Shown here: one piece after another, positions 1-57,510 of the stretch
Numbering within the stretch: the stretch's first letter is position 1
How the letters are laid out: every line of letters begins with the position of its first letter
Source: Nitrospirota bacterium
Lineage (GTDB): Bacteria; Nitrospirota; Thermodesulfovibrionia; SZUA-242
Assembly (NCBI GenBank): GCA_027021335.1
Contig: JALUUO010000007.1
Span: 1-57,510, forward strand
DNA: 57,510 nucleotides
Reading direction: 5' to 3'
The notes under the pieces: model-generated
The model's input: only the letters and a program-made list of their open reading frames with translations
Database searches by the model: none
Told to the model about the DNA's origin: nothing
Made by a program: the position numbers and the translations under genes

Positions 1-1134
1 GCTGTAGCTGGAAAGAGGCTTGACTGTAGCATTAAACGTAACAGCCGCAGACAGAGGGTTCTTCGGGTTCTCGGTTCTCCACTTGGAATCCGCATCAAGA
101 TCACCTTTGTCACCACCGGCCATCTGACCCCACTCAAGCCATCCACCGTCATAAAGTTTTACAGGATAGTTGAGTACGCCGTCCAGAAGTAAAAACATAA
201 CAGCCGCTCTACTGCCAGTATCATCGTAAACATATATCTTCTCACCTAAGTCGTCATCTTCAATGCTCGCTGTATATTCAAGCAAGGTTCCGTCAGTATC
301 CAGTAAATCAATATAGTTCAACCACATAGCAGTCCTTATATGCCCTTCAAACGCTACGTCTTGAGATGTCGTTGCACCATCGACGCCATTATATTCATCA
401 GCGCTCCTAACATCTACTATCACGGTCTTTGGATCGTTGTCTCCTGCCACCTTGATCATATCTTCCAGAGGAGCTCTGAATCTGTCAGGCTCCTGTGTAA
501 GATTGCAGACGCTGTACTCGGTGGCTTCCGGAGTTTTAGGATCTGCCTTATCCAACTCGCCTCCTACTTCTACCCATGCGCCATCAGTAGAAGTAGAACC
601 AATAAATCCATCCAGAACTCTTAACTTGCTCCTTGGAAATCCCCAGTACCGGAAATTGAAATATGTCCAGGCAAGCTCAGTAAACGAATCTTTCTGCGAG
701 GTAAGAACAATAAGCGTGCCTCCGTCAATTCCACTGTTCTGGATCACTTTATCTATCTGGGCTTTTGTGGAAACCATACCGGCCGTATTACTTACTCCAT
801 CCGACCTTGGACCTGTAAGCTCTGCGAAAGCGCCAAGCTTAAACGCCCCGGGCACATGCCCCTCAGAGTACCCAGCGCCCACATGCAACACAACTACTCT
901 GTTGTGACCGTACTTGTCGGAGTAACCGTTATCAATCCAGTACTTAAGATCATTCGCACTAATAAAAACATTAATCTTTGGGTCACGTTCCGAGGCTGAG
1001 TCGTACTCATAGTAATCGCCGCAACTGCTCATAAACAAAGGGAGCAGCATTACAGAAACCGATGCCAATATAAGTAAAGACCGGCCTCTGCGCTTTTTCG
1101 GAAAACTTTGCAGAATTTTTTTCAAAACATTCAT
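1..1134 (-). CDS. Exported tandem-rhodanese lipoprotein, partial at window edge
   Basis: The reading frame is open for 378 codons from ATG at 1134 and runs off the left edge. A strong AGGAGG ribosome site lies just upstream. After a basic start comes a hydrophobic stretch ending MSSCG at about residues 35-39, which looks like a lipobox, so the protein is probably a periplasmic or outer-membrane lipoprotein. Two rhodanese-like domains follow. The second has the family signature of thiosulfate sulfurtransferases: VIVDVRSADEY, then a loop YDDTGSRA, then LYDGGWLEWG. The catalytic cysteine expected in that loop is aspartate here. The equivalent loop of the first domain reads LTSQKDSFTE and also has no cysteine. 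So both domains look unable to carry persulfide, although the fold is well kept. The gene lies 58 bp downstream of another exported rhodanese on the same strand and is probably co-transcribed with it. Substrate is unknown. Confidence 0.8.
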   Translation of the reverse strand, partial: MNVLKKILQSFPKKRRGRSLLILASVSVMLLPLFMSSCGDYYEYDSASERDPKINVFISANDLKYWIDNGYSDKYGHNRVVVLHVGAGYSEGHVPGAFKLGAFAELTGPRSDGVSNTAGMVSTKAQIDKVIQNSGIDGGTLIVLTSQKDSFTELAWTYFNFRYWGFPRSKLRVLDGFIGSTSTDGAWVEVGGELDKADPKTPEATEYSVCNLTQEPDRFRAPLEDMIKVAGDNDPKTVIVDVRSADEYNGVDGATTSQDVAFEGHIRTAMWLNYIDLLDTDGTLLEYTASIEDDDLGEKIYVYDDTGSRAAVMFLLLDGVLNYPVKLYDGGWLEWGQMAGGDKGDLDADSKWRTENPKNPLSAAVTFNATVKPLSSYS

Positions 1135-1192
1135 ACTTTCCTCCTCTTGTAATTTATATTATACCCATTTTTCTTTGAAGCAGTTTCCTTCA

Positions 1193-3106
1193 TTATTTAA
1201 CAGTAAATTCCCATTTTACGCTTGGGATCTGATTTCCATCGGCATCCACAGCCACCACTCCCCAGTAGTAGACGTCAGGACTAAGACCGGATACTGCATA
1301 AGTTTTATAGGAACTATGTTCCTTATCATCGGTAGAAACAGTTGAATTATTATCGCCATCTCCACATGACACAAACAGCATTCCTGACGATATAACCACT
1401 GCTGCAAGAAGCAACATTATCTTTCTTCTCTCCCTTATACCGCCTGTAAGCACCACTCCAAACAACAACAGGCTAAATCCTGTTCCAGCATAGTAGTAAA
1501 CATTCTTGTTTTTCAAAGAAGCTACATCATCAGTTGTTATATCATCAGTTATATCCACGCCAGAGCAACCACTTCCTGTTCCCGAGAAATCCGGTTCTTG
1601 ACAATAAAAAAGTTTATAGCTCTCAGCGCCTGTAAAGGGCTTCCATTCAAACGTTAACGAGGAAGGCGTTGTACCACCATCTGCCGGGGAAACCAGTACC
1701 GGAGCATCAGAAGAAGGGGTCTCCGTTGGAAGATTCACTCCTGCTCCTTTTAGATATACAGTTTCATCTGTATCATTGGATGGGATAGAAAGTGTGACTG
1801 GGTCTTCAGAAGCAGCACCTGTAGTGGTGGGAGAGAAGGCAACCGTGATCGTACAAGAATCACCACTAACTATGGTCTGATCTGAAAAGCAGGTTTGTGA
1901 CTCAATGCTAAACGGCGCTGAAAGCGTACCTAAAGTGCCAAGGGTAAGATCTGCACCACCAGAGTTGGTTACGGTTATTATTACAGTAGGTGGTGTTGAA
2001 ACACCCACTTGTATGTTACCAAAATCATATGGATCATTAGACGTTGTAGGTGGAGTTACGTTAATATCAGCGGCAAGCGTGATGGTAAATGATCGTTCGC
2101 CAGGGCCGGCCGGACCGGAAACAGTATCATCCATAGCGTTCGGATTCCAGCTTGTTCCGGCACTGTTTGTCGCACTGGCGTTCCAGGTATGAGTGCCCGT
2201 TAATCCTGTTTGACTAAATGTAAAGTCTGTCCAGACAGCACTTGTACCATTTGAATCCGAGCCAACACTTGATGAATCCAGATAAAGGGAAACATCAGTT
2301 ACCGCCGGATAGAGAAAATTAGCTGCTGTCGGCTCTAATACGCTAACAGTAAAGGTTATATCGCCACTGGAGGGTGTGGCATCTGCCGCTGGAGTTTTCG
2401 AGAAAATCTGGGGTGGAACATTGTCAACACCACCACTGTAATCGGTATATAATGGACCGACTTCTACTTCATTCCAAAGCTTCATACCGCCATACGTGCT
2501 AGTAGTTCCTTGTGTACTACCCTCAATACCATCACTGTCAATATCGTACAGATTGGTAAAATTACCATTCGTGTCAGTCCTGGCGTTATAGAAACCGGTC
2601 GAACCTTGATCCTCTATCCAATGCAGCATCAAATGGCTTCGAACAGCGCTGCGGCAGAGGAGATGTATTTCCGTATCAAAATCTATAACACCTGCCGCAA
2701 GAAGGTTTTCTATAATAGCCTTAACTTCAGTCGGGTCTTCAGGGGTTCTCCTATTAGTTTCCCCCGTATTCCCGTTCGGCCAGTTGGTCGTATTCCAGAA
2801 AGGTATGTTGATCGGCAATTTAACCACCCCATCAACAACCCATGCCGGCGTTCCTTTAGGTGGTGTAGTATCAGGACAAGCAGTACCCAGCCAAGGGGGC
2901 TGACATCCGTTATGCTCATCCACTGTGCGTACATCAAAAATTACAGCTGTAGAGCCCGAGGCAGTAAGCGCCGCAAGAGTTTCTGCCGCAGTTCTATATT
3001 TTCCTGCTGGCAGATCATCAGCACGCACTCCCTGCACCGTAAACAGCAGCAGGCCTGCAAGCATCATAAAAATCGAGTATACCATGTATATCTTTTTCGT
3101 TTTCAT
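1193..3106 (-). CDS. Exported rhodanese protein with Ig-like and split FN3 domains
   Basis: 637 residues with a signal peptide (about 1-29, ending VRA-DD). A rhodanese domain covers about 35-215 and keeps the active-site loop CRSAVRS with Cys151. It is followed by an Ig-like segment (about 228-345), a Hydin/ASPM-like beta domain (about 348-455) and a fibronectin type III domain beginning near 467. The FN3 domain is interrupted: after its first strands, residues 538-581 form two hydrophobic helices separated by RERRK, the second ending in the lipobox-like LFVSC. The FN3 fold then resumes with the usual GLSPDVYYWGVVAVD strand. ATG at 3106 has an AGGAGG ribosome site. The gene leads an operon with the partial tandem-rhodanese gene downstream. 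Function is not established. Periplasmic sulfur transfer is plausible from the intact rhodanese loop. Confidence 0.85.
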   Translation of the reverse strand: MKTKKIYMVYSIFMMLAGLLLFTVQGVRADDLPAGKYRTAAETLAALTASGSTAVIFDVRTVDEHNGCQPPWLGTACPDTTPPKGTPAWVVDGVVKLPINIPFWNTTNWPNGNTGETNRRTPEDPTEVKAIIENLLAAGVIDFDTEIHLLCRSAVRSHLMLHWIEDQGSTGFYNARTDTNGNFTNLYDIDSDGIEGSTQGTTSTYGGMKLWNEVEVGPLYTDYSGGVDNVPPQIFSKTPAADATPSSGDITFTVSVLEPTAANFLYPAVTDVSLYLDSSSVGSDSNGTSAVWTDFTFSQTGLTGTHTWNASATNSAGTSWNPNAMDDTVSGPAGPGERSFTITLAADINVTPPTTSNDPYDFGNIQVGVSTPPTVIITVTNSGGADLTLGTLGTLSAPFSIESQTCFSDQTIVSGDSCTITVAFSPTTTGAASEDPVTLSIPSNDTDETVYLKGAGVNLPTETPSSDAPVLVSPADGGTTPSSLTFEWKPFTGAESYKLFYCQEPDFSGTGSGCSGVDITDDITTDDVASLKNKNVYYYAGTGFSLLLFGVVLTGGIRERRKIMLLLAAVVISSGMLFVSCGDGDNNSTVSTDDKEHSSYKTYAVSGLSPDVYYWGVVAVDADGNQIPSVKWEFTVK

Positions 3107-3177
3107 AAACCTATACCTCCTAATTTAGTGTGTTTATTTTAGACTAAAATCCCTAAATGTTAATACCAAGTGGAGTA

Positions 3178-3206
3178 ACCTAACACCCCATTTTGGAATA
3201 TGTCAA
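3178..3206 (-). promoter_or_regulatory. Possible sigma-70 promoter of the rhodanese operon
   Basis: On the minus strand a perfect -35 TTGACA is followed after 17 bases by TTAGGT, a weak -10. It lies about 75 bases upstream of the ATG at 3106. The -35 is good but the -10 is poor, so this is tentative. Confidence 0.3.
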
Positions 3207-3326
3207 GATAAAAATACGACACATCGAGAACATTTAACTATAAAACATTTATTTTTTATACTGTTACTGCTTAAATAAAAGCCTTTTACCAACAATCCAA
3301 AAACGGTAAGCGATACTTTCATATTT

Positions 3327-3346
3327 CAGTCGGTTTGCAGTCGGTT
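3327..3346. repeat. Two 9-bp direct repeats with 11-bp period
   Basis: CAGTCGGTT occurs at 3327-3335 and again at 3338-3346, a spacing of 11 bp (one helical turn). Half-sites of OmpR/PhoB-type response regulators are arranged this way, so this may be an operator for the rhodanese operon, whose start codon is about 220 bp away. Confidence 0.45.
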
Positions 3347-3590
3347 ATTACTACAATTTTATTACAGTTTTCAGTAACTTAACCTCATTTTTACAGCTAT
3401 AAAGCGGCGGCTCATTCCAAATAGCAAAAAGCAAAAAATTTTTGTAGAGGATATCAGAATTAATATGGATATTTTTCTAAATTACTCTATATAAAATATT
3501 TATGCTTAAAATAAAATGCAACGTCCGTGCCAACACTACAACTTATTGATATTACAAATCTTTTTAAAACAACCTGATTTCATGGCGACA

Positions 3591-3613
3591 AAAGTGTAAA
3601 ATTTACCGACACC
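3591..3613. repeat. 23-base imperfect direct repeat, copy 1
   Basis: Begins AAAGTGTAAAA and has CCGACA near its end. It matches copy 2 at 3724-3746 at 19 of 23 positions. The origin is unknown. It could be an insertion-sequence end or a protein-binding site. Confidence 0.4.
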
Positions 3614-3723
3614 TGCTGCCACAAAGAGTTTATCCCGTATTTACAACATGTTAGGAAAAACGACAGTTCAAATTGCTTAAAAAACAGGCAGCTTTCAGGG
3701 GCATTTCGGATTATCCGGAAAAT

Positions 3724-3746
3724 AAAGTGTAAAAAGTTCCGACAAC
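3724..3746. repeat. 23-base imperfect direct repeat, copy 2
   Basis: Same orientation as the copy at 3591-3613, start-to-start distance 133 bp. A near-palindrome with core CGGATTATCCGG lies just before it. Confidence 0.4.
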
Positions 3747-3857
3747 AAACCGATAATCCCCTTGCAACGGCGCAAATCCAGTTGCCCGCTTTTTCTTTTC
3801 AGGCGGGGCGGCATCAGTCCACGAAGTTCTTCGAAAACCATATTTTAAACTGCGCAT

Positions 3858-3890
3858 AATTTTTATTTTTATTTTTTATTTTTATTTTTG
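3858..3890. repeat. Simple ATTTTT repeat
   Basis: Five or so units of ATTTTT or ATTTTTT in a row. Low-complexity DNA downstream of the dapL-like gene. Confidence 0.7.
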
Positions 3891-3986
3891 ATGTTCTTGT
3901 AAAAAGCCTGAAAATCATTTTTTGTCATTATTTTATCCGGCAGCAGCCAGGAATAAGCTGAACAGGCCGGAAGGGCTCGGTTTAAA

Positions 3987-5162
3987 TCAAAGAACTTCTT
4001 TCATCCTTTCAGCGGCTTCGCGGACACGTTCGACCGAAACCGTCAGGGCGAAACGCACGTAGCCTTCGCCTGCATCACCGAATCCGTTACCGGGTGTCGC
4101 AAGGATGCCGGCCTTTTTAAGCAGCAGCTCGACAAAACTGCTGGAAGTGTGACCGGCCGGCGCTTTAGTCCATATATAAAAGGATGCCTCAGGCAGGCTG
4201 AACTCAAGGCCGAGGCTTGTAAGACCTTCGGCAAGGGCGTCTCTTCGCTCTTGATATGTATTACGAATTTCCGCCAGCACAGAATCATCTGTTTCCAGTG
4301 CGGCGATCCCGGCCTCCTGAACAGCCTGAAACACTCCCGAATCCATGTTGGACTTTATCTTGGCCAATCCGGCGATTATTTCTTTACTTCCGGCTGCAAA
4401 ACCCAAACGCCAGCCGGTCATGTTGTAGGTTTTAGAAAGAGAATGCAGTTCGATTCCAACATCCTTGGCGCCGTCAACCTCCAGAAAGCTTAGCGGCTTT
4501 TTACCGTCAAAGTAGATTTCGCTGTAGGCGGCATCGTGGCATGCAATAATATTGTTGCGGGATGCGAACTCAACCACCTCGTCAAAGAACTCCCTGGTTG
4601 CACAGGCGGTGGTAGGGTTATTCGGATAGTTGAAAAAAAAGAGCTTTGCCTTGCCCAGAACATCTTGGGGTATGGATTCAAGGTCAGGCAGAAAACCGTT
4701 ATCCGCCGTAAGCGGCAGCGCATGCGTCTGCCCTCCGGCAAAAAGCGGACCGACAGGATATACAGGATAACCGGGTGAAGTATAAAGCACAGTGTCACCC
4801 GGATTTATGAAGGCCAGAGGAAAGTGCGCCACTGCCTCCTTTGACCCGATCAGTGAAAGGACTTCGGTTTCAGGCTCCAGGCTGACTCCGAAACGCTGCC
4901 TGTACCATCCTGAAACCGCACGGCGATACGATAACATACCGGCGGAAGAAGGATACCTGTGGTTCTCCGGGTTCTCGACCGCAGCCTTCATTCGCTCTAC
5001 TATATGGGAAGGGGTTGGCATGTCCGGGTCGCCTATACTTACATCTATGAGATCCACACCCGCGGAAAGTGTTTCCTGCTTCATGCGGTCTATGGCCTCG
5101 AAAAGATAGGGTGGCAGGCTGTTTATCCGGTCTGCCAGGGGCATTTTTACAGGTTTAGTCAT
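3987..5162 (-). CDS. dapL: LL-diaminopimelate aminotransferase-like class I aminotransferase
   Basis: 391 residues, the usual length of PLP-dependent class I/II aminotransferases. Visible landmarks are SIGDPDMPTP near the start (substrate and dimer region), NYPNNPT at 178-184, D210 and Y213 of the cofactor site, and the Schiff-base lysine K244 in SLSKTYNMTGWR. The N-terminal DRINSLPPYLF followed by a GDPDMPTP loop is typical of DapL-type enzymes, which convert tetrahydrodipicolinate plus glutamate directly to LL-diaminopimelate for lysine and cell-wall synthesis. Other specificities within the same subfamily cannot be excluded. The start has TCCTT/AAGGA as a ribosome site. The gene is divergent from the ATP synthase operon and stands alone, with no other lysine genes here. 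Confidence 0.85.
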   Translation of the reverse strand: MTKPVKMPLADRINSLPPYLFEAIDRMKQETLSAGVDLIDVSIGDPDMPTPSHIVERMKAAVENPENHRYPSSAGMLSYRRAVSGWYRQRFGVSLEPETEVLSLIGSKEAVAHFPLAFINPGDTVLYTSPGYPVYPVGPLFAGGQTHALPLTADNGFLPDLESIPQDVLGKAKLFFFNYPNNPTTACATREFFDEVVEFASRNNIIACHDAAYSEIYFDGKKPLSFLEVDGAKDVGIELHSLSKTYNMTGWRLGFAAGSKEIIAGLAKIKSNMDSGVFQAVQEAGIAALETDDSVLAEIRNTYQERRDALAEGLTSLGLEFSLPEASFYIWTKAPAGHTSSSFVELLLKKAGILATPGNGFGDAGEGYVRFALTVSVERVREAAERMKEVL

Positions 5163-5191
5163 ACGAATTCTCCTTGAATTTTATGGCAAAA

Positions 5192-5197
5192 ATTATA
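5192..5197 (-). promoter_or_regulatory. Possible -10 box of dapL
   Basis: A perfect TATAAT on the minus strand about 30 bases upstream of the dapL start. No good -35 is seen at 16-18 bases, so this rests on the -10 alone. Confidence 0.35.
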
Positions 5198-5282
5198 ATT
5201 GATCTAACCGAAAAAGTCTTCCCCGCATTTTTGTCCTCATAATCGTATAAATAAAAATCATAGTTTTTTTAGGCCTAAATTC

Positions 5283-5310
5283 TTGACAACAACCTGAATT
5301 TCATGATAAT
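5283..5310 (+). promoter_or_regulatory. Sigma-70 promoter of the ATP synthase operon
   Basis: TTGACA, 16 bases, GATAAT (one mismatch from consensus), about 70 bases upstream of the first atp gene. Predicted transcript start near 5317. Confidence 0.65.
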
Positions 5311-5380
5311 TTTGATGCACTTTTTTCTCGATTCTTTTAAAAATAAAGATTTAAATAAAGACTTAATTTAAGGAGGGATC

Positions 5381-5803
5381 GTGCTTGATATAGAGCCTGT
5401 ATGGTTTACGGTTCAATTGGGCAGCTTTCTGCTGTTTCTCTTTCTCCTGAACAATATAATATTTAAACCGTTTCTCAAAGTGCTGGCAGTGCGTGACGAG
5501 CGAATTAAGTCGGCGCTTGCCGCTGCAGAGGATGCAAATGAAAAACGTGAGAAAACACTAGCCGGAATTCAGGCGGAAAAGGCGGAGGCCCGCCAGAAGG
5601 CAAAAGCGATAGTTGCATCAGCAAAGGAAGAAGGGCTTCTGGAACAAAAAAAACTTCTGGACAAAGCCCAGGCTGAAGCAGCCTCTATAAGCGCAAGTGC
5701 AGTCCGGCAATTACAGGCTGCCACGGAAGCGGCACGCGCCAAACTGGAGAAAGACGTGGATGCAATTGCCTCGGAAATCGCGCGCAGGCTGGTCGAAGGA
5801 TAA
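5381..5803 (+). CDS. atpX: F0F1 ATP synthase b-prime-type subunit
   Basis: 140 residues starting at GTG with AGGAGGG seven bases upstream. One N-terminal membrane helix (about residues 8-30) is followed by a long charged coiled coil, the architecture of the peripheral stalk of F-type ATP synthase. It lacks the extra N-terminal segment of the next b gene. Species with two b genes usually build a b/b-prime heterodimer that links F0 to F1 through the delta subunit. It is the first gene of the operon and lies 7 bases before atpF. Confidence 0.9.
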   Translation: MLDIEPVWFTVQLGSFLLFLFLLNNIIFKPFLKVLAVRDERIKSALAAAEDANEKREKTLAGIQAEKAEARQKAKAIVASAKEEGLLEQKKLLDKAQAEAASISASAVRQLQAATEAARAKLEKDVDAIASEIARRLVEG

Positions 5804-5810
5804 GGATTTA

Positions 5811-6467
5811 ATGTTTAATGCTATGAAAAAAAATAAACAGACATCGCCGGGCCGAACACTAAACCGCCAAACCATAAGCTCTCTTCTTTTTTTTATAACA
5901 ATTATTTTATTTTCAGGCCTCACGGATGTACTTTCCTCACCGGTCTTTGCAAGTTCGGGCGGCGAAGGCGAAAGCGAGATGGTCGCATTCTTTTCCACGG
6001 GCTTTATGTGGTCGGTGATAAATTTTTTGATTATCGCCTTTTTGCTGTACAAATATGCGAAAGACCCCTTAAAAGAGGCGCTTAAAAAGCGCCAGGAAAC
6101 CATAGAAAAAACACTTGACGAAGCGGCCGAAGCCAGAATGCTTGCGGAAAAAGGCCTTGCCGAGGCCAGGCAGCAACTAAGTGAAAAGGATACGGTTATC
6201 GAGTCAATCCTTAGTGACGCCGAAAAAGCTGCCGAGCGTGAGAAGCTTGCACTGGTGGAACAAGGCAAGCGCATGAGCCGCGATATTGTTGAGCGTGCAA
6301 AGCTCAGCATGGACGTGGAGCTTACACAGGCCAAAAATGAACTAAAAGCCGAGGCGGCCCGGTTGGCTATAGAGCTTGCAGAAAAAAAGATACGTAAAGA
6401 GACATCCGAAGATGACCAGAGCCGGCTTCTTGAAAACTATATATCTATGATGGAGAGCAGAAATTGA
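5811..6467 (+). CDS. atpF: F0F1 ATP synthase subunit b with leader-like extension
   Basis: The ATG at 5811, preceded by AAGGA, gives 218 residues. The frame is open further upstream, but that part overlaps atpX and reads as shadow sequence. Residues 23-37 form a hydrophobic stretch ending in a signal-peptidase-like site (VFA-SS, about 46-49). Then comes the true b-subunit membrane helix (about 60-80, ending LLYKYAKDPLKEAL) and a coiled coil to the C-terminus. This arrangement suggests a cleavable leader. The gene belongs to the peripheral stalk together with atpX and overlaps atpH by four bases, indicating coupled translation. Confidence 0.92.
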   Translation: MFNAMKKNKQTSPGRTLNRQTISSLLFFITIILFSGLTDVLSSPVFASSGGEGESEMVAFFSTGFMWSVINFLIIAFLLYKYAKDPLKEALKKRQETIEKTLDEAAEARMLAEKGLAEARQQLSEKDTVIESILSDAEKAAEREKLALVEQGKRMSRDIVERAKLSMDVELTQAKNELKAEAARLAIELAEKKIRKETSEDDQSRLLENYISMMESRN

Positions 6468-7006
6468 GGCAGAGTCATTTAGCGAAACGTTACGCTGGAG
6501 CGTTTGTCGGAAAGGTCATGGATGGGGCTGATCCTGCCGGAGCCGTGGGTGAGCTTAAAAGTTTTTATAACCTGATTGTTTCAAATAAAGAATTAAAAGA
6601 CTTCTTTTACAGCCCTCTTTTTTCACACTCTGAAAAAAACAATATATTACAGGCGATGCTTGAAAAAAAATCGCTTTCAAAAGAGATTACACATATCCTG
6701 AAAATGCTGCTTGAGCATTCCAACTTCCATCTTATACGCAGCGTTGTTTTTTATGCCGAGCAGATTTTGAACGACAGGCTCAATAAAACTACAGCCACTG
6801 TAATTTCAGCCGTAGAGATTCCAGCTTCAATTATCGACAGGCTGGGTAAAGCGCTTAAAAATATTACAGGCCGCATTATAGAGCTTAAACCAATTGTCGA
6901 TCCCTCAATTCTTGGAGGTATTAAAGTGAGTGTCGGCAGCCTGGTCTATGATGGAAGCCTTAAGGGACAATTGGAAAATCTTAAAGAAGAGTTGATAAAG
7001 GGGTGA
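6464..7006 (+). CDS. atpH: F0F1 ATP synthase subunit delta
   Basis: 180 residues, normal for the delta/OSCP family. It starts at TTG overlapping the atpF stop (TTGA), with GGAGAG upstream. The N-terminal helical domain begins [12 protein letters not shown], the typical YA signature. The C-terminus carries the conserved [24 protein letters not shown] pattern of the family, split here as [10 protein letters not shown] and [12 protein letters not shown]. It joins the two b subunits to the top of the alpha/beta hexamer. It lies four bases before atpA. Confidence 0.95.
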
Positions 7007-7010
7007 ACGG

Positions 7011-8519
7011 ATGGATATCAAGGTAGACGAGATAAGCGAGCTGATAAAACAGCAGATCTCCGACTTCGAAAGCCGTGTGGATGTAAGTGAGGTTGGCTCT
7101 GTTTTAACAGTAGGTGACGGAATTGCGAAGCTTTACGGCCTGGAAAACGCAATGGCCGGCGAGCTTCTTGAGTTCCCCAATAATGTTTTCGGTATGGTTT
7201 TGAACCTGGAGAACGAGCAGGTGGGAGCTGTTCTTTTCGGTGACGACTCGCTTATAAAGGAAGGCGATGTTGTTAAGCGGACAAAACGTATTATGGAGGC
7301 ACCTGTAGGCGATGCCCTGGTCGGACGAGTGGTTAACGGTATCGGCCTGCCTATTGATGGCAAAGGCCCGATAAACTCCGAGCTGAAAAAACCGGTTGAT
7401 ATCGTAGCTCCGGGCATTATTGAGCGCAAATCCGTTCACGAGCCTATGCAGACGGGTGTAAAAGCTGTTGACGGCATGATTCCGATCGGGCGCGGTCAGC
7501 GCGAATTGATAATCGGCGACAGGCAGACCGGAAAAACATCTATTGCGGTCGATGCCATAATCAACCAAAAAGGCAAGGATGTCATCTGTATATACGTTGC
7601 GATCGGCCAGAAAAGAGCCAACGTGGCACGTGTGGTAAAAACCCTCGAGGATAACGGAGCCATGGATCACACAATTGTTGTGGCGGCAACCGCAAGCGAT
7701 CCGGCCCCCATGCAGTACATCGCTCCTTACACAGGCTGCACAATGGGTGAGTACTATCGCGATAACGGCAAGCATGCCCTAATAGTATACGACGATCTTT
7801 CCAAACAAGCAGTGGCTTACAGGCAGCTGTCCTTGCTGCTTAGAAGGCCGCCGGGCCGTGAAGCATATCCCGGTGATGTTTTCTATCTGCATTCAAGGCT
7901 GTTAGAGCGCGCGGCAAAACTATCTGACGAGCTCGGCGCTGGGTCGCTAACCGCTTTACCTATAATCGAGACGCAGGCCGGTGACGTTTCAGCATACATT
8001 CCCACAAACGTAATTTCGATCACCGACGGACAGATATACCTTGAAGGCTCCCTGTTTTTTGCCGGTGTCCGGCCTGCTGTAAACGTAGGACTTTCCGTCA
8101 GCCGGGTGGGTGGCGCTGCGCAGACCAAAGCCATGAAACAGGTCGCAGGCACGCTGAGGCTGGACCTTGCACAGTATCGTGAACTTGCGGCTTTCGCACA
8201 ATTCGGCTCAGACCTAGATCCGGCTACCATGAAACAGATCGAGCGTGGAAAACGCCTGGTAGAACTTCTTAAGCAGAACGAATGTGTTCCCATGGATGTT
8301 GAGGATCAGGTCATATCCATATACGCCGCAAGCCAGGGCTACCTGGATGATGTTCCGGTTGAAGAGATCAGCCGTTTTGAATCCGAGTTACACTTGTTTT
8401 TTAAGAATAAAAAAGCTGATGTCAGAGCCGAACTAAGTGATAAAAAAGCCTTGGATGATGACCTGAAAGCAAATCTAAATACCGCTATAGAAGAGTTCAA
8501 AAAGAGGTTCCAGGGTTAA
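7011..8519 (+). CDS. atpA: F0F1 ATP synthase subunit alpha
   Basis: 502 residues, full length. The Walker A motif GDRQTGKT is at 169-176. The signature [17 protein letters not shown] is present near 355-371. It forms the non-catalytic nucleotide-binding subunit of F1, alternating with beta. Start ATG at 7011 is preceded by a GGGG-containing ribosome site inside the end of atpH. The gene sits in the standard H-A-G-D-C order. Confidence 0.98.
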
Positions 8520-8522
8520 CGG

Positions 8523-9392
8523 ATGGCCTCACTTCAAGACATTAAGCGCAGAATCAGCTCTGTAAAAAACACTCTTCAGATCACAAAGGCGATGAAGATG
8601 GTTGCGGCTGCTAAATTTCGCCGTGCCCAGCTGAAAATGGCAGAAGCCCGTCCTTACTCTGTAAAAATGGCTGACGTGATAACAGCAATCACAGCCGGAA
8701 TTGACAGGGAATCACACCCCTTGCTTGCAAAACGGGATGGTAAAAGTGTTGAGGTGATTTTGATCACGGGTGATCGTGGCCTTTGCAGCTCTTTTAACAC
8801 CAATGCATTAAAGGCAGCGGATAAACTCATAAAGCAGTTGAAGAGCGACGGGCACGATGTAAGTGTTTGCGCTGTCGGCAGAAAGTCAAAAGCTTATTTT
8901 AAGCGGGAGGGAATTGAACCGCTGGGAGCCTGGGAGGGCCTTTCCGGGGGCAAGGTCGACTATGCCTCAGCCACTGCAATAGCCCGGGAGGTCATTAAAA
9001 CCTATGAAGACGGCGCCATGGATGAAGTGTATCTTGTTTATAACGAATTCCGGTCTGTTTTGGCACAGGAAGTTATAACCAAGAAGCTCCTGCCCTTCGA
9101 AGAAAACACCGGCGATATCGCTGAAGACGCGCCTGTTTTTCTATTTGAGCCGTCAATAGATTCAATACTTGGACGCATTCTTCCAAAGTACATAGAAGTA
9201 CAGCTCTACCAGGCGCTTCTTGAGAGTCAAGCTGCAGAGGAGGCTGCCAGGATGAATGCAATGGAAAATGCCACACAAGCCGCAAATGACATGATAGAGA
9301 CACTTACATTGGATTATAACAAGGTCCGCCAAGCATCGATTACCGCCGAATTGATGGATATCATAGGCGGAGCCGAGGCGGTAAAACAGTAA
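8523..9392 (+). CDS. atpG: F0F1 ATP synthase subunit gamma
   Basis: 289 residues. It starts MASLQDIKRRISSVKNTLQI and continues TKAMKMVAAAKFRRAQ, and ends with the conserved ITAELMDIIGGAEAV, both hallmarks of the gamma shaft. It rotates inside the alpha/beta hexamer and couples proton flow to ATP synthesis. It is separated from atpA by three bases. The 79-base gap before atpD holds a GTAG-footed hairpin. Confidence 0.98.
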   Translation: MASLQDIKRRISSVKNTLQITKAMKMVAAAKFRRAQLKMAEARPYSVKMADVITAITAGIDRESHPLLAKRDGKSVEVILITGDRGLCSSFNTNALKAADKLIKQLKSDGHDVSVCAVGRKSKAYFKREGIEPLGAWEGLSGGKVDYASATAIAREVIKTYEDGAMDEVYLVYNEFRSVLAQEVITKKLLPFEENTGDIAEDAPVFLFEPSIDSILGRILPKYIEVQLYQALLESQAAEEAARMNAMENATQAANDMIETLTLDYNKVRQASITAELMDIIGGAEAVKQ

Positions 9393-9398
9393 AATTCC

Positions 9399-10890
<1,492 letters not shown>

Positions 10891-10897
10891 ATAAGAT

Positions 10898-11323
10898 ATG
10901 GGAGATAAACTTAAGCTTGAGATAGTCAGCCCGGACAAGTTGGTCCTGTCCGAGGAAGTTGATGAAGTAACCGTGCCCGGCCTTCAGGGCCAGTTTGGTG
11001 TTCTGCCCGGACACACGTCATTTCTAGCCACACTCGATGTGGGAGAACTGGCTTATAAAAAAGACAAAACCACCGGATATGTTTTTGTAAATGCAGGCTA
11101 TGCCGAGGTTGCGGCTGATAAGATCACAATTCTGGCCGACTCATCGGAACTTGCTTCTGATATTGATGTGGCACGTGCCGAAGAGTCCAGGCAGCGCGCT
11201 GAAGACCGGGTGGTTCGCGCCCCAGCCGGAATCGAGCCGACAATCGATGTGGCACGTGCCGAAACCGCCCTCAAAAAATCACTCGTAAGATTACAGATCG
11301 CAAAAGAACGTACGCAGCAGTAA
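10898..11323 (+). CDS. atpC: F0F1 ATP synthase subunit epsilon
   Basis: 141 residues, with the N-terminal beta-sandwich (KLEIVSPDKLVLSEEVDEVTVPGLQG split as SPDKLVLSEE and TVPGLQGQFGVLPGH) and a C-terminal helical hairpin rich in Ala, Arg and Glu. A short internal duplication, IDVARAE, occurs twice in the C-terminal part. It is the last gene of the operon. The next gene has its own promoter. Confidence 0.96.
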   Translation: MGDKLKLEIVSPDKLVLSEEVDEVTVPGLQGQFGVLPGHTSFLATLDVGELAYKKDKTTGYVFVNAGYAEVAADKITILADSSELASDIDVARAEESRQRAEDRVVRAPAGIEPTIDVARAETALKKSLVRLQIAKERTQQ

Positions 11324-11365
11324 AAAGCAATCGTAAACAAAAAATCGTAAAAACATATTGTAAAC

Positions 11366-11395
11366 TTGACAATTACTTGGAATTTAGTATATATT
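11366..11395 (+). promoter_or_regulatory. Sigma-70 promoter of rplM-rpsI
   Basis: TTGACA, 18 bases, TATATT (one mismatch), about 55 bases before the rplM start. It separates ribosomal-protein expression from the atp operon. Confidence 0.6.
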
Positions 11396-11450
11396 CCTTA
11401 GTTCTTAAATTCCTAAAACTGACTTAATACAATACCGAAAGGGAAGCGGC

Positions 11451-11876
11451 ATGAAGACGTACATGGCAAAAAAAGAAGAAATAGACCGCAAGTGGTATAT
11501 TATTAACGCCGAAGGCATGGTGCTTGGAAAGCTTGCCGTAAAGGCGGCTGATATACTCAGAGGAAAAACAAAACCTATTTTTACACCGCATGTGGATACC
11601 GGTGATTTTCTTGTGGTTATTAATGCAGACAAGGTGCAGCTTACAGGCCGCAAGCTGGAAGATAAAATCTATTATCATCACACCGGTTACATTGGTGGAA
11701 TCAAAGCCGAAACCGCCAGGCACCGCATGGAGAGAAAACCGGAGCTGGTTATCGAAGCTGCTGTAAAGGGAATGCTGCCAAAGAACTCACTTGGCAGGTC
11801 CATGTTTAAAAAACTCAAGGTGTATTCCGGCTCTGAACATCCACATACCGCCCAGAGTCCTGAATCACTAAATTAG
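11451..11876 (+). CDS. rplM: 50S ribosomal protein L13
   Basis: 141 residues, the normal length. Landmarks are [16 protein letters not shown] near the start, the [15 protein letters not shown] core, [10 protein letters not shown], and [16 protein letters not shown]. It is an early-assembling large-subunit protein. It is followed by rpsI after 40 bases, the usual bacterial L13-S9 operon. Confidence 0.97.
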
Positions 11877-11916
11877 ACTAGACACTAACGAGTTAATATT
11901 AGGAGATATTACCCTG

Positions 11917-12309
11917 ATGGCCGAAATTGCTTATAACGCAACAGGTAGGAGAAAAAGTTCTGTAGCACGTGTCACGCTTACGCCGGGTACCGGCAGTATA
12001 ACTGTGAACAAACGTCCTGTAGAAAAATTTTTTCCACGCGAAACGCTTAGAATGATCATACGTATGCCTCTTGTGTTGACCAGCATGGTTAACAAGTACG
12101 ATGTTACTGCCAATGTTTCCGGCGGAGGCATGACCGGTCAAGCCGGAGCTATCAGGCACGGCATTTCCAGGGCTCTTCTTAGCATAGATTCCGACTTGAG
12201 ATCAGCTCTTAAAAAAGGGGGGTTTCTTACCAGGGACCCTAGAGTTAAAGAGCGCAGAAAATATGGACAGAAGGGGGCCCGTGCGCGTTTCCAGTTCTCG
12301 AAGCGGTAG
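11917..12309 (+). CDS. rpsI: 30S ribosomal protein S9
   Basis: 130 residues, full length. [13 protein letters not shown] at the N-terminus and the basic C-terminal tail [16 protein letters not shown], which reaches toward the P-site tRNA, are both present. AGGAG lies ahead of the ATG. It is co-transcribed with rplM and ends about 35 bases before the terminator. Confidence 0.97.
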
Positions 12310-12344
12310 TTTTTTACGATTGTTTTTTTCGTAGAATGGTTATA

Positions 12345-12376
12345 AAAAAAGCGCAGGCACAGCCTGCGCTTTTTTA
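12345..12376 (+). terminator. Rho-independent terminator after rpsI
   Basis: A perfect 8-bp stem GCGCAGGC/GCCTGCGC with a 3-base loop, flanked by A7 upstream and T6 downstream. It could work in both directions. Confidence 0.93.
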
Positions 12377-12405
12377 ATGTGCTGGGGGTTTGAAAAAATT
12401 GAAAA

Positions 12406-13470
12406 TTGAAAAAAATTGAAAAAAAATTACAGATTGCGGTTTTTGGGGCTAGCGGTTATGCCGGCGGTGAACTATTGCGCCTTCTACATCTTCATCCGGA
12501 AGTTGCGGTGACTTTGGTAACCTCGGAAAAATCAGCTGGAAAACCGGTTGACTCCGTATTTCCACATCTTACGGCCTATAATCAAATGGCGTTTGAGCGA
12601 ATCGATTTCACAAGCGGCCAAGCAGACAGGGCAGACCTGTTTTTTCTTGCGCTTCCGCATAAAACCGCTCAGAAAACAGCCGCATTTCTTTTCAATAAAG
12701 GCAAATGTGTAATCGACTTATCAGCCGACTTCAGGCTTCGAAATCCTGCAGTTTACGAAAAGTGGTATCAAACTCCGCATACCGAGCGGGCGATTCTAAA
12801 AAAAACTGTCTATGGCCTTCCTGAACTCTACAGGTCGAAAATAAGACGGGCAAAACTTGTGGCAAACCCGGGATGCTATCCCACCGGTGCCGTGCTGGGC
12901 TTGATTCCTGCTTTGCGAAAAAGCTTGGTAGAGCCGGAAAATCTGGTTATAGACTCGAAGTCCGGTGTATCCGGAGCTGGAAGGGCCGGACGGCAGGAAC
13001 TTATATTTTCTGAAATAAGCGGAGGTTTTAAAGCCTACTCACTTGCGGTCCACCGTCACACTCCGGAGATCGAACAGGAGATTTCGGCTGTTTCGGGCAG
13101 AGATATAACCCTGGATTTCACACCGCACCTCGTACCAATGAATCGCGGTATTCTAACTACAATTTACGCCCGGCTTACAGATACAAAAATGACTCTTAAA
13201 GAAATTCATACCGTATATAGACGCGCCTATGCCAAAGAACCCTTTGTAAAGGTTCTGCCCCTTGGACAGTATCCTTCCACAAAAAATGTGCAGGGTACAA
13301 ACTTCTGCCATGTGGGACTTCAGGTAAATCCAAGAACAGATCGTCTGCTGGTTGTTACAGCAATAGACAACCTCACAAAAGGCGCGGCCGGCCAGGCGCT
13401 GCAGAACATGAATATAATGATGGGATATGAAGAGATGACGGGTATAAACAGTATGGCTGTTTTTCCATAA
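12406..13470 (+). CDS. argC: N-acetyl-gamma-glutamyl-phosphate reductase
   Basis: 354 residues. The Rossmann motif is FGASGYAGGELLRLL. The active-site cysteine is in NPGCYPTGAVLGL, and the catalytic His region is HRHTPEIEQE. It reduces N-acetylglutamyl phosphate with NADPH, the third step of arginine synthesis. The start is uncertain: TTG at 12406 fits the family length, but it sits in an A-rich tract of TTGAAA-like units without a well-placed ribosome site. It is followed by argJ after 26 bases. Confidence 0.93.
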   Translation: MKKIEKKLQIAVFGASGYAGGELLRLLHLHPEVAVTLVTSEKSAGKPVDSVFPHLTAYNQMAFERIDFTSGQADRADLFFLALPHKTAQKTAAFLFNKGKCVIDLSADFRLRNPAVYEKWYQTPHTERAILKKTVYGLPELYRSKIRRAKLVANPGCYPTGAVLGLIPALRKSLVEPENLVIDSKSGVSGAGRAGRQELIFSEISGGFKAYSLAVHRHTPEIEQEISAVSGRDITLDFTPHLVPMNRGILTTIYARLTDTKMTLKEIHTVYRRAYAKEPFVKVLPLGQYPSTKNVQGTNFCHVGLQVNPRTDRLLVVTAIDNLTKGAAGQALQNMNIMMGYEEMTGINSMAVFP

Positions 13471-13496
13471 AGAGCCGGAGAACTAGAAATAATAAG

Positions 13497-14726
13497 ATGA
13501 CTAAAAAAACGATTAAAACAAATATAAAGCGGGTTGCAGTGCCAAAGGGGTTTTTATTTAAATCGGTATCTGCCGGTATTAAAACCGGTCAACCTGGTGG
13601 AGCGGCCCGTCCGGATATCGCACTTATTGTTTCGGATCGCCCGGCAGCCGCAGCGGCTGTTTTTACGACTAATAAACTCAAGGCAGCTCCTGTAAAAGTT
13701 TCGATAAAAGCTATAAAAAGCGGTGTTGCCAGGGCTGTGATTGTTAACAGTGGAAACGCCAATGCCTGCACCGGGCCTCAGGGTCTTAAGGACGCACAAA
13801 ATACTGTTGCAGTAACAGCCAAGGCTCTGGGCCTTTCGTCAAAGGAAGTATTAGTTGCCTCCACAGGCGTGATCGGTGAACTGCTTCCAATGGACCGCCT
13901 TATAAGTGGAGTGCTGAAGGCCGCCCTGGAGCTTGACTCAACCGTAGAGGATGTGGCCAGGGCGATTATGACCACTGATACCTACCCAAAGACGTCCTCG
14001 CGATCATTCCGGCTGGATGGTAAAAAGGTGACACTCACAGGCATTGCCAAGGGATCCGGAATGATTGCACCTAATATGGCGACAATGCTTTGTTTTCTTG
14101 TTACGGACTCTGCTGTGACGACAAAAGTTCTTGACCAAATATTGCGTCGTTCCGTGGACCTTTCATTTAACCGGATAACAGTGGACGGCGACTGCTCAAC
14201 AAACGATACGGTCATGATACTTGCAAACGGAGCTGCCGGCAATACCCCTATAAAAAATCTACGCTCGGATGAGGCGACACGTATGCAAAAAGCGGTCAAC
14301 GAGGTTACATACGAGCTGTCACGGATGGTCGCCAAAGACGGTGAGGGCGCAACAAAACTGATCGAAGTTCATGTAAAAGGGGCTAAAACCGATGCTGATG
14401 CCGGGCTGGCCGCAATGGCTGTGGCTAATTCCCTACTGGTAAAAACAGCGGTTTACGGCCGTGACGCAAACTGGGGCAGGATAGTCTGCGCTGCCGGCTA
14501 CAGCGGCGCTGCGCTTAAAGAAGAAAAAATTAACATTTTTTTCAACCGCCTCAAGGTTGTATCAAACGGTCGTCCCACGGGTAAAGACCTTGAGGCTGCC
14601 AGGGAAATGGCAGGTGATACTCTGAAAATAACCTTGAATCTTGGGCTTGGACACGGGGAATCGAGGGCGCTTACATGCGATTTAACCGAAAAGTATATTG
14701 AAATAAACGCTGATTACAGAACGTAA
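13497..14726 (+). CDS. argJ: Glutamate N-acetyltransferase / amino-acid acetyltransferase
   Basis: 409 residues, full length. The self-cleavage site is the Thr of the KGSGMIAPNMATML motif, which becomes the N-terminal nucleophile of the beta chain. NSGNANACTG and the C-terminal DLTEKYIEINADYRT are also typical. It recycles the acetyl group from N-acetylornithine to glutamate, and in bifunctional forms also uses acetyl-CoA. Whether this one is mono- or bifunctional cannot be read from sequence alone. It sits between argC and hisG in one direction. Confidence 0.95.
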   Translation: MTKKTIKTNIKRVAVPKGFLFKSVSAGIKTGQPGGAARPDIALIVSDRPAAAAAVFTTNKLKAAPVKVSIKAIKSGVARAVIVNSGNANACTGPQGLKDAQNTVAVTAKALGLSSKEVLVASTGVIGELLPMDRLISGVLKAALELDSTVEDVARAIMTTDTYPKTSSRSFRLDGKKVTLTGIAKGSGMIAPNMATMLCFLVTDSAVTTKVLDQILRRSVDLSFNRITVDGDCSTNDTVMILANGAAGNTPIKNLRSDEATRMQKAVNEVTYELSRMVAKDGEGATKLIEVHVKGAKTDADAGLAAMAVANSLLVKTAVYGRDANWGRIVCAAGYSGAALKEEKINIFFNRLKVVSNGRPTGKDLEAAREMAGDTLKITLNLGLGHGESRALTCDLTEKYIEINADYRT

Positions 14727-14741
14727 AAACGGAGGAATAAC

Positions 14742-15614
14742 ATGAATAAACTCAAGCTCGGCATTCCAAAAGGAAGCCTTCAAAACGCCACGATTGATCT
14801 TTTTAAAAGGTCAGGCTGGGTTATTAATGTAAGTTCCAGAAACTACTTTCCAGCCGTGGATGACAAAAACGTCTCCTGTGCCCTTATCCGGGCCCAGGAG
14901 ATGGCAGGCTATGTGGATAAAGGCACGCTTGATGCCGGGCTTACCGGCAAAGACTGGATACTGGAGTACGACTCCGATGTCGTCGAGGTTGCAGACCTGA
15001 TTTATTCGAAAGCAAGCCAGAAACCCGCCCGCTGGGTGGTAGCAGTTCCAGGGGATTCCCCTTTTAAACGCATAGAAGACCTGAAGGGCAAGCGCATATC
15101 CACAGAGCTCGTAAACTACACTAAGCGCTACTTCAATCAGCTTGGTATTGATGTTGAAGTTGAGTTTTCGTGGGGCGCCACCGAGGCAAAGGTAGTCGAA
15201 GGACTAGTTGACGCTATTGTAGAAATTACAGAAACAGAAAGCACTATCAGGGCTCATGGCTTGAAGATAATTCATGAAATTATGCAAACAAACACAAAGC
15301 TTATAGCCAACAAAACTGCCTGGAAAGATCCTTGGAAACGTGCAAAGATAGAACAGATATCCCTGCTGCTTCAAGGGGCGCTTCGAGCAGACGGCATGGT
15401 GGGCCTGAAAATGAACCTGCCTGAAAGCAAGATGGATAAGGTTATGGAGTTGCTTCCAAGCCTGCAAGCGCCCACCGTGGCTAATCTTTACCGTTCAGAG
15501 TGGCTGTCAGTAGAGACCGTTGTTGCTGAGACCGTGGTACGGGAGATCGTGCCAAAGCTTCTTAATGCCGGAGCCCAGGGCATTATTGAATATCCCCTAA
15601 ATAAGCTTATCTAG
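14742..15614 (+). CDS. hisG: ATP phosphoribosyltransferase, long form
   Basis: 290 residues, so it is the long type with its own C-terminal regulatory domain and should not need HisZ. It starts [17 protein letters not shown], has [10 protein letters not shown] and the PRPP-loop region [14 protein letters not shown]. It catalyses the first committed step of histidine synthesis, and the C-terminal ACT-like domain normally mediates histidine feedback. GGAGG lies before the ATG. It lies 15 bases after argJ, so arginine and histidine genes appear to share a transcript. Confidence 0.95.
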
Positions 15615-15657
15615 ACTTTGGTAAAAGGTAGGGATCAGCAAATCATAAGCAGATATA

Positions 15658-16074
15658 TCATTGATTAATATTTTTTTTGTGCTGCTTGATAAGATCAACG
15701 GCTTGATTGATCTTAAGAGTAAGTTCTCTGGCCTTTTTCTGTAATTCTTCGCTCAGGTGGCTGACTTTATCGGGATGAGATTTAGCAATTTTATTTTTGT
15801 AAGCCTTGTTTATCTCATCCAGCGAAGCGCTGGGGCTTACTCCAAGTACTTCGTATGATTCATCCAATGTCAGAGGAGCTTCTGAGGCAGGTTGTGGTTT
15901 TTCATGAGAATAGTAATTATTGTACTGTTGTTTCTGCCGGTTTTTTTTGTACCGCAGGTAGAGCATCAGGCCAAGTGCAATCAGGTCGTCCAGGAATAAC
16001 GGATGTGCGTCAAATGGACTTATGATGTATATGCCCAAGAGGATCAGCCAGATGTTATTCATAAGATAGTTCAT
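15658..16074 (-). CDS. Membrane-anchored J-domain protein
   Basis: 138 residues. The N-terminus is hydrophobic (about 7-41) and contains ISPFDAHPLFLDDLIAL, which resembles the DUF1232/YkvA membrane motif. A linker with Tyr and Gln follows, then a J domain from about 73 with YEVLGVSPSASLDEINKAY and the HPD triad at 100-102. It probably recruits an Hsp70 to the membrane face. It converges with hisG and lies downstream of the peptidase gene on the same strand. The client is unknown. Confidence 0.8.
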   Translation of the reverse strand: MNYLMNNIWLILLGIYIISPFDAHPLFLDDLIALGLMLYLRYKKNRQKQQYNNYYSHEKPQPASEAPLTLDESYEVLGVSPSASLDEINKAYKNKIAKSHPDKVSHLSEELQKKARELTLKINQAVDLIKQHKKNINQ

Positions 16075-16185
16075 ATATATTTCATAAGTAATTCATAAAT
16101 TTTAGCCGCAGAAGTCGTTTTTTGTTAAAGCTATCAAAATAAATAATAAAGCCGGCCATGAATATCTTGATTGTATGACTTGTGG

Positions 16186-19100
16186 TTATATTCTTAAAAT
16201 CTCCACCCCTTCCATACCCACCTCATTTCCGGCCGCCTCAACGGCATCGAGGCTGGAAATGGCTGCCACGTTTTTTAGTTCTGCTGCATCCTTAAAATAC
16301 TTTTGAGCTACATCAACAAGGTTGTCTCTGCTTATGCCTAGTATCTGCTGGCGCAGAGCTTGGCGCATCTCTAACGTCAGGCCCAGCCTGGAGTATCTAA
16401 ACTCCAGAAGTCCTTTGCCTGAAGGTGAAAGGGATGAATCAAGGTCACTAAAAACACCCAGTACCGCCTCTTTGATATTCTCTTTGGAAAAACCGCCATG
16501 AACCGCCCATTCCATAGCATCTTTGTATACACCCAGGGTACGGGTTAAGTGCGGATCGCGATACGACATAAGCGAAAACAACCCTGTACTTGGTACGTAT
16601 GATGCCATGCCCCCGTAAGCTCCTCCCTTTTCACGAATCTCGCGGTGAAGATATCCAAAACGAAGCAGTTTGGCCAAAACCATAAGCGCTGCGGTATCCG
16701 GATGAGTATAAGAAACGGCTCTAAAAACACTGGCTACGTACGAAACAGAAACTGCAGCAACCCAGAACTCGGTAGTACGGCTGTCAATACGTTCCTGCGT
16801 ACTTTCCCCAAGACTTTCCTCAAGACTTTTTTCAAGACTTTTTTCGCCACTTTTTAGGTCTTCTGTTTTAAGCGACTCAATGAAGGCGTTAAGAGAAGAA
16901 CAAAGCCCTTCGTTAAAAAACTTTTCTTCGGCTGTAACAGCGCATTGCATGGCCTGAGTGTTTATCAGCCTTGAGGCTATTTTCTGCAGTTTACCGGAAA
17001 GTTCCGAAAGTTTTTCCTCATCTTCAGAAGCTGCGGCAAGCTCTTTCATTAGCTGTATCTGCGCAATCCCCTTCCAGGATTCCAGCAGTGATGCCGCAGG
17101 TGTAAGACCGCCGGCCGCCCGGACGGCCGCATAACGATGTCCGGCCTGAGCAACCGAGTTTTCAAGTGATGTTGACACCTCTCTTACCAGTGTCTTAAGG
17201 CGCTCCAAGTCACAAAAATCAGGCGTTTTAAATATATCGGTGAGAATATCAAACATCGCGGAATGGTTTCTCGTTAGTGATTTAGCTCTTACTTCGATAA
17301 ATTGACTGTATTTATCCAGACTGTTTACGTCGCCAAGAATATCCGGCGCAGCACTTATACCACCGGTAAATGCTTCTATGCGTTCAGCAACTCTGGTGTA
17401 ATCCATACCGGCAGCTCCAACCTGTGTCATGGCAGCGGCAAAAAACGGAACAAGGGAAGTTAGATCTCTCGGCAGTGACGATGTGTCAAGATGAACTACA
17501 ACATAGGTTATGCCGTTTGTAGGCTGATCACACCACTGCACCGGCAAGCCGCTCTCTATAGTCTTTGTTGTTTCTACCAGGCTTTCCCGTACCGGAATAT
17601 CTTTGAGCTCCAGCGAGGGCAGACATGACAGATCAGGGGACTCCTCCTGTGCTTTTTTAAGTTTCTCCGCCTGTTTAATTACTTTTTGCCTGTCATCCAA
17701 AGAAAGTTTATCGGCAATAGAATACAACCGGGCCGCTGTCTCGCGGTTTTCTCTGGCGGCAAGTTCCGGATCAGGATAAAGTACGAGGGTAACACGATGC
17801 GGATTATCCAGGAGATACCGCTGAATGAGTGTTTCGAAAAACGGCCCTGACGCCACTTCACGCTTCAGACGTTCAATAGGTTTTTCTATAAGAAGTGCTT
17901 CAACTGGGTCTCCATCGTGATTCCACGGTCCGATCATTCGGAAAAGAAGGTTAAGAGGATATGGAAAGTGATCACCGGTCACCTCCCGGCTCGAAAACTC
18001 CATCTGATGTATAGCCGCATCCACCCGTTCTTTAGGAAAGCCCTCGCTGGTCAACCTCTTGAGAGTCGAAAATATCACATCACTGACCTTGTCTGCATCA
18101 CTTTGCCGCACACCCTGCAGGCCAGCGGCAAACAATGTTTCCCTGTTGTCATCAGCATAACCTGAGCCTGGAGCAATCTGCGAGCCGAGCCTTGAATCCA
18201 TAAGCGCCTTGTAAAGAGGAGAGGCCGAGGAGCCAAGAAGAAGAAGTGAAAGCAGATCAAGCGACATGACATTAAATCTATCTGTAATGGAAACAGTGCG
18301 CCATGCCACCTGGACCATGGATTTTTTTGCGTTAAAAATGTTTTCGCCCGGCTCTAAAGCCGCAGGATAGGCCTGCTCAACATACCTGGGTTCTGTGAAC
18401 ACCGGCTCGGTGGTTACACTGGAATCCACCTCTATTTTGTCGAATCGGCTAAGCACTGTCTCGTTAATAACCTTCAGGTGCTCCTCAAGGGGCATGTCTC
18501 CATAGGTGAAAAAACGGGCATTGCTCGGATGGTAAAAGCGGCTGTGAAATTCTTTAAGCGCCTGCCAGGTCAGGTTCGGAATCTCGGAAGGGTCACCACC
18601 GGAGTTATATCCGTATGTTGAAGTTGGAAACAGGGCTTTGGCCAGATGATATCCAAGAAGCGAGCGCGGGTCTGACATTGCTCCTTTCATCTCATTATAG
18701 ACAATGCCTTTATAGGTCAGCGGCGCTGTTTCACCCTGATTTGAAAGATCAAACTCAATTCTATAGCCTTCCTGCATAAAGTCGAGTTCTCTAAGATTCG
18801 GAAAAAATACCGCGTCAAGATATACATCCATCAAATTGTAGTAATCCTTCCTGTTCCTGGAGGAAAACGGATACATGGTCCAGTCATCCGCTGTGAGCGC
18901 ATTCATAAATGTGCTCAGGCTTCTCTTTATCATCGAGAAAAAAGGATCACGCACAGGAAAACGGCGTGATCCGCATAAAACAGTATGCTCCAGGATATGG
19001 GCAACTCCCGTCGAATCGGCAGGTGGGGTGCGCAGTGCAACACTGAAGAGATTATTGTCGTCACGCACAGCAAGATGTATATGCTGGGCACCTGTCTGTT

Positions 19101-19224
19101 CGTGATCAAGCTGAATGGCAGTGGCATGCAGATCGGGAATCGGAACAACTCGGCGCACAATAAAACCAAACTCTTTGAACTCTTCTTTAGGGACGTTGTT
19201 GCATACTGTGCATAACTCAGTCAT
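16186..19224 (-). CDS. M16C (PreP-like) metallopeptidase
   Basis: 1012 residues from ATG at 19224. The inverted zinc motif HILEH is at 76-80 and the third ligand is probably E178 in VYNEMKG. The size and two-halved build match presequence-protease/insulinase M16C enzymes, which close around and degrade short peptides. No signal peptide is seen, so it is probably cytoplasmic. A low-complexity stretch of SLEKSLEES repeats lies near residue 795. The ribosome site GAGGTGAG is inside the end of the RAYT gene, which overlaps by eight bases. A GTG at 19254 would add ten residues and is less likely. Residues 5-13 (CTVCNNVPK) are encoded by a 31-bp sequence repeated in inverted orientation beyond the RAYT gene. 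Confidence 0.9.
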   Translation of the reverse strand: MTELCTVCNNVPKEEFKEFGFIVRRVVPIPDLHATAIQLDHEQTGAQHIHLAVRDDNNLFSVALRTPPADSTGVAHILEHTVLCGSRRFPVRDPFFSMIKRSLSTFMNALTADDWTMYPFSSRNRKDYYNLMDVYLDAVFFPNLRELDFMQEGYRIEFDLSNQGETAPLTYKGIVYNEMKGAMSDPRSLLGYHLAKALFPTSTYGYNSGGDPSEIPNLTWQALKEFHSRFYHPSNARFFTYGDMPLEEHLKVINETVLSRFDKIEVDSSVTTEPVFTEPRYVEQAYPAALEPGENIFNAKKSMVQVAWRTVSITDRFNVMSLDLLSLLLLGSSASPLYKALMDSRLGSQIAPGSGYADDNRETLFAAGLQGVRQSDADKVSDVIFSTLKRLTSEGFPKERVDAAIHQMEFSSREVTGDHFPYPLNLLFRMIGPWNHDGDPVEALLIEKPIERLKREVASGPFFETLIQRYLLDNPHRVTLVLYPDPELAARENRETAARLYSIADKLSLDDRQKVIKQAEKLKKAQEESPDLSCLPSLELKDIPVRESLVETTKTIESGLPVQWCDQPTNGITYVVVHLDTSSLPRDLTSLVPFFAAAMTQVGAAGMDYTRVAERIEAFTGGISAAPDILGDVNSLDKYSQFIEVRAKSLTRNHSAMFDILTDIFKTPDFCDLERLKTLVREVSTSLENSVAQAGHRYAAVRAAGGLTPAASLLESWKGIAQIQLMKELAAASEDEEKLSELSGKLQKIASRLINTQAMQCAVTAEEKFFNEGLCSSLNAFIESLKTEDLKSGEKSLEKSLEESLGESTQERIDSRTTEFWVAAVSVSYVASVFRAVSYTHPDTAALMVLAKLLRFGYLHREIREKGGAYGGMASYVPSTGLFSLMSYRDPHLTRTLGVYKDAMEWAVHGGFSKENIKEAVLGVFSDLDSSLSPSGKGLLEFRYSRLGLTLEMRQALRQQILGISRDNLVDVAQKYFKDAAELKNVAAISSLDAVEAAGNEVGMEGVEILRI
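19185..19215 (-). repeat. 31-bp inverted repeat flanking RAYT, copy inside peptidase gene
   Basis: Matches 20239-20269 in opposite orientation at 28 of 31 positions. It begins two bases beyond the RAYT stop and forms codons about 4-13 of the peptidase gene. The shared core AGTATGCAACAACGTCCC is identical. Confidence 0.75.
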
Positions 19225-20200
19225 TTTTAAGTTTCTCACCTCGTAAAATTGCACGTGTAATAGTGGACGTGGTTACCCCCAAATGCCTGGCTATTTCAGC
19301 AGTAGACAAACCCAGCTCTTCTATAGATCTATAGGCTATTAAAGCACGCGCCTGGCTCACTTTATTACGACGGCTGCCCCTTTTTAGTTCTTTAGAGCTT
19401 ATCCGTCTTTTTTTACATTCTTCCTTGATTATCTCAGTAATTGTCTTGCCTGAAAGACGTAACTTTAATTGACGAATCTCTTTTTCTTCCGCTTCCTTTA
19501 ATACCTCATGTACAAAATCACCACTTCCAAGAATCCTTTCATCAGATTCTTGCTTTTGGGACTTTCGCCTCATGGATAACACCTGCGACCATCCACCAAG
19601 ACTACGAATCAAACCGCCACCTGTTAATTCTGAGCCGTATTTTATATGTAATCCTTCTTCTATAAAGCCTATATAGGCTTTTCTAGCCGCTCTTTTCTTG
19701 CTTCCAAATTGAGCTAAAACATATTCTGTATCCATCCACTTACACTTTAACTTCCCCATAACCACACTATGACCACACCAAGGATACTCCTTTAAGGCCT
19801 GAAGCTCTCTAACAATACCAGCCCTGATAGGATTAAGGTGTATGTATCTTATTAGTGCCAATAAGTACCTGTCTTCTTCACATAATACAGACTTGTAACG
19901 GTTCTCAAATAAATGCCCTGTCCGGTTATGTTTCCGATTGAAATATGCTGCGTACCAACTTAAAAGCCTCCTCATTACTGTTGATATTCCTCTCTGCCCA
20001 CTTTTAAATAAAATATGGACATGGTTATCCATTAGTACCCACGCATATACCGAACCTTTTGCTTCTACTACATTCTCCCCTAATTTTTGCAAAAACTTGG
20101 ATCTATCTTGATCGTCCTTGAAAATATCTGTTTTATTTAAGCCCCTCACCATTATATGGTGCAAGGCTCCAGGTATATCTAATCTTGGCTGGCGTGGCAT
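19217..20200 (-). CDS. RAYT-type Y1 transposase with DnaA-like C-terminal HTH
   Basis: 327 residues. The N-terminal Y1/HUH domain starts MPRQPRLDIPGALHHIMVRG. It holds the HUH pair H60-V-H62 in MDNHVHIL and the probable nucleophile Y119 in RYIHLNPIRAG, as in REP-associated tyrosine transposases. The C-terminal part (about 245-318) has the look of DnaA domain IV: a GSRR turn, then ARALIAYRSIEELGLSTAEIARHLG and a recognition-helix-like VTTSTITRAI. All key residues are intact, so the enzyme may be active. The gene is bounded by 31-bp inverted repeats and its 3' end overlaps the peptidase start by eight bases. RAYTs are usually single-copy, domesticated enzymes that move short REP hairpins. Confidence 0.9.
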   Translation of the reverse strand: MPRQPRLDIPGALHHIMVRGLNKTDIFKDDQDRSKFLQKLGENVVEAKGSVYAWVLMDNHVHILFKSGQRGISTVMRRLLSWYAAYFNRKHNRTGHLFENRYKSVLCEEDRYLLALIRYIHLNPIRAGIVRELQALKEYPWCGHSVVMGKLKCKWMDTEYVLAQFGSKKRAARKAYIGFIEEGLHIKYGSELTGGGLIRSLGGWSQVLSMRRKSQKQESDERILGSGDFVHEVLKEAEEKEIRQLKLRLSGKTITEIIKEECKKRRISSKELKRGSRRNKVSQARALIAYRSIEELGLSTAEIARHLGVTTSTITRAILRGEKLKND

Positions 20201-20238
20201 AGTAGAATCTTACAATTTCATCGTTTTGGCTGTCAATG

Positions 20239-20269
20239 TTTTGCATAGTATGCAACAACGTCCCCAAAG
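20239..20269 (+). repeat. 31-bp inverted repeat flanking RAYT, distal copy
   Basis: Partner of 19185-19215. It contains the perfect palindrome TTGCATAGTATGCAA at 20241-20255 and then AACGTCCCC. It lies directly against the ISL3 remnant. Confidence 0.75.
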
Positions 20270-20413
20270 CTCCATTCGGGACAGGCCCAAATCGTTCCTT
20301 TATAAGGATACATCTATCTCGATCTCTCCCTGTTTAGGCTTAAGATTAACTGCCTCAACGTACCATGGCGGCTCAATGCCCAATATCTGCTCATATAAAC
20401 GTATATCTTTCAT
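20270..20413 (-). pseudogene. Remnant of ISL3-family transposase N-terminus
   Basis: From ATG at 20413 the frame reads MKDIRLYEQILGIEPPWYVE and on to EIEIDVSL before a stop at 20300-20302. A shifted frame continues with KGTIWACPEW, which matches the start of the zinc-binding CPxC region of ISL3 transposases. It is then cut off where the 31-bp repeat begins. Only about 50 residues of a roughly 400-residue protein remain. Confidence 0.65.
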
Positions 20414-20422
20414 GGATCATAA

Positions 20423-20506
20423 TTATAAAGCAAACAATAAATTTTCACCCCATAAATCCTGAAGAGCCACAATAAACAATGATAGGATAAATTTTAACTT
20501 TTTCAT
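20423..20506 (-). pseudogene. Possible truncated secreted-protein start
   Basis: A 27-codon frame beginning MKKLKFILSLFIVAL, like a signal peptide, preceded by GGAG. It stops just before the ISL3 remnant. It may be the head of a gene broken by the insertion, but it is too short to be sure. Confidence 0.3.
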
Positions 20507-20633
20507 TTTTTCTCCATTTTCATTTTCCTAATTTCAGCTTTTGAATTAACATCCGTGTTTATTTTAGGATATTAGCATTTTCTGAAATAAGCAGCCGAAC
20601 CTGAGAGGATGTTAGAGCTAGGCAAGGCAGAGA

Positions 20634-21779
20634 ATGTTCTGCTGGTGCACAAGGACAGGATCGTTGGCTGACACTATGACTCTGAATACTCCTGCTAAAG
20701 AAAACCCCCTTAAAATTCTTGTTCTTGAACCCTATTACGGTGGCTCGCACAGGCTGTTTCTTGAGGGGCTGAAGAGACAACTTCCATTTGAGTTTAAGTT
20801 TATGACCCTTCCGGCACGCAAATGGAAGTGGAGGATGCGGCTTGCGGCGCCTTATTATGCCGAAAAGCTTCATGAACTCGGGCGGCGCTTTGACCGGATA
20901 CTCTGCTCTACATTTGTTGATGTGGCCGCTTTTCGGGGCCTTGCTCCTGCGTGGGTTCGGAGTGTGCCGCTCCTTACATACTTTCACGAGAATCAGTTTG
21001 CATACCCTGTGCAGGTAGAGGACGAACGTGACTTTCACTTTGCACTAACCAATCTGACCACTGCACTGGCTTCAGACAGCCTTGCATTTAATTCACTATA
21101 CAATCTTAATTCCTTCCTTGAAGGCATTGAGAAACTCCTTAAAAAATCCTACGATTTAAAGCTGGCAAATCCAGGTAAAATCATACGTGACAAATCAAAG
21201 CTGCTTTGGCCGGGAATCGATTTTTCGGTTATCGATGACGAGGAAGAAGAACCGAAAAGGGACGGTCCGCCTGTAATTGTCTGGAATCATCGTTGGGAGC
21301 ACGATAAAAATCCTGAGTCGTTCTTTAATACCCTTTTTGAACTTGATCGTGAAGGTATTGATTTCCGGCTTGTGGTGCTTGGTAAATCATTTACAACTGT
21401 ACCCGAGATTTTTAAAGAGGCGAAAAACAGACTCTCTCACAGGCTGTTTCATATGGGCTACGCCAAGTCGCGCCGGGACTATGCCCGGTGGCTTAAACAC
21501 GGAGATATTGCAGTCTCTACGGCCAGGCACGAGTTTTTCGGTATTTCAATGATCGAGGCGGTCCGGGCAGGCTGCCGCCCGCTTGTTCCAGAAAGACTCT
21601 CCTATCCCGAGTTGTTTCCAGAGGAGTTTCTGTACAACGAGGATAGTTTTACAGATCGACTGAAGCAGGAAATCTTAAGAAAAAAACGGCTCACGCCCGA
21701 TCTTGCCGGAAAGCTGACCGACCGTTTCTCATGGGACAGGCTGGCTTCGGGTTATCAAACATGGATCGAAAAAGAGTAA
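20634..21779 (+). CDS. Glycosyltransferase of the tRNA-queuosine mannosyltransferase (QTMAN/GTDC1) family
   Basis: 381 residues from ATG at 20634, which has AAGG six bases ahead. Homology-like sequence begins only at LKILVLEPYYGGSH, so the ATG at 20676 is an alternative. The N-terminal DUF3524-type domain has YFHENQFAYPV. The C-terminal GT-B domain has IVWNHRWEHDKNPESFF and STARHEFFGISMIEA, a nucleotide-sugar site with the usual glutamates. The animal member attaches mannose to queuosine in tRNA-Asp. Bacterial members share the fold, but their substrate is not fixed by sequence. No queuosine synthesis genes are in this window. Confidence 0.8.
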   Translation: MFCWCTRTGSLADTMTLNTPAKENPLKILVLEPYYGGSHRLFLEGLKRQLPFEFKFMTLPARKWKWRMRLAAPYYAEKLHELGRRFDRILCSTFVDVAAFRGLAPAWVRSVPLLTYFHENQFAYPVQVEDERDFHFALTNLTTALASDSLAFNSLYNLNSFLEGIEKLLKKSYDLKLANPGKIIRDKSKLLWPGIDFSVIDDEEEEPKRDGPPVIVWNHRWEHDKNPESFFNTLFELDREGIDFRLVVLGKSFTTVPEIFKEAKNRLSHRLFHMGYAKSRRDYARWLKHGDIAVSTARHEFFGISMIEAVRAGCRPLVPERLSYPELFPEEFLYNEDSFTDRLKQEILRKKRLTPDLAGKLTDRFSWDRLASGYQTWIEKE

Positions 21780-21821
21780 CCGTTCGCAGGGTGCAGTTGT
21801 CAGGGGACAGGGTGCAGGAAT

Positions 21822-23621
21822 TCAGTCGGTTTCGTAAAGAGCATCGAGCCGTTTCCGGAACCGCTCGATAACCACCTTTCTTTTCACCTTAAGCGTGGGC
21901 GTAAGGTCACCACATTCTTCAGAAAAAGGCTCTGCCAGCACGATAATCTTTTTTATTTTTTCGAATCCGGCAAGGTCGGCAGTTCTTTCGGCAATCCTTG
22001 ACATTAGAAAATCTTTCACTGCGTCTTGCCGGGCAAGCTCAGAGGGCTGTATTCCGGCCAGGCCAAGGGAATCGGCAATACTCAGCAGGCATTCGTACTC
22101 TGGAACCACAAGAGCGGTAAGATATTTTCTCCGGTCCCCGTAAACCATAACCTGGCATATGAATTCATCCAGCATTATGAGGTTTTCCAGGGTCTGAGGA
22201 GATATGTTTTTTCCGCCCGAAGTAATAATTATATCTTTTTTTCTATCAGTTATACGCAGGTAGCCGTCCTTGTCCAGCTCGCCGACATCGCCGGTATAAA
22301 GCCAGCCGTCTTTTATTATGCTGCGTGTTGCTGCTTCATCATTGTAGTAGCCAAGCATCACGTTGGGGCCTTTAACAAGAATCTCTCCGTCTTCTGCCGT
22401 TTTGACCTCAACACCTGGAAGCGGAACTCCAACGGTTCCGGGCTTTACGGCACCCAAACGGTTGGCCGCAATCACAGGTGACGACTCGGTAAGGCCGTAT
22501 CCCTCCAAGATAGAAACCCCAGCAGCAAGAAAAAACTCCACGATTTCCGGAGCAAGCGGCGCACCGCCCGATACAAAAAAACGTATTCTACCACCCATTT
22601 TTTCTTTTAAACGCGTAAACACCAGACGATTGGCTATTTGGCTTAAAACCTGTAGTCCTACACCAATCTCTTCACCTGCTGCTTCCATCTTCATGCGTTT
22701 ACGCCCAACTTTCATAGCCGCATTAAAAAGAATTTTTCTTGGAGCCGGGGCAGACCTGACCGCCTCTGTCACACGAGCGTAGAGTTTTTCATAAAACCGC
22801 GGTACAGCTATCATTACGGTGGGCCGCACAATACGCATGTCGTCAGCCACTGTTCTCATCGACTCTGCATAGGCGATGGTGACACCTGTCATCAGCATTA
22901 AAAACTGGCCTATAGTGCGTTCAAACACATGACTTAAAGGCAGAAACGACAGGCAGGTATCATCAGGGCCAACACTCACAATAGATGCTCCGGCAGCCGC
23001 ATTCGAAAGAATGTTTGCATGCGAAAGCATCACCCCTTTGGGGTCTGCCGTTGTTCCTGATGTATATATTATGGTTGCACAATCTCCAGGCCGGATATCA
23101 TTCATTCTTTTATCCAACTCTGCTGCAAGACCGCTCTTTAGCCCCTCTGAGCCCAGCCTTCGCAGCCCCTGGAAATCAAGTACATTACTCTTACCTGCAA
23201 CAGATGACGCCACAGCATCAAATGCCACGCAGTCTAACTGTTTTTTAAGACCACTCAGCATTTCAGCATTTTTAGCGCGTGATATGAAAGCAGACCGCGT
23301 GCCTGATTTTTGAACAATACCCGCCATCTGCGCAGGAGTGTTTGTGTGATAAATAGGTACTGTGATGGCTCCGGCCGAGAGAATCGCAAGGTCTGCTATC
23401 GCCCATTCTGGCCGGTTGTAGGCTATAATAGCCACCCGGCCGCCAGGCTTTACTCCAAGACTTATCAACCCACAGGCCGCCTCCCGCACTGCCGTGCCCA
23501 TTTCATCCCAGGTAATACCAGTGTATTGGCCATCTGGTTTTTTATAACGCAGCGCATCTTTGCCACTGAACCGGCCCACGCTTGAAAAGAACATTTTGGG
23601 GATAGTCTCTGGTGTGATCAT
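21822..23621 (-). CDS. fadD: Long-chain fatty-acid--CoA ligase
   Basis: 599 residues of the ANL superfamily. The AMP-binding motif is YTSGTTADPKGVMLSH, with EGYGLTESSPV and the hinge DGWLYTGDVGELDKDGYL and DRKKDIIITSGGKNISP following. This is the long-chain/FadD15 type, which activates fatty acids to acyl-CoA at the inner membrane face. It ends VKRKVVIERF as usual for the family. It is the third gene of a -strand set after fadI and fadJ, with a GTAG-type hairpin between fadJ and fadD. Confidence 0.93.
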   Translation of the reverse strand: MITPETIPKMFFSSVGRFSGKDALRYKKPDGQYTGITWDEMGTAVREAACGLISLGVKPGGRVAIIAYNRPEWAIADLAILSAGAITVPIYHTNTPAQMAGIVQKSGTRSAFISRAKNAEMLSGLKKQLDCVAFDAVASSVAGKSNVLDFQGLRRLGSEGLKSGLAAELDKRMNDIRPGDCATIIYTSGTTADPKGVMLSHANILSNAAAGASIVSVGPDDTCLSFLPLSHVFERTIGQFLMLMTGVTIAYAESMRTVADDMRIVRPTVMIAVPRFYEKLYARVTEAVRSAPAPRKILFNAAMKVGRKRMKMEAAGEEIGVGLQVLSQIANRLVFTRLKEKMGGRIRFFVSGGAPLAPEIVEFFLAAGVSILEGYGLTESSPVIAANRLGAVKPGTVGVPLPGVEVKTAEDGEILVKGPNVMLGYYNDEAATRSIIKDGWLYTGDVGELDKDGYLRITDRKKDIIITSGGKNISPQTLENLIMLDEFICQVMVYGDRRKYLTALVVPEYECLLSIADSLGLAGIQPSELARQDAVKDFLMSRIAERTADLAGFEKIKKIIVLAEPFSEECGDLTPTLKVKRKVVIERFRKRLDALYETD

Positions 23622-23630
23622 AAAATAGCT

Positions 23631-23659
23631 GTAAAGGCAGAGTCGAAACCTGCCTCTAC
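23631..23659 (-). repeat. REP-like hairpin between fadJ and fadD
   Basis: On the minus strand it reads GTAGAGGCAG, a 9-base loop, CTGCCTTTAC, a 10-bp stem with one mismatch. It has the same GTAG foot as 9399-9432. Confidence 0.5.
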
Positions 23660-23666
23660 ATAAAAT

Positions 23667-25796
23667 TTATAAACTATAGAAACTCTTTGCGTTTTGCGCC
23701 ATCTCGATAAGCAGTCCGGAGGGCTTAAATCTTTCGCCGTGCAACTCTGTAAGTTTCTCCAGATCTTTCACCACCCGGGGAATTCCAAGCGAATCAGCAT
23801 ACCTAAGCAATCCTCCTGTAAAAGCCGGAAATCCTGCGCCGAAAATCATGGCTGCATCCACGGCCTCGGGGCCTTCAACCACAGCCTCTTCAAGAGCCAG
23901 AGCAGCTTCGTTGATCATAGGCAGAATGAGTCTGTCTATGATAGACTGTTCTTCGAGCTTAAGGTTGTCTCTAACATGAGGAAGCAGGACTTTTTTAAGC
24001 CCTGAATCACTCTGTCGTTTGCCTTTTTTATCGTAACGGTAAAACCCTTTTCCACTTTTTTTGCCAAGCCTTCCCTCATCACGCATTGCGGCCAGGATCG
24101 TGGATGGCCTCATCCGCTCACCAAAGCCCTGCTGGAGGTTCTCGCAAACGTGTGATGCAATATCAAGCCCCACAACATCCAACAGAATAAACGCGCCCAT
24201 CGGCATCCCGAACTCGAGCATCGCTTCATCCACCGGCTCCACACCGACCCCGTCTTCCAGAAGGCGGGCCGCCTCGTTCAGGTAGGGAAGAAGCAGCCTG
24301 TTAACCAGAAACCCGGGGCTGTCTTTAACCACAATAGGCATTTTCCCAAGCCGTTTTGTAAGAGCTGTAACAATTCTTACAGTCAGATCCGAAGTTTTCT
24401 CGCCACGAACCACCTCAACAAGCTGCATGCGGTCCACAGGGTTGAAAAAGTGCATGCCTGCAACCCGCCAGGCATCCGGCACAGCACCTGCCATCTCGCT
24501 TATGGAAAGCGATGATGTATTTGAGACAATAATTGTATCCTCTCGGGTGGCTGCGGCCAGGTCCGCAAGCACCGACCTTTTCACGTCCATGCTTTCCACC
24601 ACAGCCTCAATTACCACGTCGGTCCTCTTAAGGCCGCGCATCATGGTATCGCAGGAGATCCTAGAGGGTATCCAGGCAGCATCAGTAGAAGAATAGATTC
24701 CCTTGTTTTTCTTCTTTTCAACTGTAGAGTAAACAGCTCGCAGGGCTTTGCCCAGCGCCTTTGTTGACATATCAACAAGGCGTACTTTCATACCGTTTTC
24801 GGCAACCAAAGCCGCAATTGCGCCTCCCATGGCTCCGGCTCCAATCACAGCTACACTGGATATATATCCGGCTGGAGCCTTCTCTACATGAGAAAACCTC
24901 TCCCTTAAGCGAAAGACCTTTATCAGGTTTTTAGACGTATCTGTTACGGCCATCTCGCCAAGCAGATGAGCCTCTGATGCAAACCCTTCTTTTAGACCGT
25001 GTTTAAAACCGTCCTCTATCGCATCTATGGCCGCAAACGGGGCAGGATAATGATCGCCGACTTTCCGCCTTACAGCCTGGCGCGCCTTATCAAATAGAAA
25101 GTTTCTCCCGAATTTGTTGGATTCAAACAGCAGCGCCACTAGTCCGCGCGATTTCCAGGACGTTTTTTTAGTCTTTTTCCCGGTTTCGCCGTGACTGCTT
25201 ATGAATCTGCCAGCCGCCTCCATAAGACGTTCTTTTGCCGCCACGTCATTTACAAGCCCTATCCTCCAGGCCTTTTTGGGGTAGACCTTTGCTCCTGTGG
25301 TTATCATTCTCAGGGCTTCTTTGATGCCCACAAGCCGTGGAAGTCTCTGGGTTCCGCCGAAGCCCGGAATTATGCCAAGACTGGTCTCGGGAAGCCCGAG
25401 AACGGTTTTAGGCGAGTCAGTAGCCAGGCGGTAATTACAAGCAAGAGCCAGCTCCAACCCTCCGCCCAGGCAGGCGCCGTTAATAGCAGCCACTACAGGA
25501 AATGGAAGTTGTTCAAGCCGCTCCAGCACACCTTGTCCCTGCTCGGACAAGCGTGCGCCTTCGGCAGGCGAAACGATGGTTTCTATCTCGGAGATATCTG
25601 CACCAGCGATGAAGTTGTCTTCCTTGCCCGAAACTATCACCGCTCCGTCAATGCCCGACTCCGACTCAAGGCGGCCTATCAACTGTTCCAGTTCTGCCAC
25701 TACGCCGGTGGTAAGCTTATTAACTTTTTCACCCGGCAAGTCAAATCTTATGACGGCTATGCCGTCTGAGATGTCTATAGTGAATGCGTCAGGCAT
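23667..25796 (-). CDS. fadJ: Bifunctional enoyl-CoA hydratase / 3-hydroxyacyl-CoA dehydrogenase
   Basis: 709 residues from ATG at 25796. A longer frame from 25823 overlaps the thiolase stop and is unlikely, because AGGA sits properly before 25796. The N-terminal crotonase domain has FIAGADISEIE and LPETSLGIIPGFGGTQRLPR with the hydratase glutamates. The NAD-binding domain starts VIGAGAMGGAIAAL near 320. The dehydrogenase His is in HFFNPV, and VVKDSPGFLVNRLL is present. This is the alpha subunit of a beta-oxidation trifunctional complex with the thiolase next door. Confidence 0.94.
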   Translation of the reverse strand: MPDAFTIDISDGIAVIRFDLPGEKVNKLTTGVVAELEQLIGRLESESGIDGAVIVSGKEDNFIAGADISEIETIVSPAEGARLSEQGQGVLERLEQLPFPVVAAINGACLGGGLELALACNYRLATDSPKTVLGLPETSLGIIPGFGGTQRLPRLVGIKEALRMITTGAKVYPKKAWRIGLVNDVAAKERLMEAAGRFISSHGETGKKTKKTSWKSRGLVALLFESNKFGRNFLFDKARQAVRRKVGDHYPAPFAAIDAIEDGFKHGLKEGFASEAHLLGEMAVTDTSKNLIKVFRLRERFSHVEKAPAGYISSVAVIGAGAMGGAIAALVAENGMKVRLVDMSTKALGKALRAVYSTVEKKKNKGIYSSTDAAWIPSRISCDTMMRGLKRTDVVIEAVVESMDVKRSVLADLAAATREDTIIVSNTSSLSISEMAGAVPDAWRVAGMHFFNPVDRMQLVEVVRGEKTSDLTVRIVTALTKRLGKMPIVVKDSPGFLVNRLLLPYLNEAARLLEDGVGVEPVDEAMLEFGMPMGAFILLDVVGLDIASHVCENLQQGFGERMRPSTILAAMRDEGRLGKKSGKGFYRYDKKGKRQSDSGLKKVLLPHVRDNLKLEEQSIIDRLILPMINEAALALEEAVVEGPEAVDAAMIFGAGFPAFTGGLLRYADSLGIPRVVKDLEKLTELHGERFKPSGLLIEMAQNAKSFYSL

Positions 25797-25809
25797 CTTT
25801 CTATTCCTA

Positions 25810-27096
25810 TTATTTCCTCTCAAGTATCATTGCTGCGCCCTGGCCTCCGCCTATACAGAGAGTGGCCAACCCAAGGTCTACTGATCTCTTTTGCATCTCG
25901 ATAAGCAGGGTAAGCACAAGCCGGGTGCCGCTCGAGCCCACAGGATGTCCCATGGCGATTGCTCCTCCGTTTACGTTTAATATCTCGCGGTTTATCCGGC
26001 CGAGAGCTTTTCGGCCGAGGAATTTTTCAGAAAGTTGATCCGAGCTGAAAATCATCTCGTTGGCTATAATCTGAGCAGCAAAGGCCTCGTTCATCTCTAT
26101 AAGGCCTATTTCAGAAAAATCGATGCCCGAATGCTCAAGAACCAGCGAAGTTGAGTACGCCGGGCCAAGTCCCATCCGTTTGGGAGAAAGGCCGGCAAAG
26201 GCATGCGTTTTTATAAAGCCGATAGGCTCAAGACCGCGCCGCAAGGCAGCCTCTTCGCTGGTCATCAAAACCGCAGCAGCTCCATCGGTTATTTGGGAAG
26301 AGTTGCCAGGAGTGACTGTTCCGTACTTTCTATCGAATGCAGGCTTTAAACGTGAAAGGTCTTCCATGCTTTGATTAAGCCTTACCCCATTATCAAACGT
26401 TACAGCATCATTAAAGCGTGGTGGTGGCAGCACCGGCATAATCTCGTCATTAAAGCGGCCCTCTGAACGGGCCGAGCCGGCCTTCTGGTGGCTCATAAGG
26501 GCGAACTCGTCCTGGGCCGTGCGGCTTATCTTGAACTCCCGTGCAAGAAGCTCGGCCGTCTGCCCCATGTTCAATCCGCAGGTTGGGTCGTTAAGACCGA
26601 GCATTAGGCCGACTTTAGGGACAAAGTGGCGGGGCCTGAGTCCAAAAAGAGGTTTTAGTTTTGCCTTCCATGTCCGGCCGTACCGAAAGCGGGTAATGGC
26701 ATCCTGAAGTTCTTTAGAAATAAAAAATGGAATGTTAGACATTGACTCAACACCGGCGGCCACCACCACTTCGGCCTTGCCGGTTGCTATAAGCTGTGCG
26801 GCAGAGGTTATTGCCTGCAACCCCGAGGCACAGTTTCGGTGAACCGTAAAAGCCGGAACATGCTCTGGAATTCCGGAAAAAAGAGAGATAACCCTGGCCA
26901 CATTAACCGCGTTCATCGGCTGCGCCACGTTGCCGATCACCACGGAATGGATATCGTGAGGATCAACCGCCTGCCTGGCAAGGAGTTCGGAAACAACCAG
27001 CCTGCCCAGATCTACGGCGCTCAGCTCCGAAAACAGGGTTCCGGCCTTTACATAAGGGGTTCTTATTCCACCTATAATCGCTATTCTTCGACCCAT
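25810..27096 (-). CDS. fadI: Acetyl-CoA C-acyltransferase (3-ketoacyl-CoA thiolase)
   Basis: 428 residues, FadI-like length. The acylated cysteine is in NCASGLQAI. The His of NEAFAAQ, GGAIAMGHPVGSSGTR, and the second Cys of CIGGGQGAAM complete the site. It cleaves 3-ketoacyl-CoA to acetyl-CoA and a shortened acyl-CoA, and partners with FadJ, whose start is 13 bases downstream. It is the first gene of the fadI-fadJ-fadD transcript. Its start has no strong ribosome site. Confidence 0.94.
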   Translation of the reverse strand: MGRRIAIIGGIRTPYVKAGTLFSELSAVDLGRLVVSELLARQAVDPHDIHSVVIGNVAQPMNAVNVARVISLFSGIPEHVPAFTVHRNCASGLQAITSAAQLIATGKAEVVVAAGVESMSNIPFFISKELQDAITRFRYGRTWKAKLKPLFGLRPRHFVPKVGLMLGLNDPTCGLNMGQTAELLAREFKISRTAQDEFALMSHQKAGSARSEGRFNDEIMPVLPPPRFNDAVTFDNGVRLNQSMEDLSRLKPAFDRKYGTVTPGNSSQITDGAAAVLMTSEEAALRRGLEPIGFIKTHAFAGLSPKRMGLGPAYSTSLVLEHSGIDFSEIGLIEMNEAFAAQIIANEMIFSSDQLSEKFLGRKALGRINREILNVNGGAIAMGHPVGSSGTRLVLTLLIEMQKRSVDLGLATLCIGGGQGAAMILERK

Positions 27097-27157
27097 TTTC
27101 TTATGTCCGGCTCTTCAACAGCCGTCACAATTCCTCTCTAATAAAACAATATCATAA

Positions 27158-27181
27158 TATTAGCTTAAAGGCTAAGTAATA
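27158..27181. promoter_or_regulatory. Inverted repeat in the fadI/acyl-CoA dehydrogenase gap
   Basis: TTAGC, six bases, GCTAA, extended outward by TAT/ATA with one missing base. It is centred about 73 bp upstream of fadI, where a repressor of the FadR/PsrA kind might bind. No known motif is matched. Confidence 0.35.
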
Positions 27182-27317
27182 ATAGCTTTAAAACTCAAAG
27201 CATATTTATGAATATATTGGTTCACACCCACAATATTACGCCGCAAGCAGTGGAGAATAAAACCCCAAGGGATTCAAAGTTCAGAGCTATTGACTCATCA
27301 CTGTAAAACAGGTAGGC

Positions 27318-27341
27318 TGTTATTTAAGTTGTTATTTAAGT
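27318..27341. repeat. Perfect 12-bp tandem repeat ahead of the acyl-CoA dehydrogenase
   Basis: TGTTATTTAAGT occurs twice head to tail at 27318-27329 and 27330-27341, 40 bases before the start codon. It may be an operator or a slipped duplication. Confidence 0.7.
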
Positions 27342-27380
27342 ACTTATCGACAGTTATACCCTAGTTCTTGAAGGTGAAAT

Positions 27381-29219
27381 ATGGACGATAAAGTTGCACT
27401 TAAGATGATCGAGTCGGCACGCCAGACAGGCTCTTCAGCGCAGAGCTTTGCCGGCAACTTGTTCATGGGACATCTTGATTTCGGCGCAGTCTTTCCCTTT
27501 CCCAAGCAGTCAGAGGACGATCGCAGAAAGGGGGATGAGCTCCTTCTGAAGGTACGGCCGTTTCTCGAAAATAAGGTGGACGCCGACCGGATCGACCGCG
27601 AAGAAAAAATTCCACGCGATGTGATCGCAGGACTTCGGGAACTTGGCCTTTTCGGGATGAAAATCCCGACAAAGTACGGAGGGCTTGGCCTGTCGCAAAG
27701 CAATTACAACCGCGTGATACACCTTGTTGCATCGCACTGCGCTTCGACTGCGGTCATGCTTTCCGCGCACCAAAGCATAGGAGTTCCGCAGCCGCTTTTG
27801 ACTTTTGGTACAGAAGAGCAGAAGGAAAAATTCCTGCCCCGCCTTGCAGCCGGAGCACTCTCCGCCTTTGCACTTACAGAGCCGGGAGTAGGCTCGGATC
27901 CCTCGCACATGAACACCACCGCAACACTCACAGAGGACGGAAACGCCTACTTAATAAACGGCGAAAAGCTCTGGATCAGTAACGGTCCAGATGCCGAAAT
28001 CATTATCGTAATGGCCAGGACCCAGGCAGGATCGTCCGGACATCCGGCAGTGTCAGCCTTTATACTGGAGACGGACACACCTGGCTTCGAAGCGGCACAC
28101 GAATGCCGTTTTATGGGACTGACAGGCATCAGCAACGGCCTTTTGAAATTCAATAACGTCCGCGTCCCCAAAAAAAATCTTCTCGGCAGGGAAGGTAAGG
28201 GGATGAAGATAGCACTTACCACTCTCAACACCGGCAGACTTACGCTTCCGGCCGCCTCAGCAGCTGTGGCCAAACAATGCCTTGCAATACTTCGCCCCTG
28301 GATTAATGAAAGAAAGCAGTGGGGGAAAAGCATAGGCAAGCATGATGCCGTTGCCGGCAGAATGGCTTCGATGGCGGCTCACACATATGCACTCGACGCC
28401 CTTACGCAGCTGACATCGGCCATGGCGGATGCAAAAAATGTGGATATCCGAATAGAGGCGGCCATGGCTAAACTATACTCATCCGAGGTGCTCTGGAAAA
28501 TAGTCGATGATACTGTGCAGACCCGTGGAGGCCGGGGCTATGAAACAGCTCAGTCCCTTCAGGCAAGAGGAGAAAAACCGCTTCCGGTTGAACGACTTAT
28601 GCGCGATGCGAGAATCAACCTCATAATCGAGGGAACAAGTGATATTATGCGCCTGTTTCTTGCGCGCGAGGCACTCGATCGCCACCTGGAGGTTATGGGA
28701 GTAAAACCGTCAGAGGACGGGCGAGGCTCTCCTATTTCAGCGGTTCTTTCGGCAGCTAAATTCTACGCAACCTGGTATCCGCGTCTCTGGTGGAGACAGG
28801 GTAAGGCATTAGAAGGAGGTAAACTTCCGGACGAACTCCAAAAACACCTTATTTACCTGGAAAAAGAGTCAAGACGGCTCGCACGGCTTATCTTCCACGC
28901 AATGCTCCGGTATCGCCAGAAGCTACAGGACAGGCAGCGGGTGCTGGGTAGGATTGTGGATATCGGAACTAGGTTGTTCATAATATCAACGGTCATATCA
29001 AAAGCAGCGGCCGACCATGTAGAAAATCCCGCTGATAAGGGCCCACTGGAACTTGCCAACATTTTCTGTCTAATCGCAAAAAACGAAATAAGGATTGCAA
29101 AACAAGGAGTATTTCAGAACATGGACGCCGCCGAATACCGCACCGCTGCCGGAGTGATGGAAGGCCGCTTCGATTGGCTCGAAAAAGATATTATCACCAG
29201 GTGGAAGAAGGAAAGCTAA
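27381..29219 (+). CDS. Acyl-CoA dehydrogenase
   Basis: 612 residues, longer than the classic 380-residue enzymes because of a C-terminal extension, as in larger FadE-type members. FAD/substrate motifs are [13 protein letters not shown] and [10 protein letters not shown]. The C-terminal [26 protein letters not shown] pattern (here split as [10 protein letters not shown] and [13 protein letters not shown]) contains the catalytic-base glutamate position. It introduces the trans-2 double bond, the step before FadJ. AAGGTG lies ahead of the ATG. It is divergent from fadI-fadJ-fadD, so the gap between them probably holds shared control. An electron-transfer flavoprotein partner is not in the window. 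Confidence 0.92.
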
Positions 29220-29376
29220 ACAAACGTAAACGTCAAAAAAGAAATATCAAATTCATTAACCTCAACCTCTTGCAGAGCCTAAACTGCCCGCTGTTTGCAG
29301 TGGAATAGTTCATTGCTTATATGCCTCGATCATAACAAGTATTGTTTTTAGGTCTCTCCCGGTCTGTACTGTTTTA

Positions 29377-29405
29377 TTGACAGACAAAAAAACCGGCGTT
29401 ATAAT
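29377..29405 (+). promoter_or_regulatory. Perfect-consensus sigma-70 promoter
   Basis: TTGACA, exactly 17 bases, TATAAT, with no mismatch. The predicted start is near 29412 and the leader is about 80 bases before the diguanylate cyclase. Confidence 0.85.
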
Positions 29406-29493
29406 AATTTAACAATAAACTCGGTATGTTATAGACTTTACTGTCTTGAGCATCCAAAATATATTTCTTTTTTAAAAAGTCGAGACAAGAGGT

Positions 29494-31005
29494 ATGCTTA
29501 AGATAGAATCTTTGGATTCGGATCAGCTTGCTCAACTTTTGGGTCTTGCATACGAGCTAAACTCCACCTTACAAAAATCCAACGCTATAAAGACAACTCT
29601 TGCCAAGGGCATCGAACTTTCCGGCTGTAGAGGGTGCTGTCTGGTCTTATTCAATGAAAGACAGGAAGGAGCCCCTGAAATCTATTCCAGGGGTGTAAGC
29701 GAGGAGTTTCTTAAAAACATCTCTACATTATCCAAAGATTTAGTCCGGAAAGTTGCCTCAGACATCTCAATTCAATGTTTTGATCATATGCCTGGAAGCC
29801 TTGAAGAAGGCATCCATTCAATTATCTGTTTTTCTCTGGTTTGTAATGAAAAAACACTTGGATTGCTTTATTTTTTTCATTATGAGACATCATCTTTACC
29901 GGAAAAAAAAGTGCAATTACTCAAGCTTTTTGCAGTCTGTGCATCTACGGCCATCGAAAACGCAATTCTATATGATTTGAAAGAACAAAAGATCCGGCAG
30001 TTGAACATCCTGAACGAGGCAACAGTATCGCTGGCCTCAGAATCCGATATTAAATCTTTGTTTCAAAAGCTGGCTGATTATGCACTTTTCCTGCTGCGCT
30101 CGGAAGCGGCGTTTCTTCTGCTTTTACCTTCGGAGTCAAGCCGGATCGAGCAGGTATATGTCTCTGGAAACCTGAAAAAAGATTCTCTCTCGTTTCAGCC
30201 CAGCATTGCCGGGGCTCTTTACGAAATTATGAACACGCATAGTGTGCTTAATGTTAAAGGAAACGAGCAACTAAAAGATGAGGGCATTACCCTTCCCTTC
30301 TCTTTGCCGAATTTAAGAAGTCTTCTGGCTGTGCCCGTTACCTATAAAGGAACTTCTATCGGCATTTTAATCCTTGTAAATAAAACCAGCAACTTATACT
30401 TTGGTCATGAGGACGAAGACCTGCTTTTAACTTACGGCTTTCAGGCTGCTCTTTCCATAGAAAACGCCCGCCTGCACGAGCATACCAAAAGGCTGGCTGT
30501 AACCGATGGCCTAACCGGGCTATTTAACCACCGGGAATTTCAGAAAAAATTAAAGGCAGAGGTTCGGCGTGGCATACGGTATAAGCGCGTTTTTTCGCTT
30601 TTGATGATAGACATCGATCATTTTAAGAGTTTTAACGATACTTACGGACATCCGGTAGGAGATGATGTATTGAAATGTGTTGCCCAAACTATTAAGGAGT
30701 CTGTTCGTGACATAGACATTACAGCACGTTACGGCGGAGAGGAGTTTGTGGTTATACTGCCTGAGACATCCAAGGAAAACGCTTTGGTCGTGGCAGAACG
30801 TGTACGCAGCAAGATACAGGAGAAGTCTGTCGGCCAGTCCCTGGGCAATGGGAACTTACCTATAACCGTCAGTATAGGGGTTGCCTCCTTTCCGGAAGAC
30901 ACCTCAACCAGCGAAAAGTTAATTGCCAATTCCGACCAGGCTCTATATCAGGCAAAAAGAAAAGGCAGAAACCGCATTGATAAATACGAAAAAACCCTTA
31001 CATAA
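29494..31005 (+). CDS. Diguanylate cyclase with two GAF-like domains
   Basis: 503 residues without membrane helices. Two GAF-like sensor domains occupy about 15-160 and 170-325. The GGDEF domain starts LAVTDGLTGLFNHREF near 334, with the active-site motif GGEEF at 414-418 and a standard inhibitory I-site RDID at 405-408, five residues upstream. It should make cyclic di-GMP from GTP with product inhibition. A cluster of Cys at 45, 48 and 49 lies in the first GAF domain and could matter for sensing, but this is a guess. It has its own strong promoter and no partner gene. Confidence 0.92.
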   Translation: MLKIESLDSDQLAQLLGLAYELNSTLQKSNAIKTTLAKGIELSGCRGCCLVLFNERQEGAPEIYSRGVSEEFLKNISTLSKDLVRKVASDISIQCFDHMPGSLEEGIHSIICFSLVCNEKTLGLLYFFHYETSSLPEKKVQLLKLFAVCASTAIENAILYDLKEQKIRQLNILNEATVSLASESDIKSLFQKLADYALFLLRSEAAFLLLLPSESSRIEQVYVSGNLKKDSLSFQPSIAGALYEIMNTHSVLNVKGNEQLKDEGITLPFSLPNLRSLLAVPVTYKGTSIGILILVNKTSNLYFGHEDEDLLLTYGFQAALSIENARLHEHTKRLAVTDGLTGLFNHREFQKKLKAEVRRGIRYKRVFSLLMIDIDHFKSFNDTYGHPVGDDVLKCVAQTIKESVRDIDITARYGGEEFVVILPETSKENALVVAERVRSKIQEKSVGQSLGNGNLPITVSIGVASFPEDTSTSEKLIANSDQALYQAKRKGRNRIDKYEKTLT

Positions 31006-31091
31006 AAGTTCACATTATTTCTGAATTTCAAGTGCAGTAAGCAGGCACATTTTATATTTTTAGACCCGCGTCCACCACTGCTCTTTCTCGG

Positions 31092-33335
31092 TTAAGCACA
31101 TTTTGTAAAACCGCAGCTCCGGCAGACGGCACAGCCCCCTTCGTGCTCCACAGCGCCTCCACACTCGGGGCAGGCTCCATGCTTCATAACCGGTTTTGTC
31201 TTTTGAGCAGCTTCAGCAGCAGTATTTATCCCCCGGTTTATAAATCGCTCCACGGCTGTAGCAATTGCGTCGGAACAGGAAAGGATTCGGCCGCCTTCAC
31301 TCCATGACGGGCTGTGACAGCTTATACCCTTGAGCTGTTTGACAATCTCTGCCGGTTCTATGTTTGAGCGAAATGCCATCGATACCAGCCTTCCGATAGC
31401 CTCGGCCTGACTAGCAGCACAGCCACCGGCCTTCCCCATCCGGGTAAAGATCTCGAAAGGATTGCCGTCCTCATCCTCGTTAATGGTAACGTAGAGATTG
31501 CCACAGCCGGTTTTCAACACCCGGGTCTCTCCACGCATAACCTCAGGGCGGCTTTTGGGAGTTATTTTGCCATCTACCGTAGTTTGAACAACGCCGGCCG
31601 GAGCTGCCTGGCCGGATGAACCGGTGGACAGGACCTGCTCTTCACGCGAACCATCGCGGTAAACCGTTACTCCTTTGCAACCCAGGCTGTAAGCGAGGCG
31701 GTAAACCTCTTCCACATCCTGATGTGTCGCGCTATGAGGGAAATTCACTGTTTTAGAAACAGCATTATCGGTATATTGCTGAAAAGCGGCCTGCATCTTT
31801 ATGTGATCTACCGGAGAAATATCATGCGCTGTCACAAATACCGCCCTGATATCTTCAGGAATTTCGTCAAAGTCATGAATGCTTCCGCTTTCCGAGATAC
31901 GCTCTATCAGGTCCCTGGACCAGATCCCGAGTTCTTTGGCCACAGACTCGAACCATGGATTCACCTCAACCATTTTTGTTCCCTCAAGAACGTTGCGCAC
32001 AAATGAGACGGCAAAAAGAGGCTCTACGCCGCTGGAGCATCCGGCGATAATCGAAAGAGTGCCTGTGGGAGCTATGGTGGTAATTGTGGCGTTGCGCATC
32101 TTCTGCTTGCCTGCAAAGATGCTCAGGTGGTGATTCGGAAAGTCACCGCGTGTTTCGGCTAGTGCCTCAGAGGCTTTTCGTCCCTCCTGCTGAATAACAC
32201 TCATAACCTTGCCGGCCAGCTTATGCGCGCTTTCCGAGTTGTAAGGGATCGAGAGCTGGATAAGCATGTCGGCCCAGCCCATTACTCCTAGTCCGATTTT
32301 ACGGTTGGCTTTGGTCGTCTCCTCGATCTTAGGCAGAGGGTACTTGTTTATGTCAATAACATTATCCAGGAAGTGCACCGCGTCATGAACAACCGTTTTT
32401 AACTTCTCGTAGTCCACCTGGCCGTTACCCACCATACGGGCCAGGTTTATGGATCCAAGATTACAGGATTCGTAAGGTAAAAGCGGCTGCTCACCGCAGG
32501 GATTGGTTGATTCAATCTCTCCAGCGGCCGGTGTTGGATTGCCGGCATTGATCCTGTCAAGAAATATTATTCCCGGCTCGCCGTTTTTCCAGGCGTGATC
32601 CACTATGAGATCAAATACCTTGCGGGCGCTGATCGATCCGGCAACAGTTCCGTCGTGCGGATTCAACAGGTCGTAGTCTCTATCAGCATCAACAGCCTTC
32701 ATGAACTCCTCTGTAATGGCAACCGACAGGTTGAAATTATTAAGCTTGTTGTTGCTGTCCTTTGCAGTAATAAATTCCAGAATGTCAGGGTGATCAACGC
32801 GCAGAATACCCATGTTGGCGCCACGCCGCGTGCCTCCCTGCTTGATGGTTTCCGTAGCCGCATCAAAAACGGTCATAAACGACAAAGGACCGGATGAGAC
32901 CCCCTTGGTTGAGCCCACCACATCACCACAGGGCCGAAGCCTGGAAAAACTGAAGCCTGTGCCTCCACCAGACTTGTGAATCATGGCTGCATTTTTTACA
33001 GCATCGAAAATAGAGTCCATGGAGTCCTCCACAGGCAGGACAAAACATGCAGACAACTGCCCAAGCCTCCGGCCGGCATTCATAAGCGTTGGACTGTTTG
33101 GAAGAAAGTCTGTGGATGAGATCAGATCGAAAAACCTCTCCTCCAACGCCTGAACCTCGGGCAAGGGTCTGTCGTAGAGAAGATCAGCCCTGGCTATAGT
33201 GCGTGCAACGCGTTTAAACATATCAAACGGGGTTTCGGTCACCTTCCCGCTGCTGTCGCGGCGCAGATACCGTTTCTCGAGTACTTTCATCGCGTTGCCG
33301 GTTAATCCCAAGTTTGCAGGCGTGGCGCTTTTCAT
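31092..33335 (-). CDS. nrdJ: Adenosylcobalamin-dependent (class II) ribonucleotide reductase
   Basis: 747 residues from ATG at 33335, chosen because GAGGAG sits seven bases upstream. A TTG at 33350 would put the ribosome site inside the gene. SPTLMNAGRRLGQLSACFVLP and NPCGEQPLLPYESCNLGSIN give the redox-active cysteines and catalytic core. The C-terminus ends in a Zn-ribbon-like CPECGG...CAVCRSCGFTKC tail that resupplies electrons. It makes deoxyribonucleotides with B12, with or without oxygen. Two NrdR boxes lie upstream. No class I or III reductase is visible here. Confidence 0.96.
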   Translation of the reverse strand: MKSATPANLGLTGNAMKVLEKRYLRRDSSGKVTETPFDMFKRVARTIARADLLYDRPLPEVQALEERFFDLISSTDFLPNSPTLMNAGRRLGQLSACFVLPVEDSMDSIFDAVKNAAMIHKSGGGTGFSFSRLRPCGDVVGSTKGVSSGPLSFMTVFDAATETIKQGGTRRGANMGILRVDHPDILEFITAKDSNNKLNNFNLSVAITEEFMKAVDADRDYDLLNPHDGTVAGSISARKVFDLIVDHAWKNGEPGIIFLDRINAGNPTPAAGEIESTNPCGEQPLLPYESCNLGSINLARMVGNGQVDYEKLKTVVHDAVHFLDNVIDINKYPLPKIEETTKANRKIGLGVMGWADMLIQLSIPYNSESAHKLAGKVMSVIQQEGRKASEALAETRGDFPNHHLSIFAGKQKMRNATITTIAPTGTLSIIAGCSSGVEPLFAVSFVRNVLEGTKMVEVNPWFESVAKELGIWSRDLIERISESGSIHDFDEIPEDIRAVFVTAHDISPVDHIKMQAAFQQYTDNAVSKTVNFPHSATHQDVEEVYRLAYSLGCKGVTVYRDGSREEQVLSTGSSGQAAPAGVVQTTVDGKITPKSRPEVMRGETRVLKTGCGNLYVTINEDEDGNPFEIFTRMGKAGGCAASQAEAIGRLVSMAFRSNIEPAEIVKQLKGISCHSPSWSEGGRILSCSDAIATAVERFINRGINTAAEAAQKTKPVMKHGACPECGGAVEHEGGCAVCRSCGFTKCA

Positions 33336-33386
33336 AGTGTTTCTCCTCAAATACCGTTGTATTGGACTAATTTTGACGTTCTTGTC

Positions 33387-33392
33387 ATTATA
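33387..33392 (-). promoter_or_regulatory. -10 box of nrdJ
   Basis: A perfect TATAAT on the minus strand, about 52 bases ahead of the ATG. The -35 is poor (A-rich). The NrdR boxes begin about 27 bases further upstream. Confidence 0.5.
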
Positions 33393-33418
33393 ATTTAGAT
33401 GAAAGGAATGTTTTTAAC

Positions 33419-33465
33419 ATAAAGTATATTAGGTACCATAGAAATAAAACCACAATATGTTGTGT
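33419..33465 (-). promoter_or_regulatory. Pair of NrdR boxes upstream of nrdJ
   Basis: 33450-33465 (CCACAATATGTTGTGT) matches the 16-base NrdR consensus ACACWATATATWGTGT at 14 positions. 33419-33434 (ATAAAGTATATTAGGT) matches at 11. They start 31 bp apart, three helical turns, the spacing NrdR uses. NrdR represses ribonucleotide reductase genes according to the ATP/dATP balance. Confidence 0.7.
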
Positions 33466-33619
33466 GTGTCAAGGCTTTTTATTAAGGGTTTTATCCATCT
33501 AAAAACAAAAACTCACATCTCTTTGATTAATAAATGTTTTCTCTGGGAATTAATTATTAAGCCATTGTTAATGCTTTATAAAGTCGGTCGTTCGGGCATG
33601 AATGCACCTCAAGTTTTCA

Positions 33620-33649
33620 TTGACTCCGGAGCCGTACATCATTCATATT
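33620..33649 (+). promoter_or_regulatory. Possible promoter of tRNA-Leu
   Basis: TTGACT, 18 bases, CATATT, ending 16 bases before the tRNA. The -10 is only a fair match. Confidence 0.35.
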
Positions 33650-33665
33650 TGTAGTAATAAATTAA

Positions 33666-33750
33666 GCGAGGGTGGCGGAATTGGCAGACGCACCAGACTT
33701 AGGATCTGGCGGCCTTGGCTGTGGGGGTTCGAGTCCCCCCTCTCGCACCA
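33666..33750 (+). tRNA. tRNA-Leu (anticodon TAG)
   Basis: 85 bases with an encoded CCA. The acceptor stem GCGAGGG pairs with CCCTCGC through the CTCTCGC end, the anticodon loop is CTTAGGA with TAG at 33700-33702, the T-loop is GTTCGAGTC, and a long variable arm typical of class II tRNAs is present. Confidence 0.97.
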
Positions 33751-33816
33751 TAACCATAAAAAAGGATGCACTTGGTTGACGGGTAGAGCCCCCTGTCTCT
33801 GGGATAAAGAGAAATC

Positions 33817-34257
33817 ATGATTTTAAAGTTTCTAAAAACAGATTTGTATAGTAAGTGGCAAGCCGTACAGAAACAAGGCGGGCGTTATCTTATTAAATTT
33901 TTTTTATCTTTCTCGCTTCTCGTTCTTTTCACACAGTGCTCAAACGACTCACCACCAGAAGAAGAGGCTCACGACCGTGTTTACTTAATGGACCTTGCTT
34001 GCGTCTATAAATTTCGTGACGGCAAGTTGTCAACTCCGCATCACCCGGTCTTCTGCAGGGCTCATAAAAAGCTTCTTGGCCTAACAAAAGACCTTGGGGC
34101 TTACTGGACTGAAGACGATAATCCAGACGGAGTTCCATGCAAAATCATCTTTATTGGAACAGGTGACATGCGGAAGATAAAAGTTCCGGAAAATCTCGAA
34201 TGCGATCCACAGCCAATAAAGCCTGTTGTCAACGATGTTCTTCCTTTTTTGAACTAA
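33817..34257 (+). CDS. Small putative lipoprotein of unknown function
   Basis: 146 residues. About 25 residues of basic N-terminus precede a hydrophobic stretch ending in the lipobox-like LFTQCSN near residue 41, so lipid attachment to that Cys is likely. The mature part is about 105 residues, contains three further Cys, and has no family I recognise. The long N-terminus makes a start further inside possible, although no other ATG precedes the signal sequence. The ribosome site is weak. It sits between tRNA-Leu and the LysM gene. Confidence 0.6.
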   Translation: MILKFLKTDLYSKWQAVQKQGGRYLIKFFLSFSLLVLFTQCSNDSPPEEEAHDRVYLMDLACVYKFRDGKLSTPHHPVFCRAHKKLLGLTKDLGAYWTEDDNPDGVPCKIIFIGTGDMRKIKVPENLECDPQPIKPVVNDVLPFLN

Positions 34258-34570
34258 CAGCTTGACAACAATAAAAGAATCAGATAGGTTATTCTTTAAA
34301 TGGAATAGTAATGAGTTTGGAATAAAATCGAAATAAAACCGGAATAAAAAAGTATTATTCAGGTGTTTTATAAGAGGTTTTCATAGAAACTTATTGTACT
34401 CCAAGTTGCGCGGTTTGTCGCAAAAAATTAGTGAATACCAGGCAGGAAAACCGCTCAACTTGGTGATATATGCGATGTACGCAAAATGCTCATAAAATAC
34501 GGCTGCAGCTAAATCACTATATTTTAGAGTTAGATCCAGTAAAAGCCCAGCCGGTTCAGGAGTTGTCAGC
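34258..34570. other. 313-bp gap between lipoprotein and LysM genes
   Basis: AT-rich at the left. A TTGACA at 34262-34267 has no good -10 (TAGGTT after 17 bases). A minus-strand frame over 34381-34581 has no ribosome site or recognisable sequence. No hairpin terminator is seen. Probably holds the LysM gene promoter. Confidence 0.4.
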
Positions 34571-35626
34571 ATGAAATACATGTCTTTGTTAGTGCTTCTT
34601 TTGGTTTTTTCCTTGCCGGCTTGGGCGGCTGATCTTTCTGAAAAGGATTCACTACCGGAAGCAACACCTTCGTCAATTTACCAATACGAAGAGTACACGG
34701 TCAAAAAAGGCGATACCCTTTGGGGTATTGCAAATGAAAGGCTGGAGAACCCTTTCTCATGGCCCAAGGTCTGGCAGGTAAACCCTAAAATCACAAACGC
34801 AGACCTGATTTATCCGGGACAAGTCATCCGAATTCCCATTGATCTGTTAAAACCCAAGTATCGCAAACTTGTGAAACCAGCAACGCCGGCAGAGCCTGTT
34901 ACAGAGCCTCCGATAGAGACGCCTGTATCCGCGCCCATATCGGCTAAAAAGCCGGTAAAGGTTGAAAAAGCAAGATACCTCGCCAAGCCGGAATTTATAG
35001 CGGCAGCCGGTTTTATTTCTGATGACTTACAGGAAATGGGGACTATTCTGGGATCGCCTTCGGAACACCAGCTTCTCGGAAGATATGATCGTGTTTATGT
35101 AACTGATAACGGCGCAAACAAAGGCAAAAAGTTTTCGCTTTTTCGCAAGATTAAAAAGATAAATCACCCTGTCACTGGAAACTACCTTGGCACTCTCTAC
35201 GAAATTCTTGGTTCCTTAGAGGTGACAGAGCATCGAAACGGCGCAAACGCAGCAAAAATTATAGATTCATATAACTACATAGAACCAAAATCCATCCTTG
35301 GAGAGTACAGCGAACTGGAAGCTGTTCTTGTAAGCGAAAAGCCGCGAACCCCAAACATCAGCGGTTATATCGTCGAGACAAAAGAGCTAAAATGGAATAT
35401 TGGAGTACATGAAGTCGTTTACCTTGACCGGGGCGCAGACGACGGGCTGGCTGTTGGAGACGTCCTTTCCATCTCCAAGCCTGAGAAACGATTTTATGGA
35501 GAGAAAATAGGCAAAGTCCAGGTGATCAAAACAACGCCTTCCACAACAACAGCAGTTATTTTACAGAGTACAGAGGAGTTCCACCGGGGATACGTATTTG
35601 GCCCGGTAAGTGAAGAAGCAGAATAA
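34571..35626 (+). CDS. Exported LysM-domain protein
   Basis: 351 residues with a signal peptide (MKYMSLLVLLLVFSLPAWAA, cleavage near 20). A LysM domain spans about 41-90, containing YTVKKGDTLWGIA and NPKITNADLIYPGQVIRIP. A Pro-rich linker follows (about 100-135), then a 210-residue beta-rich C-terminal region with two similar halves marked by YDRVYVTDNGANKGKKF and HEVVYLDRGADDGLAVGD. LysM binds peptidoglycan, so the protein is probably wall-attached in the periplasm. AGGAG lies ahead of the ATG. It converges with comM. Confidence 0.88.
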   Translation: MKYMSLLVLLLVFSLPAWAADLSEKDSLPEATPSSIYQYEEYTVKKGDTLWGIANERLENPFSWPKVWQVNPKITNADLIYPGQVIRIPIDLLKPKYRKLVKPATPAEPVTEPPIETPVSAPISAKKPVKVEKARYLAKPEFIAAAGFISDDLQEMGTILGSPSEHQLLGRYDRVYVTDNGANKGKKFSLFRKIKKINHPVTGNYLGTLYEILGSLEVTEHRNGANAAKIIDSYNYIEPKSILGEYSELEAVLVSEKPRTPNISGYIVETKELKWNIGVHEVVYLDRGADDGLAVGDVLSISKPEKRFYGEKIGKVQVIKTTPSTTTAVILQSTEEFHRGYVFGPVSEEAE

Positions 35627-35682
35627 GTTCAGCCCATACCAACCAACACGTTTCTTTTAGTTTAGCTACAGAAGGCCTTGGT

Positions 35683-37227
35683 TTATGTAAGAGCCTGGTT
35701 ACGGTCGAGAGTCCTGTATTGTATGGATTCCGATATATGCTCGGGTCTTATTTCGTCGGTGCCTGCCAGGTCAGCTATGGTGCGGGATACCTTGAGAATA
35801 CGTGTATAAGCACGGGCAGACAAGCCTAGTTTTTGCATAGCAACCTCCATAAGACTCTTGGCATCTTCGGTAAGACTGCAGAACGATTTCATATGCCGGG
35901 CCTGCATCTGGGAGTTGGAGTAAACCTTCCGGCTCTGTCTAAACCTGCTCATCTGTACCTGCCTGGCTTTTTCAACACGTGTACGGATCGCTTCTGAAGA
36001 CTCCGTCGGTTTAGAGTTTGAAAGATCACGGTACGGCACTGCAGGAACCTCTACATGAATATCTATTCTATCTAAAAGCGGTCCGGATATTTTTGCCCGG
36101 TATTTGTTGATCTGTGAGGGCGTGCATGTACATGGATGTTTCTGGTCTCCCAGAAATCCGCAGGGACACGGATTGCAGGCCGCCACAAGCATAATGGAAG
36201 CAGGGTAGGTTATAGCGCCCATTGCGCGAGATATGGTGATTTCCCTGTCTTCAAGCGGCTGCCGCAACACTTCTAGTACCGGACGCTTGAACTCCGGAAG
36301 CTCATCAAGAAAAAGCACCCCGTTATGGGCAAGCGATATCTCACCCGGTTTTGGTACTGTTCCGCCGCCTACCATCGCTACATCAGACAGCGTGTGATGC
36401 GGCGAGCGAAAAGGCCGCGCCGCAAGAAGAGGACGTCCGTTTCTCATCAAGCCGGAGGCTGACCAGATGCGTGTGCTTTCAAGCGCCTCTTCAAAGGTCA
36501 TGGAAGGAAGTATCGCAGGAAGCCTTCTGGCCAGCATGCTTTTTCCACTTCCCGGGGGGCCGATCATAAGCAGATTATGACCACCTGCCGCAGCCACCTC
36601 GATCGCCCGCTTTGAATGTTGCTGGCCTTTTACCTCGGAATAGTCCCCTTCATAGACCGAGGCGGCCTCTTCCAGCTCCTTCTGTACATCGGTACTCACA
36701 GCTTCTATTGCCTGCTCGCCCCTTAAAAACTCCACGAGATCGGGCAGGGTTTTAACGCCAAATACCTTGATGTCTTTTACCACCGCTGCCTCATCCGCAT
36801 TTTCGATTGGAAGAATTACGGCATCGAGCCCCTTGTTTCTGGCTGTTATCGCAATTGAAAGAGCACCGCGGACCGGCTTTATGCGTCCGTCAAGCGAGAG
36901 TTCTCCGACTATCATAAAGCGTTCAAGCCGTTCCGGAGGGATGAGGCCCTCGGCAGCAATGATGCCCAGGGATATAGGCAGATCAAAGGCAGAACCTTCC
37001 TTCTTTATGTCGGCCGGTGCCAGGTTTACGGTTATCTGCTTAAGGGAAAAATTGAAGCCGGTGTTTTTCAGAGCCGCTTTTACCCGGTCTTTGCTCTCTT
37101 TTACAGCAACATCCGGCAGACCGACAGTCGAAAAATGAGGCAGGCCCTTAGCCGTAACATCCACCTCAACCTCGACGGGATGGGCATCGATTCCAATAAG
37201 GCTGGCGCTTATCAACCGTGCAAGCAT
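35683..37227 (-). CDS. comM: YifB/ComM family Mg-chelatase-like AAA+ ATPase
   Basis: 514 residues. It has an N-terminal Lon-like domain (ISASLIGIDAHPVEVEVDV and PADIKKEGSAFDLPI), then an AAA+ module with Walker A GPPGSGKSML and LFLDELPEF as Walker B, a CNPCPCGFLGD zinc-like loop, and the C-terminal helical lid. ComM in Vibrio is a branch-migration helicase that helps integrate incoming DNA. Family members occur widely in non-competent bacteria as well. It is 10 bases downstream of recR, in one transcript with dnaX-ebfC-recR. Confidence 0.93.
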   Translation of the reverse strand: MLARLISASLIGIDAHPVEVEVDVTAKGLPHFSTVGLPDVAVKESKDRVKAALKNTGFNFSLKQITVNLAPADIKKEGSAFDLPISLGIIAAEGLIPPERLERFMIVGELSLDGRIKPVRGALSIAITARNKGLDAVILPIENADEAAVVKDIKVFGVKTLPDLVEFLRGEQAIEAVSTDVQKELEEAASVYEGDYSEVKGQQHSKRAIEVAAAGGHNLLMIGPPGSGKSMLARRLPAILPSMTFEEALESTRIWSASGLMRNGRPLLAARPFRSPHHTLSDVAMVGGGTVPKPGEISLAHNGVLFLDELPEFKRPVLEVLRQPLEDREITISRAMGAITYPASIMLVAACNPCPCGFLGDQKHPCTCTPSQINKYRAKISGPLLDRIDIHVEVPAVPYRDLSNSKPTESSEAIRTRVEKARQVQMSRFRQSRKVYSNSQMQARHMKSFCSLTEDAKSLMEVAMQKLGLSARAYTRILKVSRTIADLAGTDEIRPEHISESIQYRTLDRNQALT

Positions 37228-37237
37228 GTCTGTTTAA

Positions 37238-37831
37238 CTAAAAATCTCTTCTTCCTTCGAGTGATTTAGCCAGTGTAACCTCGTCGGCAAACTCTATATC
37301 GCCCCCTATCGGCAAGCCATAAGCTATTCGGGATACATGCACTCCAAGGGGCCTAAGCAGATCAGAAATATATCTTGCAGTGGCCTCTCCCTTGGTGTTT
37401 GGGTTTGTGGCCAGAATCACCTCATCGATGCTGCCCCGGCCAACACGCTCCACAAGCTCTCGTATCTTAAGACGCTCCGGGGTCAGCCCGTCAATCGGCG
37501 AAAGAGTGCCAAGAAGCACGTGGTAAAGTCCACGGTAGCTCCGCGTGCGCTCTATAACGATCAGGTTGCTGGGTTCTTCTACAACGCAGAGTTTTGCGGC
37601 GTCACGTAGCGGATCACTGCAAATATCACAAAGTTCCTTATCAGTTATATTGAAGCACTGGCTGCAGAAACGCGCACTTTCCTTCAAAGCCACAATAGCC
37701 TCAGATATGCCACGCGCCTCGCCTTCAGGCATGCCCATTATGAAAAAGGCAAGCCGCTGCGCCGATTTTCTGCCTATGCCGGGAAGTTTTGACAGCTGCT
37801 CTATAAGATTTTCTACTATTCCGATGCTCAT
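37238..37831 (-). CDS. recR: Recombination mediator RecR
   Basis: 197 residues. The N-terminal helix-hairpin-helix is LSKLPGIGRKSAQRLAF. The zinc finger CSQCFNITDKELCDIC has four Cys, and the Toprim domain contains EEPSNLIVIERT and the end LATNPNTKGEATARYI. It works with RecO (and RecF where present) to load RecA on gapped DNA. It is placed downstream of ebfC, the classic dnaX-ebfC-recR order. Confidence 0.96.
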   Translation of the reverse strand: MSIGIVENLIEQLSKLPGIGRKSAQRLAFFIMGMPEGEARGISEAIVALKESARFCSQCFNITDKELCDICSDPLRDAAKLCVVEEPSNLIVIERTRSYRGLYHVLLGTLSPIDGLTPERLKIRELVERVGRGSIDEVILATNPNTKGEATARYISDLLRPLGVHVSRIAYGLPIGGDIEFADEVTLAKSLEGRRDF

Positions 37832-37855
37832 GCTTGTTGCCTGACGCGGGGCTAA

Positions 37856-37885
37856 GTAGGGGCGTATTGCAATAGGCCTCTCTAC
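37856..37885 (+). repeat. REP-like hairpin at the end of ebfC
   Basis: GTAGGGGCGTATTG then CAATAGGCCTCTCTAC, with an imperfect stem and central ATTGCAAT. The stop codon of ebfC lies inside its distal arm. It has the same GTAG/CTAC feet as 9399-9432 and 23631-23659. Confidence 0.5.
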
Positions 37886-38223
37886 TTGCCGAAAAGCCCG
37901 CCAAGGTCACCCATGCCGGGAAGGTTCAACCCGCCTGTCAACTTACCCATTTCCTGCTGAATCTCATCCTGAATACGCCTTAGCGCCTCGTTGGCCGCCG
38001 CTACAATGAGATCCTGAAGCATATCAACATCGTCAGGATTGACGACTTCCTTTTCTATCTTTACAGAGACAATCTCGTTGGCACCGTTGGCTATTACACT
38101 CACCATTCCGCCGCCTGCAGAGGCTTCCACTGTTTTTGATGCAGCCTCTGTCTGTACTCTGGCCATCTCTTCCTGCATCTTCTGGGCCTGCTTCATCAGG
38201 CCGCTGATCATCTTTTTAGACAT
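37882..38223 (-). CDS. ebfC: YbaB/EbfC nucleoid-associated protein
   Basis: 113 residues from ATG at 38223. The frame is open further upstream, but that part lies in dnaX. The family core is MKQAQKMQEEMARVQ, the central VSVIANGANEIVSVKI strand and DMLQDLIVAAANEALRR. It forms a dimer that binds DNA without strong sequence preference. The start overlaps the dnaX end by eight bases and uses GGAGGAAGTG in dnaX as its ribosome site, so translation is coupled. Confidence 0.95.
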   Translation of the reverse strand: MSKKMISGLMKQAQKMQEEMARVQTEAASKTVEASAGGGMVSVIANGANEIVSVKIEKEVVNPDDVDMLQDLIVAAANEALRRIQDEIQQEMGKLTGGLNLPGMGDLGGLFGK

Positions 38224-39961
38224 CACTTCCTCCGTTTTCAAAATAGCTCTCCAGGGGCTTGACATCCAGCACCTTGGCATCAAAAAGGTCGACAGCCGAC
38301 CGCACTATCGGCTCATCAAGGATTTTCTTTTTAAGCTCTGAAGGTTTTTTTAGTTTTAGCGGCTGAGAGCCGGTGGTATTATCCTTTCCTGCTCCCCCTG
38401 CGATAAACTTTACCCTTATACGGCGTCCCAAGGCAGAGGCTGCCGCTTCCTCTATCTCTTTAATGTTGCGTCTAAGCGAATCAATGTAAAAGGCGGCATT
38501 TTCAACGTCAAAACGGATTCCTGCTTCGGTCTGTGTAAGCTCGCAGAGCCGGCCGGCCGAAACCCTGGAAGCCAAGGGATGATTCTTTTGCTCGATCCGG
38601 CTGATAATGTTCTGCCATAGCTTTTCCCTGTCTTTGCCGGCTACCGGTCTGTCACTGTATGGTTTGATTGTTTCATGCGCTTCTGGAGAACCAGGTTCCA
38701 ACCCGGCTGTTTCGGCAGGTTTGCTCCGGCTATCTGCTGTTTTTTTACTGGTTTCAACTTTGTTTACACTCTTTTTAACTTTTTCGGTTTTAGCGGAAGA
38801 GCCACAAGAAGAAGAATCAACAGAAGAAGCATCCATAGACTCAAGACGGCTAATAATACCACTAAGCGAAGTCGAGCCCTTAAAAAACGTTGCCCGTATA
38901 AAGGCCAGCTCCATCAGGTAGCGAGGGGTTGGCGTCGCACGAATTTCGCCTTCAAGCTTCATAAGTTCGTCAAGCATAAGAGTCAACTCTTCTGTGCTTA
39001 CATCTTCCGCAAGTGCTTTTAAGTCAAGCAGCTCATCCTCCGGAAGCTCCAGCAGGCTTGCCGGACGTTCTGAAACCTTTACTACTAATAGGTTTCTAAA
39101 TAGGGTGGCAAGCTCCCGTGGAAATGTTCTTAAATCGCTCCCTCCCTCGGCAAGACCGCATACTGTTTCTAAAAGACCCGACCTGTCTCCCTTAAGAAGC
39201 AGCCCTGCCATGTCGTATAAAAGGCCGCGCTCCGGAAGCCCAAGCATGGTCTGCAGATCCTGCTCCTGCACATCAGAACTAAATGCCATGGCCTGATCAA
39301 GCACGGTAAGACCGTCACGTACGCTGCCCTCAGCCACCCTTGCGATCATCTCCAAGGCACCTGGTGTAATCGAGACCTTCTCTTGCTCGCAAATATAGGC
39401 TAGATGATCCATGATCTTCGCCTTGGGAATACGCCGGAAGTTCAGATGCTGGCACCGGGACAGAACGGTTACCGGAATGCTCTTGGGTGATGTGGTAGCA
39501 AATATAAAAATAACGTGTGGGGGTGGCTCTTCCAGGGTTTTAAGAAGCGCGTTAAAAGCCTCCTTGGTCAACATATGTACTTCGTCTATTATATAAATCT
39601 TGTATCTGCCGCTCGAAGGGGCATACCGGACACTTTCCCTTAGTTCTCGGATCTCGTTAATACCGCGGTTCGATGCGCCGTCGATCTCTATCACATCCAC
39701 TGCCGAGCCGGTGGTGATCGAGTCGCACGAGGGACAGCTCCCACATGGTTCAGTAGTGGGACCATTCTGGCAGTTCAACGCCCTGGAAAGTATCCGCGCC
39801 GTAGTGGTTTTACCTACCCCTCTGGGGCCGGAAAAAACATAGGCATGGACGACCCTTCCCTGATCGATTGCGTTTTTCAACGTGCGGACAACGGACTCCT
39901 GCCCTACAAGATCTGTAAAGGACAGCGGACGCCATTTCCGTGCAAGAACGAGATAACTCAT
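38216..39961 (-). CDS. dnaX: DNA polymerase III subunits gamma/tau
   Basis: 581 residues. It has the AAA+ clamp-loader core with Walker A GPRGVGKTTTARIL, a zinc module CQNGPTTEPCGSCPSC, Walker B YIIDEVHML, and sensor 1 FATTSPKSIP. A charged Ser/Lys linker (about 375-440) leads to a C-terminal tau-like region. It loads the DnaN clamp and holds the polymerase together. It follows the SRP RNA gene on the same strand. Confidence 0.96.
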   Translation of the reverse strand: MSYLVLARKWRPLSFTDLVGQESVVRTLKNAIDQGRVVHAYVFSGPRGVGKTTTARILSRALNCQNGPTTEPCGSCPSCDSITTGSAVDVIEIDGASNRGINEIRELRESVRYAPSSGRYKIYIIDEVHMLTKEAFNALLKTLEEPPPHVIFIFATTSPKSIPVTVLSRCQHLNFRRIPKAKIMDHLAYICEQEKVSITPGALEMIARVAEGSVRDGLTVLDQAMAFSSDVQEQDLQTMLGLPERGLLYDMAGLLLKGDRSGLLETVCGLAEGGSDLRTFPRELATLFRNLLVVKVSERPASLLELPEDELLDLKALAEDVSTEELTLMLDELMKLEGEIRATPTPRYLMELAFIRATFFKGSTSLSGIISRLESMDASSVDSSSCGSSAKTEKVKKSVNKVETSKKTADSRSKPAETAGLEPGSPEAHETIKPYSDRPVAGKDREKLWQNIISRIEQKNHPLASRVSAGRLCELTQTEAGIRFDVENAAFYIDSLRRNIKEIEEAAASALGRRIRVKFIAGGAGKDNTTGSQPLKLKKPSELKKKILDEPIVRSAVDLFDAKVLDVKPLESYFENGGSDV

Positions 39962-40009
39962 TTTTTTAGTGTCGAGAGATTTAAAAGTATCATTTAGATT
40001 AGATTTTAT

Positions 40010-40126
40010 GCAGCCAGGGGATCAGGATTGCCCGCGGCACTCGCGACAACCACTTACCGTTGCTTCCTTCCGGACCTGGCGGGGTTCGGCAGCGCCTCGA
40101 TGCGCGGGGCCCAAGCCCCTGACTGC
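40010..40126 (-). ncRNA. ffs: Signal recognition particle RNA, small bacterial type
   Basis: The minus strand carries the domain IV signature CAGGTCCGGAAGGAAGCA with its GGAA tetraloop and symmetric internal loop, followed by AACGGTAAGTGG. The ends GCAGTCAGGGG and CCCCTGGCTGC pair over 11 bp with one G-U. Pairing continues outward through AGATTTTAT/ATAAAATCT to 40001 and 40136. It scaffolds Ffh for co-translational membrane targeting. It lies 49 bases upstream of dnaX, a common bacterial arrangement. Confidence 0.95.
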
Positions 40127-40185
40127 ATAAAATCTCCCAACCCTCGGGTTGTGAGTTGGGAAAAAATTAGAAAAAACTTTGTTTA

Positions 40186-40278
40186 TGGCGGAGAGAGTGG
40201 GATTCGAACCCACGAGACGCTATGAACGCCTACACGATTTCCAGTCGTGCTCCTTCGGCCGGACTCGGACATCTCTCC
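40186..40278 (-). tRNA. tRNA-Ser (anticodon GGA)
   Basis: 93 bases with encoded CCA. The acceptor GGAGAGA pairs with TCTCTCC, the anticodon loop CTGGAAA has GGA at 40240-40242, the T-loop is GTTCGAATC, and there is a long class II variable arm. It lies between selB and the SRP RNA gene. Confidence 0.96.
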
Positions 40279-40352
40279 AGATGTCTTATCAACCGATTAT
40301 ATTAAAAACTTAGCCGGTTTAAATGCAAGGCCGTGTCTAAGTTACTACGTTC

Positions 40353-42239
40353 TCAGTTTTTTATCAGAAACTTCCGCACATCACCGGTCCGAAGCGTGAT
40401 TTTTGCGGCATCCAGGTGCTCTAGGTATGGAAGCGCGTATTTACGGGTGGCATTGATCAAGTCTCTAAACTGGGCAACTGTCATTTCAGTTTTCTCGCTG
40501 AAAAAGACCTTGAGCATGTCCATCATTTCTTTGTACCGGTCGCTGGAGATATAGAGAGAATCGTTTATCCGTTTTAAAAGGCCGGCACTGCTCATAAGCT
40601 TCAACATATCAGAAACAACCCTTTCCGGCATTGCGAGTTTCGCTGCCAGTTCCTTGACAAAAGGCGGCTGAAGTCCTCCTTGCTGTATGAGCTTAAGCAC
40701 CTCTGCCTTGCCGGCTTCGTCCGCCTCGGAAAGCGCGACCTTAAATCCCGCCGATCTCACACGGTCTTGCTCGATAATAACCTCCCGCAGCCTCTCAAGA
40801 AGCCCGGAAAAAATCTTTAACGAAAGACCGGGAAACAGGCTTCTTAGTTCTTCCTTCGGCATTCCGGGCTTCATGGGATACTTTTTATGAAAACCCTTCA
40901 GGAGCGCAAGCGCCTCGTCTCTAAATACAGATAAGGCGTCTTTATGCACCAGGTGATGCTCAACCGCAACGGCAGCGCCGGTTTCAACAAGAATCTTTGC
41001 AGCATTCCTTATATCCGGCAGATTACCCCTTATCCAGCCTTCAAGCTCCGGCAGGGTCATACCGTAAATTCCCTGTCTACGGATCTTAACCTCGACAGCA
41101 TCCTGCAGAGAGCCTGAATGAAATGTCTCCAAGTCCGAAACCCCCTCGCTTCTTTTTCTTCTATGCGGAGTCGAATCAAGCACAATGCCCCCCCCTATGG
41201 TTGCCAGGGGAGAGAAGCGGCGGATCACGAAGCGGTCCCTGGACATGGCCACCAGTGATTTTTGAAGCCTGAACTGGCAGAAAGCCTCTTCGCCCGGCTT
41301 TAGAATATCCGTCTCATAAAGAATAACACGTGCGATCGTCTCGGCCGTGCCTGCATGAAAGTGCACAAGGGATCTCGATTTCACTGGAGGGGAATCCTTA
41401 AGGAGCCGCAACCTGGCATCAATTACAGAGGTTGATTTGAGCCGCTCCGGCACAGTAAGAATGTCGCCACGGGACAGTTCATCCTTTTCGATGCCTTGCA
41501 GATTTATCGCCACCCGCTGGCCGGCCCTTGCCGTCCGGATGGTTTTACCGTGGCTTTGCAAGCCCCTTACCCGGCTTTTCCATGCCTTTGGAAGTATCTC
41601 TACCGGTTCGTCCACCGAGATGCGGCCCGAAAGCGCCGTGCCTGTTATCACGGTTCCAAAACCTTTTAAAGTAAAGACCCGGTCAATCGGAAGCCGGAAG
41701 ATTCCCTTTTCCGACTTGGCCGGAACATCAACGGCTATATCGTGAATACGTTTTTTAAGGACGTCAAGATTATCTCCGGTCTTGGACGAAACCGGCACAA
41801 TATCGGCTCCCTCCAGAAAAGTTCCGGCCGTAAACTCCCGGACATCGTCTGTGACCAGTTCAAGCCAGTCGGGCTCGACAAGATCCGACTTTGTAAGAAC
41901 TATAAGGCCCCTATTGATACCAAGCAGATCACAAATAGCCAGGTGCTCGCGGCTCTGGGGCATCACTCCTTCATCCGCCGCTATCACCATGGCCACCATG
42001 TCTATTCCGCCGGCTCCTGCCAGCATGTTTTTTACAAGCCGTTCGTGGCCCGGAACATCTACTATTCCGATGGTAAGACCGTCGTCAAAAGAAAGGTCTG
42101 CAAAGCCGAGGTCGATAGTAATACCCCGCGCCTTTTCTTCCTTTAGACGGTCGGGATCCACTCCGGTCATCGCTTTTACCAATGCGCTTTTTCCGTGATC
42201 TATATGGCCTGCTGTTCCGAGTATTACGTAACGGTTCAT
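40353..42239 (-). CDS. selB: Selenocysteine-specific elongation factor SelB
   Basis: 628 residues. The EF-Tu-like GTPase part has G1 [15 protein letters not shown], the switch [11 protein letters not shown] and G3 [12 protein letters not shown]. Two beta-barrel domains follow. The C-terminal third is a string of winged-helix modules that bind the SECIS hairpin. It delivers Sec-tRNA to in-frame UGA codons, so the organism should encode selenoproteins. No selA, selC or selenoprotein was recognised in this window. The first gene of the run toward comM. Confidence 0.95.
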
Positions 42240-42265
42240 TATATTTGCATGCCTAAGGTCGGGCT

Positions 42266-42403
42266 ATGTTTTTTCTGCAAGAAAATGATCCTGTTTCTGA
42301 AAAGATAAAGACACTGGCTGCCGGCCTTGGCGAACTCGACCTGGATAACGTCTACGTATTTCCGGCTGTGCGGGAGTGGATTGACGAGATTCGCAGTCTA
42401 TAG
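42266..42403 (+). CDS. Small ORF of unknown function
   Basis: 45 codons starting MFFLQENDPVSEKIKTLAA, with AAGG seven bases before the ATG. The amino-acid make-up (acidic, amphipathic) looks protein-like. I recognise no family. It may be a genuine small protein or the tail of a decayed gene. It lies between divergent selB and the convergent antitoxin remnant. Confidence 0.35.
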   Translation: MFFLQENDPVSEKIKTLAAGLGELDLDNVYVFPAVREWIDEIRSL

Positions 42404-42414
42404 CTGCAGTGATT

Positions 42415-42660
42415 CTATCGTCGCTCCATAAAAACTTGTCTCTCAGCTTCAGAAATCTTAAACTCTTTTGCTTTTTTGGAGCCGTATCTCTGTAACTGGT
42501 AGAATTCCTCCTTCAGCTTTTCCTGCTTGTACAGTGAAAACATCTCCATGAAAAACTGGCTGATTGCTTCCCCCTTTGCTTTAGCTATCTTTTTTTGCAT
42601 TCCTCAGCCGTATCAGGAGAGACAGATATGGACATTACGACTCTTTTTTCTTGATGGCAT
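42415..42660 (-). pseudogene. Frameshifted ribbon-helix-helix antitoxin
   Basis: The ATG at 42660 has an excellent GGAGGTGATTT ribosome site and reads MPSRKKSRNV before running out of frame. A second frame continues SISVSPDTAEECKK, and a third gives the intact 61-residue tail beginning at 42600 with QRYGSKKAKEFKISEAE. Joined, they give one RHH antitoxin of the type whose tail reads LQRYGxxxAxELGI. The breaks fit a five-base loss between repeated ATGTC and loss of one A in the AAAAAAA run. No toxin gene adjoins. A sequencing error at the A run is possible, but would explain only one break. Confidence 0.6.
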
Positions 42661-42707
42661 AAATCACCTCCAATGTGTGTCTACGATGTCCTCCTGGCAC
42701 TTATCAA

Positions 42708-43670
42708 TTAACTTATACTCTTTTTCAGTAAAGCATCGAAATATGCGATTGCATGCCCCACACCTACTGCAAGCGGCACCTTGGGTTCCCAGCCTAGTTT
42801 TTCCCTGGCAAGAGTAATATCCGGCTGACGTTGTTTCGGATCGTCTGACGGCAAGGGCTTGAACACTATTTTCGATTTGGAACCAGTCAGTTCTATCACC
42901 TTTTCCGCCAATTCCAGTATGGTAAACTCAACGGGATTGCCTGTGTTAACCGGACCGGTAAAATCATCCGGGGTGTCCATAAGCAAGATAAAGGCATCTA
43001 TAAGATCATCTACATAACAAAAAGAACGGGTTTGCGAACCATCCCCGTAAATCGTTATAGGTTCACTCTTAAGCGCCTGAACAATAAAATTAGAAACCAC
43101 CCGGCCATCATTTGGATGCATGCGTGGCCCGTAAGTATTGAAAATACGGGCCACCTTTATACGTAGATTGTGCTGTCTATAGTAGTCAAAAAACAGCGTT
43201 TCAGCACAACGTTTACCTTCGTCGTAACAAGCGCGCAAGCCGGCAGGATTAACGTGCCCCCAGTAGCTTTCCGGCTGTGGATGAACCTTTGGGTCACCAT
43301 AAACCTCGCTGGTGGAAGCCTGTAAAATTTTTGCCTTTACACGCTTAGCCAGACCCAACATATTAATAGCCCCATGCACACTGGTTTTAGTCGTCTGCAC
43401 CGGGTCAAACTGGTAATGAATGGGTGATGCCGGACAAGCAAGGTTATATATCTCATCCACCTCTACATAAAGAGCAAAAGTGACATCATGACGTATCACT
43501 TCGAAATGAGGGTTTCCCAAAAGATGCAGAATATTGTCCTTAGTGCCTGTGAAAAAATTATCTACGCAGAGCACATCATGACCATCCTTAAGCAGTCGTT
43601 CGCAAAGATGTGAGCCAAGAAAACCGGCTCCACCAGTCACCAGAATACGTTTTCGAAGAAAATTTCTCAT
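42708..43670 (-). CDS. UDP-glucuronate decarboxylase (UDP-xylose synthase)
   Basis: 320 residues from ATG at 43670, which has AGGAGAGG upstream. The longer frame from 43781 overlaps hldE. It is a short-chain-dehydrogenase/epimerase fold with NAD motif [10 protein letters not shown] at 13-22 and [11 protein letters not shown]. The active-site YDEGKR with Tyr and Lys, the hallmark of the decarboxylase branch, is preceded by STSEVYGDP. It converts UDP-glucuronate to UDP-xylose for surface polysaccharide. It is downstream of hldE and gmhA, suggesting LPS or capsule sugar supply. Confidence 0.9.
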
Positions 43671-43684
43671 AAATAATACCTCTC

Positions 43685-45244
43685 CTATATCTTTTTTCCC
43701 GTAACCTTGTTTATCCGCTCTAGAGTTCCGGTCGTACTGCGCCCCTGCACTAAAGGAACCAATGCCACGTGCCCACCCCAAAACTTTACAGCTTCAGCGC
43801 CAACCACCTGGTCTTCCGTATAGTCGGCACCCTTGGCCAGGATCTCCGGACGCACCGCATTAATAAGGCGAAGCGGCGTTTCCTCGTCAAACAGAACTAC
43901 GGCATCAACAGAGGCAAGTGCGGCCAAAATCTGTGCCCGTTCCCCCTCGGCAATCACCGGCCTTGACGGCCCCTTGAGTATGCGAACCGAACGATCGGTA
44001 TTCAAGCCGACCACCAGCCGGTCACCAAGAAGCCGGGCTTTATGCAGGTAGTTGACATGACCTGCATGTAGAAGATCGAAACAGCCATTTGTAAAAACTA
44101 TATGCTCACCTTTTTCACGCCACTGGGCCACCCGGACCATCAAAGTCTCCAGAGTGCAGATTTTAGCCGACATCCATCCGTGATGATCAGACCACTCCAT
44201 GGCTTCTTCACTTGCAAGCGCCGTCATAAGCTCATGATTCTTTATCGGCGCAGTGCCTACTTTGCCTACAACCACACCTGCTGCAAGGTTGGCCAGGTGT
44301 AAAGCCTCAAGACGGCTTAGGCCTGCAACAATACCTGCCGTCAAAGTAGCAATAACCGTGTCACCGGCTCCAGAGACATCGTAGACTTCTCTGGCTAAAG
44401 ACGGTATAACCCGAACCTGGCCGTCGCTGTGAGCGGAACCTTCACTGCTGACCAGAGCAACTCCTTGCTCGCTCAAGGTTACGGCCAGAAAATCCACCTC
44501 GAGCTGTCTCACCAAGCCGACCCCGGCCTCAAGCAGAACATCAAGTTGTTCGGCAGACGACACGTCTTTAGAGCTTCTAGAAAGCCGGGCAGCATCAGCC
44601 AGCTCCTGGCGATTAGGTGAAAGAGCTGTGGCCCCTGTGTACTTACTGTAATTTACTCCCTTAGGATCCACAAACACCGGAATAGCCTCTTTTTTTGCAT
44701 GGCTTATAACTTCACGGCAAACCTCCTCCTGCTGCAAAACTCCTTTATCGTAGTCGGAAAGAATAACCGCTGCAGGCCGGTTTTCGATTAGTTTATGTAT
44801 AACAAAAAGTAAGTCATTCACATCTTTACCAGCAATCGGAAGGTGTTTTTCGTAGTCCAGTCTGAGCATTTGCTGATGCCCTCCTATGATCCTGGTTTTA
44901 GTGATGGTTGGCCGATCAGCCAGGCTGACTATCGAGCTGCCGTCCACACCTGCCTGCCTGAGCAGTTCCCCAAGTTTATAAGCGGTGGAATCCTCACCAA
45001 CGAACCCGACCACTTTAGGCAAGAGGCCCAACCCTGCAAGGTTGAGAGCTACATTTGCCGCGCCGCCGCAACGCTCGGTTTCACGACCGACCCGCACCAC
45101 CGGTACCGGAGCCTCAGGAGAAATACGGCAAACATCTCCCCAAACATAACGATCCAGCATAAGGTCGCCGACTACAAGTACTTCTTTGTGCTGAAACCCA
45201 CTTTTTAGAGTTTCAAGGATTTTAGAACTGTTTTCAAACATCAT
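43685..45244 (-). CDS. hldE: Bifunctional heptose-7-phosphate kinase / heptose-1-phosphate adenylyltransferase
   Basis: 519 residues. The PfkB-type kinase domain (about 1-330) has [16 protein letters not shown] and the catalytic [13 protein letters not shown]. The nucleotidyltransferase domain (about 355-519) has [17 protein letters not shown], with the HxGH motif, and ends [11 protein letters not shown]. It makes ADP-heptose for LPS inner core. The start at 45244 (or the next ATG at 45241) overlaps the gmhA end by 11 bases. It acts directly after GmhA. The phosphatase gmhB is not in the window. Confidence 0.95.
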
Positions 45245-45830
45245 CAGGTATCTCTCCAGGGCGCAGAGCTTGTATACAAGCAGCTTCTATCCAGTCACAC
45301 AGAATGTGTCCTACCAGGATGTGACCTTCTTGGATACGAGCGGTTCTACTTACGGAAACCACCAGGGATATATCTGCCATATCCTTTAATCGGCCTCCCT
45401 GCCCCCCACTTAAACACACTGTATAGGCTCCAAGTTCTTTGGCCTTTTTAATACCCTGCATAACATTTTCACTGTTTCCAGAGGTGGAAAGACCGACCAC
45501 TACGTCACCAGCAGTACAAAGAGCTTCCACCTGGCGGGCAAAAACTTTATCAAATCCATAATCATTGGCAATTGCCGTAAGGATGGATGTATCAGTTGTC
45601 AGAGCTATGGAAGGAATAGCAGAACGCTCCCGGCTAAAACGGCCTACCAGTTCTGCGGCCAGATGCTGGCTGTCCGCCGCACTGCCGCCGTTACCCATCC
45701 AGATGATTTTGCCCCCATTGTTTAAAGCGGCACTCATACGACGGGCTATCTGCTCGATCTGCGGAGCCATAGGTTCTAGACCGGCTACCATTATTTGGTG
45801 TTCTTTAAGTATTGCAGAAATTTCGATCAT
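45234..45830 (-). CDS. gmhA: Sedoheptulose-7-phosphate isomerase
   Basis: 198 residues of the SIS fold: [24 protein letters not shown] (split as [16 protein letters not shown]), [16 protein letters not shown] and [15 protein letters not shown] are all family landmarks. It converts sedoheptulose 7-phosphate to D-glycero-D-manno-heptose 7-phosphate, the entry to ADP-heptose. The ribosome site GGAGAAAGTA lies in a unit present in three tandem copies. It is the first gene of gmhA-hldE-uxs. Confidence 0.95.
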
Positions 45831-45831
45831 T

Positions 45832-45864
45832 ACTTTCTCCGAACTTTCTCCGAACTTTCTCCGA
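45832..45864 (-). repeat. Three tandem 11-bp units carrying the gmhA ribosome site
   Basis: The minus strand has TCGGAGAAAGT three times in a row, the last ending two bases before the gmhA ATG. Each unit contains GGAGA. An ATG at 45868 opens a 12-codon frame through the repeats whose TAA overlaps the gmhA start as TAATG. Confidence 0.85.
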
Positions 45865-46073
45865 ACATGAGGGCATTCTCAGGAAAATACCTGTGCAATT
45901 AAAGTAGTTTATCATAATTCTGTGGAAAGACCATGGCGTATTGTAAAATATAAGAGTAGTTCACAAAAGTCACAGGTTGCAATTATGTCATTATAGATTA
46001 ACTTGCAGAAGACACCATAATTGGGGTGATGTTGTAGTTTTTTTGAATTTTATTGAACCGCCAGGAGAATTAA

Positions 46074-46514
46074 TTGCCAAAAATCGCTCGTATCAACAGC
46101 GGCTTTACTCTTCTTGAACTTATTGTCGTCATAGTAATCATAGGGGTGGCTTCCTCGATCGCTGTGGTGGAAATGGGCAAACGAAGAGAACGCACGGTAT
46201 TCATGGGTGAGGTGCGCCGTATTGCTACAACACTTAAGTGGGCACGTCAGAATGCAGTTATGGAAAGAGTAGACTACTCCTTTTATACAGAAACCGACCT
46301 TGACGGCATTCCATACTATTGGCTTGAACGCGAGGGCATCCCGGTGGACGACGCCGTTTTTTTACCGGCAGGCTATGAGGTTTCAGAGTCGGCGATTGCC
46401 TTTTTTCCACGTGGTTACTCAAACGGCGGTGAGATTCTTGTAACAGACGAAAAGGGGCATGAAGCCGTTTTGACAATAGACCCAGTTCTTGGAGGTGTGA
46501 AAGTTGGGCGCTGA
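46074..46514 (+). CDS. gspH: Type II secretion pseudopilin GspH
   Basis: 146 residues starting at TTG with AGGAG upstream. The prepilin-peptidase site is G10/F11 in NSGFTLLELIVV, with the conserved Glu at +5 of the mature protein and a hydrophobic helix to about 30. The rest is a small beta domain with FLPAGYEVS and FFPRGYSNGGEI, typical of GspH. Pseudopilins assemble the periplasmic piston of type II secretion. It overlaps gspI by 11 bases. Confidence 0.88.
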   Translation: MPKIARINSGFTLLELIVVIVIIGVASSIAVVEMGKRRERTVFMGEVRRIATTLKWARQNAVMERVDYSFYTETDLDGIPYYWLEREGIPVDDAVFLPAGYEVSESAIAFFPRGYSNGGEILVTDEKGHEAVLTIDPVLGGVKVGR

Positions 46515-46911
46515 TCGATCCGGAACTATCAATAGTAACACCGGACTTAGTCTCCTGGAGGTCCTGGTGGCAGTCACCATTTTGGGCTTCGCCTTTGTCA
46601 CCCTTTTCGAACTTTTCAGCGAAGGACTAGGACGCGCCTCGAAAGCTGAAGTTTATACTTTTGCTTTAATCTCAGCCCGGTCTATTATGGATGAAACCCT
46701 GGCCAAGGATCCGATCGAGGAAAACATGGACTTCGACTCCCTGGATGACGGATACGACTATATGGTAGATGTTAAACGTATAGAAGATGATAACGAAGAC
46801 AGTAAAACAATAGTGTTTAACGTTATAGTGGACGTGGGATGGGGTACAAGCGGCAAAGTCAGCCTTGTATCACGGAAGACTATTTATGACGAGGAAGAAG
46901 AGATACCATAA
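46504..46911 (+). CDS. gspI: Type II secretion pseudopilin GspI
   Basis: 135 residues starting at TTG with GGAGG upstream. The prepilin site is G14/L15 in NTGLSLLEVLVAVTIL. Short, with an acidic globular part (DEEEEIP end). GspI normally forms the tip complex with GspJ and GspK. Both neighbours overlap it, so the three genes are translationally linked. Confidence 0.88.
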   Translation: MGADRSGTINSNTGLSLLEVLVAVTILGFAFVTLFELFSEGLGRASKAEVYTFALISARSIMDETLAKDPIEENMDFDSLDDGYDYMVDVKRIEDDNEDSKTIVFNVIVDVGWGTSGKVSLVSRKTIYDEEEEIP

Positions 46912-47560
46912 AAAAACATACCTGGCCCCTGGTTTTACATTAATCGAGGTGGTGCTGGCCCTTACACTGTCCGCTGTTGTTCTTAGTATTGTTTACAGCG
47001 CTATGCACTTATCCTACAAAACCAGCCGAAAGGGAGAGGCCCGAATGAATCGGTCACAACATATAAGAACACTCGTTGACCGGCTTGTGCCTGTTATTCA
47101 TTCGGCCTATCCTTTAGTGCAACAAGTCGAAGAAGACCGGGTTCTTTTTTTCTCTGGAAAATACGATTCAATCGGTCTTGTAACCGCTGACGTGGATAAG
47201 TATCGGCCGGATAACTCAAACCTGCCTGGTTTGAGATGGGTGAGATTTTTCGTGGACGATCAAGGTTTAAACATGGAGGAGAGTTATTTTTTCGATGAGA
47301 ACGTTCTTGACGATGAAGAGGCGGGAGAGGTATTCCTGGTAGACCCTGCTGTGACTGACCTGGAATTCGAGTATTACGAAATAAAAGAAGACGACTCGGA
47401 AGGCACTTGGCTGGATGAATGGGACCCCGATGATGAAGATCTCGGCAAATTAGAACTTCCTCGCGCTATACGTGTTTACCTGACTATGGAGGAAGAAGGC
47501 CGTGAGATCAAAATACCGCCTTTTACAGTTCGTATATACGCCTACACACCGGTAAAATAA
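46886..47560 (+). CDS. gspJ: Type II secretion pseudopilin GspJ
   Basis: 224 residues from ATG at 46886, with GGAAG seven bases upstream. A TTG at 46865 would also be in frame. The prepilin site is G16/F17 in APGFTLIEVVLALTLSA, and the body is large and acidic as in GspJ, with DPAVTDLEFEYYE near the middle. It overlaps gspI by 26 bases. The usual next gene gspK and the gspG/L/M genes are absent, since a tRNA cluster follows. Confidence 0.88.
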   Translation: MTRKKRYHKKTYLAPGFTLIEVVLALTLSAVVLSIVYSAMHLSYKTSRKGEARMNRSQHIRTLVDRLVPVIHSAYPLVQQVEEDRVLFFSGKYDSIGLVTADVDKYRPDNSNLPGLRWVRFFVDDQGLNMEESYFFDENVLDDEEAGEVFLVDPAVTDLEFEYYEIKEDDSEGTWLDEWDPDDEDLGKLELPRAIRVYLTMEEEGREIKIPPFTVRIYAYTPVK

Positions 47561-47613
47561 TTGATCGAAAAAAGCCAAGTTATTTTGTGACACGCCCTGA
47601 CGGTTATGTTAAA

Positions 47614-47690
47614 TGGCACGCCCTGAGAGATTCGAACTCCCGACCTACGGATTCGTAGTCCGTTGCTCTATCCAGCTGAGCTAAGGGCGC
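47614..47690 (-). tRNA. tRNA-Arg (anticodon ACG)
   Basis: 77 bases with encoded CCA. The acceptor GCGCCCT pairs with AGGGCGT, the anticodon loop CTACGAA has ACG at 47654-47656, and the T-loop is GTTCGAATC. ACG is normally edited to ICG by TadA to read CGU, CGC and CGA. Confidence 0.96.
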
Positions 47691-47707
47691 GTATAAATCA
47701 AAATCTA

Positions 47708-47799
47708 TGGCGGAGAGGCAGGGATTTGAACCCTGGGTAGAGCGTTAACCCTACGACGGTTTAGCAAACCGTTGCCTTCAGCCGCTCGGCCACCTCTCC
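47708..47799 (-). tRNA. tRNA-Ser (anticodon GCT)
   Basis: 92 bases with encoded CCA. Acceptor GGAGAGG with CCTCTCC, anticodon loop TTGCTAA with GCT at 47763-47765, T-loop GTTCAAATC and a long variable arm. It reads AGU and AGC. Confidence 0.96.
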
Positions 47800-47855
47800 G
47801 TTTTTAATGCGCTAAAGCTTCGCGCAATAATTTTTTTATTTAACCTGGTGTTATA

Positions 47856-47945
47856 TGGCGGAGGAGGTAGGATTTGAACCCACGGTGAAGTCGCCCCCAC
47901 AACGGTTTTCAAGACCGCCGCCTTAAACCACTCGGCCACTCCTCC
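47856..47945 (-). tRNA. tRNA-Ser (anticodon TGA)
   Basis: 90 bases with encoded CCA. Acceptor GGAGGAG with CTCCTCC, anticodon loop CTTGAAA with TGA at 47909-47911, and a long variable arm. It lies six bases after the serS stop, so the two probably share a transcript. Confidence 0.96.
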
Positions 47946-47951
47946 ATTAAT

Positions 47952-51750
<3,799 letters not shown>

Positions 51751-51861
51751 TTTTTCCTTTTGGTGCTTTTGATATTAATTTTGATATTAGTATTAAAGTT
51801 CTTTATTTTTTTATTTTTCTGTTTACTTATTTGCAGTTAAAAGAGCGCAGATAAAAAGCAA

Positions 51862-51889
51862 AAAATATTAAAAAAACTCTGTCTGCCAA
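51862..51889 (-). promoter_or_regulatory. Possible promoter of gyrA-serS
   Basis: Minus strand TTGGCA, 16 bases, TATTTT, about 110 bases before gyrA. Fair match, not decisive. Confidence 0.35.
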
Positions 51890-51924
51890 ATACTAAATGC
51901 AGAAAATAAACCGGACAAGCCGGA

Positions 51925-54384
<2,460 letters not shown>

Positions 54385-54543
54385 TTATTTAAAATCAGGG
54401 GACACACAAAATAGGAGGAGTTTTTATTCAATCAAGTCTCTAATTATTTCTACTTACTTTGTTACTTTTATTTTCGTGATTTTTTGTGATTTTCTACTCT
54501 TTCCTACCGCCATAAGAATTTTTTAGGTTGCTTTAGGCTCCAC

Positions 54544-55650
54544 TTAAATACGCATAGGCATTATTACACAACAGTAGTCATCGCTGCCTGCCTGCTTAAT
54601 AACAGCCGGAACAAGAGAATCCTGCATTTCCATTACAATTTCATCACCTGGAAGATTTTGCAAGGCCTCAATCATATAATGAGCATTAAATCCAACTGTA
54701 AGCGGCTCTCCGCTATACTGAACCGCCACCTGTTCACTTACCTCTCCTATATCCGGATTATTCGAAGAAAAGTACGCAGTTTCATCTTTCAATTCCATTT
54801 TCACCGGAAAAGTCCTCTCTTTACCTATAATCGCGGTCCGCTTCACGGCTCCAAGAATATCCTCACGTACTGCTGTCATGATTTTTTCATTGTTTTTAGG
54901 AATAACCTGCTCGTAATTTGGATAGCTTCCCTCTACCAATCTCGATATCAGAACAATACCCCCAAATATAAAAACTATATGGTTTTTACTAAATGAAATA
55001 TTTAAATCACCTTCATATGATTCGATAATTTTACGAACCTCGGCTGCCGCTTTTTTAGGAACAATCACCTTTCTTTCTTCGGAAATTTCACCAGAGAATG
55101 GTTTTTTAATAACAGAAAGTCTGTGACCGTCTGTTCCGATAACCGTCATAGTGTTATTTATAGGATTTAAGTGAAACATTATACCGTTCAAAGTGTAACG
55201 GGCGTCACTTTCTCCGGTAGCGTAAATAACTCTTGAAATTATGTCTTTTAAAACAATTGGGTCAAAAACAACTGATTCACCTTCATTTATTTCAGGAAAG
55301 GCCGGAAAGTCAGCACCTGTAAGGCCTGCCAACTTGAATTTACTTCGCTTCCCCGTAATATTAATCCAGTTATTTTCCAGGGATTCTAATGTTAGCTTAT
55401 CAGCAGGCACCTCGCGTACAATCTCATAAAGTTTTCTTGCGGGAATACAGACCGACCCACTTTCTTCAACTTCTGCCTCGAGTGGTTCCTTAACAGCTAT
55501 ATCAAGGTCAGTGGCAGATATAGTAATACCTGAATCATCTACCGCAAGGAGCATATGACTCAAGACCGGCATTGTAGACTTCGATCCAACAATTCCCTGT
55601 ATAACCTGAAGGCTCCTTTGAAGAACATCTCTCGAAACCACAAGCTTCAT
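54544..55650 (-). CDS. dnaN: DNA polymerase III sliding clamp (beta)
   Basis: 368 residues with three repeated clamp domains. It begins MKLVVSRDVLQRSLQVIQG and ends DDYCCVIMPMRI, the usual MPMR terminus that lines the protein-binding pocket. It forms the ring that holds polymerase on DNA and takes part in controlling DnaA. It starts inside the dnaA stop (ATGA overlap), so the two are translated together. Confidence 0.97.
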   Translation of the reverse strand: MKLVVSRDVLQRSLQVIQGIVGSKSTMPVLSHMLLAVDDSGITISATDLDIAVKEPLEAEVEESGSVCIPARKLYEIVREVPADKLTLESLENNWINITGKRSKFKLAGLTGADFPAFPEINEGESVVFDPIVLKDIISRVIYATGESDARYTLNGIMFHLNPINNTMTVIGTDGHRLSVIKKPFSGEISEERKVIVPKKAAAEVRKIIESYEGDLNISFSKNHIVFIFGGIVLISRLVEGSYPNYEQVIPKNNEKIMTAVREDILGAVKRTAIIGKERTFPVKMELKDETAYFSSNNPDIGEVSEQVAVQYSGEPLTVGFNAHYMIEALQNLPGDEIVMEMQDSLVPAVIKQAGSDDYCCVIMPMRI

Positions 55651-56993
55651 AACCTTTCCCCCTTAATTCTTTCCATCAGCCCCCGCACTTTTCTACTTAC
55701 CTCAATATTTGACTCCATTTTTTTGCGTATTTGCTTACAGGCATGAATAACCGTTGAATGATCCTTGCCACCAAATCCACTTCCGATGTCAGCCAACGAT
55801 AGTTCAGTCAGCTGTTTACATAAATACATAGCCACTTGACGCGGAAAAGCCACTTCCTTTGTACGTTTACGCGACTTAAGCTCTGCCAACTTGATTCTAA
55901 AATAATCACTCACCACTTTTTGTATAACATCCACAGTTATAGGCCTGTCATTATCCTGAATAATCCCCTGGAGAATTTCACCCGCCGACTCGACCGTAAG
56001 CCGTTCTCCCCGAAGTGACGCATATGCTCCAAGACGAATCAGACACCCCTCCAGATCACGAACGTTCGTCCTCATGTTTCTTGCAACATAATCAGCCACA
56101 TCTTTTGGCAGAAGAATTCTTTCATGCTCGGCCTTTTTCTCCAGAATAGCTATTCTTGTTTCCAGATCAGGCACTTGTATATCCGCAATCAGGCCCCAAT
56201 TAAACCTTGACCTCAGCCTATCGGTTATTGAAGGTATTTCGTTAGGAAATCTGTCACTTGTAATTATGATCTGTTTTTCAGATTCATAAAGTGTATTAAA
56301 TGTATGAAAAAACTCCTCCTGGGTTCTCTCCTTACCAGCAATAAAATGAATATCGTCTACAAGAAAAAGATCGAGATTACGGTACCTCTTTCTGAATTCC
56401 TCCATCTTGCTATGCCGGATGGAATAAACTACATCATTTGTAAACTGCTCAGCAGACAAACATAGTATTTTTAACCCTTTATGACCATCAACAAGAAAAT
56501 TTCCTACAGCATTAAGAAGATGAGTTTTTCCCAGGCCGGAACCGCCATAAATAAATAAAGGGTTATAGTTTTTTCCTGGATTTTCGGCAACAGCAGTAGA
56601 AGCAGCATGTGCAAACTGGTTACTGGAACCTACCACAAAACTGCTAAAAGTATACTTGGGATTAAGAAAAATACCACGGTTAGCCAGCTTTGCCTTTCTA
56701 CTTTCCTGTTTTACTTCATTTTTTTTAATAGCAGTATCAGCCTCTTTCTGGCTGAACGTCCACTTTATAACAGGTTTACCTATACTAGCTGTTTGTCCAA
56801 TCGCCTCCGCAAGGTCATCCAAATGTCGTTCTTCTATCCATTCCTTGAAAAACCTGTTTGGAACCTCCAGGCAGACGTCGTCATCATGAATACTGGATAT
56901 AACTATAGGCCTGAACCAGGAGTCAATCACGTGAGCTCCAAGCTTATCTTCAAGTAAACTTAGGCTTTTTTCCCAGGTTTGAGTAGTGTTCAT
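55647..56993 (-). CDS. dnaA: Chromosomal replication initiator DnaA
   Basis: 448 residues. Domain I (about 1-75) starts TWEKSLSLLEDKLGAHVIDSW (visible as LEDKLGAHVIDSWF). The AAA+ domain begins near NPKYTFSSFVVG, with Walker A GGSGLGKTHLLNAVGN and Walker B LFLVDDIHFIAG. Domain IV ends with the box-reading signature LADIGSGFGGKDHSTVIHACK. It unwinds oriC and loads the helicase. It faces away from the AT-rich box region at 57000-57510, which places the origin just upstream. Confidence 0.98.
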   Translation of the reverse strand: MNTTQTWEKSLSLLEDKLGAHVIDSWFRPIVISSIHDDDVCLEVPNRFFKEWIEERHLDDLAEAIGQTASIGKPVIKWTFSQKEADTAIKKNEVKQESRKAKLANRGIFLNPKYTFSSFVVGSSNQFAHAASTAVAENPGKNYNPLFIYGGSGLGKTHLLNAVGNFLVDGHKGLKILCLSAEQFTNDVVYSIRHSKMEEFRKRYRNLDLFLVDDIHFIAGKERTQEEFFHTFNTLYESEKQIIITSDRFPNEIPSITDRLRSRFNWGLIADIQVPDLETRIAILEKKAEHERILLPKDVADYVARNMRTNVRDLEGCLIRLGAYASLRGERLTVESAGEILQGIIQDNDRPITVDVIQKVVSDYFRIKLAELKSRKRTKEVAFPRQVAMYLCKQLTELSLADIGSGFGGKDHSTVIHACKQIRKKMESNIEVSRKVRGLMERIKGERL

Positions 56994-57015
56994 TCCGGAA
57001 AACTTATTAACAAGT

Positions 57016-57035
57016 TTATCAACAAATGTGGATAA
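57016..57035. promoter_or_regulatory. Facing pair of DnaA boxes
   Basis: TTATCAACA and TGTGGATAA point toward each other with two bases between, 22-42 bases upstream of the dnaA ATG. The site could serve both autoregulation and origin binding. Confidence 0.7.
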
Positions 57036-57490
57036 GTCACTAATAGTTTAAGATAAATTTAAGATATTATTGTAACTACTTAATATGACATTGTTTGAAA
57101 CTATACAGAGTTTCAAATTATACACGAAAGCTGACAATGTAAGCAAGGTTTTTAGTAATATTCTTAGTAAGGTGTGAAAAACTTTTGTAGAGAATGTTAA
57201 CGATATCGATCAAGGTAGGATGTAAACAAACCGTATTCAATTCATACACATTTTCTTTAAACTCTAATTTCATATAAAAAACAATACGTTACATCCTGTA
57301 TACACAAATTACCAGACACTACTATTATTACTTTTTTTATTTATATAAAGAAAAGTAACAGATAGGAAATGTTAAAAACGTTTTTATATTGTCAAACAAT
57401 CAAAAACATTTGAAAGATTACCAAAACCATCCACAATAAGTTTCAACTCAGTTATTTAAAAAAAGGCTGGTATCCACTTCGCTGGCCTAA

Positions 57491-57499
57491 TGTTATAAT
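57491..57499 (+). promoter_or_regulatory. Extended -10 of a gene leaving the window
   Basis: TGTTATAAT is an extended -10 (TGnTATAAT) on the plus strand, pointing out of the window. In many bacteria the neighbour here is rpmH, but none of it is visible. Confidence 0.4.
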
Positions 57500-57510
57500 T
57501 AGCATGAATA

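Follow-up and report, generated by a model that had tools for sequence, protein, structure and literature searches.

The question raised by this locus is how a secreted protein can be held in the cell envelope by its C-terminus, when the hydrophobic segments that might hold it lie inside a folded domain. The window (the whole stretch of DNA analyzed here, 57,510 nucleotides of contig JALUUO010000007.1 from a Nitrospirota bacterium) encodes on its minus strand, at 1193-3106, a 637-aa exported protein whose C-terminal FN3 domain is interrupted by two hydrophobic segments, the second ending in a lipobox. The gene and its parts are as follows.

1193..3106, minus strand: whole gene, secreted rhodanese-type protein, 637 aa, split FN3 at the C-terminus (open reading frame; choice_anch_D and lipo-invert profile matches)
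3020..3106, minus strand: N-terminal signal peptide, residues 1-29 (ending QGVRA, followed by DD), type I-like, without lipobox (sequence; N-terminus check)
2417..3019, minus strand: rhodanese-type region, residues 30-230, under Pfam thresholds in the window protein (common to paralogues)
1763..2056, minus strand: choice-of-anchor D / HYDIN-like Ig domain, residues 351-448 (NF012200, PF22544)
1547..1705, minus strand: first half of FN3, strands A-B-C-C', residues 468-520 (AlphaFold2)
1565..1603, minus strand: Cys502 and Cys514, a near-conserved pair after strand C (alignment of 34 representatives)
1436..1495, minus strand: TM1, residues 538-557, Gly-rich, moderately hydrophobic (sequence, alignment)
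1421..1435, minus strand: basic turn RERRK, residues 558-562, predicted cytoplasmic (alignment)
1367..1420, minus strand: TM2, residues 563-580, strongly hydrophobic, ending LFVS (sequence, alignment)
1364..1366, minus strand: Cys581, invariant lipobox cysteine (42/42 rows, 34/34 representatives)
1307..1363, minus strand: Gly/Ser/Asp/Asn-rich tether, residues 582-600 (alignment, AlphaFold2)
1196..1306, minus strand: second half of FN3, strands E-F-G, residues 601-637, ending the protein (AlphaFold2, tail check)
1..1134, minus strand: neighbouring ExtH-like rhodanese, an ordinary N-terminal lipoprotein (LFMSSC38G) that runs off the contig (NF040901, 183 bits, cut-off 200)

The name "rhodanese" for residues 30-230 follows the preliminary description and the architecture, as the region has no Pfam match. 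The Ig domain at residues 351-448 scores 52.2 bits with NF012200 (cut-off 45) and 35 bits with PF22544 (cut-off 25.5).

The hairpin and the fold around it

The interval 1361-1504 of the minus strand translates into residues 535-582, NVYYYAGTGFSLLLFGVVLTGGI-RERRK-IMLLLAAVVISSGMLFVS-C581-G. TM1, the basic turn, TM2 and Cys581 all lie where the preliminary description had placed them, and linkers of approximately 17 and 20 residues flank the hairpin. By its make-up this is a lipobox, LFVSC581-G, which follows the hydrophobic TM2 and has RERRK preceding. It is not the N-terminal signal of SPase II substrates, since the cysteine lies 57 residues from the C-terminus. Only this one of the 44 non-overlapping open reading frames of at least 100 aa in the window has an internal segment of the basic-TM-lipobox kind, and the sole N-terminal one belongs to the adjoining ExtH-like gene.

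Using an alignment of 42 sequences, AlphaFold2 predicts that the two halves combine in a single FN3 sandwich, with strands A-B-C-C' at fragment residues 13-63 and E-F-G at 144-179. The pLDDT of these strands is mostly 91-96, and that of the hairpin and its linkers about 60 or below. The model favours the earlier proposal that the two halves pack together, with the small correction that the insert sits between strands C' and E. Foldseek FN3 matches cover both halves (for instance PDB 3pdd, rmsd 2.7); their E-values, from 0.008 upwards, are weak, which a long insert would lead one to expect, with probabilities near 1 for several, and insulin receptors rank among the top matches. The PF00041 profile matches 36 of the 42 members at E ≤ 0.01, the window segment itself being without a match. 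The fragment core residues Trp31, Tyr40, Trp158 and Phe177 are invariant and stand on both sides of the insert, which indicates that both halves are kept as a fold. There are also unsplit homologues in the same class, in which the halves are 6-16 residues apart.

Conservation and spread

The 42 aligned sequences, among which two genes are represented twice, from different sources, reduce to 34 non-redundant representatives (<70% identity) with a mean pairwise identity of 0.40. The lipobox cysteine is kept in all 42 rows and all 34 representatives, position -1 is Ser or Ala in 41/42, position +1 is Gly in 39/42, and the turn of every aligned member has at least 3 Arg or Lys. The rest of TM1 and TM2 has a mean identity of 34-39%, and we find no invariant residue or motif in TM1 among the aligned members; apart from the lipobox cysteine, all invariant columns belong to FN3, before as well as after the insert. 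The Gly/Ser/Asp tether after the cysteine resembles that of ordinary lipoproteins. From the cysteine to the stop there are 49-73 aa, and this tail is always the end of the protein (42/42). Cys502 and Cys514 are conserved in 28 and 29 of the 34 representatives, and a disulphide between them inside the first half of FN3 is possible.

The source genome, an assembly of 2.7 Mb in 121 contigs, has seven such C-termini, each on a different contig. At E < 1e-20, a 14-member profile spanning the insert finds matches in 43 of the 231 class genomes, and as many as 7 in a single genome; the hairpin was confirmed by eye for the aligned members only. An independent scan gave ten loci from named MAGs, nearly all labelled Nitrospirae or Nitrospirota and one Candidatus Troglogloeales. 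Exported proteins of various kinds serve as hosts: rhodanese-type proteins, proteases of the M12 (reprolysin-like) and M6 types, and proteins with MopE, HAF or SBBP repeats, LamG or Big_5. An N-terminal lipobox is absent in 18 of the 19 hosts with a complete 5' end. In one protein (L110:626-2614, minus strand), an N-terminal lipobox (VFTACGGGGG) and a C-terminal split-FN3 hairpin occur together. A plasmid search with the FN3-hairpin returned no hairpin relative, only a single FN3 fragment. A lipoprotein gene made up of the tail alone did not turn up: the candidates were a 77-aa open reading frame in L117, which is a remnant without the cysteine, and others that are contig edges.

Between the two closest paralogues, the hairpin has 82% identity and a dN of 0.10, and the FN3 halves have 59-63% and 0.30-0.35; the hairpin dS is also lower, so part of its low divergence may reflect gene conversion. 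The rhodanese halves of the two closest hairpin rhodanese paralogues (window 2417-3106 and L065:6308-6997) are 90% identical with dS 0.30, and most of the remainder outside the hairpin is about 45-63% identical with dS above 1.2, a pattern that suggests gene conversion or domain swapping. Related rhodanese paralogues in the source genome are without the hairpin and have different ends, which fits an exchangeable C-terminal module, and one that is not essential for that type of protein. Short Arg/Gly-rich tails end other rhodanese/MopE paralogues of the same genome (L159, L161 and L160, on contigs C5, C40 and C59), reading PAPTRRRRGMRRHR, PAPTRRRGRRMRGR and RRGMRHGRRGR, and one hairpin protein of another genome (L093, in G190) has the hairpin and an Arg/Gly-rich tail together. 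The Arg/Gly-rich end is possibly an alternative C-terminal tail.

A hairpin rhodanese has an ExtH-like lipoprotein downstream of it in L065:2461-6997 (197.9 bits, cut-off 200), as it does in window 1-3106. L065 also holds an ExtI porin (430 bits, cut-off 150), in ExtH-ExtI synteny. The hairpin rhodanese locus is probably a selenite/tellurite reduction (Ext) operon that occurs twice in the source genome, with the window copy cut by the contig end.

Possible fates of the hairpin

The preliminary description left two alternatives, a hairpin that stays uncut and a protein that is cut and lipidated at Cys581. Both are possible, and the invariance of the cysteine favours the cut form; lipidation and cutting at Cys581 would be the simplest account of an invariant cysteine in a lipobox. 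The reading that we prefer, with a probability of about 0.55, is a C-terminal lipid anchor: Lgt and LspA would treat TM2 as a type II signal peptide inside the chain, and strands E-F-G, once lipidated, would stay non-covalently bound to the rest of FN3.

As far as the sequence can tell, the N-terminal signal peptide would export the protein, TM1 would stop transfer and TM2 would re-insert, so that by the positive-inside rule the Arg/Lys turn would face the cytoplasm and the two FN3 halves the periplasm. TM2 has the topology on which Lgt and LspA act: cytoplasmic basic residues, a hydrophobic segment and a periplasmic lipobox. Going by the invariant lipobox, Cys581 would be diacylated by Lgt, and LspA would cut before it. 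Since strands E-F-G are kept in the sandwich, the cut product, a 57-residue piece of lipid-Cys, tether and E-F-G, would stay bound to A-B-C-C' as a C-terminal lipid anchor holding the large N-terminal protein; it is from the single predicted fold that we infer retention after cutting. More speculatively, if TM1 were later removed, the assembly could reach the outer membrane, which the Gly after the cysteine (39/42) permits.

The source genome encodes Lgt, LspA and LolA. This speaks for the lipid anchor, as do the conserved lipobox, tether and FN3 core, the tail that is always terminal, the diverse hosts that mostly lack an N-terminal lipobox, the similar hairpin in a Nitrospiraceae Ig-like domain, and the better conservation of the hairpin than of the FN3 halves between the closest paralogues. 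Lgt has two complete genes there and a third fragment at a contig end (G000:C68:41475-42206, C84:6943-7686 and C67:38132-38242, respectively). Across the class LspA and Lgt are mostly single copy, in hairpin-positive and hairpin-negative genomes alike. A dedicated extra LspA or Lgt was considered and rejected, as most positive genomes have one. Several observations count against the lipid anchor. The normal substrates of LspA have N-terminal signal peptides, one host, L110, already has an N-terminal lipobox, and the tail did not turn up as a separate gene. The N-terminal part would keep TM1 and the remnant of TM2 after the LspA cut, so that lipidation seems redundant unless TM1 is removed, and searches for rhombosortase in the source genome and for exosortase across the 43 positive genomes did not yield the protease that such removal requires.

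How do the other readings fare with the same evidence? The uncut hairpin, in which TM1, the turn and TM2 pin the FN3 domain to the inner membrane and Cys581 is acylated without cutting or not at all, draws on the two TM segments and basic turn of every member and on an FN3 fold that is predicted with the insert in place, and it needs no extra protease. But it leaves the invariant cysteine, the full lipobox grammar, the Gly at +1 and the lipoprotein-like tether unexplained, and we regard it as unlikely. It is hardly credible that the arrangement is due to chance, to misassembly or to a sorting-signal gene and a lipoprotein gene having recently fused in frame: unsplit FN3 homologues do exist, as a fusion would have it, but this reading is refuted by seven paralogues on separate contigs, by matches in 43 class genomes, by named records that independent studies contributed and by an invariant cysteine. 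A recent fusion, the condition under which the preliminary description would have been wrong, is excluded by dozens of genomes and by N-terminal domains that are unrelated to each other.

A two-step sorting, in which an exosortase-, rhomboid- or CPBP-like protease processes TM1, LspA separately frees the lipidated tail, and the mature heterodimer goes to the outer membrane or surface, draws on the first helix. TM1 had been likened to a C-terminal sorting signal, and its shape bears that out: like the helices of PEP-CTERM/exosortase, GlyGly-CTERM/rhombosortase and MYXO-CTERM proteins it is Gly-rich and hydrophobic with an Arg cluster (LLLFG, RRRK), and weak profile matches occur. The profiles do not follow, however. 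Every TM1 match is below cut-off (the best for single members are MYXO-CTERM at 13.4 of 20 bits and LPXTG at 15.5 of 15.9), the window TM1 has no PEP-, GlyGly- or MYXO-CTERM match, and TM1, unlike the PEP- and GlyGly-CTERM helices, is not at the end of the chain and has no motif above cut-off, nor an invariant one. On the side of the enzymes, exosortase is present in 30 of the 43 hairpin-positive genomes, and in five genomes (G388, G268, G093, G140 and G393; L127, L128, L129, L130 and L131) its genes lie 0.9-6 kb from hairpin genes, more often than would be expected of scattered genes. L128 and L130 also have PEP-CTERM proteins beside the exosortase genes. But exosortase is missing in the other 13 positive genomes, some of them complete (G120, G146), and is thus not a general requirement; a dedicated rhombosortase is likewise rejected, with none above cut-off in the source genome. 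Among exosortase, LspA and Lgt (rhomboid and CPBP families being outside this class-wide comparison), no family is found in all hairpin-positive genomes and rare elsewhere. Taken together, this makes two-step sorting quite improbable.

Known anchors and what the hairpin would mean

The arrangement had been thought to lack a standard name. That turned out to be wrong, as NCBIfam release 20.0 has NF058595, "lipo-invert putative C-terminal anchoring domain" (invert_tail). The window protein scores 26-27 bits, below the curated cut-off of 37, and a paralogue in the same genome (C59, 37.2 bits) and a relative (L040, 42.8 bits) are over it; each of the 42 aligned sequences reaches E ≤ 0.01. The window family has the architecture of NF058595, a C-terminal TM, basic turn, TM, Cys and tail, and in both the order at the C-terminus is TM-turn-TM-lipobox-tether-tail. 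The FN3 form matches NF058595 mainly over the hairpin. Within the phylum, Nitrospiraceae proteins give the best matches over the full length, and in these another Ig-like fold hosts the hairpin. There the same kind of hairpin stands before the last two strands, in 7 of 117 Nitrospiraceae genomes (AlphaFold2 gives a poor model of this form, mean pLDDT 56.6). Beyond the seven members, the other weak NF058595 matches examined in the source genome are mostly ordinary N-terminal lipoprotein signals. In the open-access literature we found no paper on lipo-invert or on an internal or inverted lipobox. As far as we found, then, the kind is already known by name, and the split-FN3 form is a variant of a named, apparently uncharacterized anchor domain; what the evidence adds is the split-FN3 form itself, its range, the invariant cysteine, and a tail that is predicted to be an integral part of the fold. 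A wider idea, doubtful for now, is a "split-sandwich lipid staple" that is portable between proteins: LspA would cut at a type II signal hairpin inserted in a beta-sandwich loop, the lipidated C-terminal strands would hold the protein non-covalently, TM1 would be removed, and the heterodimer would be displayed in the outer membrane. The staple would occur in two or more host folds unrelated to each other, FN3 and the Ig-like fold in Nitrospiraceae.

With bacterial lipoproteins of the Lgt/LspA/Lol pathway the hairpin shares the lipobox, the preceding basic residues, the hydrophobic segment and the Gly/Ser tether. Unlike in those, the signal sits inside the chain, some 57 residues before its end, with a TM helix ahead, and most of the protein would end on the far side of the cut. 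MYXO-CTERM proteins, the substrates in the myxosortase system, have a C-terminal TM with an Arg-rich cytoplasmic end and an invariant cysteine that is proposed to be lipidated before intramembrane cutting; that cysteine precedes the single TM, which is discarded (PMC11980579). The hairpin cysteine, in contrast, comes after the second TM, in a true lipobox, and folded sequence continues beyond it.

Domains that are cut and stay together have precedents, among them the GAIN and SEA domains. In the insulin receptor an insert domain interrupts FnIII-2; unlike the hairpin it does not lie in the membrane, and disulphides link the chains. There is a furin site in this insert domain, and after cutting the chains remain associated (PMC7039211). 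We take the likeness to FnIII-2 as an analogy only, and claim no homology.

If the hairpin is cut as proposed, a Gram-negative protein would be lipid-anchored by its C-terminal end with nothing beyond the general Lgt/LspA machinery and fragment complementation of a beta-sandwich. Many surface proteins (up to 7 per genome here) would then escape lipoprotein predictors that consider only the N-terminus, and display applications could borrow the hairpin as a split-domain anchor that is genetically encoded. For the organism itself, it would explain how the envelope retains a rhodanese whose neighbour is the ExtH lipoprotein, in what is probably a selenite/tellurite reduction operon.
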